Assembly: GCF_900156815.1 (NCBI RefSeq)
Contig: NZ_FTOT01000001.1
Span: forward strand, 1-64,000
Length of the DNA: 64,000 nt
Reading direction: 5' to 3'
Source of the DNA: Gemmobacter megaterium
Lineage (GTDB): Bacteria; Pseudomonadota; Alphaproteobacteria; Rhodobacterales; Rhodobacteraceae
Shown one piece after another: positions 1-64,000 of this stretch (positions are counted from its first letter, which is position 1; each line of letters starts with the position of its first letter). A program made the translations under genes and the position numbers. The notes below the pieces were generated by a model. That model saw only the letters and a list, made by a program, of their open reading frames with translations, had not been told where the DNA came from and made no database searches.

Positions 1-94
1 TCGCAGCCGTCAGCGTCGTCTTGCCGTGGTCAACGTGACCAATCGTCCCGATGTTCACGTGCGGCTTGTTACGTTCAAACTTTGCCTTCGCCAT
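1..94 (-). CDS. tuf: Elongation factor Tu, N-terminal fragment (cut by window edge)
   Basis: Only the first 31 codons are inside the window. They read [14 protein letters not shown] followed by the G1 P-loop of translational GTPases, GHVDHGKTT, which is diagnostic for EF-Tu. EF-Tu delivers aminoacyl-tRNA to the ribosome. The gene has its own 5' region with a promoter at 159-187, and the gene upstream of it is an unrelated lipoprotein gene rather than fusA. This is therefore probably the stand-alone tuf copy that many alphaproteobacteria keep near tRNA-Trp and secE, not the copy of the str operon. The N-terminal identity is certain; the copy assignment is inferred. Confidence 0.97.
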
Positions 95-158
95 GGCCCA
101 GACATCCCATGCTTGGGGGCCCCCGCAGGCGCGGCCGGCCCGATTCAACACCGGGCGC

Positions 159-187
159 GATGTATCGGCTGCCAAGGGAAATTTCAA
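159..187 (-). promoter_or_regulatory. Predicted sigma-70 promoter of tuf
   Basis: On the minus strand a -35 box TTGAAA (187-182) is followed after 17 bases by a -10 box TACATC (164-159), placing the start of transcription near 152. The leader to the tuf ATG would be about 58 bases and contains a GC-rich palindrome. Predicted by eye only. Confidence 0.55.
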
Positions 188-218
188 GCGCCGTCGCGTA
201 GAGGCCGGCGCCTGTGTG

Positions 219-800
219 TCATTTCACCGATGCGGCGGGAATGGTCACGATCGGCTTGGCATCCGGGTCGAAGAACTGCGGGTTCTTTGCCAGCCAGTCC
301 TCGATGGCAAGGGCTGCGTTGAAGGACAGATTTTCCATCTGCTCTTCGGCGGTCTTGGTCAGCCCGGTGCCGACGACTGTGCCGCCCGACAGGGTTTCGA
401 ACACAGTCAGCTGCTCTGGCTTGGGGTTCAACACCTTGCCGCCCTCGGTGTCGGTGATCAGCGTGACCGAGATGATCAGCACCGATTTGGGCGAGATCAC
501 CAGCGGCACACCGGGCGGGGCAAGCGCATAGCCATCGACATGCACGCCCAGGTGATAGAACGTGTCGCCGTCGATCCGTCCGAACCTGTCGCGAACGGCC
601 TTGCTCAGCGCGGCTTTCCATTGTTCGGGCTGTGCATCGCGTGAAATCGGCGCCTTGGTCGCCTTGTCGGCCACGACGGCGACATGGCCCAGCTTGAACG
701 ATGCAAGCTCTGCAGGCGGGGCATCAAGGCCGGTGCGGGTTTCGCAGGCGGCCAGCGCCAGGGTGGCGGCGGTCAGGGCGATCAGGCGGAATGCGGTCAT
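219..800 (-). CDS. Predicted lipoprotein of unknown function
   Basis: This 193-residue protein begins with a short charged N-terminus, a hydrophobic stretch and a lipobox LAAC with the lipidated cysteine at residue 19, so it should be anchored to a membrane facing the periplasm. The rest is soluble, with no motif I recognise. It ends 124 bases before tuf on the same strand. The open frame extends much further upstream (to about 1496), but that extension runs antisense through another gene and tRNA-Trp and lacks a lipobox, so the start at 800 is preferred. Export is well supported; function is unknown. Confidence 0.8.
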
Positions 801-974
801 CGGGGTTCTCCGTTGGCCGAACCGCCATAGCCGAAAGCCGGCACCGGGGCAACGCCCGCCCCCGTCTGCGGCCAGGATCCCGCCGATGCCCCCCCGTATC
901 GGGCACGCTTGACCGCGCTGCGGCGCCGTGTCCCCATGGCGTCTGACCACCACCTCCCGCCCCGCGAGTCGCCC

Positions 975-1430
975 ATGCCGCACAAAGCCGCCCTTGCCAT
1001 TGTCTGGGCCGTCCTGACGGTCGCGCTGGCCGCCCCGGCCCGTGCCGATGACCCGCCCCTGACGCTTGAACTGACATTTTCGCAGCGGGCCTTGCAGGAA
1101 CTTGCGGGCCTGTCCGAAATGGTCACGGTCTCGGCGTTTTATTTCGGCGAACCCGCGCCCGGCGCGACGATCGAGCCGGACGAGGACGGGCTGATCTTTC
1201 TGGGGCTGGAGGAACATGTGATCTGGCCGGTACCGCAACGGCTGCGGCTGGGGGCGAATCTGGCGGCGATGCCACATGCGCAGGTGGTCGCGCCGCAGGT
1301 GAACGTGAATATCTATTCCGCGCGTTTCGGCGCCGAGGACAACCTGCTGGACTGCGGGCTGATCGACGGGCCGGTGCAGGATTTTGCCGGCAGGCCGCAG
1401 ACCATTGGCTGCAAGCTGATCGGCGAATGA
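975..1430 (+). CDS. Small exported protein of unknown function
   Basis: The 151-residue product starts with a typical Sec signal peptide (positively charged start, hydrophobic AIVWAVLTVALAA core) and a likely cleavage after APARA near residue 25. The mature part of about 125 residues has two cysteines and no recognised motif. I chose the ATG at 975 because it puts the signal peptide at the N-terminus; the frame stays open upstream to 909, but that would add 22 atypical residues. It is divergent from the lipoprotein gene at 800, with 174 bases between them, and followed by tRNA-Trp. Confidence 0.72.
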   Translation: MPHKAALAIVWAVLTVALAAPARADDPPLTLELTFSQRALQELAGLSEMVTVSAFYFGEPAPGATIEPDEDGLIFLGLEEHVIWPVPQRLRLGANLAAMPHAQVVAPQVNVNIYSARFGAEDNLLDCGLIDGPVQDFAGRPQTIGCKLIGE

Positions 1431-1458
1431 TCCGGCCGCGGTCGCCCGCGATTCCCCC

Positions 1459-1487
1459 TTGACCCGCCCGAGCCGCTGGCTTAACCC
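1459..1487 (+). promoter_or_regulatory. Predicted promoter of tRNA-Trp
   Basis: A -35 TTGACC (1459-1464) and a -10 TAACCC (1482-1487) are separated by 17 bases. Transcription would start near 1494, about 8 bases before the mature tRNA. The position right ahead of a tRNA supports it. Confidence 0.5.
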
Positions 1488-1501
1488 CTGCGCCACGGCC
1501 T

Positions 1502-1577
1502 AGGGGTATAGCTCAGTTGGTAGAGCATCGGTCTCCAAAACCGAGGGTCGCGGGTTCGAGTCCCTCTGCCCCTGCCA
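1502..1577 (+). tRNA. trnW: tRNA-Trp (anticodon CCA)
   Basis: A complete 76-base cloverleaf can be folded: acceptor AGGGGTA pairs with TGCCCCT, the D arm contains AGCTCAGTTGGTAGAGC, the anticodon stem TCGGT/ACCGA carries loop CTCCAAA with anticodon CCA, and the T arm has GGTTCGAGTCC. The discriminator is G and the CCA end is encoded. In many alphaproteobacteria this tRNA sits between tuf and secE. Here tuf is inverted on one side and secE lies about 35 kb downstream. Confidence 0.97.
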
Positions 1578-1606
1578 AGTTCCTCGTCGGGACTTGTGGC
1601 CTGTGA

Positions 1607-1633
1607 CACCATTCGGATGGTGCCCCGTGGGGC
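1607..1633 (+). other. Paired hairpins after tRNA-Trp
   Basis: CACCAT-TCGG-ATGGTG (1607-1622) is followed directly by GCCCC-GT-GGGGC (1622-1633). No T-tract follows, so this may be a processing or weak termination structure rather than a classic terminator. Confidence 0.35.
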
Positions 1634-1756
1634 AGCATCTTCCAAGGTGCAAAGCGATCAGCGGAGTATCACATGCCGGGTGGCGCAATCGGTGGACCCG
1701 CTTTCGGGCCAGGCCCGGCAGGACAGGCCCAGGCCGTCCGAGGCGCTGGCGCGGCG

Positions 1757-2746
1757 ATGCCGGTCCCGCCGCCGCACAGGCTGTCTGTCGCCCCAATGAT
1801 GGATTGGACCGACCGGCATTGCCGGGCCTTTCACCGCACCCTGTCGCGCCGGGCGCAGTTGTGGACCGAAATGGTGACCGCCCCTGCGGTGATCCATGGC
1901 GACCGCGAGCGGCTCTTGGGTTTTGAGGCAGCAGAGCATCCGGTTGTGCTGCAACTGGGCGGGTCGGATCCGGCACAGTTGGCGCAGGCGGCGGCCATCG
2001 GCGCCGACTTCGGCTATGACGAGATCAACCTGAACTGCGGCTGCCCATCGGACCGGGTGCAATCGGGGTGCTTTGGCGCGGTGCTGATGGAACGCCCGGA
2101 ACTGGTGGCCGAGTGTGTGGCGGCCATGATCGCGGCACAGCCCCGGCCTGTGACGGTGAAATGCCGCATCGGCGTTGATGATCAGGTGCCCGAGGAGGTG
2201 CTGCCCGCCTTTCTGGAAACCGTCTCGGCGGCAGGTGTGCGGCATTTCGTGATCCATGCCCGCAAGGCCTGGCTGCAAGGGCTGAGCCCCAAGGAGAACC
2301 GCGAGATCCCGCCGCTGAACCATGCCTTGGTGGTGCAGATGAAGCGGGACTTTCCCCAGCTTGAAATCTGTCTGAACGGCGGGTTGACCGCGCGCGATCA
2401 GGTGCCGGGATTGCTGGATCAGGGGCTGGACGGGGCGATGTTTGGCCGGGCCGCCTATCACGATCCGGCTGCGGTGTTGCTGGGGGCCGACAGCACCCTG
2501 TGGGGGCAGGCCGATCCGGTGGACAGCGCCGAAGGCGCGGCCGAGGCGATGCGCCCCTATATCGCGCGGCATCTGGAACGGGGCGGGCGGCTGCATCAGA
2601 TCACCCGGCACATGCTGGGCCTGTTCACTGGGCGGCCCGGTGCGCGGGCTTGGCGGCGGCTGTTGTCCGAGGCAGGCGGGCGGCCCGGATCGGGGCTGGC
2701 AGACTATGACGCGGCACTGGCTGCGGTGGTGTCGCGCGCCGCCTAA
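1757..2746 (+). CDS. dusA: tRNA-dihydrouridine synthase A
   Basis: This flavoenzyme (329 residues) reduces uridines of the tRNA D-loop. It shows the DusA signature in order: SVAPMMDWTDRHCR near the N-terminus, the catalytic-cysteine motif NCGCPSDRVQSG (Cys about 96), KCRIGVDD, and the DusA-specific HARKAWLQGLSPKENR. A TIM-barrel FMN phosphate-binding segment (LNGGL) follows. The frame is open from 1673, but the first 28 residues upstream are a low-complexity Gly/Ala/Pro run, so the ATG at 1757 is chosen. Its stop overlaps the stop of the convergent DUF3445 gene; the four bases at 2743-2746 supply both stop codons. Confidence 0.96.
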   Translation: MPVPPPHRLSVAPMMDWTDRHCRAFHRTLSRRAQLWTEMVTAPAVIHGDRERLLGFEAAEHPVVLQLGGSDPAQLAQAAAIGADFGYDEINLNCGCPSDRVQSGCFGAVLMERPELVAECVAAMIAAQPRPVTVKCRIGVDDQVPEEVLPAFLETVSAAGVRHFVIHARKAWLQGLSPKENREIPPLNHALVVQMKRDFPQLEICLNGGLTARDQVPGLLDQGLDGAMFGRAAYHDPAAVLLGADSTLWGQADPVDSAEGAAEAMRPYIARHLERGGRLHQITRHMLGLFTGRPGARAWRRLLSEAGGRPGSGLADYDAALAAVVSRAA

Positions 2747-3519
2747 GGGTGCAGGGCGTGGAACGCGGCCAGAGCGTCGGGGTCAACATCGTCGATATGA
2801 ACGATGCTGGTGTGGATCGAGAATACCACGGCGCGGGTTTTTTCCAGCCTGACAAGGCATTGGCGCTCGGTTCTCAGGTAATTTCTTGACTGCGGGCGCG
2901 GCCGTTCCTCGCCTTCGCGGCGGGGCTGGTGCAGGCTTGGGTCTTCGTACAGCAGCGCATTGGCCCGCCAGAGTGGTTGTTCGGGCCGGATCGCATCGAA
3001 CAGCCGCTGGACGCGCGCGGCCAGTGCCGCATCATAGACCGCGACCGGAGTATGGATCCCCGTCAGCGGGCGGCCGATCTTTTCGGCCAGCGTCCAACTG
3101 GCCGGAAAGCACAGGATGGCCGCCATCAGGGCGTGTTCGCTTCCCTGGGGCAGGTGGATGCAGAAATCCTCTTGCACCAGCCGGCCCAGGGTCAACAGCG
3201 GTGCGGCCCGATCCAGCGGGACGGTAACACCATCGGGGCGGGTGACAGAGCCGTGGCCCATGTGGTGGCCAAGGGCTGGCAGTTGGGGCAGCACCAGCTC
3301 CAGCAGTTCCGATGCCGCCTCTTGGGCCGGGGCCATCAGGGCATGGACCGTCTCGGGGCAGGTGCGGATCAGCCGGTCGCGTTCGGCCATCTGGCCTGCA
3401 AAAGCCTCGTCCACGCGCAACCAGTCACCGGGGGCCACCGGCTGGATGCCGGGCAGCCGTGCGGTGGCCGGTTGCATCCAGGGCATCTGCGGCAAGCGTC
3501 GTTGCAGGATGGGCGCCAT
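2743..3519 (-). CDS. DUF3445 family protein, haem-dependent oxidative N-demethylase-like
   Basis: The 258-residue product has the conserved DUF3445 blocks: QEDFCIHLP, a proline/tryptophan segment PASWTLAEKIGRPLTGIH, and the C-terminal YLRTERQCLVRLEKT with a following FSIHTSI strand. Family members studied elsewhere are haem-binding enzymes that oxidatively demethylate small amines such as dimethylamine; the substrate here is not known. Its ATG overlaps the TGA of mfd (ATGA), which implies translational coupling with the repair helicase, a partnership with no obvious metabolic logic. Family call strong, substrate unknown. Confidence 0.85.
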   Translation of the reverse strand: MAPILQRRLPQMPWMQPATARLPGIQPVAPGDWLRVDEAFAGQMAERDRLIRTCPETVHALMAPAQEAASELLELVLPQLPALGHHMGHGSVTRPDGVTVPLDRAAPLLTLGRLVQEDFCIHLPQGSEHALMAAILCFPASWTLAEKIGRPLTGIHTPVAVYDAALAARVQRLFDAIRPEQPLWRANALLYEDPSLHQPRREGEERPRPQSRNYLRTERQCLVRLEKTRAVVFSIHTSIVHIDDVDPDALAAFHALHP

Positions 3520-6500
3520 CACCGGCGGCGCCCCGGAAAGACCGGCTTGTCGCGCGGACCCAGCTTGCGCCGTTCCACCGGCACCGCCCGCGGCATCGGC
3601 TTGGGCGGCGGCGGTGGCGGCGGGGCCTTGGGCGGCGGGCCGGTCGGGCGGGGCGGTTGTTTGGGCGCCGCGCCGGGGCGGGTGCGGTCGGCCAGATCGC
3701 GGGCGATGGCGAAGGCGCCCTTGATCTTGTCGGCCTCGGAGGACCAGTCGCGGGCGATGACCAGCTTGTTGTCCTTGATCCGCGTATGCTGCGGGTCGGA
3801 TTGCAGATATTCGACCAGACCGGCCGGATTGGCGTATTTGTCGCCGTGGAATTGCACGGTGGCGCCCTTTGGCCCGCCATCCAGCCGGGCGATGCCAGCC
3901 TTTTTGCACATCGCCTTGATACGCATGACCAGCAAGAGCGTGTTGACCTCGCGCGGGACAGGACCGAAGCGGTCGATCAGTTCGGCGGCGAACCCTTCCA
4001 GTTCGACCTTGCCGGTCAGACCGGACAGGCGGCGATAGAGGCCCAGCCGCACGTCCAGATCTGGAATGTAATCCTCGGGGATCATCACCGGCACGCCCAG
4101 GTTGATCTGGGGCGACCAATCGGTATCCAGCGCCTGCGGTCCTTCGATCTCGCCGGATTTGATCTTGGCGATCGTCTCTTCCAGCATGTGCTGGTACAGT
4201 TCGAACCCGACTTCCTTGATATGGCCCGACTGCTCCTCGCCCAGCAGGTTCCCGGCGCCGCGCTGGTCCAGATCGTGGCTGGCCAGGGTAAAGCCCGCCC
4301 CGAGGCTGTCAAAGCTGGCCAGAAGCTTCAGCCGCTTTTCCGCCTGTGGTGTCAGGGGAACGCGCGGCTTGGTGGTCAGATAGCAATAGGCGCGGGTCTT
4401 GCTGCGCCCGACCCTGCCGCGGATCTGATAGAGCTGCGACAGGCCGAACATATCCGCGCGATGCACGATCATCGTGTTGGCCGTCGGAATGTCGAGACCG
4501 GATTCGACGATGGTGGTGGCCAGCAGCACATCGGCCTTGCCATCGTAGAAATCGTTCATGCGCTGATCCAGATCGCCTGCCGCAAGCTGCCCGGTGGCGG
4601 TGATCACCGAGACTTCGGGCACGTGTTCGCGCAGGAAATCCTCGATGTCTGGCAGGTCAGAAATGCGCGGCACCACAAAGAACGACTGCCCGCCGCGATA
4701 TTTCTCGCGCAGCAGCGCCTCGCGGATGGTGACGCCGTCGAACTCGGACACATAGGTGCGGATCGCCAGCCGGTCCACCGGAGGCGTGGCGATGATCGAC
4801 AAATCCCGCACGCCCGACAGCGACAGTTGCAGCGTGCGCGGGATGGGCGTTGCCGTCAGCGTCAGGACATGGACGTCCGAGCGCAATTCCTTGAGCCGTT
4901 CCTTGTGCGCCACGCCGAAATGCTGTTCCTCGTCGATGATCATCAGGCCCAGGCGCATGAACTTGACCGCCTGGGCCAGAACGGCATGGGTGCCCACGAC
5001 GATATCGACCGTGCCATCGGCAAGCCCGGCGCGGGTGGCGGCCGCCTCCTTGGCGGTGACAAACCGCGACAACGGGCGCACGTTCAGCGGAAACCCCCGG
5101 AACCGTTCGGCAAATCCGCGATAGTGCTGGCGGGCCAGCAGGGTGGTCGGGGCGATGACCGCCACCTGCAACCCGGCCATGGCGGCGACAAAGGCCGCGC
5201 GCATCGCCACCTCGGTCTTGCCGAACCCGACATCGCCGACGACCAGACGGTCCATCGGGTTGCCATTGGCCAGATCCTCCAGTACAGCGGCGATGGCCGA
5301 CAACTGATCATCGGTTTCCATATAGGGAAAGCGGGCGCAGAACTGGTCCCACATGCCATCGGGCGGGGTCAGCACGGGGGCCGCGCGCAGGTGGCGTTCG
5401 GCGGCCACGCGCATCAGGCGGTCGGCAATCTCGCGGATGCGTTCCTTGAGCTTGGCCTTGCGCGCCTGCCAGGCCCCGCCGCCCAGCTTGTCCAGCAGAC
5501 CTTCGTCATGGCCATAGCGCGACAGCAGCTCGATGTTTTCCACCGGCAGATACAGCCGGTCGCCCCCCGCATATTCCAGCGCCACACAATCATGCGGCGC
5601 CCCCAGCGCGGTGATCGTTTCCAGCCCCTTGAAACGGCCGATGCCATGTTCGACATGAACCACCAGATCGCCGGGCGACAGGCTGGAGGTTTCGTTCAGG
5701 AAATTCTCGGCCTTGCGCTTGCGCCGGGGGCGTCCGACCATACGGTCGCCCAGGATGTCCTGTTCGGAAATCACCGTCAGGCCCGGCGCCTCGAACCCGT
5801 CCTCCAGCGGCCAGATGACCAGATAGAGCCGCCCCTTGCCCGGTTGCGCCGGGGGCAGGGCGCGCAGATCGTCCACCAGTTCGGCGCCGGTCATGCCCTG
5901 ATCCGCCAAAAGCCCGGCCATCCGGTCGCGCGCGCCTTCGGAATAGTGGGTCAGGATCACATGGCCGGCGGATTTGCGCGCGCGGATATGGTCGGCCACG
6001 GCTGCGAACAGATCCACGCCCTCGGCCTGCCGTTCGGCGGCAAAGCTGCGCCCGCGCCGGGCGCCTGCGTCGATCACCGCGGGTCCGGGCGGTTGCGGGG
6101 CGCCATGGAACTGCACCACGCGGCTGTCCGCCAGCGCCACGCCCCACGCCGCATCGTCCAGATACAGCAATTCGGGCGGGCAGGGCTTGTAGACGCTGTC
6201 GAGCCGCGCCTTCGTGCCCAATGCCTCGCGCCGGGCGTCATACTGGTCGGCTATCGCCTCCCATCGGGCGGCGCGCATGGCCTCGGACTGGTCGTCCAGC
6301 GTGATCGTGGCACCGGGCAGATAGTCGAACAGCGTTTCCAGCCGATCATGGAAGAATGGCAGCCAATGCTCCATCCCGGCATGTTTGCGACCCGCACTGA
6401 CCGATTCATACAGCGGATCGTCATTTCCGCCCGCGCCGAACGCGCGCCGGTAATTCTGCCGAAAACGGCTGATCGCGGCGTCGTCCAGAATGATTTCCGA

Positions 6501-7106
6501 CACCGGCGCCAGATCCACATGGGTAAGCCGATCGCCGGAGCGCTGGGTCTCCGGGTCAAATCGGCGGATCGTATCCAGCTGGTCGCCAAAGAAATCCAGC
6601 CGCAGGGGGGCGTCGATCCCCGGTGGCCAGACATCGACGATCCCGCCGCGCAGCGCGCAATCGCCGGGTTCGGTCACGGTCGGGGTCTGCACGAAACCGG
6701 CGCGTACCAGAAAGGCCCGCAGCGCCCCTTCGTCCACCCGGTCCCCGACCCGTGCAACAAAGCTGGCGGTGCGCAGGCTGTCACGGGCAGGCACCCGCTG
6801 GGTGGCCGCCGACAGCGTGGTCAGCACGATCGGGGCCACGGGCAGCCCATGCGCCAGCGCGGCGAGGACGGACATCCGCGCCGCCGATACCTCGGGGTTG
6901 GGCGAGATGCGGTCATAGGGCAGGCAGTCCCAGGCTGGAAAGGACAGCACCAGCCGGTCAGGCGCCAGGACCGCCAGCGCGGCCCGCATCGCCTCGGCCC
7001 GCTTGTCGTCGCGCGCCACATGCAGGACAGGCGCCCTGGCCGCCTCGCGCAGCACAAGCGTGGCATCGAATCCTTCCGGCGCGCCCCCGGCCAGCACTCG
7101 CACCAT
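3519..7106 (-). CDS. mfd: Transcription-repair coupling factor Mfd
   Basis: Mfd removes RNA polymerase stalled at DNA lesions and recruits UvrA. The 1195-residue chain has the UvrB-like N-terminal domain, the RNA-polymerase-interacting CarD-like domain (GDLVVHVEHGIGRFKGLE), a RecG-like translocase with Walker A GDVGFGKTE (Lys about 630) and DEEQ box (about 725-728), SLSGVRDLSI, the helicase C motif QIRGRVGRS, and a TRCF C-terminal domain. A basic, proline-rich tail of about 50 residues (repeated prolines then RRKLGPRDKP) follows the TRCF domain and is unusual. The start MVRVLAGG lies 2 bases after the preceding membrane-protein gene, so they are co-transcribed. Confidence 0.97.
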   Translation of the reverse strand: MVRVLAGGAPEGFDATLVLREAARAPVLHVARDDKRAEAMRAALAVLAPDRLVLSFPAWDCLPYDRISPNPEVSAARMSVLAALAHGLPVAPIVLTTLSAATQRVPARDSLRTASFVARVGDRVDEGALRAFLVRAGFVQTPTVTEPGDCALRGGIVDVWPPGIDAPLRLDFFGDQLDTIRRFDPETQRSGDRLTHVDLAPVSEIILDDAAISRFRQNYRRAFGAGGNDDPLYESVSAGRKHAGMEHWLPFFHDRLETLFDYLPGATITLDDQSEAMRAARWEAIADQYDARREALGTKARLDSVYKPCPPELLYLDDAAWGVALADSRVVQFHGAPQPPGPAVIDAGARRGRSFAAERQAEGVDLFAAVADHIRARKSAGHVILTHYSEGARDRMAGLLADQGMTGAELVDDLRALPPAQPGKGRLYLVIWPLEDGFEAPGLTVISEQDILGDRMVGRPRRKRKAENFLNETSSLSPGDLVVHVEHGIGRFKGLETITALGAPHDCVALEYAGGDRLYLPVENIELLSRYGHDEGLLDKLGGGAWQARKAKLKERIREIADRLMRVAAERHLRAAPVLTPPDGMWDQFCARFPYMETDDQLSAIAAVLEDLANGNPMDRLVVGDVGFGKTEVAMRAAFVAAMAGLQVAVIAPTTLLARQHYRGFAERFRGFPLNVRPLSRFVTAKEAAATRAGLADGTVDIVVGTHAVLAQAVKFMRLGLMIIDEEQHFGVAHKERLKELRSDVHVLTLTATPIPRTLQLSLSGVRDLSIIATPPVDRLAIRTYVSEFDGVTIREALLREKYRGGQSFFVVPRISDLPDIEDFLREHVPEVSVITATGQLAAGDLDQRMNDFYDGKADVLLATTIVESGLDIPTANTMIVHRADMFGLSQLYQIRGRVGRSKTRAYCYLTTKPRVPLTPQAEKRLKLLASFDSLGAGFTLASHDLDQRGAGNLLGEEQSGHIKEVGFELYQHMLEETIAKIKSGEIEGPQALDTDWSPQINLGVPVMIPEDYIPDLDVRLGLYRRLSGLTGKVELEGFAAELIDRFGPVPREVNTLLLVMRIKAMCKKAGIARLDGGPKGATVQFHGDKYANPAGLVEYLQSDPQHTRIKDNKLVIARDWSSEADKIKGAFAIARDLADRTRPGAAPKQPPRPTGPPPKAPPPPPPPKPMPRAVPVERRKLGPRDKPVFPGRRR

Positions 7107-7108
7107 GG

Positions 7109-7636
7109 TCAGTTCCCCAGCACCGACGCGGACAGGTTCTGGAACATCCCCCACATCGCGGTAAAGAAGATAGAGGTCAGCCCGATGGCCTGGGTGGTGA
7201 ACCGATGGGCCCGCAGGCGGCGGTACAGCGCCTCGCCGGTGTCTTCTCCGGCCTCGATTCGCCTGGCGGCGCGCAGCGACAGCAAGGCGACCAGGCTCAT
7301 CGGTGCAAGCAGCAGAAAGACCGCCTGACAGAACTGGATGCCATACCAGAACCCCAGCACCCACAGGCCCGACAGGCTGCCAGCGACCAGACCCATCAGC
7401 CAGGTGCCGGACACCCGCCCGATGAACAGCAGGCGACGGGTATAGATCCGGGCCAGATCCTCGACATCCTGCTGTTGCGCGCCGCCCTTGCGCCGGGCGC
7501 GCAAGACCAGATCCCACGGCACGCCGATCACCCAGTGACTGGCGGTCGACCACATGACCGCAAGCGCGATCCAGAACCACAGGTTCGAGAACGACCGCAT
7601 GTCGATGACTTCGAAGATGGTGCGGGGCAGGTCCAC
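7109..7636 (-). CDS. Membrane protein linked to mfd (SufBCD-component-like annotation in relatives)
   Basis: This protein of 175 residues has four to five hydrophobic segments: an N-terminal WFWIALAVMW helix, two central helices around GTWLMGLVAG and FCQAVFLLLAPMS, and a C-terminal one near IGLTSIFFTAMWG. I chose the GTG at 7636 because it restores the N-terminus TIFEVIDMRSFSNLW, which I recall from rhodobacterial relatives; an ATG at 7600 would delete the first 12 residues. Relatives are often labelled 'component of SufBCD complex', but nothing in the sequence proves a role in iron-sulfur assembly. It is the first gene of the mfd/DUF3445 unit. Confidence 0.75.
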   Translation of the reverse strand: MDLPRTIFEVIDMRSFSNLWFWIALAVMWSTASHWVIGVPWDLVLRARRKGGAQQQDVEDLARIYTRRLLFIGRVSGTWLMGLVAGSLSGLWVLGFWYGIQFCQAVFLLLAPMSLVALLSLRAARRIEAGEDTGEALYRRLRAHRFTTQAIGLTSIFFTAMWGMFQNLSASVLGN

Positions 7637-7759
7637 GCTTGGCCTCTGGCTGGATGTCTCGGGCTGTTCTAGCTTGTGGGCCGGGGGATTCCCAGCCTTG
7701 AGATACACGCGCAGGTGTGGCAGGCAGGGCGGCATCGCCAGCCACGCCGGACGCCCGCC

Positions 7760-8758
7760 ATGACACCGACCTTTGCGCCGTACCCCGCCACCCGCTTTCG
7801 CCGCCTGCGCCGGACGCCCGCCCTGCGCGATCTGGTGCAGCAGGAACGGCTGTCGGCCGCCGATCTGATCTGGCCGGTGTTCATCCGCGACGGACAGGGG
7901 GTCGAAGAGCCGATCCCCTCGATGCCCGGCGTCGCGCGACTGTCGCTGGATCGGCTGCTGGTGCAGGCCACCGAGGCGCACCGGCTGGGAATTCCGGCGA
8001 TCTGTCTGTTTCCCTATACCGACGCGGCCCTGCGCACCGAAGATTGCGCCGAAGCCTGGAACCCCCAGAACCTGACCAACCGGGCGATCCGCGCGCTCAA
8101 GGCAGAACTGCCCGATCTGGCGGTGATGACCGACATCGCACTGGATCCCTACAATGCGAATGGCCATGACGGGCTGGTGCGCGACGGTATCATCCTGAAT
8201 GACGAATCCGTCGAGGCATTGGTCAGGATGGCGCTGGCCCAGGCCGAAGCCGGGGCCGACATCCTTGGACCGTCCGACATGATGGATGGCCGGATCGGCG
8301 CGATCCGCACCGCGATGGAGTCGGCCGGGCACAAGGATGTGGCGATCATGTCCTATGCCGCGAAATATGCGAGTTGCTTTTACGGGCCGTTCCGCGATGC
8401 GGTCGGCGCCTCGGGGCGACTGGTCGGCGACAAGAAGACCTATCAGATGAATCCCGGAAATTCCGACGAGGCGCTGCGACTGGTCGCCCGCGATCTGTCC
8501 GAAGGCGCCGACATGGTCATGGTCAAGCCGGGGATGCCCTATCTGGACATCTGCCGCCGGGTCAAGGATGCCTTTGGCGCACCCACCTATGCCTATCAGG
8601 TTTCGGGGGAATATGCGATGATCCGCGCCGCCGAGCAGAACGGCTGGATCGACGGCACACGCGCGATGGCCGAAAGCCTGCTGTGCTTCCGTCGCGCCGG
8701 TTGCGACGGTATCCTGACCTACTTCGCACCCGCCATGGCGCGCGCGCTGAACGGCTGA
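7760..8758 (+). CDS. hemB: Porphobilinogen synthase (delta-aminolevulinate dehydratase)
   Basis: HemB condenses two 5-aminolevulinate molecules to porphobilinogen, the second committed step of haem and tetrapyrrole synthesis. The 332-residue chain carries both Schiff-base lysines in context: SYAAKY (Lys about 202) and MVKPGMPYLD (Lys about 256). The SDMMDGRIGAIR segment and the N-terminal PVFIRDG are also typical. The start at 7760 (MTPTFAPYPATRFRRLRR) matches the family N-terminal arm; upstream codons would add 28 non-conserved residues. It is divergent from the mfd cluster. Confidence 0.97.
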   Translation: MTPTFAPYPATRFRRLRRTPALRDLVQQERLSAADLIWPVFIRDGQGVEEPIPSMPGVARLSLDRLLVQATEAHRLGIPAICLFPYTDAALRTEDCAEAWNPQNLTNRAIRALKAELPDLAVMTDIALDPYNANGHDGLVRDGIILNDESVEALVRMALAQAEAGADILGPSDMMDGRIGAIRTAMESAGHKDVAIMSYAAKYASCFYGPFRDAVGASGRLVGDKKTYQMNPGNSDEALRLVARDLSEGADMVMVKPGMPYLDICRRVKDAFGAPTYAYQVSGEYAMIRAAEQNGWIDGTRAMAESLLCFRRAGCDGILTYFAPAMARALNG

Positions 8759-8802
8759 TCGACGCGGCGCGGCGAACAGTCGCGCAAGGCGCAACCGACC
8801 CG

Positions 8803-8831
8803 GTGACAGGCCCCGGTATTGTTGGTATTCT
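8803..8831 (+). promoter_or_regulatory. Predicted promoter of the SYLF lipoprotein gene
   Basis: -35 GTGACA (8803-8808), 17-base spacer, -10 TATTCT (8826-8831). The transcript would start near 8838, leaving a leader of about 39 bases with a GGCGGAG ribosome-binding site before the ATG at 8877. Confidence 0.55.
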
Positions 8832-8876
8832 TTGTTCAAGGGGCGCCCACAGCCCCACCCAGAGGCGGAGCACCCC

Positions 8877-9440
8877 ATGACCCATTCCATCAGCCTTCCC
8901 CGGCGCGGCCTCCTGACGGGCCTTGGCGCGACCCTGGCCCTGGCGGCCTGCGGCAACGGCCTTGGATCGCGCGGCGGGGAAACCATCGACGCCCGCGTCG
9001 ATGCCACCCGCGATTTCCTCTTCAACCGCTACCCCGGCACCCGCGATCTGGCCGCCAAAGCCTCGGGTGTGCTGTATATCCCGCTGGTGACCGAGGCGGG
9101 GTTCGGTGTCGGCGGCGGGTTCGGCCGCGGCGCGCTGCGCATCAACAATGTCACTGTGGACTATTATGCCGCTGTCCGTGCCACCATCGGATTCCAGATC
9201 GGCGCGCAGCAATATGCCCATGCGCTGTTCTTCATGACCGAGGAATCGCTGGGGGAATTCCGTCGTGCCGACGGCTGGGCCGTGGGCGCGGACGCCCGCT
9301 ATGCGCTGCCCGACAAGGGCGGCAGCATCGGCAAGGAGAGCACCGAGAACGCCCCTGTCATCGCGCTGGTCTTTGGCCAGTCGGGGCTGATCGCAGGCGC
9401 GACGCTGTCGGGCATCAAATACACCCGTATCATTCCCTGA
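8877..9440 (+). CDS. SYLF/Ysc84-domain lipoprotein
   Basis: The 187-residue protein begins with a twin-arginine-like PRRGLL followed by a lipobox LAAC (cysteine at residue 25), so it is exported and lipidated. The mature part matches the Ysc84/SYLF lipid-binding fold: FNRYPGTRDLAAKASGVLYIP, a glycine-rich GFGVGGGFGRGAL, and the late GLIAGATLSGIKYTRI. Eukaryotic SYLF proteins bind phosphoinositides; the bacterial role is unclear. The start at 8877 is set by the signal sequence and the GGCGGAG ribosome-binding site. It has its own promoter and faces usg. Confidence 0.87.
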   Translation: MTHSISLPRRGLLTGLGATLALAACGNGLGSRGGETIDARVDATRDFLFNRYPGTRDLAAKASGVLYIPLVTEAGFGVGGGFGRGALRINNVTVDYYAAVRATIGFQIGAQQYAHALFFMTEESLGEFRRADGWAVGADARYALPDKGGSIGKESTENAPVIALVFGQSGLIAGATLSGIKYTRIIP

Positions 9441-9497
9441 GACCCGTGGCCGGCGTCGCGCGGCGACCCTTGCGTGCACATCGTGGCAGGCAGTTTT

Positions 9498-9565
9498 GGG
9501 TATTTGGGGCAAGATGAACGGGGAAGACGGCGCTTTTCTTTGCTTTCATCTTGCCTGAAATACCC
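9498..9565. repeat. Inverted pair of an interspersed rhodobacterial-type repeat
   Basis: GGGTATTTGGGGCAAGATGA (from 9498) recurs in reverse orientation at 9545-9565 with two mismatches over 21 bases, separated by 26 bases. A third, single copy lies at 55378-55399. The pair lies between the convergent SYLF and usg genes, so as RNA it forms a long hairpin on either strand and could end transcription from both sides. The bases after it (9570-9630) are rich in G runs and inverted C runs. Confidence 0.7.
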
Positions 9566-9633
9566 ACGGGGATTTTCAAGGGGGGCGTGCCTCCCTTGAA
9601 GCGGGGAGTGCGAGGGGGTGCGCCCCCTCGCGT

Positions 9634-9909
9634 TCAGTGCAGGGTGAATTCGTCGGTGACGTTGCGCCATTCACCGGGGGCGATCAGCTTGCGATGCGTG
9701 AACCGGACCGAATGCAGCGGGCCTTCGATGGTATCCTGCCAGAATTCGATGAAGGCAAACAGCCTGGGATGATCGGGTGCCAGATCATACTCTTGCCAGA
9801 TATAGCTGTTCAGCACGCGCTGATAATCGGGCATCCGGTAGAAGAACTCTGCCGTTGTCAGCCCATAGCCCTTCAGCATCAGTTCGGTTTCGCTTGGATC
9901 GTCGCGCAT
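9634..9909 (-). CDS. usg: Usg family protein
   Basis: This small protein of 91 residues has the Usg hallmark order KGYGLTTAEFFYRMPD, then LNSYIWQEYDLAPDHPRLFAFIEFW and a C-terminal strand about DEFTLH. The family is common in alphaproteobacteria and is sometimes named after aspartate-semialdehyde dehydrogenase neighbours; no biochemical function is established. The start is supported by a strong GGAGGTCAGG ribosome-binding site immediately upstream. It is divergent from gyrA. Confidence 0.9.
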   Translation of the reverse strand: MRDDPSETELMLKGYGLTTAEFFYRMPDYQRVLNSYIWQEYDLAPDHPRLFAFIEFWQDTIEGPLHSVRFTHRKLIAPGEWRNVTDEFTLH

Positions 9910-10030
9910 TCCTGACCTCCGGTTGTGGCCCCCCCTGATCCCATAGTGCCAGATTCGGGTTGTTAATCAATGAAAACAGTATGTTGTCACTACAGGTCGT
10001 TGGCTGCCAGATCCGGCCCGGCTGCTTGCC

Positions 10031-10060
10031 TTGCACCCAAGCCCTTGCATGGTCTATAGT
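10031..10060 (+). promoter_or_regulatory. Predicted promoter of gyrA
   Basis: -35 TTGCAC (10031-10036), 18-base spacer, -10 TATAGT (10055-10060), start near 10067. The 207-base gap between usg and gyrA also contains an AT-rich patch around 9958-9985, unusual for this GC-rich region and a plausible regulator or upstream-element site. Confidence 0.6.
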
Positions 10061-10116
10061 CCGCGCAACCAAATCTGGGGTTGCAAGACCCCCTTCCAGC
10101 CAGAGATCGAGCGAAC

Positions 10117-12846
10117 GTGAACGACCGCCCGGAAGACATTGAAACCGCACCGGAAATGCCGGAGCGCCCCACCCATTCCGGCCCGCAGGTCGATATCTCG
10201 GCCGAAATGCGGACGGCCTATCTGGATTATGCGATGTCGGTCATCGTGTCGCGCGCGATCCCCGATCTGCGCGACGGGCTGAAGCCGGTGCACCGTCGCA
10301 TCCTGTTTTCGATGCATGAAAGCGGCAATACCCACGACAAGCCCTATCGGAAATCGGCGCGACCGGTGGGCGATACGATGGGCAAGTATCACCCACATGG
10401 TGACAGTGCGATCTATGATGCGCTGGTGCGGATGGCGCAGCCGTTTTCCATGTCGCTCAAGCTGTTGGACGGGCAGGGCAACTTCGGCTCGATGGATGGC
10501 GATGCGGCGGCCGCGATGCGCTATACCGAAGTGCGGATGGACAAGCCTGCGGCCTTCCTTCTGGCGGATATCGACAAGAACACCGTTGATTTTCAGGACA
10601 ACTACGATGGCAAGGACCGTGAGCCGGTCGTTCTGCCGGCGCGGTATCCCAACATGCTGGTCAATGGGGCCGAGGGTATCGCCGTCGGCATGGCCACCCG
10701 CATTCCGCCGCACAATCTGGGCGAGGTGATCGACGGCACGCTGGCGCTGATCGAAAATCCCGATCTGTCGACCGAGAGGCTGATGGAGATCATTCCGGCA
10801 CCCGATTTCCCGACGGGGGGGCAGATTCTGGGCCGTTCGGGTGCGCGCAAAGCCTATCTCGACGGGCGCGGCTCGGTGCTGATCCGGGCGAAAACCCGTG
10901 TCGAGGAGGTCCGCAAGGACCGTTTCGCCATTGTCGTGGACGAGGTGCCCTATCAGGTCAACAAGGCCGCGATGATCGAGAAGATCGCGGAACTGGTGCG
11001 CGAGAAGAAGCTGGAAGGCATCGCCGGGGTCGCCGACGAATCCGACCGCATCGGCGTACGCGTGGTGATCGAGTTGAAACGCGATGCCACGCCGGATGTG
11101 GTGTTGAACCAGTTGTTCCGCTTCACCTCGTTGCAGGTCAGCTTCGGGTGCAACATGCTGGCCTTGAACGGCGGGCGCCCCGAGACGCTGGCGCTGCGCG
11201 ATTTTCTGACCCATTTCCTGACCTTCCGCGAGGAAGTGGTGGTGCGCCGCACGGCCTTTGAGCTGAACAAGGCGCGCGATCGCAGCCATGTCCTGTGTGG
11301 TCTGGCCGTTGCCGTATCGAATGTGGACGAAGTGGTGCGGACGATCCGATCCTCTTCCGACGCGGCCGAGGCGCGGGACCGTCTGATGACGCGGCGCTGG
11401 CCCGCCGCCGAGATTGCCGATTACATCCGTCTGGTCGATGATCCGACGCACAAGATGAACGACGACGGCACCTATAACCTGTCGGAAACCCAGGCGCGGG
11501 CCATTCTGGACCTGCGGCTGCAACGCCTGACACAACTGGGCGTGAAGGAAGTCACTGACGAGCTGGAAGAGCTGGCCGCCAGGATCAAGGATTATCTGGC
11601 GATCCTGGGGTCGCGGGACCGGATCATGGCGATCATTTCGGATGAATTGCGCGAGGTGAAGGCGCAATTTGCCGTGCCGCGCCGCACCGAGATCGTCGAA
11701 TGGGGCGGCGATCTGGAAGACGAGGATCTGATCGAGCGTGAGGATATGGTCGTCACCATCACCTCGGGCGGCTATATCAAGCGGACCCCGCTGGCCGAAT
11801 TCCGGTCGCAGCGCCGGGGCGGCAAGGGTCTGGCCTCGATGCAGACCAAAGAGGATGATGTCGTCACCACGCTGTTCGTGGCCAATACCCATACGGCGCT
11901 GTTGTTCTTCACTACCGATGGCATGGTCTATCAGTTGAAATGCTGGCGCCTGCCGCTGGCCGGCCGGACCGCCAAGGGCAAGGCCATCGTCAATATCCTG
12001 CCGATCCAGCCGGGGGTGTCGATCGCCGCGCTGATGCCGGTGGACGCGCCCGAGGTGGAATGGGACAGCCTGCAGATCGTCTTTGCCACATCGGATGGCG
12101 ACGTGCGCCGCAATGCGCTGTCGGATTTCACCAACATCATGCGCAACGGCAAGATTGCCATGAAGCTGCCCGAAGGTGTCAGCCTGGTGAATGCGCGGAT
12201 TGCCGACGAGAATGACGACGTGATGCTTGTCACCCGTCAGGGCAGGGCGATCCGGTTCTCGACCACTGATGTTCGGGTGTTCAAGGGGCGGGATTCCACC
12301 GGGGTGCGGGGCGTGAAGCTGGCGCCGGGTGACAGTGTGGTCTCCATGGCCGTGATCCGCCATTTCGATGCCAGCGCCGAGGAACGGGCCGCCTATCTCA
12401 AGCAGCGCCGCCTGATTGCGGGAACGACTGACGAAGATGTGGCCGATGACGAGGAAGATGCCGTCGAGGCCGGGCAGTTGTCTCCCGAACGCTATGCCGA
12501 AATGTCGGCGGCCGAGGATCTGATCGTGACCGTGACCGCCAAGGGGCTGGGCAAGCTTACGTCCAGCCATGATTATCCGGTACGCGGACGTGCCGGTATC
12601 GGGGTGCGTGCGGCCGATGCGGCGATGCGCGGCGGCCCGCTGGTTGCAGCCTTTCCGGTGGACATGTCGGATCAGGTGATGCTGGTCACGTCCTCGGGGC
12701 AGTCCATCCGTATTCCGGTCGAGGGAATCCGCTTCATGTCGCGTTCGGGCGGTGGGGTCAGGGTGCTGAACCTCAACGGATCCGGCGAGGAAGTGGCATC
12801 GGTTGCCCGTATTGCCGAAGCCGCCGAGGACGACGCCGAGGAATGA
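10117..12846 (+). CDS. gyrA: DNA gyrase subunit A
   Basis: GyrA is the DNA-breaking and rejoining subunit of gyrase. Seen in order: the winged-helix breakage domain with catalytic Tyr about 136 in AMRYTEVRM; the quinolone region [15 protein letters not shown], whose Ser about 97 and Asp about 101 correspond to E. coli Ser83 and Asp87, the sensitive-type residues; and the gyrase-specific GyrA box QRRGGKG, which separates it from ParC, leading into the DNA-wrapping C-terminal blades. The GTG start at 10117 (909 residues) is preferred because the segment upstream of it is not conserved. The chain ends in an acidic tail (EDDAEE). Confidence 0.97.
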
Positions 12847-12852
12847 TCGCGG

Positions 12853-12878
12853 GCCCTGCACCGGCACTGGTGCAGGGC
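12853..12878 (+). terminator. Stem-loop after gyrA
   Basis: A perfect 10-base-pair stem GCCCTGCACC/GGTGCAGGGC with a 6-base loop lies 7 bases after the gyrA stop. No T-run follows, so it may need Rho or act as a 3' protecting structure. Confidence 0.5.
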
Positions 12879-12915
12879 TCCCGCCCTCCCCATATCGCGG
12901 GGCAGGAGGTACCGG

Positions 12916-13494
12916 ATGGACGGTGACGATTTTGCAAGGGTGGCCTATCTGATCCTGCTGGGGTCTGCGGTTGGCGGCTGGTTGATCGTGGAAAGCCGGG
13001 GGCGGATGGGGCAGATGGCCCGTCAGGCCCTGGCGTGGCTGCTGATCGTGGTTGGGCTTGCGGCAGGCTATGGGCTGTGGACCGATTTCGACCTCAGATC
13101 CCCGCAGCAGGCCGTCCTTCGGCAGGATGGCCAAATCGTGGTGGCCCGCGCGCCGGATGACCATTTCTATCTGACGCTGGATATTGGCGGGACGCCGGTG
13201 CGGTTCATGGTCGATACCGGGGCCACGAATATCGTGCTCTCGGACCATGATACCGACAGGCTTGGAATCGACCGGCGGGGACTTGCGTTCCTGGGCACCG
13301 CACAGACGGCGAATGGCGTGATCCGCACCGCCCGTATCCCGCTGCGCGATATCCGGCTGGAAGGCGAGCCCTTGGGCGATATGCCGGCATGGGTCGGGGA
13401 TGGGCCGCTTGGCATATCCCTGCTGGGCATGGATTTCCTGAACCGCTTTCAAAAGGTTGAGATGTCGCGGGACCGGCTGGTGCTCAGCCGCTGA
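12916..13494 (+). CDS. Membrane-anchored retropepsin-like aspartic protease (TIGR02281 type)
   Basis: The 192-residue protein has one or two N-terminal membrane helices (residues about 8-26 and 38-55) followed by a single retropepsin domain. The active-site motif is FMVDTGATNIVLS with catalytic Asp about 100. The GMDFLNRF motif near the C-terminus is the usual partner hydrophobic segment. Family members work as homodimers, one aspartate per subunit. The domain should face the periplasm if the helices orient normally. A good AGGAGGT ribosome-binding site fixes the start. Substrate unknown. Confidence 0.88.
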   Translation: MDGDDFARVAYLILLGSAVGGWLIVESRGRMGQMARQALAWLLIVVGLAAGYGLWTDFDLRSPQQAVLRQDGQIVVARAPDDHFYLTLDIGGTPVRFMVDTGATNIVLSDHDTDRLGIDRRGLAFLGTAQTANGVIRTARIPLRDIRLEGEPLGDMPAWVGDGPLGISLLGMDFLNRFQKVEMSRDRLVLSR

Positions 13495-13575
13495 CCTCGG
13501 ACGAGGGGTGCGGCGGTTCGTTGGGCGGCCAGACGGGGTGTTGCAAATGTTCCCCTTTTGTTTTTATGCTGCGCC

Positions 13576-14667
13576 ATGGCCGATGCGACGATCCCCGCGA
13601 ATCTGCGCCTGCGCGCCCGAGGCGCCGGGTCGAACGCCTCCGGGCGGTTCGAGCGGGAGTTGCGCGAACGGTTCGAGGATGGCTGGGACATCCCCGAGGA
13701 CGCGCGCCCGCTGACCACCCATGTCCGGCTGGAGAGCCCGCGATCCGCATTGGTCTATAACCAGTCGCCGGATCTGTATTTCGATCGGTCGATCAACCCC
13801 TATCGCGGATGCGAACATGGCTGCATCTACTGCTTTGCCCGCCCGACCCACGCCTATCTGGGCTTGTCGCCGGGGCTGGATTTCGAAACGCAGTTGATCG
13901 CCCGGCCGGGTATCGGCGCGGTGCTGGACCGGGAATTGCGCCGCAGGGCCTATGCGCCGGCCCCGATCGGCATCGGGACGAATACCGATCCGTATCAACC
14001 CTGCGAGGTGCGCTACCGTGTCATGCGTGAGGTGCTGGAGGTGCTGGCGGCCTTTCGCCACCCGGTTGGCATCACGACAAAGGGCACGCTGGTCGAGCGG
14101 GATCTGGATCTTCTGGCGCCAATGGCGGCGCAGGGGCTGGCGGGGGTCGGGGTTTCGCTGACCACGCTTGACCCCGCGCTGTCGCGTCGGCTGGAACCCC
14201 GCGCCCCGGCCCCGGCCCGGCGGCTGGAAACCATCCGCCGCCTGACCCAGGCCGGTGTGCCGGTGCGCGCGATGATCGCGCCCGTGGTGCCTGGGCTGAC
14301 CGATCACGAGTTGGAAAGCCTGCTGGCCGCCGCCGCCGAGGCGGGGGCGCGCAATGCCAGCTACATTGCGCTGCGTTTGCCGCGCGAGGTGGCGGGCCTG
14401 TTCCGCGACTGGCTGGAGGTGCATGAGCCTGGCAAGGCCGCCCATGTGATGGGGCGCGTTCGTGAAATGCATGGCGGACAGGACTATGACCCGCAGTTCG
14501 GTGCGCGGATGAAGGGGCGGGGCATCTGGGCCGATCTTCTGGCGCGTCGCTTTGCTGCGGCGATCCGACGGCTGGGCCTGACCGCGCCGCGCGCCACGCT
14601 GCGGTGTGATCTGTTCCGCCCGCCCGCGCGTCCGGGGGATCAACTGGGATTGTTCGACGCCTTGTGA
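13576..14667 (+). CDS. PA0069-type radical SAM protein
   Basis: The 363-residue chain has a radical SAM cluster motif CEHGCIYC (Cys about 79, 83 and 86) within YRGCEHGCIYCFARPTHAYLG, typical of the PA0069/SplB-like branch. GTNTDPYQPCE, TTKGTLVERD and VSLTTLDPALSRRLEPRAP follow in the TIM barrel. Members resemble spore photoproduct lyase but occur in non-sporulating bacteria, and their substrate is not established. The ATG at 13576 is preferred to an in-frame start 6 codons upstream that adds a short hydrophobic stub. Confidence 0.9.
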   Translation: MADATIPANLRLRARGAGSNASGRFERELRERFEDGWDIPEDARPLTTHVRLESPRSALVYNQSPDLYFDRSINPYRGCEHGCIYCFARPTHAYLGLSPGLDFETQLIARPGIGAVLDRELRRRAYAPAPIGIGTNTDPYQPCEVRYRVMREVLEVLAAFRHPVGITTKGTLVERDLDLLAPMAAQGLAGVGVSLTTLDPALSRRLEPRAPAPARRLETIRRLTQAGVPVRAMIAPVVPGLTDHELESLLAAAAEAGARNASYIALRLPREVAGLFRDWLEVHEPGKAAHVMGRVREMHGGQDYDPQFGARMKGRGIWADLLARRFAAAIRRLGLTAPRATLRCDLFRPPARPGDQLGLFDAL

Positions 14668-14754
14668 TCGCTGGGGCGGCGCGCGGAACCGCTGCTGACC
14701 GGGTTGTGACATCTGGCCGTCCCTCGGGCTTTGACCCCAGGGTCGGTGGCGTGT

Positions 14755-17337
14755 ATGGAAATGGTTCAGGCCATTCGGGGGTTTTGGCGCGTGTTCCGGT
14801 TCATCGGCTCGTTCTTCGGGGCCATCTTCACCTTTGTCACCCTTGGCGTGCTGGCAAGCGCGCTTATGGTGGGTGGCGTCTTGTGGTTTTATGCGCGCGA
14901 TCTGCCCAGCCACGAGTCGCTGGCGCAATACACCCCGCCCACGATCAGCCGGATCTATTCGTCCGAAGGCCGGATCATCGACGAATTCGCCCACGAGCGT
15001 CGGCTGTACACGCCCATCGAGGATGTGCCGGCGATCGTCAAACAGGCGTTTGTCGCGGCAGAGGACCAGAATTTCTATACCCACAAGGGCTATGACGCCA
15101 AAGGCATGGTCGCGGCTGCGGTCGAGGCGGTGGCCACCCGTGGCCAGCGGGTGCGCGGTGCCTCTACGATCACCCAGCAGGTGATGAAGAACTTCCTGCT
15201 GGGCGGCGAGCGCACGGGCGAGCGCAAGATCAAGGAAATCATCCTCGCCACCCGGATCGAGGAAACGCTGTCCAAGGACAAGATCCTTGAGCTGTATCTG
15301 AACGAGATTTTCCTTGGCCAGAATTCCTATGGCGTCGCGGCCGCAGCTCAGACCTATTTCAACAAGCCGCTGCACGATCTCCGGCTTGAAGAGGCCGCCG
15401 TCCTGGCAAGCCTTCCGACCCAGCCGTCGAACTTTCACCCCGTGCGCAACCGTGACCGCCTGCTGGAACGGCGCGGCTATGTGCTGCGGCGGATGTTCGA
15501 GGATGGCTATATCACCCGCAGCCAGGTTGACGATGCCCTCGCCTCGCCGCTCAGCACGGTGCAGGCGGGCGATTATGCTTCGTTCCGCTCTGCCATGCCG
15601 CCGCGCGATTATTTCACCGATGAGATCCGCCGCCAGTTGTCGTCCAGCTTTGGCGAGCAGGAGTTCTTTGGCGGTGGCCTGACCATCCGTGCGACGGTTG
15701 ATCCCGACATGCAGCAGATCGCCGCCAAGGCACTGCGCGACGGGCTGGAGAAATACGACCGCAACCTTGGTATCTGGCGCGGCACCCGTGCGACGCTGGA
15801 TCCCGGCCTGTTGGGCGACGAAACCAGATGGCGCGAGGAACTGGCCCGGCTGGAACTGCCGCGCGATATCGACGGCTGGTTCGCCGCCGTTGTGCTGGAC
15901 ACCGAGGGGAACACAGCCCGCATCGGGATCGAAGGGGTCGAAGGCACCGATCACGCCATTCCCGCCAATGACGTGACCTGGGCGCGCAAGCGTCTGGCCA
16001 ATGGCCGGCTGGGCAACAAGGCCCGCGTGCCGTCGGATCTGCTGGATGTGGGCGATGTCGTGCTGGTGCGCGCCGTGACCAACACCAACGGCGAGTTTCA
16101 GCGCTGGTCCCTGCGCCAAGTGCCCGAGATTCAGGGCGCCTTCATGGCGATGGATGTGAATACGGGCCGCGTGATTTCCATGCAGGGCGGGTTCTCGTAT
16201 CAGGACACGGTGTTCAACCGCGCCACCCAGGCCCAGCGCCAGCCCGGTTCCAGCTTCAAGCCGTTTGTCTATGCCGCAGCACTGGACAACGGGTTCAGCC
16301 CGGCCACCATCGTGGTGGACGCCCCGATCGAGGTGAACACGCCTCAGGGCCTGTGGAAGCCGAAGAACGCGTCGAACCGCTTTTATGGTCCGACCCCGGT
16401 GCGCACGGGGATCGAACAGTCGCGCAACCTGATGACCGTACGCATCGCCCAGGAACTGGGGATGGATACCGTGGCCGCCTATGCGGAACGCTTTGGCGTC
16501 TATAACCGCATGGGGGCCTATCTGGCGAATGCGCTGGGGGCCGAGGAAACGACGCTGTTCAAGATGGTCGCGGCCTATGCCATGTTCGCCAATGGTGGCG
16601 AACGGGTGGAACCCACGCTGGTGGACCGCGTGCAAGACCGCTGGGGCCGTACCGTCTATCGCCACGATCAGCGCGAATGCGCGGAGTGCCGGCTTGCCAG
16701 CCTGGATCCGGGTGCCGCTCCGCGCATCGTTGCCAAGCGCGAGCGGGTGATGGATGCCATCACCGCCTATCAGTTGACCTCGATGATGGAAGGCGCGATC
16801 CAGCGCGGCACCGGGCGCGGCATTTCGGTGGGCGCCCCGGTCGCAGGCAAGACAGGCACCACGAATGACGCCAAGGATGTCTGGTTCGTCGGCTATACGT
16901 CCAACATCGTTGCGGGATGCTACATCGGGTATGATCAGCCGCGCAGCCTTGGCAGCGCCTCTGGTGGCGGCATGTGTGGCCCGGTGTTTACCGAATTCAT
17001 GCGCGAGGCGGTGAAGAAATACGGCGGAACCCGGTTCAAGGTGCCACCGGGCGGCTACTGGGTAAAGGTGGACCGTTTCACCGGGACGCGCCTGCCGGAC
17101 AATGCCGGGGGCGAAAACGTGATCGCCGAGTATTTCCGCGAAGGCCAGGAAGACCTGTATGGCTTTGGCATGATGGTGGACGGCGGCTTTGCAATGGGCT
17201 CGAACCTGCCGCTCTTTGCCTATGGCGAGACCGATGGTTCCGAAGCCACCACAACGGTGACGACGGCCAGCGGCAAGACGCGGGCGATCCCGAAGAAGGC
17301 CGATTTCGGCACGGTATCATCGGGCGGCCTGTACTAG
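14755..17337 (+). CDS. mrcA: Penicillin-binding protein 1A (bifunctional peptidoglycan synthase)
   Basis: Class A PBPs polymerise glycan strands and crosslink them in the periplasm. This 860-residue protein has one N-terminal transmembrane anchor (about residues 22-45). The GT51 glycosyltransferase domain has catalytic Glu about 103 in AAEDQNFYTHKG and RGASTITQQ. The transpeptidase domain has S499-x-x-K502 (GSSFK), S556-R-N558 and K699-TGT. An inserted OB-like region (about residues 310-420) lies between the two domains, as in PBP1A. Two in-frame ATGs, 14755 and 14761, are equally possible. The C-terminal tail beyond the transpeptidase is long and Thr/Lys-rich. Confidence 0.95.
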   Translation: MEMVQAIRGFWRVFRFIGSFFGAIFTFVTLGVLASALMVGGVLWFYARDLPSHESLAQYTPPTISRIYSSEGRIIDEFAHERRLYTPIEDVPAIVKQAFVAAEDQNFYTHKGYDAKGMVAAAVEAVATRGQRVRGASTITQQVMKNFLLGGERTGERKIKEIILATRIEETLSKDKILELYLNEIFLGQNSYGVAAAAQTYFNKPLHDLRLEEAAVLASLPTQPSNFHPVRNRDRLLERRGYVLRRMFEDGYITRSQVDDALASPLSTVQAGDYASFRSAMPPRDYFTDEIRRQLSSSFGEQEFFGGGLTIRATVDPDMQQIAAKALRDGLEKYDRNLGIWRGTRATLDPGLLGDETRWREELARLELPRDIDGWFAAVVLDTEGNTARIGIEGVEGTDHAIPANDVTWARKRLANGRLGNKARVPSDLLDVGDVVLVRAVTNTNGEFQRWSLRQVPEIQGAFMAMDVNTGRVISMQGGFSYQDTVFNRATQAQRQPGSSFKPFVYAAALDNGFSPATIVVDAPIEVNTPQGLWKPKNASNRFYGPTPVRTGIEQSRNLMTVRIAQELGMDTVAAYAERFGVYNRMGAYLANALGAEETTLFKMVAAYAMFANGGERVEPTLVDRVQDRWGRTVYRHDQRECAECRLASLDPGAAPRIVAKRERVMDAITAYQLTSMMEGAIQRGTGRGISVGAPVAGKTGTTNDAKDVWFVGYTSNIVAGCYIGYDQPRSLGSASGGGMCGPVFTEFMREAVKKYGGTRFKVPPGGYWVKVDRFTGTRLPDNAGGENVIAEYFREGQEDLYGFGMMVDGGFAMGSNLPLFAYGETDGSEATTTVTTASGKTRAIPKKADFGTVSSGGLY

Positions 17338-17345
17338 CGTCACTC

Positions 17346-17379
17346 GGGCATTCCCTGCCGCACAGGGCCGGGCATTCCC
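17346..17379. repeat. Direct repeat GGGCATTCCC upstream of the RTX gene
   Basis: Two exact copies of GGGCATTCCC lie at 17346-17355 and 17370-17379, starts 24 bases apart, just after the PBP1A stop. Each half is itself partly dyad-symmetric (GGG...CCC), as protein-binding sites often are. Confidence 0.5.
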
Positions 17380-17394
17380 GTCCGATGGGTAAAA

Positions 17395-17444
17395 GCCATA
17401 TTTCTGCCATATTTAATCGCCGCGGGCTTGATCCCGTGGCGATT
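17395..17444. promoter_or_regulatory. Helically phased direct repeats and a large inverted repeat upstream of the RTX gene
   Basis: GCCATATTT occurs at 17395-17403 and again at 17406-17414, 11 bases apart (one helical turn). Directly after it comes a 12-base-pair inverted repeat AATCGCCGCGGG/CCCGTGGCGATT (17415-17426 and 17433-17444, one G-T pair, 6-base loop). This could be an operator region for the RTX gene or the terminator of the PBP1A gene; the AT-rich repeats favour an operator. Confidence 0.45.
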
Positions 17445-17505
17445 CGGTTCCACCCTGTCCGGCGGTGAGGCGGGTTTCCGCCATGATATGGGACTTGGGG
17501 TTGTC

Positions 17506-19581
17506 ATGAACATTATCGGCGGACTGAACTTTCGGACATTCATCAACGATTTCGCACCCGAGATTGAACTCTACGGTGCCTATGACGTGACAACCAGCGT
17601 CGTGAACGGTCGCATATATGTCTATGTCAGCGGCTATTACGACGATGGCATCCAGATTCTGACCATGGCCGAGGACGGAACGCTGACGCCAGCAGGCGCC
17701 ATTTCCGACACGGCCCAGATCGGGCTGAACGGTCCGACGCGGATGGAAGTCGTCACCGCCGGCAGCAATACCTATCTTGTCGTGACAGGCTATGACAACG
17801 ATGCGCTGAACGTCTTTCGCATCGACGAACGTCGCGCGACCGAGGGCCAGCTGATCCATGTGGACACCAAGTTCAACGCGGGAGAGGCGTTGCTGGACCG
17901 CGCCTTCGGCTTTGGCGTGGCCAAGGTTGGCAACAACACCTTCATTGTCACCACTTCGGATACGCAGGATGCGATCGTTGTGCACCGTATGGCGGACAAT
18001 GGGAGGCTGACGCTGACCGATACGATCCGCGACACGGCCAGCCCCACCCTGAACCTTGACGGGGCGGGCAAGCCGGTTGTCCATGCGATCGGCAACCAGA
18101 CCTATATCTTTGTCGGCGGCTACAACGATGCCGGGATCAGCGGCTTCACGCTCAGCAATCAGGGAAAGCTGAGCCATGTGTCGAGCTTTGACCAGACCGG
18201 CACCTACTATGCCGAGATGACCTCGATGACGGTGGGGGGCAAGCATTACCTATTTGCGTCGACCAATTCGTCTGGCGGCAATCTCGACAGTTTCCGCATC
18301 GAAGCGGATGGGTCGCTGACCTCGCTGGGCGGTTCCACGGTGGGCTTCCTGAAGGATCTCAAGACCATCACCATCGAGGGGGTGTCCTTCCTGGTCGGTG
18401 CGCGCAACGGGCAGGACACGGTGCTGCTGATGTCCTTCACCGAGGCCGAAGGCATTGTCACGGTTCAAAGCATTACCGACAACACCCAGCTTGATGGCGT
18501 GTCCGGCACCCATCACATCCAGATCGGCAGCCGCCACTTCCTGCTTGCCGGCGCGGTGAACAGCAGCCGGGTCAGCGTCCACGAGATCGGGGCAGAGGGC
18601 GAGGCGATGATCGGCACCTCGGGTGCCGATGCCATGCTGGGGCTGAACGGCGATGACGAATTGCTTGGCCGTGGTGGCAATGACACGCTGTTCGGCGGCG
18701 ATGGAAACGACGTGCTGTCCGGCGGAAGCGGGGCCGACATGTTGTTCGGCGGGGCCGAGGACGATGTGCTGATCGGCGGTGCGGGCAACGATGTCCTGCA
18801 TGGCGGCGCCGGGGCCGATGTGCTGATCGGCGGGGCCGGGCGCGACAAGGCGGTTTACCAGGGATCGTCGGCCGGGGTGGATGTCAACCTTGCCACAGGC
18901 CGGGCCAGCGGCGGGGATGCCGAAGGCGATATCCTTGGCGGGATCGAGGATATCGACGGCAGTGCACATGCCGATACCCTGACCGGCGATGCAGGCGACA
19001 ACCGCCTCAGCGGCCAGGCTGGCGATGACGTGCTGGACGGTGGCGGCGGGAACGACAACCTTCAGGGCGGCGGTGGCAACGACCTGCTGTATGGCGGTGA
19101 CGGCAACGATACCCTGAATGGCAGTGGCGGCGCCGATCTGCTGGAGGGTGGCACCGGGAACGACAAGCTCAAGGGCGGCGGCGGGAACGACACGCTGGAC
19201 GGCGGCGATGGGCGCGACAATCTGGCCGGGGGCAATGGAAATGACCTGCTGCTTGGCGCCGGTGGCAATGACCGGCTGAACGGCGGCAAGGGGCATGACA
19301 CGCTGGACGGCGGCCAGGGCAATGATACGCTTATCGGTGGCGCCGGGCGCGATGTGTTCGTCTTTGCCGACGGGTTTGGCAATGATGTCGTCAAGGATTT
19401 CCAGACCGGCACCGACCAGATCGACCTGAGCGGTCTGTCCAGCCTGAATTCGCTGGCCGATGTGCTGGACCGGGCCATCACCTTCCGGGGCGATACGGTG
19501 ATCCAGATTGATCAGGACACCTCGATCCTTCTGGAAGGCGTGAACCGCAACGCCCTTGGCGACGGCGACTTCCTGTTCTGA
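17506..19581 (+). CDS. Large RTX calcium-binding protein with N-terminal beta-propeller-like domain
   Basis: The 691-residue product has two parts. Residues about 1-360 form repeated blades of the pattern 'gr-tYvyVsGYyDdGI' and 'LtptgtisDt', resembling a seven-bladed propeller of the lactonase or WD type. Residues about 365-640 are RTX nonapeptides (GGxGNDxLx) that bind calcium, in two blocks separated by a linker containing VNLATGRASGGDAEGD. The tail with FQTGTDQIDLSGL and a DGDFLF end is typical of type I secretion signals. No N-terminal signal peptide is seen, so export by a type I system is likely, but no ABC/MFP genes are in the window. The ATG at 17506 has a GGGG box 5 bases upstream; ATG 17488 is the alternative. 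Confidence 0.88.
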   Translation: MNIIGGLNFRTFINDFAPEIELYGAYDVTTSVVNGRIYVYVSGYYDDGIQILTMAEDGTLTPAGAISDTAQIGLNGPTRMEVVTAGSNTYLVVTGYDNDALNVFRIDERRATEGQLIHVDTKFNAGEALLDRAFGFGVAKVGNNTFIVTTSDTQDAIVVHRMADNGRLTLTDTIRDTASPTLNLDGAGKPVVHAIGNQTYIFVGGYNDAGISGFTLSNQGKLSHVSSFDQTGTYYAEMTSMTVGGKHYLFASTNSSGGNLDSFRIEADGSLTSLGGSTVGFLKDLKTITIEGVSFLVGARNGQDTVLLMSFTEAEGIVTVQSITDNTQLDGVSGTHHIQIGSRHFLLAGAVNSSRVSVHEIGAEGEAMIGTSGADAMLGLNGDDELLGRGGNDTLFGGDGNDVLSGGSGADMLFGGAEDDVLIGGAGNDVLHGGAGADVLIGGAGRDKAVYQGSSAGVDVNLATGRASGGDAEGDILGGIEDIDGSAHADTLTGDAGDNRLSGQAGDDVLDGGGGNDNLQGGGGNDLLYGGDGNDTLNGSGGADLLEGGTGNDKLKGGGGNDTLDGGDGRDNLAGGNGNDLLLGAGGNDRLNGGKGHDTLDGGQGNDTLIGGAGRDVFVFADGFGNDVVKDFQTGTDQIDLSGLSSLNSLADVLDRAITFRGDTVIQIDQDTSILLEGVNRNALGDGDFLF

Positions 19582-19589
19582 TCCGCGTG

Positions 19590-19610
19590 CCCTGCCGCCT
19601 TGCGGCGGGG
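19590..19610 (+). terminator. Stem-loop after the RTX gene
   Basis: CCCTGCCGC-CTT-GCGGCGGGG forms a 9-base-pair stem 8 bases after the RTX stop. A weak T-containing stretch (cttcgccttc) follows, so termination is probable but not classic. Confidence 0.5.
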
Positions 19611-19675
19611 CTTCGCCTTCCGTATATCGGGCATGACCGCCGCGGCATGGCTCCGGTGGCAAGCCGAGGAATACC

Positions 19676-20803
19676 ATGCGCGCCGAGACCCTGAACAACG
19701 TTGCCGCGATCGAGAAGTCGCTCAAGCTGCTGGCCCAGCGGATGGACTGGGAGACGGCGCCGCACCGGCTGGAAGAGTTCGACGCGCTGATCGAGGCGCC
19801 GGACCTGTGGAATGACCCGGCCAAGGCGCAAAAGCTGATGCGCGAACGTCAGGCCCTGATCGACGCGGTGGCCACCTACAAACGCATCGCGCAAGGTCTG
19901 AAGGACAATGTCGAGCTGATCGAGCTGGGCGAGATGGAGGATGACGCCGAAATCGTCGCCGAGGCAGAGGACAGCCTGAAGGCGCTTTTGGCCGATGCCG
20001 CCGAAAAGGAACTGGAGGCCCTGCTGGACGGCGAGGCCGACAGCAACGATACCTTCCTGGAAATCAACGCCGGGGCAGGTGGCACCGAAAGCCAGGACTG
20101 GGCCGAAATGCTGGCGCGCATGTACACAAGGTGGGCCGAGCGCAAGGGCTACAAGGTTGAACTGCAATCCGAAACGCCGGGCGAGGAAGCGGGCATCAAG
20201 TCGGTATCGTACCGCGTCTCGGGCCTCAATGCCTATGGGTGGCTGAAATCGGAATCGGGCGTGCACCGTCTGGTGCGGATCAGCCCCTTTGGCTCTGGTG
20301 ACAAGCGGCAGACCTCTTTCGCCTCGGTCTGGGTCTATCCGGTGGTGGACGACAATATCGAGATCGACATTCCCGCCAATGACATCCGGATCGACACCTA
20401 TCGTTCCTCCGGGGCAGGGGGGCAGCACGTCAACACGACCGACTCGGCCGTGCGGATCACCCACTTGCCGACCAATATCGTTGTCACCTCGTCGATGAAA
20501 TCGCAGCACCAGAACCGTGAAGCGGCGATGAATGCGCTCAAGGCGCGGCTGTACCAGATGGAACTGGACCGTCGCAATGCCGCGATCAATGCGCAGCACG
20601 AGGCCAAGGGCGATGCAGGCTGGGGCAACCAGATCCGGTCTTATGTGTTGCAGCCTTACCAGATGGTCAAGGATCTGCGCACCAGCTACGAGACCAGCGA
20701 TACCCAGGGCGTGCTCGACGGCGATCTTGACCAGTTCATGGCGGCGACATTGGCGATGGATGTTGCCGGGAAATCCCGTGCAGAGGCGCAGGGCGACGAC
20801 TGA
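19676..20803 (+). CDS. prfB: Peptide chain release factor 2
   Basis: RF2 reads UGA and UAA stop codons and triggers peptide release. The 375-residue chain contains the stop-codon recognition tripeptide SPF at about residues 203-205 and the catalytic GGQ at about 248-250 in SSGAGGQHVN. The whole protein is in one frame from MRAETLNN; there is no internal UGA frameshift site like that of E. coli, so the usual RF2 autoregulation by frameshifting is absent. A GAGGA ribosome-binding site precedes the ATG. Confidence 0.97.
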   Translation: MRAETLNNVAAIEKSLKLLAQRMDWETAPHRLEEFDALIEAPDLWNDPAKAQKLMRERQALIDAVATYKRIAQGLKDNVELIELGEMEDDAEIVAEAEDSLKALLADAAEKELEALLDGEADSNDTFLEINAGAGGTESQDWAEMLARMYTRWAERKGYKVELQSETPGEEAGIKSVSYRVSGLNAYGWLKSESGVHRLVRISPFGSGDKRQTSFASVWVYPVVDDNIEIDIPANDIRIDTYRSSGAGGQHVNTTDSAVRITHLPTNIVVTSSMKSQHQNREAAMNALKARLYQMELDRRNAAINAQHEAKGDAGWGNQIRSYVLQPYQMVKDLRTSYETSDTQGVLDGDLDQFMAATLAMDVAGKSRAEAQGDD

Positions 20804-21021
20804 TCGCCGCCGCAGCCCGCTCTGATCGGCAGGTCGCGCGGGTTCAGTGCAGGCGCGTGATCCGTTCGTGATGCACATGGGCTGGTCGATCCAGAGACCC
20901 GGTGGGAGCCTGTGGCAGGGCGACCGGCGCGCTTGAGGCGATGGCACAAGATCACTTGCAAAAACATCTTTTCGTGCCTTGTCGTGCCGCCTAGTCTGGC
21001 CCTGTCCAGGGGAGGGACGCC

Positions 21022-21792
21022 ATGCACGAAAGCACCATTGCCGCGCCACCAGCCGAGATCCGGACCGTCACGCGGGCGGATCTGGCGGCAAGCCTGCGCG
21101 CGGGATGGCGGGATCTGACCCAGGCGCCGCTGTTCGGCCTGTTCTTCAGCCTGGTCTATGTGGCGGGGGGCTGGCTGTTGTGGTGGGCCCTGACCACGGC
21201 GGGGCAGCTTTGGTGGACGATTCCCGTCACACTGGGCTTTCCGTTGCTGGGTCCATTCATCGCCGTCGGGTTCTACGAGATCAGCCGCAGAATCGAGGTT
21301 GGCGCACCGCTGGATTGGGGCGCAGTGCTGGGCGTGATCTTTCGCCAGAAGGATCGCCAGATCCCCTCGATCGCAGCGGTTGTCGTGGTGTTTTTCCTGT
21401 TCTGGAACTTTCTGGCCCACATGATCTTTGCCCTGTTCATGGGGTTGCAGGTGATGACCAACATCTCCTCCAGTTATGAGGCGTTCCTGACCCCGCATGG
21501 CCTTGCCATGATCACGATGGGCACAGCCGTCGGCGCCGTGTTTTCTGCGGTGCTGTTTTCCATGACGGTTGTGGCCCTGCCGATGTTGCTGGACCGCGAG
21601 GTCGATTTCGTCACGGCCATGCTGACCTCGCTTGCGGTGGTGCGGCAAAGCCCGGCGGTCATGCTTGGGTGGGGGATGCTGATTGCGGTGCTGTTGTTCG
21701 TGGCGATGTTGCCTGCGTTTCTGGGCCTGTTCCTGGTGTTGCCGCTGCTTGGACATGCAAGCTGGCACCTGTATCGCAGGGCCCTGGGCTGA
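21022..21792 (+). CDS. DUF2189 family integral membrane protein
   Basis: The 256-residue protein has about six hydrophobic segments (for example around GLFFSLVYVAGGWLLWW, LGFPLLGPFIAVGFYEISRR, VVVVFFLFWNFLAHMIF and a C-terminal LLFVAMLPAFLGLFLVLPLLG). GPFIAVGFYEISRR and GHASWHLYRR are DUF2189 hallmarks. Relatives are often labelled cytochrome c oxidase subunit I-like by weak similarity, but no haem-copper ligand set is seen and function is unknown. A GGGAGGGA ribosome-binding site precedes the ATG. Confidence 0.85.
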   Translation: MHESTIAAPPAEIRTVTRADLAASLRAGWRDLTQAPLFGLFFSLVYVAGGWLLWWALTTAGQLWWTIPVTLGFPLLGPFIAVGFYEISRRIEVGAPLDWGAVLGVIFRQKDRQIPSIAAVVVVFFLFWNFLAHMIFALFMGLQVMTNISSSYEAFLTPHGLAMITMGTAVGAVFSAVLFSMTVVALPMLLDREVDFVTAMLTSLAVVRQSPAVMLGWGMLIAVLLFVAMLPAFLGLFLVLPLLGHASWHLYRRALG

Positions 21793-21801
21793 AACGACGA
21801 A

Positions 21802-21824
21802 CGCCGCAGGCGGGGCCTGCGGCG
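21802..21824. terminator. Bidirectional stem-loop between DUF2189 and bactofilin genes
   Basis: A perfect 10-base-pair stem CGCCGCAGGC/GCCTGCGGCG with a GGG loop lies between two convergent genes. Only a short ATTT follows on the plus strand. Confidence 0.55.
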
Positions 21825-21858
21825 GTATTTGGTGCGGTCTGATGGGGCGGCGGGCGGC

Positions 21859-22341
21859 TCAGTTGGCCGCCAGACCCGGCTTGGAGCCCTCTGCCAGCGG
21901 ATCGTCCTGACGCTGCACCGAGCCTTCGAAATGCGCCCCGGATTCGATGGCGATGGTCTTGTGGATGATGTCGCCTTCGACCCGCGCGGTCGAGGTCAGG
22001 CGCACCTTGAGGCCACGCACGCGGCCGATGACCCGGCCGTTGATCACGATGTCATCGGCAACGATTTCGCCGCGGATCGTGGCGCTTTCGCCGACGGTCA
22101 GCAGATGGGCGCGGATATCGCCCTCGACCACACCTTCGACCTGAATGTCGCCGGTGGTCTTCAGATTGCCCACAACGGTCAGGTCCGACGACAGTACAGA
22201 TGCCGCAGGCTTGCCGCGCGACACGGGTGCGGCGAAATCCGAACCGGATTTGCCACCGACTGCCGACGAAGCCTCGGGCACTTTCTTCTCCGGCTCGGAG
22301 GCCTTGGGACCGGGTTCATTGATCCTGGATTTAGAAAACAT
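21859..22341 (-). CDS. bacA: Bactofilin cytoskeletal protein
   Basis: Bactofilins polymerise without nucleotide into membrane-associated filaments that place cell-wall enzymes. The 160-residue protein has a disordered charged N-terminus (residues 1-45) and a right-handed beta-helix core marked by VVGNLKTTGDIQVEGVVEGDI, VGESATIRGEIVADDIVINGRVIG and GDIIHKTIAIESGAHFEGSV. Its start overlaps the end of the upstream M23 peptidase gene by 11 bases, so the two are translationally coupled. The pairing matches the BacA-LmdC module described in stalked and budding alphaproteobacteria. The gene symbol is by analogy. Confidence 0.92.
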   Translation of the reverse strand: MFSKSRINEPGPKASEPEKKVPEASSAVGGKSGSDFAAPVSRGKPAASVLSSDLTVVGNLKTTGDIQVEGVVEGDIRAHLLTVGESATIRGEIVADDIVINGRVIGRVRGLKVRLTSTARVEGDIIHKTIAIESGAHFEGSVQRQDDPLAEGSKPGLAAN

Positions 22342-23671
22342 TGCTCGCTGCCTTGATGTAGATCATCGGATTGACGGGTTTGCCGTTCACCCTCACTTCG
22401 TAGTGCAGATGGGTGCCGGTAGAACGTCCTGTACTTCCCATATCACCGATCCGGTCCCCGCGCGAGACCCGTTGGCCCTCCTTCACGCGGATTTCGGACA
22501 TATGGGCATAGAGGGTTTCTATTCCGAACTCGTGCTGGACGATGACGGTTTTGCCATACCCGGAATGCCAGCCGGCCTTTTTCACCACACCGTCGCCTGC
22601 GGTGTAGATCGGCGTGCCGCGACCGGCGGCGAAATCGGTGCCCGAATGCATCCGGCGGCCCGCACCCTTGGGATCGCGGCGATAGCCGAAGCCAGAGGTA
22701 AAGCGGAATCCGCTTTTCACCGGCATGGCAAAGGGCAGCTTGGCGGCGGCGAGGCGGTAGAGCGCCATTTCATCCAGCCCGTTCAGCACCCGGTTCGCGC
22801 GCAGTTCGTCGTCGGACACATCGTTGCCCTTGGTGGAAATCCGCAGCGGCCCAAGCGGCCCCCCCTGGCCGGAATAGCCGCGGCGAACCTGGCGCAAAAC
22901 CTCGTCGGGTTTGAGCCCGGCCGAGCGGAACATGCGATCCAGCGGTTCCATCGACACGGCGACGGCATCTTCCAGCGTGCGGAAGATTTCGTCGTTGCGC
23001 TTTTCCAGCTTGCGTTTCGCGTCGCTTACCGCGCGGGCCTCGGCGCGGGCGGCTTCGGCGGTCTGCACCATGGTGTCCCGTTCAACCGCGGTGGCCCCTA
23101 GGGTGGCGGCCAGAAGATCCAGCGTCGTTTCCATGTCGCGGGCGCGGGCGGCCTCGGGGCTGCCTTCGCCGCCCTGTGCGATCAGCTCGCCTTTCAGCGC
23201 GGCGGCTTCGGCGCGGGCGTCTTCGCGCTCGCGGATGGTGCGGCGCAGGGTCAGTTGCACCACGTCCAGCCCGGTCTCCACCTCTTTGCGGCGGTCTTCG
23301 GAGGCCAGCAGCAGCGATTGCATCTGCGAGACCTTGGCGAGTGCCTGGTTGAAACGTTCCTGTGCGCGCACGGCTTCCTGCGCGCGTTCGTCGCGTTCGC
23401 GCGACAGGGCATCGAGCCGCCGTTCGAATTCGGTGACAGAGCGTTGCGCCTGTTCACGGGCGTTTCCGGCGCTCAGATAGTCGATCATCAGAATGGAGGT
23501 CGCCAGGATCGTCCAGGCGACCAGCGCGCCCCCGACGACGGTGGCAATCGCCTGCGTCAGCGGGCGCAGCCGGACAAAGCGGGTTTCGGTATCGGATTTC
23601 AGGAACAGCCGTTGCTCGGGAAATCGTCGTTCAAGTGCGTGATTCACCCGCTGCAAAAGGCGTTGCGGCAT
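22331..23671 (-). CDS. M23 family peptidoglycan endopeptidase (LmdC-like)
   Basis: The 446-residue protein has a cytoplasmic basic N-terminus, one transmembrane helix (about 40-66), a long periplasmic coiled coil (about 70-220, runs of REQAQRSVTEFERRLD type) and a C-terminal LytM/M23 domain. Its zinc ligands are HSGTDFAAG (His, Asp) and HLHYEV. Such proteins cleave crosslinks in peptidoglycan. The architecture and overlap with a bactofilin gene match LmdC, which a bactofilin localises. Its minus-strand promoter should lie in 23672-23800; a possible -35 TTGCAC is visible there but the -10 is poor. Confidence 0.92.
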   Translation of the reverse strand: MPQRLLQRVNHALERRFPEQRLFLKSDTETRFVRLRPLTQAIATVVGGALVAWTILATSILMIDYLSAGNAREQAQRSVTEFERRLDALSRERDERAQEAVRAQERFNQALAKVSQMQSLLLASEDRRKEVETGLDVVQLTLRRTIREREDARAEAAALKGELIAQGGEGSPEAARARDMETTLDLLAATLGATAVERDTMVQTAEAARAEARAVSDAKRKLEKRNDEIFRTLEDAVAVSMEPLDRMFRSAGLKPDEVLRQVRRGYSGQGGPLGPLRISTKGNDVSDDELRANRVLNGLDEMALYRLAAAKLPFAMPVKSGFRFTSGFGYRRDPKGAGRRMHSGTDFAAGRGTPIYTAGDGVVKKAGWHSGYGKTVIVQHEFGIETLYAHMSEIRVKEGQRVSRGDRIGDMGSTGRSTGTHLHYEVRVNGKPVNPMIYIKAASNVF

Positions 23672-23726
23672 CGGCCCGTTGTCCCCGTTCCAGATGGCCC
23701 GGACCTGTGCCCGGACATTTGAGGCG

Positions 23727-23742
23727 GCGCCCGCACGGGCGC
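23727..23742 (-). other. Short perfect hairpin upstream of the M23 gene
   Basis: GCGCCCG-CA-CGGGCGC, 7 base pairs, lies in the leader between the DUF455 and M23 genes. It may be the terminator of the DUF455 transcript, whose stop is at 23814, or a leader structure. Confidence 0.35.
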
Positions 23743-23813
23743 GGCCATTTCCCCGAGCAGATGCTTAGCCGTCCGGGGCGGCACCGTGCAACCTTTCGGT
23801 TCCCAAAAAACGC

Positions 23814-24662
23814 TTAGTCCGTGGATTTGCGCGAGATCCCGCCGAATGCTGCGGCCGACTCCTCGGCCAATGGCCAGTAGAAGTCGGGCGGCAGACCGGC
23901 CTCGGCCCGTTTTTCCTCGTTGAATGGCGGTTTGAGCGCGCCGTGGAAATATCGTCGCACCAGATCGTGAAAGACATCTTTCGGATCCAGTTCATGGCGC
24001 CCGCACAGGAAGTGGAACCACTTCGACCCATAGGCGACATGGCCGACTTCCTCGGCATAGATCACCTCCAGCGCGGCAATGGCGGCATCGTCCCCGGCCT
24101 TGCGGAAGATGTCGATCATCTGCGGCGTGACATCCAGGCCCCGCGCCTCCAGCACCATGGGCACCACGGCAAGGCGGCCCATGAAATCGTCGCGCGTGTC
24201 CTCGGCGGCGCGCCACATTCCGGCATGGGCGGGGAGGTCGCCATAGCGGCTGCCGTGGTTTTCCAGGCAATCGCACATCAGGTTGAAGTGCTTGCATTCC
24301 TCGTCGGCGGCCTTGACCCAGTCGTCATAAAAGCCAAGCGGCATAGGCACATGAGAAAACCGCGCGATGATGTCCCAGTGCAGATCCACCGCGTTCAGTT
24401 CGATATGGGCCACCGCGTGAAGCAGTGCCAGACGCCCCGGCAGCGTTCCTGGCCTGCGTCGCGGCATGTCGCGCGGGGCCAGCAATTCGGGCCGTTCGGG
24501 GCGTGCCGGCCGGTCTGGCGGGGCGCAGTGCCCGATCTCCAGCGGTGTGCCGGTGGCGCGGGCGGCAAACCACGTTGCCGCATGGCGCCGCCCCAGCGCG
24601 GTCTTTTCGCGCCCGTCGGCGCAGGTCAGCACCTCGACCGCCATTTCCGCCAGTGTTGCCAT
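23814..24662 (-). CDS. DUF455 ferritin-like protein
   Basis: The 282-residue product has the DUF455 di-iron pattern: AHIELNAVDLHWDI, then ADEECKHFNLMCDCLE, then YAEEVGHVAYGSKWFHFL, giving the E/ExxH pairs of a ferritin-like four-helix bundle. The fold is related to the tRNA hydroxylase MiaE, but the substrate of DUF455 proteins is not established. The ATG at 24662 follows a GAGAGGCGAC ribosome-binding site; an upstream in-frame start would add 13 residues. Gap of 87 bases from ppk2 on the same strand. Confidence 0.88.
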   Translation of the reverse strand: MATLAEMAVEVLTCADGREKTALGRRHAATWFAARATGTPLEIGHCAPPDRPARPERPELLAPRDMPRRRPGTLPGRLALLHAVAHIELNAVDLHWDIIARFSHVPMPLGFYDDWVKAADEECKHFNLMCDCLENHGSRYGDLPAHAGMWRAAEDTRDDFMGRLAVVPMVLEARGLDVTPQMIDIFRKAGDDAAIAALEVIYAEEVGHVAYGSKWFHFLCGRHELDPKDVFHDLVRRYFHGALKPPFNEEKRAEAGLPPDFYWPLAEESAAAFGGISRKSTD

Positions 24663-24749
24663 TGTCGCCTCTCTGCCATGTCCCGAGACCGGGCATATCA
24701 AGCCGGACCCGCCCGTGCAAACCGGGCAGGTTCGGCGCGATCGCCCGCC

Positions 24750-25730
24750 TTAGCCAGAGCGGGCGACCGGACCGCCGACATCCAGCACATGCGAGGCCCG
24801 GCCCACGATCAGCGGATCGGGGGCCTGGACGACCGACAGATCCTTGTCGGGATAGTCGATGGTGGACAGGAAATGGCGCATACAGTTCAGCCGGGCGCGT
24901 TTCTTGTCGTTAGATTTGACGATCACCCAAGGCGCATCTGCGGTGTCGGTGTAAAAGAACATCGCCTCCTTGGCGTCGGTATACTCCTGCCACTTGTCGA
25001 GGCTTGCCTTGTCGATGGGCGACAGCTTCCAGCGTTTCAGGGGGTCGGTCTCGCGGGCCAGAAACCGCGCGTGCTGTTCGGCTTGTGTGACCGAGAACCA
25101 GTATTTGTAAAGCCGTATCCCCGAGCGGACCAGCATCCGTTCCAGATCCGGCGCCTCGCGCATGAATTCCAGGTATTCCGACGGGGTGCAAAAGCCCATC
25201 ACCCGTTCGACACCCGCGCGGTTGTACCAGCTGCGGTCAAAGAACACGATTTCCCCGGTGGTCGGCAGATGCTGGATATAGCGCTGAAAGTACCATTCGC
25301 CCCGTTCCTTGTCCGATGGCTTGGTCAGCGCGACGACGCGGGCATAGCGGGGGTTCAGATGTTCCATGAACCGCTTGATCGTGCCGCCCTTGCCGGCGGC
25401 GTCGCGCCCTTCCATCAGGATCACGAACTTCTGCCCGGTTTCCTGCGCCCAGATCTGCACCTTCAGAAGCTCGGCCTGCAATCTGGCCTTTTCGGCCTCA
25501 TATGCGGCGCGGCCCATGCGGTGTGGATACGGGTAGCGCCCGGATTCGAAACTGGCGCGGATCTGTTCCGGCGTGGTGATCGCAGGAAGGTGCCGTGGGG
25601 CGCGCGGGACAGGCGCGACCGCCGGGGCCGCAGCAGAGGGGGACGCATCAGGATCTGCGGTGCTCGCCTGGTCCGGGGGGGCGATGGCTTCTTCGGACGC
25701 GGTGGCGGTTGCGATCCTGTCCTGGGGCAT
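24750..25730 (-). CDS. ppk2: Polyphosphate kinase 2
   Basis: PPK2 transfers phosphate between polyphosphate and nucleoside diphosphates. The 326-residue protein has an Ala/Pro-rich N-terminal arm of about 50 residues, then the P-loop EGRDAAGKGGTIKRF, LNPRYARVVALTKPSDKERGEWYFQRYI, the lid FDRSWYNRAGVERVMGFC, and SPIDKASLDKWQEYTDAK, all conserved in class I PPK2. It is preceded by an AAGGAG ribosome-binding site and a minus-strand promoter with a perfect FNR-type site (25779-25820). Expression should therefore rise when oxygen is low. Confidence 0.95.
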   Translation of the reverse strand: MPQDRIATATASEEAIAPPDQASTADPDASPSAAAPAVAPVPRAPRHLPAITTPEQIRASFESGRYPYPHRMGRAAYEAEKARLQAELLKVQIWAQETGQKFVILMEGRDAAGKGGTIKRFMEHLNPRYARVVALTKPSDKERGEWYFQRYIQHLPTTGEIVFFDRSWYNRAGVERVMGFCTPSEYLEFMREAPDLERMLVRSGIRLYKYWFSVTQAEQHARFLARETDPLKRWKLSPIDKASLDKWQEYTDAKEAMFFYTDTADAPWVIVKSNDKKRARLNCMRHFLSTIDYPDKDLSVVQAPDPLIVGRASHVLDVGGPVARSG

Positions 25731-25778
25731 CGGGCGTCTCCTTGGCTATGACGAGTCGGTGGCGGGTGAAACGCAGCC

Positions 25779-25820
25779 TATATAGGACAGTTTGCCGCAA
25801 AGCGCCTTGATCGGTATCAA
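25779..25820 (-). promoter_or_regulatory. Class-II FnrL/FNR-dependent promoter of ppk2
   Basis: TTGAT-CGGT-ATCAA at 25807-25820 is a perfect FNR/FnrL consensus palindrome. A -10 box TATATA lies at 25784-25779 on the minus strand. If transcription starts at 25772, the FNR site is centred at -41.5 and the -10 at -12 to -7, the textbook class-II activated arrangement. The site is nested in a further inverted repeat (AAAGCGCC at 25799-25806, GGCGCTTT at 25823-25830). Confidence 0.75.
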
Positions 25821-25860
25821 TCGGCGCTTTCATGTCGTCCGGGGCCTGCCCGGATGCGCA

Positions 25861-25891
25861 GAGGCGGTGGCACCAAGGATGCCACCGCCTC
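25861..25891. other. Strong 12-base-pair hairpin in the ppk2-GST gap
   Basis: GAGGCGGTGGCA (25861-25872) and TGCCACCGCCTC (25880-25891) pair perfectly around a 7-base loop. No T-run follows on either strand. It could be part of a small RNA, an operator or a boundary element. Confidence 0.5.
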
Positions 25892-26088
25892 AAGGGGACT
25901 AGGAATAGGTAAAATTCTTGCGCCAATCCGCATATCCTACGGCGTCGCACCGGCGCGCGACATACCCTGTTCGGGGGGACTGGCGGGATATCCGGGCGAA
26001 AGGGGCCGAGCCCTGGGCGCGCTATCCGCTTTTCGCCGGAAAAACCGCAGCATAGGGTGTGCCCGAACCGCTGCAGGAGGAAACGGCG

Positions 26089-26748
26089 ATGCTGACGATC
26101 TATGGCACCATGCGCTCGCGCGCGACGCGGCCCATCTGGTTGCTTTACGAAACGGGGACCGAGTTCACGCATGTCCCGGTGATTCAATCCTACCGACTGG
26201 CGGATCCGCAGGCTGCCGATGCGCCGCTGAACACCGCCTCGCCCGAGTTTCTGGCAATCAACCCGCAGGGCCTTGTGCCTGCAATGCTGGATGGCGACCT
26301 GCTGCTGACGGAATCGCTGGCCATCACCTATTACCTTGCGCGCAAGCTGGGCGGCGATCTGGCGCCGCGCGATCTGGCCGAGGAAGGGCAGGCGGTGCAA
26401 TGGGCACTGCTGGGGGCCACGGCGGTTGAAACCCCGGCGCTGGACATTGCGCAGGTGCATGGCAAGGGCATCGCCGACACGCCCGAAGGAAAATCCATCG
26501 TTGCGGCCCGCACGGCGACGCTTGCCCGCCCCTTCGCCCGGATCGAGGCACATCTTCAGGGCAGGGACTGGCTGATGGGGGATCGCTTTACCGTGGCGGA
26601 CATCGTGCTGTCGGAAGGCGTGCGCTACGCGATGGCGCAGCCGGGCATTTACGATGAATGGCCCGCGCTCAAGGCATGGCTGGCCCGCTGTCATGCCCGC
26701 CCCGCATGGCAGCGGCTGTGGGCCGAGCGCAACGCAGAACCGGCATAG
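26089..26748 (+). CDS. Glutathione S-transferase family protein
   Basis: The 219-residue product has a thioredoxin-like N-terminal half (MLTIYGTMRSRATRPIWLLYETG; FLAINPQGLVPAMLDGDLLLTESLAITYYLARK, with the cis-Pro VPAM and ES glutathione-binding pair) and an all-helical C-terminal half (GDRFTVADIVLSEGVRYA, the N-capping box motif). Substrate unknown. The start at 26089 follows an AGGAGG box with 8-base spacing. It lies 106 bases upstream of parE. Confidence 0.9.
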   Translation: MLTIYGTMRSRATRPIWLLYETGTEFTHVPVIQSYRLADPQAADAPLNTASPEFLAINPQGLVPAMLDGDLLLTESLAITYYLARKLGGDLAPRDLAEEGQAVQWALLGATAVETPALDIAQVHGKGIADTPEGKSIVAARTATLARPFARIEAHLQGRDWLMGDRFTVADIVLSEGVRYAMAQPGIYDEWPALKAWLARCHARPAWQRLWAERNAEPA

Positions 26749-26791
26749 GCCGGATCGTTGCCGACCGGGCAGGGCGCATGGCTACCATAAC

Positions 26792-26820
26792 TTGCGTCCT
26801 GTCCCGTCGGATGGTCTATT
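26792..26820 (+). promoter_or_regulatory. Possible promoter of parE
   Basis: -35 TTGCGT (26792-26797), 17-base spacer, -10 TCTATT (26815-26820), with the start near 26827 and a leader of about 28 bases. The -10 is weak. Confidence 0.4.
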
Positions 26821-26854
26821 GCTGCGCTAAACCGACAGTCAGAATCGAGCAGCC

Positions 26855-28807
26855 ATGTCCGACCTTCTCAACCAGCAACCGGAAACCTATGACGCCTCGT
26901 CCATCGAAGTGCTCGAAGGGCTGGAGGCGGTGCGCAAGCGGCCCGGCATGTATATCGGCGGCACCGATGAACGCGCGCTGCATCATATGGTGGCCGAAAT
27001 CCTCGACAATGCGATGGACGAGGCGGTGGCCGGTCATGCCAGCCGCATCGAGGTGGAACTGCACGCCGATTATTCGGTGACGGTGCGTGACAATGGCCGG
27101 GGCATCCCGGTCGATCCGCATCCGAAATTTCCCGACAAATCCGCGCTGGAGGTGATTCTGTGCACGCTCCACGCCGGGGGCAAGTTTTCCAACAAGGCCT
27201 ATTCCACCTCTGGCGGTCTGAACGGTGTGGGATCGTCGGTCGTGAACGCCCTGTCCGATCTGATGCGGGTCGAGGTGGCGCGCAATCGGGAACTGTTCGC
27301 GCAGGAATTCAGCCGTGGCAAGCCGCAGGGGCCGGTGGTCAAGGTGGGCCCCGTGGCGAACCGGCGCGGCACCGCCGTGACCTTCCATGCCGATCCGGAC
27401 ATCTTCGGCAGCCAGCGGATGAAACCGGCGCGACTGTACAAGATGGTGCGGTCCAAGGCCTATCTGTTCTCGGGCGTTGAAATCCGCTGGCACTCTGAGA
27501 TCGACGATGGCGAAACCCCGCGCGAGGCGGTGTTCCACTATCCCGGCGGTCTGGCCCAGTATCTGGGCGACACGCTGGACAAGACCATGACCTATGCGGA
27601 CAGGCCCTTTGCCGGAAAGGTCAGCTTCGAAGAAAAATACGGCGTCCCCGGCAGCGTGGAATGGGCGATCAACTGGACGCCGATGCGCGATGGCTTCATC
27701 CAGTCCTATACCAATACCGTTCCCACGCCCGAAGGCGGGACGCACGAGACGGGGTTCTGGGCGGCGATCTACAAGGGCATCCGCGCCTATGGCGAATTGT
27801 CCAAGAACCGCAAGGCCGAGTTGATCACCCGCGACGACCTGATGTCGGGCGGCTGCGCGCTGATCTCGATCTTTATCCGCGAACCCAGTTTCGTGGGGCA
27901 GACCAAGGACCGGCTGTCCACCGAAGAGGCGGCAAAATGGGTCGAGGGCGCGGTCCGCGACCATTTCGATACCTGGCTGGGAGGAGATCCGAAATCCGCC
28001 GGGGCGATCATGGATTTTCTGGTCCTGCGTGCCGAGGAACGCCTGCGCCGCCGGCAGGAAAAGGAAACCGCCCGCAAGACCGCGACGAAAAAGCTGCGCT
28101 TGCCCGGCAAGCTGGTCGATTGTTCGGCGACCAACCGCGAAGGCACAGAGCTGTTCATCGTCGAGGGCGATTCGGCAGGCGGCAGCGCCAAGATGGCCCG
28201 CGACCGCGCCACCCAGGGGCTGTTGCCACTGCGCGGCAAGATCCTGAACGTGCTGGGCGCCGCAGGCGGCAAGATGGGCGCGAACCAGGAAATCAACGAT
28301 CTGTGCCAGGCGCTTGGCGTTCAGATGGGCAGCAAGTTCAACGTCGAGGATCTGCGCTACGACAAGGTCATCATCATGACCGATGCCGATGTGGACGGCG
28401 CGCATATCGCCAGCCTGCTGATGACCTTTTTCTTCACCCAGATGCGCCCGATGATCGACAAGGGCCACCTGTATCTGGCCTGTCCGCCGCTGTACCGCCT
28501 GACCCAGGGCGCCAAGCGTGTCTATGTGGCCGATGATGCGGAAAAAGAGGACTGGCTGAAGCGCGGACTTGGCGGCAAGGGCAAGATCGACGTGCAGCGG
28601 TTCAAGGGGCTGGGCGAGATGGATGCCAAGGATCTCAAGGACACCACGATGAACCCGGCCAGCCGCAAGCTGATCCGCGTCAGCATCGACGACGACATTC
28701 CTGGCGAAACCGGCGATCTGGTCGAACGGCTGATGGGCAAGAAACCTGAACTGCGGTTCCAGTATATTCAGGAAAACGCCCGTTTCGTCGAGGATGTTGA
28801 CGTCTGA
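26855..28807 (+). CDS. parE: DNA topoisomerase IV subunit B
   Basis: ParE supplies the ATPase of topoisomerase IV, which unlinks sister chromosomes. The 650-residue chain has the GHKL ATPase motifs (EILDNAMDEAVAG, DNGRGIPVD, GGLNGVGSSVVNALS), the transducer domain, and the TOPRIM domain with EGDSAGGSA and the metal-binding DADVDGAHI. LRLPGKLVDCS and CPPLYRLTQGAKRVYVADDAE mark ParE rather than GyrB, and the length is also ParE-like (GyrB is about 800). gyrA lies 14 kb upstream in the same window; parC and gyrB are not here. Confidence 0.94.
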   Translation: MSDLLNQQPETYDASSIEVLEGLEAVRKRPGMYIGGTDERALHHMVAEILDNAMDEAVAGHASRIEVELHADYSVTVRDNGRGIPVDPHPKFPDKSALEVILCTLHAGGKFSNKAYSTSGGLNGVGSSVVNALSDLMRVEVARNRELFAQEFSRGKPQGPVVKVGPVANRRGTAVTFHADPDIFGSQRMKPARLYKMVRSKAYLFSGVEIRWHSEIDDGETPREAVFHYPGGLAQYLGDTLDKTMTYADRPFAGKVSFEEKYGVPGSVEWAINWTPMRDGFIQSYTNTVPTPEGGTHETGFWAAIYKGIRAYGELSKNRKAELITRDDLMSGGCALISIFIREPSFVGQTKDRLSTEEAAKWVEGAVRDHFDTWLGGDPKSAGAIMDFLVLRAEERLRRRQEKETARKTATKKLRLPGKLVDCSATNREGTELFIVEGDSAGGSAKMARDRATQGLLPLRGKILNVLGAAGGKMGANQEINDLCQALGVQMGSKFNVEDLRYDKVIIMTDADVDGAHIASLLMTFFFTQMRPMIDKGHLYLACPPLYRLTQGAKRVYVADDAEKEDWLKRGLGGKGKIDVQRFKGLGEMDAKDLKDTTMNPASRKLIRVSIDDDIPGETGDLVERLMGKKPELRFQYIQENARFVEDVDV

Positions 28808-28808
28808 C

Positions 28809-28838
28809 GGCGCGCTCCGGTCGTCGCCTAAGCGCGCC
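28809..28838. terminator. Possible stem-loop between convergent parE and DUF3108 genes
   Basis: GGCGCGC (28809-28815) and GCGCGCC (28832-28838) can pair with a 16-base loop immediately after the parE stop. No T-run, so low confidence. Confidence 0.3.
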
Positions 28839-28872
28839 GCCGTCCGGGGGCGCTCCCGCGCCGTGCCTGCTG

Positions 28873-29607
28873 TTATCGCCTGACCAGCCGGGCGCTGCCA
28901 TACAGGCTGTCCATCGTCACTCGGACGACCCGCATCTGCCCGTCCGGCTGTGCCGCATAGTGAACGGTAAAGGGAAAGTGGGTCCGCTCGGCCATTTCCT
29001 CGGCCGTAAAGCCCGCGACACGGATGTAGTCCCCGGTGCAGGCCGTTGCGTTGCCGTTGCGCTGCGGCGCCGACATGCGCAGTTGCATCCGGTAGCGCCC
29101 ATCATAGAGCGCAAGGTTGGCCTGGCATTCCTCGCCCGGCACCACGTCGCGCAAGGTGGCGTAAAGCGCGGTCAGCGTATCCACCGTGCCGCGCTGCTGC
29201 GCCGGGTCGGCATCGCGGTCGCGGGCGGGTCTGGGGGGATCCTGCCGTTCGATCCGGGGCAGACCGCCAGACCAGACCACAACCTCTTCGGTATACCGCG
29301 ATCCGATGCCGCCGGATTGTTCATAGCGCATGGGCGCAAATCGCGGCGGGGTCCGGAAGCCCTGCACCTTGGCGTCATACTGCATCTTGCGCAGCATCCC
29401 GGCCAATCCGGTGGTGCGGACCGTGCCCGATACCGCATAGGAGGCTGGCGTTTCGAGTCCGGCGAACAGCAGTTCGCCAACGGTAACCCCGCGGATTTCC
29501 AAGGCGAAACGCGCGTCCTGTCGCTGCTCTTGCGCGAAGGCCGGCGCGGGGGGGGCCAGGGGCAGCGCCGCCAGCGAAAGAGCGGCAAGGATCGTGGCTA
29601 GGCGCAT
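28873..29607 (-). CDS. DUF3108 family exported protein
   Basis: The 244-residue protein starts with a cleavable signal peptide (MRLATILAALSLAALPLAPPAPAFA, cleavage near residue 25). The mature part has the DUF3108 pattern FALEIRGVTVGELLF, SGTVRTTGLAGMLRKM and DTLTALYATLRDV. Members are periplasmic or outer-membrane-associated with unknown function. The start at 29607 is set by the signal peptide and a CGGAGAT ribosome-binding site. It is divergent from meaB with 155 bases between them. Confidence 0.85.
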   Translation of the reverse strand: MRLATILAALSLAALPLAPPAPAFAQEQRQDARFALEIRGVTVGELLFAGLETPASYAVSGTVRTTGLAGMLRKMQYDAKVQGFRTPPRFAPMRYEQSGGIGSRYTEEVVVWSGGLPRIERQDPPRPARDRDADPAQQRGTVDTLTALYATLRDVVPGEECQANLALYDGRYRMQLRMSAPQRNGNATACTGDYIRVAGFTAEEMAERTHFPFTVHYAAQPDGQMRVVRVTMDSLYGSARLVRR

Positions 29608-29762
29608 CGCGGATCTCCGGGTCACGTCATCGGGAACCGCGGCGCCTCTGGACATGGCGCGCGGCTTGGGCACAGATACCCCCGGAACCGGCCGGGGGCA
29701 CATGACATCTGCGTCACGGCTCCGTTGTCGGCAAGGGCTTGCCAGAGGAGAAAGGTGGCGTG

Positions 29763-30740
29763 ATGGATCTGGATGTGCTGGCAGAGCGGCTTGCAGCCGG
29801 GGATCGGCGTGCCCTGGCGCGCGCGATCACGCTGGTCGAAAGCTCGCGCGCCGACCATCGGGGCCAGACCGCCGAACTGCTGGCCCGGCTGGGCACGCTG
29901 GGGCGCCAGGCGCTGCGCATCGGGCTGTCGGGCACGCCGGGGGTGGGAAAATCCACCTTTATCGAGGCATTCGGCCTGCAACTGACCGGGCTTGGCCTGC
30001 GGGTGGCGGTGCTGGCGGTCGATCCGTCCTCGGCGCGGTCGGGCGGGTCGATCCTGGGCGACAAGACGCGGATGGAATTGCTCAGCCGCGACCCCAACGC
30101 CTATATCCGCCCCTCGCCCAGCCAGACCCATCTGGGCGGCGTGGCCCGGCGCACCCGCGAATCGGTCAGCCTGTGCGAGGCGGCGGGGTTCGATGTGGTG
30201 CTGGTGGAAACCGTGGGCGTCGGGCAATCGGAAACCGTGGTGGCCGAGATGACGGATCTGTTCATCCTGCTGCTGGCCCCGGCCGGCGGGGACGAGTTGC
30301 AGGGCGTCAAGCGCGGCATAATGGAAATGGCCGACATCATTCTGGTGAACAAGGCCGATGGCGACCTCAAGCCGGTGGCCACCCGCACCGCTGCCGATTA
30401 CGCGGGCGCCCTGCGGCTGTTGCGCAAACGCCCGCAGGATCCCGAGGGCTTTCCCAAGGTGCTGACCGTTTCGGCGGTCGAAGGCGACGGGATCGGCAAG
30501 GCCTGGCACGAGATGACCGCGCTGGCCGAATGGCGCCGCGCGCACAGCCACTGGGACGGCCGCCGCGCAGCCCAGGCCCGCCGCTGGTTCGAGGACGAAG
30601 TGCGCCAGGCCCTGCTGGCCCGGCTGACCGACGACCCCGCCCTGCGCGCCCGGATGGAGACGGCAGGACAGCGCGTGGCCCATGGCGATCTGTCGCCCGC
30701 CGCCGCCGCCCAAGATATTCTTTCGCATCTGACGACCTGA
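29763..30740 (+). CDS. meaB: Methylmalonyl-CoA mutase-associated GTPase MeaB
   Basis: MeaB (ArgK/HypB-type G3E GTPase) protects and reloads B12-dependent acyl-CoA mutases. The 325-residue chain has the P-loop SGTPGVGKSTF, the Mg-binding VDPSSARSGGSILGDKTRM, PSPSQTHLGGVARRT, ETVGVGQSE and the NKAD base-recognition motif. No mutase gene is adjacent; the mutase it serves must be elsewhere. The start follows a GAGGAGAAAGGTGG ribosome-binding region. The next gene begins only 10 bases later, so they form an operon. Confidence 0.94.
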   Translation: MDLDVLAERLAAGDRRALARAITLVESSRADHRGQTAELLARLGTLGRQALRIGLSGTPGVGKSTFIEAFGLQLTGLGLRVAVLAVDPSSARSGGSILGDKTRMELLSRDPNAYIRPSPSQTHLGGVARRTRESVSLCEAAGFDVVLVETVGVGQSETVVAEMTDLFILLLAPAGGDELQGVKRGIMEMADIILVNKADGDLKPVATRTAADYAGALRLLRKRPQDPEGFPKVLTVSAVEGDGIGKAWHEMTALAEWRRAHSHWDGRRAAQARRWFEDEVRQALLARLTDDPALRARMETAGQRVAHGDLSPAAAAQDILSHLTT

Positions 30741-30750
30741 AAGGCCCGCA

Positions 30751-31932
30751 ATGACCGACCCCAACCTGATCCGCCGCCAGGGTTTTCCAACCGGACGTTC
30801 GCGCCCGGTGGCCTCGCCTCTCCATCCTACGGTGGTCTGGGCGGCGGATACGCCCGACCAACTCGACAACATCTATGAAAATCCCGGCACCGGCTTCACC
30901 TATGCCCGCGAGGCGCATCCCAATGCCGAGGCGCTGGCCCAGCGGCTGGATGCGCTGGAAGGCGGGCAGGGCGGGCTTGTCACCGGATCGGGCATGGCGG
31001 CGGTCACGGCGGCGCTGCTGGGGTGCCTGAAGGCGGGCGATCATGTGCTGGGGGGCGATCAGTTGTATGGCCGGTCCTTGCGGCTGATGGCGGAAACGCT
31101 GCCGGCCATGGGGATTGAAACCTCGCTGGCCGATCCGACCGATGCGCTGGCCTTTGCCAAGGGGGTGCGTCCCAACACCCGCGCCATCCTGATCGAAACG
31201 GTGTCGAATCCGACCCTGCGGGTGGCGGATCTCGCAGGCATTGCCGCATTGGCCAAGGAGCGGGGCATCCTGTTGCTGGTCGATTCCACCTTTTCCACCC
31301 CGCGCGCCGTGCGGGCGCTGGATCTGGGGGCCGACATCGTGATCCAGTCGGTGACCAAGCTGCTGGCCGGGCATTCGGATGTGACCCTGGGCTATGTGCT
31401 GGCCCGCGATCCGGCACGCATGGCGGCGATCCGCACGCTGGCGGTGACAATGGGGCTGACGCCCAGCCCGTTTGACTGCTGGCTGGCAGAACGCGGCCTG
31501 TTCACCTTTGCCCTGCGCTATGATGCGGCAGAGCGGAATGCCCAGGCCCTGGCCGATCATATCGCCGGGTTGCCGGGTGTGGCGCGGGTGATCTATCCGG
31601 GGCGCGCCGACCACCCCGACCACAACCGCGCCCGCGCGCTGCTGGGCGAGCGGCCCGGCAACATGCTGTCCTTTGAACTGGCCGGGGGCCGCGCGGCGGC
31701 CAATGCGCTGACGGCGGCGATGCCCGATGTGCCTTTTGCCCCCACGCTGGGCGATGTGGCAACCACGCTGTCGCATCCGCCGTCGTCCTCGCATCGGGCG
31801 CTCACGGTGGCGGCGCGCGAGGCGATCGGGATTTCCGAAGGGTTCTTCCGGGTGTCGGTCGGGGTCGAGGATGTCGAGATGCTGAAGGCCGATTTCACCC
31901 GCGGGATCGCCGCCGCGGCCGCGGCGGTCTGA
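30751..31932 (+). CDS. Cys/Met metabolism PLP-dependent enzyme (cystathionine gamma-lyase/synthase type)
   Basis: The 393-residue fold-type I PLP enzyme has the signature VIQSVTKLLAGHSDV with the Schiff-base Lys about 203, the phosphate-binding TGSGMAAVTAAL and a substrate-side YENPGTGFTYAREAHPN. The exact reaction (gamma-lyase, gamma-synthase or a related gamma-elimination) cannot be read from sequence. It is distinct from metZ at 51286. Adjacency to meaB (10-base gap) hints at 2-oxobutyrate or propionyl-CoA metabolism: gamma-lyases yield 2-oxobutyrate, which feeds propionyl-CoA and then methylmalonyl-CoA mutase. That link is inference. Confidence 0.88.
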   Translation: MTDPNLIRRQGFPTGRSRPVASPLHPTVVWAADTPDQLDNIYENPGTGFTYAREAHPNAEALAQRLDALEGGQGGLVTGSGMAAVTAALLGCLKAGDHVLGGDQLYGRSLRLMAETLPAMGIETSLADPTDALAFAKGVRPNTRAILIETVSNPTLRVADLAGIAALAKERGILLLVDSTFSTPRAVRALDLGADIVIQSVTKLLAGHSDVTLGYVLARDPARMAAIRTLAVTMGLTPSPFDCWLAERGLFTFALRYDAAERNAQALADHIAGLPGVARVIYPGRADHPDHNRARALLGERPGNMLSFELAGGRAAANALTAAMPDVPFAPTLGDVATTLSHPPSSSHRALTVAAREAIGISEGFFRVSVGVEDVEMLKADFTRGIAAAAAAV

Positions 31933-32047
31933 CCCCATCGGACGGCCCCGGCCCGCCCCCCCTGCGGGCCGGGGCCATCGGCAGGCATGATGTGCGCGGC
32001 GGGGGCGCTGTCATGCCCGTGTCACCAACGGGTTGCACAAAGGCGGA

Positions 32048-33088
32048 ATGGAGAGCTTGGTGAACGACCGCACGATGTCTGACCTTCTGGCCGCTGTGCC
32101 GATGCCCATGGTGCTTGTGGGGCCGGATGCGCGCATCCTGATGCTGAACGCACCGGCCCGCACCGCCTATGGTGATTGTGTCGGCGCGCATTACCTGACG
32201 GTGATCCGCCAGCCCGAACCCGTCGCCGCGCTGGAGCGGGTGCTGGGCGGCGGCGAGGGGGGCGCGGTGCGTTGGCGCGTGACCGGGCCGGGGCGTGACA
32301 CCATTTATCGTGGCACTGTCGCGCGGGTGAGCGGCCTTGGCGTGACGCTGGCCTTCGAGGACATTTCCGAACTGGAACAGGCCGCCGACATGCGCCGCGA
32401 TTTCGTGGCCAATGTCAGCCATGAATTGCGCACGCCGCTGACCGCGCTGCTGGGCTTCATCGAAACGTTGCGTGGGGCGGCGCGCGATGATCCGGCGGCG
32501 CGCGACCGCTTTCTGGGCATCATGGAACGCGAGGCGCTGCGCATGAACCGGCTGGTGGCAGACCTGCTGTCGCTGAGCCGGGTCGAGGCCGAAGAGCGGG
32601 TGCGCCCGACGGCGCGGGTCGATCTGGTCGGCACGGCGGCTTCGGTGCTTGCAACGCTGCGCGGTGTCGCCGAGGCGGCCGGGGTGGAATTGGAACTGGA
32701 TGCCGAGGCCGACGTCCCGCTGGTGCCGGGCGACGGCGACCAGATCACGCAGGTCTTGCACAATCTGGTGGAAAACGCCCTGAAATATGGCGCCAGCGGC
32801 GGCAAGGTGCAGGTTCAACTGCGCCGCATCGCTGTGCATCCGCATTTGCGGGGGGCAGGTGTGTCTTTGGCCGTGGTCGATCATGGCGAAGGGATAGATC
32901 CGCTGCACCTGCCGCGACTGACCGAACGGTTCTACCGCGTGGACAGCCACCGCTCGCGCGAGAAGGGCGGCACCGGCCTGGGGCTGGCCATCGTCAAGCA
33001 CATTGTCAACCGGCATCGCGGGCGCATGAAGGTTGAAAGCGAGAAGGGCGAAGGAACCCGGTTCGAGATTGTTCTGCCGCTGCAATAG
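32048..33088 (+). CDS. phoR: PhoR-like sensor histidine kinase without transmembrane segments
   Basis: The 346-residue kinase has an N-terminal PAS domain (about 10-105), the dimerisation box [27 protein letters not shown] with phospho-accepting His about 125, and an HATPase domain with [34 protein letters not shown] and [19 protein letters not shown]. The sequence of these boxes is of PhoR type. No membrane helix is seen, and no phoB, pst or phoU gene is adjacent, so phosphate sensing is an assumption. The start is uncertain: ATG 32048, GTG 32060 (GGAGAG box just upstream) and ATG 32075 are all possible. Confidence 0.85.
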
Positions 33089-33118
33089 GGGCGCAACGGC
33101 CCTTGCAAAGCCCCCGGC

Positions 33119-33133
33119 GTTCCGCGATTGTTC
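33119..33133. promoter_or_regulatory. LexA (SOS) box upstream of ruvB
   Basis: GTTC-CGCGATT-GTTC matches the alphaproteobacterial LexA consensus GTTC-N7-GTTC exactly. It ends 5 bases before the ruvB ATG and overlaps a candidate promoter (-35 TTGCAA at 33103-33108, -10 ATTGTT at 33127-33132), where bound LexA would block RNA polymerase. Confidence 0.7.
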
Positions 33134-33138
33134 CGGCC

Positions 33139-34167
33139 ATGACGCAGCCTGACCCCACCCTTCGCCCTGACCGTCTGCCCGAAGACGGCGACCGCGCCCT
33201 GCGCCCTGCGCAACTGGACGATTTCATCGGCCAGCAAGAGGCGCGGGCGAATTTGCGGGTCTTTATCGAATCGGCGCGGATGCGGGGCGAGGCGATGGAT
33301 CACACCTTGTTCCACGGGCCGCCCGGTCTGGGGAAAACCACGCTGGCGCAGATCATGGCGCGCGAATTGGGCGTCGGCTTTCGCATGACCAGTGGCCCGG
33401 TGCTGGCCAAGGCGGGCGATCTGGCGGCGATCCTGACCAACCTGGAGCCGCGCGATGTGCTGTTCATCGACGAGATCCACCGCCTGTCCGCCGTGGTCGA
33501 GGAAGTGCTCTATCCCGCGATGGAGGATTTCGCGCTGGATCTGGTGATCGGCGAGGGGCCGGCGGCGCGCACCGTGCGGATTGATCTGCAACCTTTCACG
33601 CTGGTCGGGGCGACCACCCGGTTGGGTCTGCTGACGACACCGCTGCGCGACCGCTTCGGGATTCCGACGCGGTTGCAATTCTATACCATCGACGAGCTGG
33701 ATCTGATCGTGACCCGCGGGGCGCGGCTGCTGGGCGTGCCTTCGGATCCCGAAGGCACGTGGGAAATTGCCCGCCGTGCACGCGGCACGCCGCGGATTGC
33801 CGGGCGGTTGCTGCGCCGTGTGGTGGATTTTGCGCTGGTCGAAGGTGACGGGCGGCTGACACGGGCGATTGCCGACCGGGCGCTCACCCGCCTGGGAGTG
33901 GATGACCTGGGCCTTGACGGGGCCGACAGGCGCTATCTGCTGCTGCTGGCGGAAAATTACGGGGGCGGGCCGGTCGGGGTGGAAACCATTGCCGCCGCCC
34001 TGTCCGAATCGCGCGATGCCATCGAAGAGGTGATCGAGCCGTTTCTGCTGCAACAGGGGCTGATCCAGCGCACGCCCCGCGGGCGGATGCTGGCGGCCAA
34101 GGCGTGGCGCCATCTGGGACTTGCCGCCCCGCGTGCGCCCGGCCAGCCCGATCTGTTCGAGGCCTGA
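33139..34167 (+). CDS. ruvB: Holliday junction branch-migration helicase RuvB
   Basis: RuvB is the hexameric AAA+ motor that drives branch migration with RuvA. The 342-residue chain has [13 protein letters not shown], Walker [11 protein letters not shown], Walker [10 protein letters not shown], sensor [11 protein letters not shown], the arginine-bearing [10 protein letters not shown], and the winged-helix C-terminus ([25 protein letters not shown]). ruvC and ruvA are not next to it, unlike the usual ruvCAB order. A LexA box sits just upstream. Confidence 0.97.
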
Positions 34168-34171
34168 GGTT

Positions 34172-34822
34172 TCAGGCCGCCAGGTGGCGCAGCCCTTGGG
34201 TCACATCCGTGCGCACCGCCAGCCGCAGGCCCGGCTCGTCGCCTGCGCGCAGTGCGGCAAGGATATGGCGGTGATGCGCCGGTGGTTCGTTACGCCGCAG
34301 GCGGGCATACAGCGCGCGCATCGTCGGCCCCAGTTGCAGCCAGACCGTTTCGCAGATGGCCAGCATGGCCGGGGCCTGGGCGCGCAGATACAGCGTGCGG
34401 TGAAATTCCAGGTTGGTGCGGATATAGGCGACCGCATCCTGCCGCGCCACGGCCTCGGCGTTCAGGGTGTTGATGGCGGTCAGCCGGTCGATCAGGGCGA
34501 AATGCGCGCGGGGCAGGGCGCGCGAGGCCATTTCGGGTTCGATCAACGCGCGAATCGCGGCCAGTTCCTCGATCCTCTCGGGCGTCAGTTCCGGTGTGGC
34601 GACCCGGCCCGAGGAGGACAGCGTCAGCGCGCCTTCGGCGACAAGGCGCTGCAATGCCTCACGCACGGGGGTGACGGACATGCCATGCTGCTGGGCCAGA
34701 CCGCGCAACGTAAGCGCCTGGCCGGGTGCGATTTCCCCGTGCATGACCTGCGTGCGCAGCACCCGGTACAGCCGGTCATGCGCGGAGAGGGCAGAATCAG
34801 AGGTGCGGGCCTGGATCACCAT
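34172..34822 (-). CDS. GntR family transcriptional regulator (FadR/FCD type)
   Basis: The 216-residue protein has an N-terminal winged helix-turn-helix (LYRVLRTQVMHGEIAPGQALTLRGLAQQHGMSVTPVREALQRLVAEGAL) and a helical FCD ligand-binding domain (about 85-205) with metal-binding positions such as NLEFHRTLY and HHRHILAAL. FCD regulators usually bind small organic acids through a metal. The target is unknown; the only close upstream gene on the same strand is the zinc peptidase, 30 bases away. It converges with ruvB (4-base gap). Confidence 0.9.
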   Translation of the reverse strand: MVIQARTSDSALSAHDRLYRVLRTQVMHGEIAPGQALTLRGLAQQHGMSVTPVREALQRLVAEGALTLSSSGRVATPELTPERIEELAAIRALIEPEMASRALPRAHFALIDRLTAINTLNAEAVARQDAVAYIRTNLEFHRTLYLRAQAPAMLAICETVWLQLGPTMRALYARLRRNEPPAHHRHILAALRAGDEPGLRLAVRTDVTQGLRHLAA

Positions 34823-34852
34823 GAGGTCATTGTCCTTCGGCTGGTGGGTCGG

Positions 34853-35554
34853 TCAATCCTGAAAGCGCCAGGCATGCAGGTCCGAGCCATGGCTTTTCAG
34901 CCATCGTCGCGGGGCTTCATAGCCGGGCAGCAGCCGGGCCACCACGGCCCAGTAGCGTGGCGAATGGTTCATTTCGGCAAGATGCGCGACCTCGTGGGCG
35001 GCCACATAATCCAGCACCTCGGGCGGGGCCATGATCAGCCGCCAGCTGAACATCAGCCCCCCCGCCGCCGTGCATGAGCCCCAGCGTGAACGCGTGTCGC
35101 GCAGTGTCAGGCTGGAATGGCGGCGCCCGAGGGCCTGGGTGTAGTGCGCGACCGATCTTTCCAGCCTGGCCCGCGCAAGGTGGCGCAGGAAGGTGGCAAC
35201 CCGCACGCCGCATTGCGACGGATCACCGGGGACCACCAGCCCCTCGTCCGTTAGGTGCACGGCCCCGCGCGCCGGACCTGCGGTAATGGCGCGCAGCCGA
35301 CCCTCGACCGGAAACGCCACGCCCGGTGCGATCTGCGCCGCTCTGGGGACACGTGCCAGTGCCTGCGCGATCCAGTCCGCGCGCGACCGCGCAAAGGCCA
35401 GCCCTTCGGCCTCGCGCACCCGCGCGGGCAAGGTCAGCGTGACCTGACCGTCAAGGCCGGACACGCGCAGCGAGATGCGCCGCGCCCGCGCCGACCGGCG
35501 CAAGGCAATCTCGATCTGGGGCGGCCCGCCGGGCGGGCCGGGGATTCGTGCCAT
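34853..35554 (-). CDS. M48/YgjP-like zinc metallopeptidase (DUF45)
   Basis: The 233-residue protein matches the YgjP/SprT-like family: RRSARARRISLRVSGLDGQVTLTLP at the N-terminus, RWGSC, FSWRLIMAPPEVLDYVAAHEVAHLAEMNHSPRYWAVV with zinc ligands in HEVAH (His about 187 and 191, Glu 188) and a third ligand His in MNHS, then LLPGYEAPRRWLKSHG. Cytosolic; substrate unknown. The start at 35554 fits the family N-terminus. It is divergent from the FYDLN gene, across a 101-base gap with a consensus -35 TTGACA at 35586 but no clear -10. Confidence 0.88.
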   Translation of the reverse strand: MARIPGPPGGPPQIEIALRRSARARRISLRVSGLDGQVTLTLPARVREAEGLAFARSRADWIAQALARVPRAAQIAPGVAFPVEGRLRAITAGPARGAVHLTDEGLVVPGDPSQCGVRVATFLRHLARARLERSVAHYTQALGRRHSSLTLRDTRSRWGSCTAAGGLMFSWRLIMAPPEVLDYVAAHEVAHLAEMNHSPRYWAVVARLLPGYEAPRRWLKSHGSDLHAWRFQD

Positions 35555-35655
35555 GGCCCGTCCTTCCGTTTCACCATCAAGGGATTTGACAGGGCCTTGG
35601 CGTTGTGACAAGGGAGGCCGACTCCGGCCCATCCATCTCTTGCAGGGAAAATACC

Positions 35656-35976
35656 ATGCCCAAGGCAGAATGGGGCACGAAGCGCATTTGCCCGACCACC
35701 GGGAAACGCTTCTACGACCTCAACCGCACCCCGATCGTCAGCCCCTACACCGGCGAGATCGTCGATATTGAAACCGTGCGTCGCAAGGCCGCAGGTGCCA
35801 TCATCGCACAGGAAGCCAAGACGGCCGCCGTTCTGGATGACGATCTGGATGGCGAGGATCTGATCGAAGCCGATGCCGACGACGCCGATCTGGACGAAGA
35901 GTTGCTGGAAGACGACGACGAGACCGTCTCGCTGGACGATCTTGCCGATGTTGCCGGCGGCGAAGACGACGCCTGA
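35656..35976 (+). CDS. FYDLN-domain acidic protein (TIGR02300)
   Basis: This small 106-residue protein has the N-terminal signature MPKAEWGTKRICPTTGKRFYDLNRTPIVSPYTG, a zinc-ribbon-like short motif, then a tail that is almost entirely Asp/Glu (DDDLDGEDLIEADADDADLDEELLEDDDETVSL, given here in part as a description of composition). The family is alphaproteobacterial and uncharacterised. Its tail suggests electrostatic binding to basic partners, for example ribosomal or nucleic-acid-binding proteins. The start at 35656 (ATG after GCAGGGAAA) is preferred over an upstream extension of 17 residues. Confidence 0.9.
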   Translation: MPKAEWGTKRICPTTGKRFYDLNRTPIVSPYTGEIVDIETVRRKAAGAIIAQEAKTAAVLDDDLDGEDLIEADADDADLDEELLEDDDETVSLDDLADVAGGEDDA

Positions 35977-36088
35977 GAAAACGTTCCGGGGGGCGCATTT
36001 TCCCACTTGCAGCCCCCCGACGAACCGCCTAAACACCGCCTCACGAAGCGACGATGACGGAAACGGAACGCAGCTTCGCACCTCCGGT

Positions 36089-36164
<76 letters not shown>

Positions 36165-36187
36165 AAAATCCAAATTTGACGTTGAAT

Positions 36188-36208
36188 AAAGCCCCCTCCG
36201 GGGCTTTT
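36188..36208 (+). terminator. Rho-independent terminator of tRNA-Ala
   Basis: AAAGCCCC-CTCC-GGGGCTTTT: 8-base-pair stem, tight 4-base loop and T-run, 23 bases after the tRNA. Confidence 0.85.
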
Positions 36209-36301
36209 GTCATTTCATGCCATGCGTGAGACGGGATGCGCGGTCTGCGCGGGCAGGCGCCGGTGCCTGGGTGCCCTGCCCATGGCGCAGCGGGGCAGGG
36301 C

Positions 36302-36330
36302 TTGAACTCATCTGCCCTTGCGCGTATCTG
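36302..36330 (+). promoter_or_regulatory. Predicted promoter of secE-nusG
   Basis: -35 TTGAAC (36302-36307), 17-base spacer, -10 TATCTG (36325-36330). Transcription would start near 36337, giving a short leader of about 23 bases before secE. Confidence 0.55.
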
Positions 36331-36359
36331 GACGCGATCCGGTATGCGAGGCGATGACG

Positions 36360-36557
36360 ATGGCCAAGACGAACCCCTTCCAGTTCCTCCAGCAGACGCG
36401 CTCCGAAGTGGGCAAGATCGTCTGGCCGAACCGGCGCGAGGTTGTATTGACCACCGTCATGGTGTTCGTGATGGCAACCTTGACGGCGATCTTCTTCTTT
36501 GGGGTCGATACGCTTATCAACCTTGGGCTTCGCAGTCTGCTGTCGTTCTTCGGCTGA
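36360..36557 (+). CDS. secE: Preprotein translocase subunit SecE
   Basis: The 65-residue single-helix SecE stabilises SecY in the translocon. It has the conserved amphipathic FLQQTRSEVGKIVWPNRREVV followed by one transmembrane helix (TTVMVFVMATLTAIFFFG). ATG 36360 is preferred to 36354 because a GAGG ribosome-binding site lies 8 bases upstream. A 172-base gap separates it from nusG; I see no gene and no convincing terminator in it. Confidence 0.94.
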   Translation: MAKTNPFQFLQQTRSEVGKIVWPNRREVVLTTVMVFVMATLTAIFFFGVDTLINLGLRSLLSFFG

Positions 36558-36729
36558 TCCGGCGACACCCCTTGAAATCGCGCGGTCCCGGCGTTAGACG
36601 GGGCAGCGTTCCCCGGACAGCGGCGTGCAGCGATTCGCATGCGCGCTGTGATTTTGTCCGGGTTTGGGCCGTTCGGGTCCATGAAACGACAGAAAGACCG
36701 GGGCAGCCCGGAAGGCGAAGGTGGCAGGC

Positions 36730-37266
36730 ATGGCAAAGCGCTGGTATTCGGTGAGCGTCCTCTCGAACTTCGAGAAGAAGGTCGCCGAACAGATTCGTAC
36801 GGCCGTAACCGACGCCGGTCTGGAAGATGAAATCGACGAGGTGCTGGTCCCGACCGAAGAGGTCATCGAGATCCGCCGCGGCAAGAAGGTCACGTCCGAG
36901 CGCCGGTTCATGCCGGGCTATGTGCTTGTTCACATGGATATGTCGAACCGTGGCTATCATCTGGTCACGTCGATCAACCGCGTGACGGGCTTTCTTGGCC
37001 CGCAAGGCAAGCCGATGCCGATGCGCGACGACGAGGTGAACGGTATCCTCAACCGTGCCGAGGCCGGGGCAGAGGTGGCGCCACGCAACCTGATCCGTTT
37101 CGAGATTGGCGAGCGGGTCAAGGTGAACGACGGCCCGTTCGAAGGTTTCGACGGCATGGTCGAGGATGTGGACGAGGCGGCAAGCCGCCTCAAGGTCACG
37201 GTCTCGATCTTTGGTCGCGCCACGCCCGTGGAACTGGAATTCACCCAGGTGTCGAAAGTCGCCTGA
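36730..37266 (+). CDS. nusG: Transcription termination/antitermination factor NusG
   Basis: The 178-residue protein has the NGN domain (KRWYSVSVLSNFEKKVAEQI; RRGKKVTSERRFMPGYVLVHMDM, then TGFLGP) and the C-terminal KOW domain (FEIGERVKVNDGPFEGFDGMVEDVD). It links RNA polymerase to ribosomes and to Rho. The ATG at 36730 is used rather than a GTG 9 bases upstream. Confidence 0.97.
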   Translation: MAKRWYSVSVLSNFEKKVAEQIRTAVTDAGLEDEIDEVLVPTEEVIEIRRGKKVTSERRFMPGYVLVHMDMSNRGYHLVTSINRVTGFLGPQGKPMPMRDDEVNGILNRAEAGAEVAPRNLIRFEIGERVKVNDGPFEGFDGMVEDVDEAASRLKVTVSIFGRATPVELEFTQVSKVA

Positions 37267-37281
37267 GGTGCACCTGCGGGA

Positions 37282-37304
37282 GGCGGACGGGAAACCGGGC
37301 CGCC
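37282..37304 (+). other. GAAA-capped stem-loop in the rplK leader
   Basis: GGCGG-a-CGG/CCG-gg-CCGCC around a GAAA tetraloop, in the 100 bases between nusG and rplK. It is a candidate site of ribosomal-protein feedback or an mRNA-processing site; similar GAAA hairpins are abundant in the rplJ leader. Confidence 0.4.
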
Positions 37305-37366
37305 GCACCGCTAAACTTGCCCGGCCGGAATGATCCTGCGGGCACAGTGACGAAGGAGTAGGCCAG

Positions 37367-37819
37367 ATGGCCAAGAAAGTAATGGGGCAGCTCAAGCTGC
37401 AAGTGAAGGCCCAGCAGGCCAACCCGTCGCCCCCAGTGGGTCCGGCGCTGGGTCAGCGCGGTCTGAACATCATGGCGTTCGTGAAGGAATTCAACGCCCG
37501 GACCGCCGACATCGAGGCCGGCGCGCCGACCCCGGTGGTGATCACCTACTACCAGGACAAGTCGTTCACGCTGGAGCTGAAAACGCCCCCGGCCTCTTAC
37601 CTGCTGAAAAAGGCCGCTGGCCTGAAGCCGCAGGGCAAGCGCGCCCGTATGCAGGGCAGCCCGAAGCCGGGCCGTCATGTGCAGGGAACCGTGACCGCGG
37701 CGCAGGTGCGCCAGATCGCCGAAGTCAAGATGAAGGACTTGTCGGCGCATGACATCGATGCAGCGATGCAGATCATTCTTGGCTCTGCCAAGTCCTGCGG
37801 CATCGAAGTGAAGGGCTGA
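37367..37819 (+). CDS. rplK: 50S ribosomal protein L11
   Basis: The 150-residue L11 has the N-terminal [39 protein letters not shown] and the rRNA-binding C-terminal domain ([27 protein letters not shown]). It forms the GTPase-associated stalk base. The gene has an AAGGAG ribosome-binding site and is followed by rplA after 4 bases, so they are coupled. Confidence 0.97.
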
Positions 37820-37823
37820 GATC

Positions 37824-38522
37824 ATGGCGAAAGTTGCAAAACGCACCGCAGCCGCCCGCGCGCTGTTCGAAGGCAAGTCGAACGTCACCGTTGAAGAAGC
37901 GGTCGACCTGATCAAGAAGGCCGCTTCGGCAAAGTTCGACGAAACCGTCGAAATCTCGCTGAACCTGGGCGTCGATCCGCGTCATGCCGACCAGATGGTC
38001 CGTGGCGTGGTCAATCTGCCGAACGGTACCGGCAAGACCGTGCGCGTCGCGGTGTTCGCACGCGGCGCCAAGGCTGACGAGGCCAAGGAAGCCGGTGCAG
38101 AGATCGTCGGCGCCGAAGACCTGCTGGAAACCATCCAGAAGGGCGAGATCAACTTTGATCGTTGCATCGCAACCCCGGACATGATGCCGCTGGTCGGCCG
38201 TCTGGGCAAGATCCTGGGCCCGCGCAACCTGATGCCGAACCCCAAGGTCGGCACCGTGACCATGGATGTCGCCACCGCGGTGAAGAACGCCAAGGGCGGC
38301 GAAGTCCAGTTCAAGGTTGAAAAGGCCGGGATCATCCACGGCGGCATCGGCAAGGTGTCGTTCGAGGGCAACCAGCTGGCAGAGAACATCCGCGCCTTCG
38401 TGGATGCCGTCTCGCGCGCCAAGCCGACCGGGGCCAAGGGCACCTATCTGAAAAAGGTGTCGCTGTCCTCGACCATGGGCCCTGGCGTCAGCGTCGACCT
38501 GACCTCGGCCACGGCGAAGTGA
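37824..38522 (+). CDS. rplA: 50S ribosomal protein L1
   Basis: The 232-residue L1 has [24 protein letters not shown] and the signature [17 protein letters not shown]1 forms the mobile E-site stalk and in many bacteria represses its own L11-L1 mRNA. A 268-base structured leader separates it from rplJ. Confidence 0.97.
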
Positions 38523-38531
38523 TTTGCAGTC

Positions 38532-38790
38532 TGGGTGGAAACACCCATTCTGACGAGCTTCCGATCTGAAAGGATCGGAATGACAGGGCGGAAACGCCCT
38601 GTCCTGTCCGAGACGGAGGGTGCCGGGAAACCGGCTTAATGTCCTTCCCGAGATGGGAAACGGGAACGGAATTCGGGGCATGTGCCTCGGGTGATCTGGA
38701 ACCGGGACCCTGAAACGGACCCGACCGCCCGGCCCGCAAGGGCAGGGCGAAAACGAGCCGGGGGGAAACCCCCAAACTTGGAGTAAACCT
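38532..38790 (+). promoter_or_regulatory. Structured mRNA leader of rplJ-rplL (L10-leader type)
   Basis: The gap between rplA and rplJ folds into a chain of about nine stem-loops, many capped by GAAA or another GNRA loop: 38532-38547, 38559-38580 (8 perfect pairs), 38582-38603 (9 perfect pairs), 38622-38635, 38645-38666, 38674-38689, 38703-38723, 38726-38749 (GCAA loop) and 38760-38773. The block at about 38605-38650 with GAGACGGAGGG and TGTCCTTCC is where an L10(L12)4 binding kink-turn would be expected. A GGAG ribosome-binding site at 38780 serves the GTG start. Confidence 0.65.
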
Positions 38791-39306
38791 GTGGATAGAG
38801 CGCAGAAAGAGAAAGTGGTCGAGGAACTCGGCCAGATCTTCGAAAGCTCTGGCGTCGTGGTGGTTGCCCACTACGAAGGCATGACGGTTTCTCAGATGCA
38901 GGCCCTGCGGGCGGACATGCGTGCCGTCGCCGGGGGCGTTCGCGTTGCCAAGAACAAGCTCGCCCAGATCGCCCTTGAAGGCAAGCCCGGACAGGGCATG
39001 ACCGAACTGCTCAAGGGCATGACCGTGTTTGCCTATTCGGATGACCCCGTCGCTGCGGCGAAGGTCTGCGAAGCTTATGCCAAGAAGAACGACAAGTTCG
39101 TGATCCTTGGCGGCGCTATGGGCAATGCGGTTCTCGACCAGGCCGGTGTCAAGGCCGTGGCAGCCATGCCGTCGCGTGAAGAGCTTATCGCTCAGATCGT
39201 TTCGTGCATCGGTGCCCCTGCTTCGAACATCGCTGGTGCGATCGGCGCGCCTGCGGCGAACATCGCTGGAATCCTCAAGACCCTTGAGGAACGCGAAGCT
39301 GCCTGA
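38791..39306 (+). CDS. rplJ: 50S ribosomal protein L10
   Basis: The 171-residue protein begins with [32 protein letters not shown] and has the [12 protein letters not shown] and C-terminal L12-binding helix ([12 protein letters not shown]). L10 anchors the L7/L12 stalk. The start codon is GTG, preceded by TTGGAGT. An unusual Ala-rich duplication near the end reads [21 protein letters not shown]. Confidence 0.96.
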
Positions 39307-39375
39307 GACTTCCCCATGCCTTCGACTGGACATCCCGTCGTCGGAACCCCATCTAGTATCGAACGGAACTGAAAA

Positions 39376-39753
39376 ATGGCTGATCTGAAAGCACTCGCCG
39401 AGCAAATCGTCAACCTGACGCTGCTGCAGGCCCAGGAACTGAAAACGATCCTGAAAGACGACTACGGCATCGAGCCCGCCGCTGGCGGCGCTGTGATGAT
39501 GGCTGGCCCGGCTGCTGGTGCAGCTGCCCCCGCCGAAGAAGAAAAAACCGAATTCGACGTCGTCCTGACCGATGCCGGCGCCAACAAGATCAACGTGATC
39601 AAGGAAGTGCGCGCGATCACCGGTCTGGGCCTGAAAGAAGCCAAGGACCTGGTCGAAGCTGGCGGCAAGGTGAAAGAAGGCATCTCGAAAGCCGACGCCG
39701 AAGCCATGAAGAAAAAGCTCGAAGAAGCTGGCGCGAAAGTCGAGCTGAAGTGA
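39376..39753 (+). CDS. rplL: 50S ribosomal protein L7/L12
   Basis: The 125-residue protein has the N-terminal dimerisation region ([23 protein letters not shown]), an Ala/Pro hinge ([17 protein letters not shown]) and the C-terminal factor-binding domain ([55 protein letters not shown], described in part). It is the multicopy stalk protein that recruits translation GTPases. It is followed by attenuator-like structures before rpoB. Confidence 0.97.
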
Positions 39754-39762
39754 TCATGTCCG

Positions 39763-39903
39763 GGATGCGCGACGCATCCTGACACTGTCATCAGGCCGGA
39801 TCCGGGGAACCCCGGGTCCGGCCAGACCTGTCTTGAAGGGCGCATCCAGGTGCGCCGTTCCGGAAAGGTCCGGGTTCGGGAGCCCGCCGGTGGGACGGCG
39901 GGC
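39763..39903 (+). promoter_or_regulatory. Attenuator/processing hairpins between rplL and rpoB
   Basis: Four hairpins lie in the 241-base gap: GGATGCG-CGA-CGCATCC (39763-39779, 7 pairs); a very stable 14-pair stem with a 2-base loop (39794-39823, GGCCGGATCCGGGG and its complement with one G-T pair); GGCGCA-TCCAGG-TGCGCC (39839-39856); and GCCCGCCG/CGGCGGGC (39882-39903). No T-run follows, so partial termination or RNase III cleavage is more likely than a classic terminator. The arrangement matches the position of the E. coli rplL-rpoB attenuator and processing site. Confidence 0.6.
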
Positions 39904-39994
39904 AGGCATGGAACCCAAGACATCCGCGTTCGAAAGGCGCTCCTCCGTGGCCCGACGGAGAGACGCGCCGAGATGACGAAAGGTGACCACGAGC

Positions 39995-44126
<4,132 letters not shown>

Positions 44127-44128
<2 letters not shown>

Positions 44129-44142
44129 GGGCTTCGGCCCTC
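44127..44142 (+). other. UUCG-capped hairpin at the rpoB-rpoC junction
   Basis: GAGGGC-TTCG-GCCCTC overlaps the rpoB stop codon. TTCG loops are very stable and may protect or process the mRNA between rpoB and rpoC. Confidence 0.45.
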
Positions 44143-44174
44143 TCTCAACCGCTCCCCTTAGCTAAGGACGCAAG

Positions 44175-48422
<4,248 letters not shown>

Positions 48423-48442
48423 TCGTGACGTGAGATGAGATG

Positions 48443-48472
48443 AAAGGCCCCGGCACCACTGCCGGGGCCTTT
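48443..48472 (+). terminator. Rho-independent terminator of the rpoBC operon
   Basis: A perfect 13-base-pair stem AAAGGCCCCGGCA/TGCCGGGGCCTTT with a CCAC loop begins 20 bases after the rpoC stop. The stem ends in TTT. Confidence 0.9.
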
Positions 48473-48538
48473 CGCGTTTCGGCCTGCTGGACCGGGCAGG
48501 GCGGGGCGCGGTCCCGTTGCTGGCGGACGCAGCCCATG

Positions 48539-48566
48539 AAAAAGCCCCGCGCATGAGCGCAGGGCG
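48539..48566 (-). terminator. Rho-independent terminator of puuD
   Basis: On the minus strand GCCCTGCGC-TCAT-GCGCGGGGC is followed by six T residues, 25 bases after the puuD stop. Confidence 0.85.
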
Positions 48567-48590
48567 GGCGGCAGGGCGGTTCGGTGCGGG

Positions 48591-49817
48591 TCAGCCTTCG
48601 GTGGCGGTGCGGAACCAGCGGCGGATCGCCGCGCGCTCTTCCTCTTCCATGAAGCTGAGGTTTGCGGGGGGCATCGCATGGCTTAGCCCCGACTGGAGCC
48701 AGATATCGCGCGCATGGCGGGCCACCGCTTCGGGGGTGTCCAGCACCACGCCCTTCGGTGCCCAGGCCAGCCCCTGCCAGCCGGGTTCGGCGGCATGGCA
48801 CATCGAACAGCGACCCATGACGATGTCGCTGACGTCGGCGAACCCCTCCGCAGCGGCGAAACGGGCCGGGGCGCCGGTCAGCGCCGCCTGATCCTCGTCA
48901 CCGATGCGCAGGGGCGCGGTGGACAACCACATGATCAGCACGAACAGCACCGCCGTCACGCCCCAGGTCCAGTGCGGATTGCCAAGGCGCGCATGTTTCG
49001 AGTTGAACCAATGCCGGATCGTCACCCCCATCAGAAACACGAGTGAGGCGATGATCCAGGTGTTGTCGGTGGCAAAGGCCAGCGGATAGTGGTTCGACAG
49101 CATCAGGAAGATCACCGGAAGCGTCAGGTAATTGTTGTGCGTGCTGCGCTGCTTGGCGATCTTGCCATATTTCGGGTCGGGCTTGCGGCCCGCTTGCAGG
49201 TCGGCCACCACCACCCGCTGGTTGGGCATGATGATGAAGAACACGTTCCCCGACATGATTGACGCGGTGAACGCCCCAAGATGCAGCATCGCCGCCCGGC
49301 CCGAAAAGACGCTGGTGTAGAAATAGGCCATGCCAACCAGCACGACGAACAGCGCCACCATCACCAGGGTCTGGTTCGCATTCACAAAGGTCTTGCAGAT
49401 CTGGTTATAGGCCATCCAGCCAAAGGCCAGCGACCCCAGAGAGATCAGCACCGCGCCCCAGATCGGCAGATCCATCACCGCAGGATCCACCAGATAGAAT
49501 TCCGCGCCCAGATAGTAGACCAGTGCCAGCAGGGCAAAGCCCGACAGCCAGGTGGCATAGCTTTCCCATTTGAACCAGGTCAGATGCTCGGGCATCGCCG
49601 CCGGGGCCACCAGATATTTGCGGATATGATAGAATCCGCCGCCATGCACCTGCCACTCCTCGCCATGCGCCCCTTCGGGCAGATCCGGCGCCTTGCGCAG
49701 CCCCAGATCCAGCGCGATGAAGTAGAAGCTGGAGCCAATCCAGGCGATGGCCGTGATCACATGCAGCCAGCGCACGGCAAATTCCGCCCAGGCGCCGAAA
49801 ACGTATAGGTCATACAT
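48591..49817 (-). CDS. puuD: Urate hydroxylase PuuD (membrane urate oxidase with cytochrome c domain)
   Basis: PuuD oxidises urate to 5-hydroxyisourate and passes electrons through its cytochrome c domain to the respiratory chain. The 408-residue protein has about eight membrane helices beginning FAVRWLHVITAIAWIGSSFYFIALDLGL, conserved HNNYLTLPVIFLMLSNHYP, and a C-terminal periplasmic haem domain with C337-SM-C340-H341 in RCSMCHAAEP. ATG 49817 is chosen: the GGGGAG box abuts ATG 49826 but lies 9 bases from 49817. No other purine-degradation gene is nearby. It is divergent from a LysR gene. Confidence 0.95.
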   Translation of the reverse strand: MYDLYVFGAWAEFAVRWLHVITAIAWIGSSFYFIALDLGLRKAPDLPEGAHGEEWQVHGGGFYHIRKYLVAPAAMPEHLTWFKWESYATWLSGFALLALVYYLGAEFYLVDPAVMDLPIWGAVLISLGSLAFGWMAYNQICKTFVNANQTLVMVALFVVLVGMAYFYTSVFSGRAAMLHLGAFTASIMSGNVFFIIMPNQRVVVADLQAGRKPDPKYGKIAKQRSTHNNYLTLPVIFLMLSNHYPLAFATDNTWIIASLVFLMGVTIRHWFNSKHARLGNPHWTWGVTAVLFVLIMWLSTAPLRIGDEDQAALTGAPARFAAAEGFADVSDIVMGRCSMCHAAEPGWQGLAWAPKGVVLDTPEAVARHARDIWLQSGLSHAMPPANLSFMEEEERAAIRRWFRTATEG

Positions 49818-49928
49818 GGCCCGCATCTCCCCTGTTTGCCGCAGGCTATACCGGCGCGCATCTTTCTGTTAGCACAGGCAATCGCCAAGCAGTTTCAAAC
49901 CAGCCCGAAAAATGCCCGTGGTCCACCC

Positions 49929-50849
49929 ATGTCCTATGTGAACAATATCCGCATGTTCGTGCGTGTCTATGAATTGGGCAGCATGAGCGCGGCCGCCCGC
50001 GATCAACGCACCTCTCCGGCGGTGGCCTCGGCCCGGATCTCGGAACTGGAAAAGCATCTGGGTGTGCGCCTGTTCAACCGGACCACGCGCAGCCTGCAAG
50101 CGACGGAAAGCGGGCGGTTGTTCTATGACGGGGCCTGCAAGGTGCTGGAGGCGATTGACGAGGCCGAGGCGGCGGTCGTCGATGCCACGCAGAACCCCCG
50201 CGGCACGCTGCATATTGCGGCGCCACTGGGGGTAGGGCGGCGGCTGATTGCGCCCCTGGTTCCGGCCTTCAAACATGACTGGCCGCTGATCGACCTGCGG
50301 CTGCGGCTGTCCGACCGTTCCATCGACGTGACGGCCGAAGGGCTGGATGTGGCCTTTCATCTGGGGATTCTGGAGGATTCGAACCTCAAGGTCCGGGTCA
50401 TCGCCGATTGCCCCCGTCTGCTGTGCGCCGCCCCGGCCTATGTCGCGCGCCGTGGGATGCCGGCCGATGGCGCCGCGCTGGTGCAGGACCGGCACGAGTG
50501 CCTGAACCTGCGCTTTCCCGGCGCGCGCGAGTTCCAATGGACGCTTGTCACCCCCGACGGCCCACAGCGGTTCGAGATCACCGGCCCGTTCGAGACCGAT
50601 GACGGCGATGTTCTGACCGGCTGGGCGCTGGAGGGATGGGGTATCGTGCTGAAGCCGCTGTTCGAGGTGGCCGACCATCTGCGGTCCGGCGCCTTGGTGC
50701 CGGTGGCGGTGGCCACGCCGCCCTTGCCGGTGCAACTGTCGGCGTTGATGCCGCATCGACGTCTGAAAGACCCCAAGACACGGCTGCTGGTGGATTTCAT
50801 GGCCACCCGGATCAAGGCCGATCTGGCGGCCAAGGTCATGGGGCTATGA
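49929..50849 (+). CDS. LysR family transcriptional regulator
   Basis: The 306-residue protein has an N-terminal winged helix (NNIRMFVRVYELGSMSAAARDQRTSPAVASARISELEKHLGVRLFNRTTRSLQATESG, in part) and a periplasmic-binding-like effector domain (about 90-295). The type is the CrgA/AaeR-like branch that often regulates small-molecule degradation or efflux. Its divergent placement from puuD (111-base gap) suggests control of puuD. The gap holds an inverted repeat CTGT-TAGC-ACAG at 49866-49877. Its stop overlaps the next gene (ATGA). Confidence 0.9.
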   Translation: MSYVNNIRMFVRVYELGSMSAAARDQRTSPAVASARISELEKHLGVRLFNRTTRSLQATESGRLFYDGACKVLEAIDEAEAAVVDATQNPRGTLHIAAPLGVGRRLIAPLVPAFKHDWPLIDLRLRLSDRSIDVTAEGLDVAFHLGILEDSNLKVRVIADCPRLLCAAPAYVARRGMPADGAALVQDRHECLNLRFPGAREFQWTLVTPDGPQRFEITGPFETDDGDVLTGWALEGWGIVLKPLFEVADHLRSGALVPVAVATPPLPVQLSALMPHRRLKDPKTRLLVDFMATRIKADLAAKVMGL

Positions 50850-51265
50850 GACAGGCGCTGATCCTTGGCCTTGCCCTTGTCGGGCTGGCGGGGCCGGTCA
50901 TGGCCAGCGATGCGCGGTTCGTGGGCGAATGGTCCTGTCGCAGCGATCATGCGGATCTGGATGGCGCGGGCAAACATGTGTCCGGCTTTACCCGCAGCTT
51001 TTATCTGATCGTGCTGGGCGATGGCACCTTCATCGCCGAAGGGCGGCAGACCGGCTATGGAACGTTTCGCACCTTCGGCCCCTGGCAGGTGGTGGGCGGT
51101 GACACGATGACCGCCCGCGGGCAAGAACGCGGGGGGCTTGGCCCCGGCCTGTTCACGCTGATGCTGAAACCGGCGCAGGATGGCACATTGATAGATGTCT
51201 GGGAGATGACAGACAGCCGTGGCCGGGTCATCGCCCGCACCGTCGACAGTTGCACGCGGGCCTGA
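50846..51265 (+). CDS. Small exported protein of unknown function
   Basis: The 139-residue product starts with a cleavable signal peptide (MRQALILGLALVGLAGPVMA, cleavage near residue 20). The mature part (ARFVGEWSCRSDHADLDGAG to the C-terminal TVDSCTRA) has a lipocalin-like 'FVGEWSC...' opening and a two-cysteine frame that could form a disulfide. No family recognised. Its ATG overlaps the LysR stop by 4 bases, so translation is coupled, but a link to urate is not shown. It converges with metZ. Confidence 0.75.
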   Translation: MRQALILGLALVGLAGPVMASDARFVGEWSCRSDHADLDGAGKHVSGFTRSFYLIVLGDGTFIAEGRQTGYGTFRTFGPWQVVGGDTMTARGQERGGLGPGLFTLMLKPAQDGTLIDVWEMTDSRGRVIARTVDSCTRA

Positions 51266-51285
51266 GGCCCGCGCGCAACGGCGCC

Positions 51286-52467
51286 TCAGGCCGCTGCCAG
51301 CCCGCGCAGCAGGTCGTCGATCAGATCGCCCGCATCCTCCAGCCCCACCGACAGACGGATCAGGCCGGGGGTGATGCCCAGCCGCGCCTTCTGATCGTCC
51401 GGCAGGCGCTGGTGCGTGGTGGTCGCGGGATGCGTCGCAATGGTTTTCGCATCGCCCAGGTTGTTGGAAATCTTGGCGATCTGCAATGCATTCATGAAAC
51501 GGAACGCAGCCTCTTTGCCACCTGCTATATCAAAGGCGACCATCGTGCCGCCCGAGCCGATCTGGCGCATCGCCAGTTTGTGCTGCGGATGCGAGGACAG
51601 GCCGGGATAGATCATCCGCGTCACCTTGGCATGGCCTTGCAATGCCGTCGCGATGGCCAGTGCACTGTCCGCCATGGCCCGGCAGCGCAGGTCAAGCGTT
51701 GCCATGCCGTTCAGCATGATCCAGCTGGTAAAGGGGCTCATCGCGGCGCCGGTGTGCTTCAGATAGGGCTCCGCCACCTTGCGCACGAAGTCGCGGCTGC
51801 CGCAGATCACGCCGCCCAGGGCGCGGCCCTGGCCGTCGATATGTTTGGTGGTGGAATAGACGACAACATCGGCCCCTTGGTCCACCGCCCGCGAAAAGAT
51901 CGGCGTGGCAAAGACATTGTCCACGATCACCAGGGCCCCCACCTCGTGGGCGATCTGTGAAACGGCTGCGATATCAACAAGTTCCAGCGTGGGGTTCGAC
52001 ATCGACTCGAAGAACACCGCCTTGGTGTCGGGTGTCACGGCCGCGCGCCACTGGTCCAGATCGGCGCCATCGACAAAGGTGACGCGCACGCCATAGCGCG
52101 TCAGGACGTCCTCCAGGATATACAGGCACGAGCCGAACAGCGCCCGCGCCGACACCACATGATCGCCCGAACGCAGCATCGAGGTCAGCGCCCCGTTGAC
52201 GGCCGCCATTCCGCTGGCAGTGGCAAAGGCATCCTCGGTTCCTTCCAGCGCGGCGATGCGCTCTTCGAACATCCGGGTGGTCGGGTTGCCATAGCGGGCA
52301 TAGATGAACTCGTCCGGTCCCGACTGGATGAACCGCGCCTCGGCCTGTTCGGCGCTGTCATAGGCAAAGCCCTGCGTCAGGAAAATCGCCTCGGCCATCT
52401 CGCCATACTGGCTGCGGCGGCTGCCTTCGTGGACCAGTTTCGTGCGCGTCTTCCAAGTGTCGGCCAT
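51286..52467 (-). CDS. metZ: O-succinylhomoserine sulfhydrylase
   Basis: MetZ makes homocysteine directly from O-succinylhomoserine and sulfide, bypassing cystathionine. The 393-residue PLP enzyme has the family pattern TKLVHEGSRRSQYGEMAEAIFLTQGF, GNPTTRMFEERIAALEG, ATASGMAAV, and the Schiff-base Lys about 208 in VVYSTTKHIDGQGR. The N-terminus and IDGQGR are MetZ-like rather than MetB-like. A SAM-II riboswitch and terminator lie in its leader, so high S-adenosylmethionine should shut it off. The GGGGG ribosome-binding site is 5 bases upstream of the ATG. Confidence 0.95.
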   Translation of the reverse strand: MADTWKTRTKLVHEGSRRSQYGEMAEAIFLTQGFAYDSAEQAEARFIQSGPDEFIYARYGNPTTRMFEERIAALEGTEDAFATASGMAAVNGALTSMLRSGDHVVSARALFGSCLYILEDVLTRYGVRVTFVDGADLDQWRAAVTPDTKAVFFESMSNPTLELVDIAAVSQIAHEVGALVIVDNVFATPIFSRAVDQGADVVVYSTTKHIDGQGRALGGVICGSRDFVRKVAEPYLKHTGAAMSPFTSWIMLNGMATLDLRCRAMADSALAIATALQGHAKVTRMIYPGLSSHPQHKLAMRQIGSGGTMVAFDIAGGKEAAFRFMNALQIAKISNNLGDAKTIATHPATTTHQRLPDDQKARLGITPGLIRLSVGLEDAGDLIDDLLRGLAAA

Positions 52468-52482
52468 GGCGGACCCCCAAGC

Positions 52483-52523
52483 AAAAGCCCCGGACACCAG
52501 AGGCGCCGGGGCGAACCGGGGCT
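52483..52523 (-). terminator. Attenuator-type terminator between SAM-II and metZ
   Basis: On the minus strand AGCCCCGG (52523-52516) can pair with CCGGGGCT (52493-52486) around a 22-base loop and is followed by TTT, just before the metZ ribosome-binding site. The 5' arm abuts the riboswitch 3' end, so aptamer folding could compete with it. Confidence 0.6.
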
Positions 52524-52578
52524 CCTCTTTAGCGGCTTGTTTAACGTGGCCCGCAATCCGGAAAACAAAGCGCCACAA
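52522..52578 (-). ncRNA. SAM-II riboswitch controlling metZ
   Basis: The minus-strand RNA reads GTGGCGCTTTG, a loop ending GGATTGCGG, then the invariant GCCACGTTAAACAAGCCGC and TAAAGAGG. The P1 helix GUGGC/GCCAC, the pyrimidine-rich first loop and the 3' purine-rich pseudoknot strand match the compact SAM-II aptamer of alphaproteobacterial methionine genes. SAM binding sequesters the pseudoknot strand next to the ribosome-binding region. Confidence 0.92.
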
Positions 52579-52582
52579 ACGC

Positions 52583-52611
52583 GCGATACGCCCGCGTGGA
52601 CCAAAGGTCAA
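52583..52611 (-). promoter_or_regulatory. Promoter of the SAM-II-metZ transcript
   Basis: -35 TTGACC (52611-52606), exactly 17 bases, then -10 TATCGC (52588-52583), giving a start near 52576, the first bases of the aptamer. The -35 box overlaps the TGA stop of the upstream NTF2-like gene, so metZ has its own promoter inside the end of that gene. Confidence 0.72.
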
Positions 52612-52985
52612 GGGAGGGCTGCACCCTGGGGCGTATCCTGGCTGAACAGGTTGATCCAGGTGCCACCCTGCCGCTGCCACAGCGACGCGACGAACATCGC
52701 CTCCTCCCGGTCCGATCCGCAGCGGCGAAAGTCGGCGCGATAGGCCAACAGCGCCAGATCCGGGGCCGGTGCGATCACTCGTGGGTCCGAGATGCGAAAG
52801 GTGTCGATGGTCGGCCCCTGGGCCAACTGGCCGGAATGATCGTCGCGGTTTGCAAAGCCGGTCGGATAGACGCCCAGGAACCCCGGCGCCAGAAGCGCGC
52901 GGTCCGCAGCCATGTCCCCGTCGGCCAGCGCCTGCCAGACGGCGGTTTCCGCCGCCAGCACCTGGGCCAGAACATCCTCGGTCAT
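52608..52985 (-). CDS. NTF2-like (SnoaL/DUF4440-type) protein
   Basis: The 125-residue single-domain protein shows the cone-shaped NTF2-like pattern: a helix with AAETAVWQALADGDMAADRALLAPGFLGVYPTGF, then strands and a C-terminal SLWQRQGGTWINLFSQDTP. Such proteins hydrolyse, isomerise or bind small ligands; substrate unknown. The start follows an AGGAGG box. It ends 30 bases before the SAM-II element and its stop holds the -35 of the metZ promoter. Confidence 0.85.
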   Translation of the reverse strand: MTEDVLAQVLAAETAVWQALADGDMAADRALLAPGFLGVYPTGFANRDDHSGQLAQGPTIDTFRISDPRVIAPAPDLALLAYRADFRRCGSDREEAMFVASLWQRQGGTWINLFSQDTPQGAALP

Positions 52986-53063
52986 CGACGCCTCCTGTCG
53001 GCTTGCCCCTTGTGCGGGGCGGGGTTTCGGCACAGCTTTGATGCCAGCAGCCGGAGAACCGCC

Positions 53064-53768
53064 ATGACATCGCCCATCGTGCTCTACTATTGGCCCACGC
53101 CCAACGGGTGGAAGATCTCTGTCGCGCTGGCAGAGATGGGTCTGCCCCACGAGGTGCATTACGTCAATATCGGCGCAGGCGAACAGTTCGATCCCGATTT
53201 TCTGAAGATCGGCCCGAACAACCGGATGCCGGTGATCGTGGACCCGGAGGGGCCGGACGGAATGCCCGTTTCGATCTTTGAATCCGGGGCGATCCTCCAG
53301 TATCTGGCCCGCAAGACCGGCCAGTTCTATGGCACCACAGAGCGCGACCGCATCGCGGTGGACCAATGGCTGATGTGGCAGATGGGCGGCGTCGGCCCGA
53401 TGGCGGGGCAGGCGCATCACTTCCTGTCCTATGCCCCGCAGATGGATCCCCCGCAGGTGCTGCCCTATGCCCAGGACCGCTACCGCAACGAGGTTGCCCG
53501 GCTTTATGGCGTGCTGGACCGGCGGCTGGCGCAATCGGAATATGTCGCAGGCGGCTTTGTGTCGATTGCCGATATGGCGATCTGGCCCTGGGCCATCCTG
53601 TGGCAGCGGCAGGAACAGACGCTGGACGACAAACCCCATATGGCCCGCTGGCTGGCCGCGCTGGACCAGCGCCCCGGTTTTGTGGCGGGCAAGGCGCTGG
53701 GGGCGGAAAAACGCGCACCGGGCCCGATCGACAAACAGGCCCAGCAGGTTCTGTTCGGCAAACGCTAG
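53064..53768 (+). CDS. Glutathione S-transferase (YghU/YfcG-like)
   Basis: The 234-residue protein has the thioredoxin half LYYWPTPNGWKISVALAEMGLPHEVHYVNI, the PNNRMPVIVD cis-Pro region, FESGAILQYLARK, and the helical domain with VSIADMAIWPWA. PTPNGWK and IGPNNRMP are marks of the disulfide-bond-oxidoreductase-like nu/YfcG group. It may reduce mixed disulfides; substrate not shown. It is divergent from the NTF2-like gene with a 78-base gap. Confidence 0.9.
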   Translation: MTSPIVLYYWPTPNGWKISVALAEMGLPHEVHYVNIGAGEQFDPDFLKIGPNNRMPVIVDPEGPDGMPVSIFESGAILQYLARKTGQFYGTTERDRIAVDQWLMWQMGGVGPMAGQAHHFLSYAPQMDPPQVLPYAQDRYRNEVARLYGVLDRRLAQSEYVAGGFVSIADMAIWPWAILWQRQEQTLDDKPHMARWLAALDQRPGFVAGKALGAEKRAPGPIDKQAQQVLFGKR

Positions 53769-53808
53769 GCCGCGTGCCTGCCCGTGAAGTCAGGGCAGGC
53801 ATCCGGCA

Positions 53809-54414
53809 TCACTCGGCCTTGTCGCCAATGGCGTGGCGGCTGACCAGCCTGCCTTGCAGCATGAAGAACGCGAACAGCGCAACGGGCAGGCCGAAGGTCT
53901 TGAAATTCACCCAGGCATCGGTGGACATCAGCCGCCAGATCGCCTCGTTCGCAACGGCCAGCCCGGCAAAGAACCAGGCCATGCGCCGCGTCAGCACCAT
54001 CCAGCCGGTATGCTCCATCGGCATGATGTCGCCCATCAGCAACGCGACATAGGAGTGTCCGCGCAGCAGGCCAATGCCCAGGATGGCCGCGAACAGCGCA
54101 TAGATGATGGTGGGCTTCATCTTGAAAAACGTCTCGTCGTTCAGCCAGACGGTCAGGCCACCGAACACCACGACCAGCACGAGGGTAAGCCCCTGCATCC
54201 GCGACAGCTTGCCCGTCAGCCCCCACAGGATCAGCGAGCAGACCACCATCAGCGGAATGAAGGCGGCCGTCACCACGACAAACCCGGAATAGTCGGTGCC
54301 CCAGATGGTGAAGATGTCATCCTTCCAACGGCTGTAGCCGATGAAAAAGGCGATGACAGGCCCCAGTTCCAGCGCCATCTTTACCCAGGGGCTTACGTTT
54401 CTTTCGGTTGCCAT
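53809..54414 (-). CDS. ispZ: Septation protein A (YciB/IspZ)
   Basis: The 201-residue inner-membrane protein has five predicted helices, starting ALELGPVIAFFIGYSRW, and the family motifs FGGLTVWLNDETFFKMKPTIIY and FAGLAVANEAIWR. It is an inner-membrane protein linked to cell division in other bacteria. It is preceded after 6 bases by the EamA gene, with which it forms an operon downstream of ftsY. Confidence 0.95.
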   Translation of the reverse strand: MATERNVSPWVKMALELGPVIAFFIGYSRWKDDIFTIWGTDYSGFVVVTAAFIPLMVVCSLILWGLTGKLSRMQGLTLVLVVVFGGLTVWLNDETFFKMKPTIIYALFAAILGIGLLRGHSYVALLMGDIMPMEHTGWMVLTRRMAWFFAGLAVANEAIWRLMSTDAWVNFKTFGLPVALFAFFMLQGRLVSRHAIGDKAE

Positions 54415-54420
54415 CTGTCC

Positions 54421-55320
54421 TCAACCTGCAAATTTCACGATCACCGCACCGGCCGCGATCAGGGTCATCAACGCCACGCGCCGGGGTCCGGTGCTTTCCC
54501 CCAGCATCAGCCAGCCGATCAGCGCGGCAAAGACCGTCGAGCTTTCGCGCAGCACCGCAGCTTCGCCGACATTGCCGATCCGGGTGGCGATCAGGATGGA
54601 CCCGAAACTGATATAGGCCACCAGCGCGCCCAGAACAGCCTTTTTCGCAAAAGGCCAGCGATCGGCGGCGGGCAGCGCGACCAGCCGGCGCCGCGCCAGC
54701 AGGGGCATCAGGATGCCGTCCAGCATGAAGAACCAGGCCAGAAAGGTGAAAGGGTCGGGCGGCTGCCGGATCGCCCAGGCGTCATAGGTCGTATAGGCCG
54801 CGACAAAGCCGCCCGTGACGACCGCCAGACCCAGCGCAGGCAACAGCGTGTCGCGGTTGTCGGTGACATGGCGCAGATTATAGGCCGCAAGGCCGAAGAT
54901 GCCGCTCAGCAGCACCGCCAGCCCCAGCCACTGGCCGGGCGAAAAACTTTCGCCGAACACAAGCCCGGCGCCCAGCACGGTGAACAACGGCGCCGATCCG
55001 CGCACCACCGGATAGACCACGGTAAAGGCACCACGGGCATAGGTCGCGGCCTGCACCATCTTGTAGCCGGCATGGATCACGAAGGCCCCGGCAAAGATCG
55101 GCCACATATGCGGCTCTGGCCAGGGGACGACGAACAGCGCAAAGGGCGCCGCCATCAGCGCATAGCCCAGATCAATGCCGCCGCGCATCAGCCAGGGATC
55201 GAACCGCCCCTTTTGCAAGGCACCGAACACGGCATGGGAAAAAGCGGCCAGCAGCGCCAGCCACAGCGCCACCTGCCGCCCGTCGGCCGTGCCTTCCAGC
55301 GAGACAAGCAGTTCTGTCAT
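54421..55320 (-). CDS. EamA/DMT family transporter
   Basis: The 299-residue protein has ten hydrophobic segments in two EamA halves (about 20-145 and 160-295), e.g. ALLAAFSHAVFGAL, AVLLSGIFGLAAYNL, and GALVAYISFGSILIATRIGNVGEAAVLRESSTVFAALIGWLMLGES. The transported compound is unknown. The start at 55320 is chosen over an upstream in-frame region that lies in an intergenic repeat. It is the middle gene of ftsY-eamA-ispZ. Confidence 0.92.
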   Translation of the reverse strand: MTELLVSLEGTADGRQVALWLALLAAFSHAVFGALQKGRFDPWLMRGGIDLGYALMAAPFALFVVPWPEPHMWPIFAGAFVIHAGYKMVQAATYARGAFTVVYPVVRGSAPLFTVLGAGLVFGESFSPGQWLGLAVLLSGIFGLAAYNLRHVTDNRDTLLPALGLAVVTGGFVAAYTTYDAWAIRQPPDPFTFLAWFFMLDGILMPLLARRRLVALPAADRWPFAKKAVLGALVAYISFGSILIATRIGNVGEAAVLRESSTVFAALIGWLMLGESTGPRRVALMTLIAAGAVIVKFAG

Positions 55321-55335
55321 CGGTGGTGCCGTGCC

Positions 55336-55400
55336 AGGGGGCAACCGCCGGGGGTTTTCCACCCCCGGACCCCCGGAGGGTATTTGTGGCAAGATGAAAG
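55336..55400 (-). repeat. Single copy of the interspersed repeat with flanking C/G-run hairpin
   Basis: GGGTATTTGTGGCAAGATGA (from 55378) matches the pair at 9498-9565 at all but one of 20 positions. It is preceded by a hairpin of G and C runs (GGGGG around 55350, CCCCC around 55362). It lies in the 101-base gap between ftsY and the EamA gene, 3' of ftsY, where it may act as a terminator or mRNA-stability element. Confidence 0.65.
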
Positions 55401-55421
55401 GGCGCGGGCGTCTGGCAAGGA

Positions 55422-56408
55422 TCAGGGATCCTGGCTGCCGACAAGGGCGCGGGCGAATTCATCGGGGTCGAACGGGGCGAGATCGTCGATCTGTTCGCCG
55501 ATCCCGATGGCATGGATCGGCAGGCCGAACCGATCGGCCAGCGCCACCAGAACCCCGCCGCGCGCCGTACCGTCGAGTTTGGTCATCACGAGGCCGGTGA
55601 CATCGGCGATCTTGCGGAAGATCTCGACCTGGCTCAGCGCGTTCTGGCCTGTGGTCGCATCGAGCACCAGCAGGGTGTTGTGCGGGGCATCGGGATCGAC
55701 CTTGCGCAGCACGCGCAGGATTTTTGCCAGTTCTTCCATCAGGTCTGCGCGGTTTTGCAACCGTCCTGCCGTGTCGATCAGCAGCAGGTCGGCGCCGTCG
55801 GCGCGGGCGCGGGTCAGCGCATCGAAGGCGAGGCTGGCCGGGTCGGTGCCCTGGGCTGCCGTCAGCACCGGCACGCCGGCGCGCTGGCCCCAGACCTGGA
55901 GCTGTTCGACGGCCGCGGCGCGGAAAGTATCGCCCGCGGCGATCACCACCTGTTTTCCGGCCGCCTGGAACTGGCTGGCCAGTTTGCCGATGGTGGTGGT
56001 CTTGCCCGAGCCGTTGACGCCGACGACCAGCACGACCTGCGGCTTTTGCGGATAGATCGGCAGGGGGCGGGCGACGGGGGTCAGGATGCGCGCCACCTCA
56101 CCGGCCAGGGCGGCGCGCAGGTCCGAGGCGCCGATGCGGCGCCCGAACCGGCCTTCGGCGATATTGGCGGTGACGCGGGCGGCGGTCTCGACGCCCATGT
56201 CGGACTGGATCAGCAGATCCTCGAGGCTTTCGAGCATCTCGTCGTCGACCAGTCGCCGTGGCTCTGCCTCGCCGGTCAGCCGGGCCAGCAGGCCGGGTTT
56301 GGCGGTCTCTGCCGGGGGCGGCGCCTCGGCGACGATATCGTCCAGTCCGCCGGACAGGCGGGAGGAGCTTTTGAACAGCCGGTCTTTCAGTTTGCCGAAG
56401 AAGGACAT
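55422..56408 (-). CDS. ftsY: Signal recognition particle receptor FtsY
   Basis: The 328-residue SRP GTPase binds SRP at the membrane for cotranslational targeting. It has the N domain (about 40-110), the P-loop GVNGSGKTTTIGKLA, the insertion-box DTFRAAAVEQLQVW, DTAGRLQNRADLMEEL, and TKLDGTARGG. The acidic A domain typical of E. coli FtsY is short (about 30 residues). The start MSFFGKLKDRLFKSS provides the amphipathic lipid-binding helix. Confidence 0.97.
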   Translation of the reverse strand: MSFFGKLKDRLFKSSSRLSGGLDDIVAEAPPPAETAKPGLLARLTGEAEPRRLVDDEMLESLEDLLIQSDMGVETAARVTANIAEGRFGRRIGASDLRAALAGEVARILTPVARPLPIYPQKPQVVLVVGVNGSGKTTTIGKLASQFQAAGKQVVIAAGDTFRAAAVEQLQVWGQRAGVPVLTAAQGTDPASLAFDALTRARADGADLLLIDTAGRLQNRADLMEELAKILRVLRKVDPDAPHNTLLVLDATTGQNALSQVEIFRKIADVTGLVMTKLDGTARGGVLVALADRFGLPIHAIGIGEQIDDLAPFDPDEFARALVGSQDP

Positions 56409-56574
56409 GTCGGGCCTTTCGCGGGCGGTTTCCCCCTGCTAGCGCAAGGGCGCGGCAAGGGAAAGCCATGGGGTGGCGGAAATGCGGCCCATCGCGCCAG
56501 ATGCTGGAAATCGCTGGGGGCAGGTGTCATATTGGTGCCGCAGACCCGTCATCCAAGCATAGTGTCGCCGTTAC

Positions 56575-57351
56575 ATGAGCCTAGATCGCCCCATTCATGC
56601 CGACCCCGACATGCCCGTCGCCTTGCGCGCGGCGCTGGAGGCGGCGCTGCGGCATCCGCCGCAGCGCGTGCAGCGGGTGGCTGCGGGGGGGCGGGCGGTG
56701 TGGCTCAAGCAGGCAGAGCAGCTTTCGCTGCGCTGGCGGCTGCAAAAGGGCGATACGCGCCGCGCATTCGAGGCCGACCGCGAGGGGTTGCACGACCTGG
56801 CCGCGCTTGGCCTGCCGGTGGCGCATGTCGTGGCCGAGGGGCCGGATTTCTTTGCCACTGCCGAAGTCGGCCATTCCATTGCGCATCTGTTGCGCAATGC
56901 CGAATTTGCCGGTCCGGATCGGATTGCGGCCTGCCGTGCCGCCGGGGCTGCGCTGGCCGCGTTGCACCGGGCGGGGGTGGCGCATGGCCGCCCGTCGATC
57001 CGCGACATCTGCTGGGATGGTCAGATGGCGCGGTTCATCGACCTGGAACGGTACCGCAAGGGGCGGGCGGGTGAGGGGCAGATGGCGCTGGATGTGCTGA
57101 TCCTGGTGCATTCGATGTTCGCCATCACCCGTGGCCCGGCGGCCGAGATCGACGCGGCCTGGGCGGCATGGCGCGGCGCGGCGCCCGAGGGGCTGTTGCA
57201 CGCGGTTCGCGCGCGCGCGCGGCGGGCGCGCTGGCTGGGCGTGCTGGCCAGGCTGGGGCTGCGGCTGCGCCCGGCATTGCGCGAGTTGCGCGCGGTGCCG
57301 CTGACGCTGGACCATGTGGCGGCGCAGGGCTGCGACACGACGGCGCCATGA
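56575..57351 (+). CDS. Kdo/WaaP-type lipopolysaccharide kinase-like protein
   Basis: The 258-residue protein has a protein-kinase-like fold: a basic N-lobe (LKQAEQLSLRWRLQKGD, ATP-binding Lys probable), and a catalytic HGRPSIRDICWDGQMARFIDLERYRKG corresponding to the HGD...N...DFE of LPS heptose/Kdo kinases. The canonical Asp of HGD is replaced by Arg here, so activity is uncertain; Asp in FIDLE remains. It precedes the AlkB-like gene by 49 bases on the same strand. Confidence 0.72.
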   Translation: MSLDRPIHADPDMPVALRAALEAALRHPPQRVQRVAAGGRAVWLKQAEQLSLRWRLQKGDTRRAFEADREGLHDLAALGLPVAHVVAEGPDFFATAEVGHSIAHLLRNAEFAGPDRIAACRAAGAALAALHRAGVAHGRPSIRDICWDGQMARFIDLERYRKGRAGEGQMALDVLILVHSMFAITRGPAAEIDAAWAAWRGAAPEGLLHAVRARARRARWLGVLARLGLRLRPALRELRAVPLTLDHVAAQGCDTTAP

Positions 57352-57400
57352 TTCCGGCGCCTTCCCGTGGCAGGCTGCGGCGGGCAAGGGGAATCGACGG

Positions 57401-58498
57401 ATGATGGGGCAGGACAGGCTTGCAGCTCTGGGTGCGGTGATGCGGGGCCGCGATGCGGCGTCGCGCGCGATGCGCGACTTTGCCATCGTGACACTGGCCC
57501 CTGCCGGTTTGCTGGTGGCGGGGGTCGTGCTGGGGGGCTGGGTTGCGGTGTTGGCCCTGATCTTCATCAGCCCGATCGTCTGGGCGCTGGACCGTTCTGC
57601 CGCGCGCGCAGCGCCCCATGTGCCGGGGGCGGACGAATTTCCGGCGGCTGATGGCTTGTCGGTGGTGCTGGCGCTGATGCATCTGGTGTTGCTGCCCTTC
57701 ATGGTCTGGGCGCTGGCGGGGGGGGTGGTGCTGTCCACCGGGGCGTGGCTGGCCTTGTTCGCAGGCTTCGGGTTGTGGATAGGGCAGGTGTCCAATTCCA
57801 ATGCGCACGAGCTGATCCACCGTCAGGACCGCGGGTTGCGGGCCCTGGGCGTGGCGGTCTATGCCTCGGTCGGGTATGGCCACCATGCCTCGGCGCATCG
57901 GCTGGTGCATCACCGCCATGTGGCGACCGGGGACGATCCGAACACCGCGCTGCGCGGCGAGCATGTCTATGCCTTCATGCGGCGGGCCTGGCCTGCGGAA
58001 TTTGTCGCCGGGTGGCAGATGGAGACCGTGTTGCGCACGCGCGCGCGGCGGCGGGGGCTGCATCCGTATGCGGTGTATCTGGGGGCAGTGGTGCTGGCGA
58101 TGGGGCTGGCGGTGGGGCTGGGCGGCGCTGCGGGCCTGTTCATCTGGGCCGGGCTGGCGATCTGGGCGCAGATGCAGCTTTTGCTGTCGGATTATGTCCA
58201 GCATTACGGGCTGTTGCGCGCGCGCCTGCCGGGAGGCAAGCCCGAACCTGTCGGGCCGCAGCACAGTTGGGATGCACCGCATTGGGCCTCTTCGGCCCTG
58301 ATGCTGAATGCGCCGCGCCATGCCGATCACCATGCCCATCCGGGCCGTGCCTATCCTGCGCTGGATCTGCCGGACGGCGGATTGCGGCTGCCGTACAGCC
58401 TGCCGGTGATGGCCGCGCTGGCACTGGTGCCGCCGGTATGGTTCCGGGTGATGGATCGCCGCCTGCCGCCCGAGCCGCCGCCGTCGTTCAGGTTGTGA
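57401..58498 (+). CDS. AlkB-like membrane di-iron alkane/fatty-acid hydroxylase
   Basis: The 365-residue protein has six membrane helices and the histidine clusters of the integral-membrane hydroxylase/desaturase superfamily: HELIH (NSNAHELIHRQD), HRLVHHRHV (HxxxHH), and HADHHAHPGR (HxxHH), plus DYVQHYGLLR in place of the NYIEHYG of classic AlkB. The fold would bind two irons and hydroxylate a terminal carbon or desaturate a chain. No rubredoxin or rubredoxin reductase is nearby. Substrate unknown. Two tandem ATGs start it; 57401 is used. Confidence 0.88.
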   Translation: MMGQDRLAALGAVMRGRDAASRAMRDFAIVTLAPAGLLVAGVVLGGWVAVLALIFISPIVWALDRSAARAAPHVPGADEFPAADGLSVVLALMHLVLLPFMVWALAGGVVLSTGAWLALFAGFGLWIGQVSNSNAHELIHRQDRGLRALGVAVYASVGYGHHASAHRLVHHRHVATGDDPNTALRGEHVYAFMRRAWPAEFVAGWQMETVLRTRARRRGLHPYAVYLGAVVLAMGLAVGLGGAAGLFIWAGLAIWAQMQLLLSDYVQHYGLLRARLPGGKPEPVGPQHSWDAPHWASSALMLNAPRHADHHAHPGRAYPALDLPDGGLRLPYSLPVMAALALVPPVWFRVMDRRLPPEPPPSFRL

Positions 58499-58554
58499 TT
58501 GGCACGGCGGCTGTGGCTGTGGCAGGGTGGCACCGGATGGGATGGAGCCTTGCC

Positions 58555-58956
58555 ATGATGCGTTGTCTTGTCGCCTGCCTGATCTGCGCCGCCACGCCCC
58601 TGTGGGCAGAGGAACCGCTGGACGGCGCGGCCTTTGAGGCGCGTGTGACCGGAAAGACGCTGACGTTTCAGGTGCAGGGCCAGTCCTACGGGGCAGAGCA
58701 ATATCTGCCGGGGCGCCGGGTGATCTGGGCATTTGACGGTGGCCCCTGCCATGCAGGGCACTGGTTCGAGCCGGATCCGGGGCGCATCTGTTTTCGCTAC
58801 GACCATGATCCGGGCGATCTGCAATGCTGGGCGTTCTTTGATGACGGCGGGCAGTTGCGGGCACGGTTCGAAGGCGCGCTGCCGCAGGACGACCTGATCG
58901 AGGCGCGACGCAGCCCGGTGCCGCTGGCCTGTCCGGGGCCGGATGTGGGGGTCTGA
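58555..58956 (+). CDS. Small exported protein of unknown function
   Basis: The 133-residue product has a short signal peptide (MMRCLVACLICAATPLWA, cleavage near residue 18). The mature part contains four cysteines (CHAG, ICFRYD, CWAFFDD and LACPG), consistent with two disulfides in the periplasm. A GGAG box sets the start at 58555; an upstream ATG would add six residues. It follows the AlkB-like gene by 56 bases, so it may be in the same transcript, and converges with the sensor-exonuclease operon at a 6-base gap. Confidence 0.72.
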   Translation: MMRCLVACLICAATPLWAEEPLDGAAFEARVTGKTLTFQVQGQSYGAEQYLPGRRVIWAFDGGPCHAGHWFEPDPGRICFRYDHDPGDLQCWAFFDDGGQLRARFEGALPQDDLIEARRSPVPLACPGPDVGV

Positions 58957-58962
58957 TCCGGG

Positions 58963-61053
58963 TCAGCCTGTCAGATTGGCATCCTTGAGCAACCGGCCAT
59001 GGCGGCGCACCTCGGCCAGAACGGCGCCATAGGTGGTCAGCCCGCGCGCCTGAAGCATGGGCAGCAGCCGCAGAAAGGCTTCGGCCGTGGCCATGGTATC
59101 GCCAATGGCGGTATGGCGCGCTTCCTCGGGGATGGTGATGCCAAGCCGATGGGTCAGCGCATCCAGCGAATGCACCTCGGACTGGCCCCAGATCACTGCC
59201 GACAGCAGCACCGTATCGAGGATCGGATTGTCAAAGCGCAGGCCAAGCTCTGTCTCGCGCCGCCGCAGAAAGGTCATGTCGAAGGGCGCGTTATGGGCCA
59301 CCAGCACCGATCCGGCGGCAAAGCGGTGAAAGCGCGGCAGAACCTCGGTCACGCCGTCGGCGCTGGCGACCATGGCATCGGTGATGCCGTGCACATCGGT
59401 CGATCCTGCCGGGATGGGCCGGCCGGGGTTCACCAGCGTATCGAACACCTCGCCTTCAAGCCGTCGGCCATTCACCAGCCGCACGGCGGCGATCTGGACA
59501 ATCTCGTCCCCCTGTTGGGGCAGCAGGCCGGTGGTCTCGGTATCGAAGACCACATAGGTCAGTTGCTCCAGCGGCATGTCCGCCACCGGGGCAGAGCGTT
59601 CGCGCGACAGAAGGTCAAAGTCGTAGACGACGGCGCGCGCCACCGGGGCAGGGCGCCGCCCCGCGCGCCGGGCCTGACGGATCGGCAGGCACAGGCGCGG
59701 CTGGCCGGTCGTGCCTTCGGGCCAGCATTCGGTCGCATGGGTCTGCAACACCGCGCGGCCCGACAGATCGGCAAGGCCGGGTTCCAGCGGGCCTTCCAGC
59801 CACTGGTCCAGCGTGCCGACCGGCAGCGCAGGGCCGTCCCATCCCAGCAGGATCAGCGCGCCGGGGCCGTCTTCGGCGATGTCCAGCCGCAGGGTGGTGG
59901 TTCCGGCATGGGCCGCCACGCGCCGGGCCAGTTCGGCCACCAGAACGACCATTTCAAACCCGTTGCAGCGCAACAGCAATTCGGCAGCCTGTCCGATGAC
60001 GCTCAGCCCTGCGCCTTCCAGCCGGGCGCGCAGGCTGTCCAGCAGGTCAGAGGCGCGGGTCATCGACAACAGCGCCCAGTCGCTGCGGCCCTCGTCATAG
60101 CGGGCGCCCAGTTCGGTGATGGCGCGGGTCAGTTGCGCCACCTCGGCCCGCATGGCCCGGTCCAGCCGTCCGCCGGGGTCGGCGCCGCTGTCTTCGGCCA
60201 GCACACCCATCACGGTTTGCAGGTTGGCGGCGGGTCGGCGCACGCGGTCGAACACTTCGGCCAGCAGGGCCTCGCGCTTGGCATGGGCTGCAAGGTCGGC
60301 GGTCACGTCGCGCAGCGTGATCACATAGCCGGGCGCCATCTGCTCGGGGCTGTGCAGCAGGCGCATCCGCGCGGCCAGCAAACGCGGCATGGGGCCGGTG
60401 GTGGCGCACAGCAGGTCGGACGCCGCCTCGGCATCGCCGGTATCGCGCAGCCGGTCATAGGCGTGGCGCACCGGCCCGTCGCGCAGATAGTCGAACAGGC
60501 TGCGGTCCAGGCCCGGCGCGCCGGTGGCGCCCCCCAGCAGATCCTGCGCAAGCCCGTTGTAGAACACGAGCTGATGCCCCGCGGAACACAACAGCACCCC
60601 GGCAGGCACATCGGACAGCAGCGTTTCCAGCCGGGCCTTTTCCCCGGCCAGCCGGGTGGTTTCCCGCGCCACCGATTCCGCCAGTGCATTGCGGGTTTCC
60701 GACAGTTTCGTCAGGGCCGCGCCCACCGCCGGGGCCAGATCGCCCAGATAGCGCGCGGTCTGCCGGTCCAGATCGCTCCCCGCATCGGCATGAGACCGGC
60801 TGCGGATGCTGCCCGCCAGCCGTTCGATGGCGCGCGCGACATGCAGATCGAACAACAGCCAGACCCAGACCACGATCCCGACGAGCACGAATCCGGCAAC
60901 AACGCCGCCCTGAACAAAGGCGTCGAGCGTGTCCGGGCTGCCAAGGCGGCGATAGCCCAGCCACAACCCCGCAACCAGCGCCGCCACCCCCCCGAATGCC
61001 AGCACGGCAAAGAACAGGAAGATGCGCAGCCGCAGGCTGAGGCGGTCAAGCAT
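58963..61053 (-). CDS. Membrane PAS/kinase-like sensor fused to a DnaQ-type DEDDh exonuclease
   Basis: This 696-residue fusion has two membrane helices (about 10-32 and 48-68), a HAMP-like/coiled-coil linker, a PAS domain (about 130-250), a histidine-kinase-like region (about 255-460), and a C-terminal 3'-5' exonuclease (about 497-690) with all DEDDh residues: D504-T-E506, D592 (HNAPFD), H647 and D652 (HTAIGD). The kinase-like part has RVRRPAANLQTVMGVL where SHELRTPL should be; the phospho-His is missing and the ATPase motifs are not recognisable, so it probably senses or scaffolds rather than autophosphorylates. Its start overlaps the receiver gene by 8 bases. Confidence 0.9.
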   Translation of the reverse strand: MLDRLSLRLRIFLFFAVLAFGGVAALVAGLWLGYRRLGSPDTLDAFVQGGVVAGFVLVGIVVWVWLLFDLHVARAIERLAGSIRSRSHADAGSDLDRQTARYLGDLAPAVGAALTKLSETRNALAESVARETTRLAGEKARLETLLSDVPAGVLLCSAGHQLVFYNGLAQDLLGGATGAPGLDRSLFDYLRDGPVRHAYDRLRDTGDAEAASDLLCATTGPMPRLLAARMRLLHSPEQMAPGYVITLRDVTADLAAHAKREALLAEVFDRVRRPAANLQTVMGVLAEDSGADPGGRLDRAMRAEVAQLTRAITELGARYDEGRSDWALLSMTRASDLLDSLRARLEGAGLSVIGQAAELLLRCNGFEMVVLVAELARRVAAHAGTTTLRLDIAEDGPGALILLGWDGPALPVGTLDQWLEGPLEPGLADLSGRAVLQTHATECWPEGTTGQPRLCLPIRQARRAGRRPAPVARAVVYDFDLLSRERSAPVADMPLEQLTYVVFDTETTGLLPQQGDEIVQIAAVRLVNGRRLEGEVFDTLVNPGRPIPAGSTDVHGITDAMVASADGVTEVLPRFHRFAAGSVLVAHNAPFDMTFLRRRETELGLRFDNPILDTVLLSAVIWGQSEVHSLDALTHRLGITIPEEARHTAIGDTMATAEAFLRLLPMLQARGLTTYGAVLAEVRRHGRLLKDANLTG

Positions 61054-61471
61054 CGTCGACCCCCCCGCCTTGCGCGGCCGTCGCCCCCACCCCCGTCAGC
61101 AGGCGCCGCACCTCCTCGCGCAGTTCCTTGAGTTCGAAGGGTTTCGAGATGAAGCCATCGGCGCCCAGTGCAAGACCCTTGCGCCGTTCGATGGCCGAGC
61201 CGCGCGCGGTCATCATCAGGATCTTGACATCGGCCAGCGCCGGGTCCAGCCGCACGCCCTGACAGATCTCGTATCCCGAGACTTCCGGCAGCATCACATC
61301 CAGCAGAACCAGATCGGGCCGGGTGCCACGGATCCGGGCCATCGCCTCGCCGCCATTGGCCACGCGATCATGTTCGTAGCCTTCGCGCGTCAGCAGATAA
61401 TCCAGGGCGATGGCGATGTTGTCCTCGTCCTCGACCACCAGAATGCGTTTCTTCCCTCCCTCAGCGCCCAT
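61046..61471 (-). CDS. Single-domain response regulator (receiver only)
   Basis: The 141-residue CheY-like protein has the acidic pocket VVEDED, phospho-accepting Asp 58 in LLDVMLPE, the Thr of MMTARGS and Lys 110 in ISKPFE. There is no output domain; the short Ala/Gly tail is not a DNA-binding domain. Its gene sits between the small membrane protein and the sensor-exonuclease, overlapping the latter, so the two probably act together. Confidence 0.93.
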   Translation of the reverse strand: MGAEGGKKRILVVEDEDNIAIALDYLLTREGYEHDRVANGGEAMARIRGTRPDLVLLDVMLPEVSGYEICQGVRLDPALADVKILMMTARGSAIERRKGLALGADGFISKPFELKELREEVRRLLTGVGATAAQGGGVDDA

Positions 61472-61473
61472 GG

Positions 61474-61995
61474 CTATCCTCCGTGGCAGGCCGCTGCCAG
61501 AACCGGATCGTCGGCGGCAAGCGGCACCCAGGTGCCCCCCGCCAACACGCCGGTGTCTGAAAATGTCACCCCTTCGGTCAGATCGACCCGGCGCGCGTTG
61601 GCGCAGTCGAACATGACCAGGATTTCCCTGTCCTTTTGCCAGCGGGCAAAGCGCCAGACCGGCGCCAGCACCAGATCGGGCGCGCCGGGGTTGCGCATCG
61701 CCTTGCGGGTATCGACCAGCCAGGCCTCTGTGACCAGGGGGGCCGCATAGGTCCAGGGACGCAGGGGCGAGGTGCCCTTGCCGGTCTGTGCCAGCACCAC
61801 GCCGGGCGGGATCCCGGCTTGCAGGCGCGGAAACCAGCTATATTCCGACCAGATCGAAGCGGTCAGCATTCCGACGCCGGCCAAAGCCGGCACCAGCCAT
61901 TTGGGCGCGCGCCGCGCTGTCAGCTTGCGCAGCATGAGCCCGATGCCCGCGCCCGCGATCCCCGCAATCAATATGGCCAGAAATTCAAACGTCAT
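61474..61995 (-). CDS. Small membrane protein of the symporter-exonuclease operon
   Basis: The 173-residue protein has two N-terminal membrane helices (about 4-22 and 34-50) and a soluble domain of about 120 residues, probably periplasmic, with conserved-looking WTYAAPLVTEAWLVDTRKAMRNPGAPDLVLAP and MFDCANARRVDLTEG. No known family recognised. It is 2 bases from the receiver gene and 12 from the DUF294 gene, so it is co-transcribed and a likely part of the same signalling unit. Confidence 0.82.
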   Translation of the reverse strand: MTFEFLAILIAGIAGAGIGLMLRKLTARRAPKWLVPALAGVGMLTASIWSEYSWFPRLQAGIPPGVVLAQTGKGTSPLRPWTYAAPLVTEAWLVDTRKAMRNPGAPDLVLAPVWRFARWQKDREILVMFDCANARRVDLTEGVTFSDTGVLAGGTWVPLAADDPVLAAACHGG

Positions 61996-62007
61996 GATCG
62001 GGGCCCC

Positions 62008-63834
62008 CTAGCCCGGAGCGCCCCGGCTGGATGCCGAGGATTGCATGGTGCGCACGACGACAAAGGCATCGCGCAGATGGCTGCGTTCGAAATCGGACAG
62101 ATCGGCCGGGGCAAGGAAGTTGTCGGGCTTGCGCCGCATCTGCACCAGCGTCGCCTGATTGCGCAGGCGGGTATCGGCGATAAGGTCATAGGCCTCGATC
62201 AGGTCGCGCGCGCCCGAGACCGAGATCACCCCCGCCTCTTCGGCGGCCAGCAGGCGGGCGCGGGTGTTGACAGCCGTCAACTTTCCGCGCAGCGCATAGA
62301 CGCGGCCCAGATCGACCACCGGGATCACGCCGTTCAGCTTCATGTCGATATGGTTGCGATGTTCGCCCGAGCGGATGGTGGCAAAACCGCGCAACAGCCC
62401 CAGCGGTGGCTGGTGTTTCAGACTGTTGGAAATCATGTGGGCCACGAAGATGGAATTCTTCGCCGCCATGTCCAGCGTTTCGGCCTGAAGGTTGGAAAAC
62501 AGCGATACCTGCCCCCCGATGGGCCGCAGGTCGAACATGACAGAGGCCAGCATCTGCGCCATCGGGTCGGGTTTGGCCACCCAGCCGGCAAAGTAGTCGC
62601 GCCACACGCTCACCGGCTGGCACCAGCGCGGATTGGTCGCCATCATGTCGCCGGGGCAGTAATAATACCCTGCGGCGTTCAGCCCGTCCGATACGATGCG
62701 GGCCAGACGCTGGAAATAGGCCATGTCGCCAGGCGCCATGCCATCGTCGATCAGCAGGCAGTTGTCCTGGTCGGACACGCCGGTCTGTTCCTGCCGCCCT
62801 TGCGATCCGCAGGCCAGCCACAGATAGGGCACCGGGGGCGGGCCAAGTTCGGCCTCGGCCATGGCCAGCAGGCGGCGGGTGACGGCATCGGCAATATCGG
62901 TGATCAGCCGGGTCACGACCTCGTGCGCGTTATGGGCCCCGACCAGTTGCATCAGCAGTTGCGGAATGCGGGCGGTGGTGGCGGCCATGTCGGCCACGCT
63001 GTCGGCGGTGGCCACATCGCGCACCAGAACGGCGGCACTGACGGCCTGAAAACGTGTCAGGTCGGTCTGTGTGACCATGCCGACCAGCGTGCCGTCGCGC
63101 ACCACCGGAAGATGCCCGATGCGGCGTTCCAGCATAAGATGCAGCACATCCGACCCCAGCGCCTCGGGCGGCAGCGACAGCGGCGCAGGGGTCATCACGG
63201 CATGAACCGGGGTCGCGGGATCGCGCCCTTCGGCGACCACCTTGTTGGTCATGTCGCGCGTGGTCAGCAGCCCGACGAAGCGCCCCTGATCGACGACGCC
63301 CAGGCTGGAGACATGTTCGTCGCGCATGATCCGCGCCGCGGCAAAGACCGTGGTATCGGGCGCGCAGATCACCGGCTTGCGGGCCATCAGATCGGCCACC
63401 TTGCGGGTTGCCAGATCGGGCCCGCGCGTTTCCATCGCGCGGCCGCGGTTGAAGAACCGCTCAAAGGCCGGGCGGGTGGCGATCAGGCGGCGGAAGTCAT
63501 CGGTCGGCAGCATCAGCACAACCGAGGCTTCGGCTGCCTGTGCCGTGGTCAGCGCCAGCCCGTCGCGCATCAATCCGCGTTCGCCGAACGTATTGCGCGG
63601 CCCCAGCAACGACACGAGCGTGCCCGAGTCGTCCACCACCTCGATGGCCCCGGATTTCACCAGATACAGCCCCTCCAGCGGGGTGCCGGCGGTATAGACA
63701 CGCTGGCCTGCGGCCAGTTCCCTGCGGCCGAAGGAACCGGCGACACGCGCCAGTTCGTCCTGCGGCAGGGTATCATAGGGGTGCACCGTTTCCAGAAAGG
63801 CGGCGATGCGGGCTTTGGCGGTCTGGTCGGTCAT
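62008..63834 (-). CDS. cNMP-binding / CBS-pair / DUF294 nucleotidyltransferase-like protein
   Basis: The 608-residue soluble protein has, in order, a cyclic-nucleotide-binding (Crp-like) domain (about 10-135), two CBS domains (about 150-275), a GlnD-like nucleotidyltransferase domain with GSQGRQEQTGVSDQDN (about 343-358) and a helical DUF294 substrate-binding domain (about 450-600). The G-S, Arg, Glu and D-x-D pattern of active nucleotidyltransferases is kept. GlnD-type enzymes uridylylate proteins, so this may modify a partner in the operon in response to cNMP and adenylates. A GGGAGGAG ribosome-binding site fixes the start. Confidence 0.92.
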   Translation of the reverse strand: MTDQTAKARIAAFLETVHPYDTLPQDELARVAGSFGRRELAAGQRVYTAGTPLEGLYLVKSGAIEVVDDSGTLVSLLGPRNTFGERGLMRDGLALTTAQAAEASVVLMLPTDDFRRLIATRPAFERFFNRGRAMETRGPDLATRKVADLMARKPVICAPDTTVFAAARIMRDEHVSSLGVVDQGRFVGLLTTRDMTNKVVAEGRDPATPVHAVMTPAPLSLPPEALGSDVLHLMLERRIGHLPVVRDGTLVGMVTQTDLTRFQAVSAAVLVRDVATADSVADMAATTARIPQLLMQLVGAHNAHEVVTRLITDIADAVTRRLLAMAEAELGPPPVPYLWLACGSQGRQEQTGVSDQDNCLLIDDGMAPGDMAYFQRLARIVSDGLNAAGYYYCPGDMMATNPRWCQPVSVWRDYFAGWVAKPDPMAQMLASVMFDLRPIGGQVSLFSNLQAETLDMAAKNSIFVAHMISNSLKHQPPLGLLRGFATIRSGEHRNHIDMKLNGVIPVVDLGRVYALRGKLTAVNTRARLLAAEEAGVISVSGARDLIEAYDLIADTRLRNQATLVQMRRKPDNFLAPADLSDFERSHLRDAFVVVRTMQSSASSRGAPG

Positions 63835-63921
63835 CGCTGCTCCTCCCTTTGGATGCGCGCCGGGTTTGCCCCGGTCTGGCTGGGGATGCGGGGGCGGTGT
63901 GAGCCGTCCCCGCACAGGATG

Positions 63922-64000
63922 TCAGTGGGCCTGCGCCTTGCCTGCGCCTTTCGGCACGCGGATCGATTCCACCAGATCGATCACATGGGCCGGAGGAGCC
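63922..64000 (-). CDS. Sodium:solute symporter, C-terminal end (ActP-like; cut by window edge)
   Basis: Only the last 25 codons are present: APPAHVIDLVESIRVPKGAGKAQAH then TGA. This tail matches the cytoplasmic end of SSS-family cation/acetate-type symporters. The gene lies upstream in the minus-strand operon that continues with the DUF294 gene after 87 bases. The substrate cannot be judged from this fragment. Confidence 0.7.
   Translation of the reverse strand, partial: APPAHVIDLVESIRVPKGAGKAQAH

Follow-up and report, generated by a model that had tools for sequence, protein, structure and literature searches.

Why should the genes of a symporter be followed so closely by those of a predicted nucleotidyltransferase, a small membrane protein, a lone receiver and a membrane protein that ends in an exonuclease? 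The arrangement is found in Gemmobacter megaterium, in the 64,000-nt stretch of DNA analysed here (the window), which is the start of the 930-kb contig G000:C27; all coordinates below are positions in the window unless C27 is given. Between 58963 and 64000, ORF calling places five minus-strand genes with spacings of 87, 12, 2 and -8 bases. The parts are as follows.

63922-64000, minus strand: 3' end of the symporter large-subunit gene (whole gene C27:63922-65739)
62008-63834, minus strand: 608-aa protein with cNMP, two CBS, DUF294 and DUF294_C domains (Pfam), a conserved neighbour of the symporter and the exonuclease
62764-62808, minus strand: GSX10DXD nucleotidyltransferase signature, residues 343-357 of that protein, GSQGRQEQTGVSDQD (motif meaning from PMC7641770)
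61474-61995, minus strand: TM173, a 173-aa membrane protein (AlphaFold model; conserved Cys pair)
61046-61471, minus strand: receiver-only response regulator, 141 aa (Pfam Response_reg)
58963-61053, minus strand: 696-aa fusion of transmembrane, PAS, predicted pseudo-histidine kinase and DEDDh exonuclease parts (Pfam, model, alignments)
60304-61053, minus strand: membrane region, signalling helix and PAS domain, fusion residues 1-250 (PAS_4 below the curated cut-off; model)
60076-60303, minus strand: predicted DHp-like helical hairpin, fusion residues 251-326 (model; HisKA; hhalign)
60249-60247, minus strand: codon of D269, at the phospho-His position (hhalign to a true kinase)
59659-60066, minus strand: predicted degenerate ATPase-like (CA) domain, residues 330-465 (model topology, alignment, Foldseek)
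59074-59553, minus strand: DEDDh 3'-5' exonuclease domain, RNase_T (Pfam 1.8e-36), residues 501-660
C27:65753-66010, outside the window: DUF4212 small subunit, upstream of the symporter
C27:66066-66752, outside the window: adenylate kinase (adk)
C27:66757-68796, outside the window: acetate-CoA ligase (acs)

The first-pass annotation had already described five packed minus-strand genes, and when the ORFs and their spacings were derived again the result was the same: the DUF294 gene begins with an ATG at 63834 behind a GGAGGAG ribosome-binding site, 87 bases from the end of the symporter gene at 63922, followed by gaps of 12 bases to the TM173 gene and 2 bases to the receiver gene, which overlaps the fusion gene by 8. 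A longer ORF of the DUF294 gene, starting with GTG at 63915, is the less likely version. Pfam bears out the cNMP, two CBS, DUF294 and DUF294_C domains of the nucleotidyltransferase, the Response_reg domain of the receiver, and PAS with RNase_T in the fusion protein; the 173-aa protein has no match. Upstream the cluster continues past the window with DUF4212, adk and acs (C27:65753-68796), giving the full order acs-adk-DUF4212-symporter-DUF294-TM173-[receiver]-exonuclease. AMP is a product of acetate-CoA ligase and a substrate of adenylate kinase; from this known enzymology, we read the cluster as one for carboxylate uptake, activation and AMP recycling with a regulatory tail. A promoter and terminator scan of the locus gave matches at chance level.

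The symporter, a sodium/solute symporter, is of the VC_2705 two-subunit type, with a TIGR03648 large subunit and a TIGR03647 small subunit, and for this reason its identification as ActP itself was dropped. Less can be read from TM173, for which Pfam and NCBIfam searches returned no match. Its AlphaFold model (pLDDT 95) has two transmembrane helices and a beta-rich domain, and a Foldseek comparison of the model with the PDB gave nothing significant; the best match, H. influenzae protein E, had an E-value of only 0.12 and was not used as a fold assignment. Because the inter-helix loop is rich in basic residues (299 K/R against 13 acidic residues summed over 143 sequences) and the two cysteines C131 and C170 are nearly invariant (kept in 142 and 138 of the 143), the beta-rich domain probably lies in the periplasm and probably carries a disulfide. 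We take TM173 for a partner of the symporter, since its gene lies directly 3' of the symporter gene in the non-alphaproteobacterial loci L230, L249, L253 and L256.

The grouping of these genes is not a matter of chance, as their order is conserved across the family. The family was sampled with one genome per genus, 150 in all, and in 66 of them a search with the exonuclease half gave a match at E <= 1e-25. Comparison of 63 loci (60 fetched family loci, two from the class sample and the window) found DUF4212, symporter, DUF294, TM173 and exonuclease all kept in 61, adk in 57 and acs in 56, with some loci ending at contig edges. Mostly the same order is seen in 80 named loci from Gemmobacter, Tabrizicola, Thioclava, Ruegeria, Phaeobacter, Paracoccus, Celeribacter, Ciceribacter, Roseibium and others; the DUF294 protein of the window is 83% identical to its counterpart in a Gemmobacter genome. 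The condition that was to refute the first-pass reading, a failure of the genes to stay together in other genomes, applies to the receiver only. This gene is missing in 71 of 124 dereplicated clusters, by which a constant five-gene operon is rejected, and it is absent where the kinase-like segment of the fusion protein is lost or eroded.

What the tail of the cluster does is best approached through the DUF294 protein and the exonuclease, which travel together well beyond the family. Among 40 regions of the wider Pseudomonadota picked solely for a DUF294 gene and holding 42 such genes, a DEDDh-type exonuclease lies directly downstream on the same strand in 35 of the 42; with only two RNase_T genes in total in the genome of the window, the probability of such adjacency by chance is negligible. 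Class-level alphaproteobacterial loci, picked for the exonuclease, mostly have a DUF294 gene no more than 650 bases away, on one strand or the other and often in convergent orientation; L055 goes further, with the exonuclease, a CBS pair, DUF294 and DUF294_C in a single 712-aa chain. Since symporter genes are near many of these pairs but not all, DUF294 protein and exonuclease form a module in their own right.

This module has a published history. In P. putida the DUF294/CBS protein PP_0354 and the RNase_T exonuclease PP_0353 are CrbR/ErdR targets, PP_0354 being a direct target of ErdR (PMC9927547, PMC8402216), and Pflu5625 is a further case that links a DUF294/exonuclease system to CrbS/CrbR (PMC5715377). 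The statement in the first-pass annotation that a DUF294/CBS protein and a DnaQ-like exonuclease accompany acetate-type symporters and CrbS/CrbR is thus borne out, and the window has the same composition: a DUF294 protein with a nearby RNase_T exonuclease, linked to an acetate-type symporter (TIGR03648 with TIGR03647). Mutants of pp_0353 and of actP-I grow poorly on pyruvate, and deletion of pp_0353 or pp_0354 produces no acetate phenotype (PMC9927547). The first-pass annotation named no known role for an exonuclease in uptake signalling; a part for it in uptake physiology had already been hinted at by these pyruvate phenotypes.

All 157 related DUF294 proteins encoded in the fetched loci carry GSX10DXD, as do 42/42 in the wider phylum, and the protein of the window has both marks of a protein adenylyltransferase, the motif and a sequence relation to GlnE: the DUF294 profile (PF03445) matches GlnE residues 608-696 with an E-value of 2e-8, and DUF294_C has been grouped with the C-terminal domains of GlnD and GlnE (PMC3710099). 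MntA, which carries the same motif, modifies a HepT tyrosine with three AMPs; they can be removed by snake venom phosphodiesterase, the cellular remover being unidentified (PMC7641770). Given the motif and a profile that recognizes GlnE, regulation by nucleotidylation would be at least as likely as the general nucleotide or nucleic-acid turnover to which uptake and energy state had first been thought to be coupled. Of that proposal the staying together of the genes holds, and the wording of turnover is too general.

The usual substrates of DEDDh exonucleases are DNA or RNA, and we know of no DEDDh enzyme that acts as a de-AMPylase. In fold, the domain in the window comes nearest to the nucleic-acid exonucleases Pol III epsilon, ExoX and RNase T, with a VIA Z of 24 against E. 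coli Pol III epsilon. The five catalytic residues (D, E, D, H, D) are kept in 151-152 of 153 relatives, the remainder being gaps; Glu takes the place of the second catalytic Asp in many of the partner exonucleases across the wider Pseudomonadota. A rather unlikely alternative would be an RNA decay enzyme at the membrane, through which the receiver and pseudo-kinase, or the PAS domain alone, control the degradation of a small number of mRNAs from uptake or central carbon metabolism, with the DUF294 protein either regulating the exonuclease or adding tails to RNA. Such a role would suit the fold and the wholly intact active site, and mRNA decay was indeed proposed for PP_0353 after its pyruvate phenotype was observed (PMC9927547). 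However, the partner nucleotidyltransferase groups with GlnE and GlnD rather than with RNA-tailing enzymes (PMC3710099), an RNA-binding domain was not found in the proteins, and no transcript target is known. The other reading, which we propose tentatively, is that the DUF294 protein would write nucleotidyl marks and the exonuclease would erase them; this would be chemically reasonable, considering the motif, the GlnE profile match, the intact exonuclease residues and the removal of AMP from HepT by a phosphodiesterase.

In the fusion protein Pfam recognizes PAS and RNase_T, and the middle segment has no significant match in the window protein, with HisKA giving weak matches in its relatives and HATPase_c none in either. 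The AlphaFold model (pLDDT 85) has two long helices (251-287 and 296-326), beyond which the chain takes up a CA-like alpha/beta fold, and Foldseek pairs it with WalK (E 1.5e-15), VicK (1.7e-13) and DivL (3.7e-8). VIA-align on the same model listed exonuclease matches only, and the kinase part rests on Foldseek and on hhalign, whose profile-profile alignment with true kinases (probability 96.6, E 5e-10) puts D269 on the phospho-His and shows the N and G boxes of the CA domain to be lost. Because the HisKA matches in relatives, the model with its Foldseek hits and the profile alignment agree, the segment is identified as DHp plus CA. The phospho-His position in 64 receiver-adjacent loci is occupied by D in 39, E in 19, A in 4, and S and T in one each, never by H. 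Both the phospho-acceptor His and the N and G boxes of an active histidine kinase are absent, and an active kinase is rejected. What had been called a membrane sensor with a 3'-5' exonuclease does possess the membrane region, the PAS domain and the exonuclease; the sensor itself, judged by its predicted DHp/CA fold, is a degenerate (pseudo-) histidine kinase. This had been overlooked, as had the joint gain and loss of the receiver and the kinase-like segment.

The receiver beside it has an intact phosphorylation site, and in such adjacent receivers both the phospho-Asp and the Lys are kept in 64/64. Its distribution follows the DHp helix closely: of the 124 dereplicated clusters, 53 have both, 68 neither, three the helix only and none the receiver only (Fisher p 7e-32, a value that ignores relatedness). 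The three clusters with a helix and no receiver are of the Ciceribacter type, and their helix is divergent. The DUF294 tree has 7 changes in either trait; where independent pairs could be formed across supported branches, the two traits moved in the same direction four times, in the opposite direction never, and showed no difference once, for which the sign test (p 0.125) is underpowered. In L078, L079, L080, L105, L163 and L179 the helix is eroded and the CA remnant kept, and the receiver is gone, which is how the loss of a docking partner should look. Retention of the DHp and CA fold together with a co-occurring single-domain receiver whose phospho-Asp is intact is the combination expected of a DivL-type reader. 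With the phospho-Asp intact and the receiver present only where the DHp helix is kept, docking of the receiver on the dead kinase is the most likely arrangement, and we consider it probable that the predicted pseudo-kinase reads the state of the receiver through its DHp helices.

About half of the family clusters lack both the receiver and the kinase segment, so this branch is dispensable. The same absence would fit a kinase-like segment that serves as a dimerization scaffold only, next to a receiver that is merely co-transcribed and has an unrelated partner of its own, as would L045 and L047, in which a related receiver stands beside an SLC5-fused kinase and the exonuclease has no kinase-like segment. 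We regard this as unlikely, for the receiver tracks the DHp helix through several losses, even where the rest of the kinase-like segment stays. A classical two-component system, in which an active, if atypical, kinase would phosphorylate the adjacent receiver, has the gene order, the overlap and an intact receiver on its side and is contradicted by sequence to the point of being highly improbable, the phospho-His being missing in 64/64 loci, the N and G boxes lost and HATPase_c without a match.

The receiver would be phosphorylated by a kinase encoded elsewhere. Eight alphaproteobacterial loci outside the main cluster have a related receiver (L038-L042, L045, L047 and L116), and all eight encode an SLC5-fused histidine kinase of 897-971 aa in its neighbourhood; these kinases resemble the CrbS/RpuS sensors. 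In L116, from the same family, neighbouring genes for kinase, receiver and pseudo-kinase-exonuclease share a few bases, and in L251, from another class, a truncated SLC5-kinase adjoins the same trio. The genome of the window has one homologue, at C27:137904-140597, about 75 kb away. As 134 of 150 family genomes carry such a kinase with or without the cluster, it is not specifically linked to it, its presence in a family genome is uninformative about that of the receiver, and its connection to the receiver of the window is a guess.

Taken together, the following chain can be proposed. A sensor kinase encoded elsewhere, most plausibly a CrbS-like SLC5-fused one, would phosphorylate the stand-alone receiver. 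The receiver would then dock on the DHp helices of the membrane-bound pseudo-kinase, which can no longer phosphorylate and would serve as a reader, in the way that DivL does for DivK~P, a step that co-evolution supports well. Docking, along with the PAS domain, would switch the fused DEDDh 3'-5' exonuclease. In a weaker last step, the DUF294 nucleotidyltransferase, controlled by its cNMP and CBS (energy-state) domains, would add one or more NMPs to a protein, and the exonuclease would strip them from the free 3' end of the product; the target would most likely be the symporter complex (large subunit, DUF4212 and TM173) or an acetate-activation protein. The sequences show which parts are present, which active sites are intact or lost, and that the genes are linked. 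A receiver-read pseudo-kinase with a nuclease output is likely; the nucleotidylation step is more speculative, and a DUF294 writer opposed by an exonuclease eraser is put forward tentatively. A receiver-read pseudo-kinase that steers the exonuclease, combined with nucleotidylation that tunes carboxylate uptake, would be the best overall explanation, with a chance of being right that falls somewhat short of even. In the most specific form, the DUF294 protein would reversibly mark a protein of transport or acetate activation with (oligo)nucleotidyl groups, the exonuclease would remove them, and in Rhodobacterales a phospho-receiver would switch this removal via a dead kinase; as a whole, that form is doubtful.

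The pair of DUF294 protein and exonuclease is very widespread in Pseudomonadota, often by carboxylate symporters and in a known regulon, and many of its carriers are marine and soil bacteria. Fusion and co-evolution, as described here, give a testable chain of receiver, pseudo-kinase, nuclease and nucleotidyltransferase. If the chain holds, control of a nuclease would be an added output of two-component signalling, another natural histidine kinase would have been turned into a receiver reader, and there would be a candidate for the AMP-removing enzymes that act on MNT-type modified proteins. Were the writer and eraser reading also true, the output of a two-component signal would be the removal of a nucleotide from a protein. 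The pair as a CrbR/ErdR target is already published; in a literature search with mainly open-access coverage, we found no report of the receiver/pseudo-kinase/exonuclease branch. Queries for 'pseudo-histidine kinase' with exonuclease and for DUF4212 returned nothing, and DUF294 alone gave mostly unrelated matches.

Among the closest known systems is the P. putida pair itself. PP_0354/PP_0353 belong to the same two families, lie in one operon and are linked to an acetate-type symporter (homologues stand beside actP and yjcH in P. aeruginosa), with the exonuclease tied to pyruvate use. However, no membrane, PAS or kinase-like domains and no receiver branch are described for PP_0353, and the standalone partners in the sampled loci are of about 230 aa. 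For the reading of a receiver, the precedent is Caulobacter DivL, which has neither kinase nor phosphatase activity and binds DivK~P via the usual docking face (PMC4211667). Like the predicted pseudo-kinase, which it matches in Foldseek, DivL uses a histidine kinase fold as the reader of a single-domain receiver, has lost the phospho-His and has PAS upstream; in contrast, it has Tyr at the phospho-His position and controls the kinase CckA, whereas the protein of the window and its relatives have mostly Asp or Glu and a fused exonuclease as output. The DUF294 protein shares GSX10DXD, the overlap with the GlnE profile and a C-terminal domain of the GlnD/GlnE/HEPN clan with MntA/HepT and GlnE (PMC7641770, PMC3710099), but it adds cNMP and CBS sensors, and a DEDDh exonuclease in a separate protein is presumed to act as the remover. 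Finally, the alphaproteobacterial loci with SLC5-fused kinases beside related receivers recall CrbS/CrbR and RpuS/RpuR (PMC5715377, PMC9100948) in the control of carboxylate uptake. In contrast to these systems, the receiver in the window stands alone, has no DNA-binding domain and adjoins a predicted pseudo-kinase fused to an exonuclease.

The branch that pairs a receiver with a pseudo-kinase-exonuclease extends outside Alphaproteobacteria, because both genes are present in L251, a locus from a genome of another class (G414), where they adjoin a truncated SLC5 protein and the DUF294 gene is divergent. In Rhizobiales, a Rhodobacteraceae-type cluster without the receiver is found at four loci (L143, L147, L148 and L150) which group inside Rhodobacteraceae on the DUF294 tree, and its presence there looks like horizontal transfer. 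The hosts are Ciceribacter, an uncultured Allorhizobium and a Rhizobiales isolate.

Among the standalone exonucleases encoded beside DUF294 genes in the wider Pseudomonadota regions (L227-L266), Glu replaces the second catalytic Asp in 21 of the 36 aligned, in a motif like HYRRIERDFL; this Asp is retained in all of the alphaproteobacterial fusions. The substrate of the Glu-type standalone enzymes may be other than ordinary nucleic acid. The exonuclease domain also occurs in two other arrangements, the second of which could reflect either a real fusion or an artefact of the ORF:

L055:7182-9320, single 712-aa protein with exonuclease, CBS pair, DUF294 and DUF294_C
L049:7274-8782, exonuclease domain terminating a multi-pass, EamA-like membrane protein, DUF294 gene adjoining

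Downstream of the cluster and convergent with it lies an ORF whose product, judged by its His-rich motifs, resembles membrane proteins of the fatty acid desaturase/alkane hydroxylase-like kind:

window 57314-58498, plus strand, 394-aa ORF

Elsewhere on this contig, an SLC5-type transporter domain and an intact histidine kinase are joined in one protein:

G000:C27:137904-140597 (L269:1402-4098), SLC5-histidine kinase fusion

This protein is CrbS/RpuS-like, and such fusions are present in 134 of the 150 family genomes sampled (one per genus).
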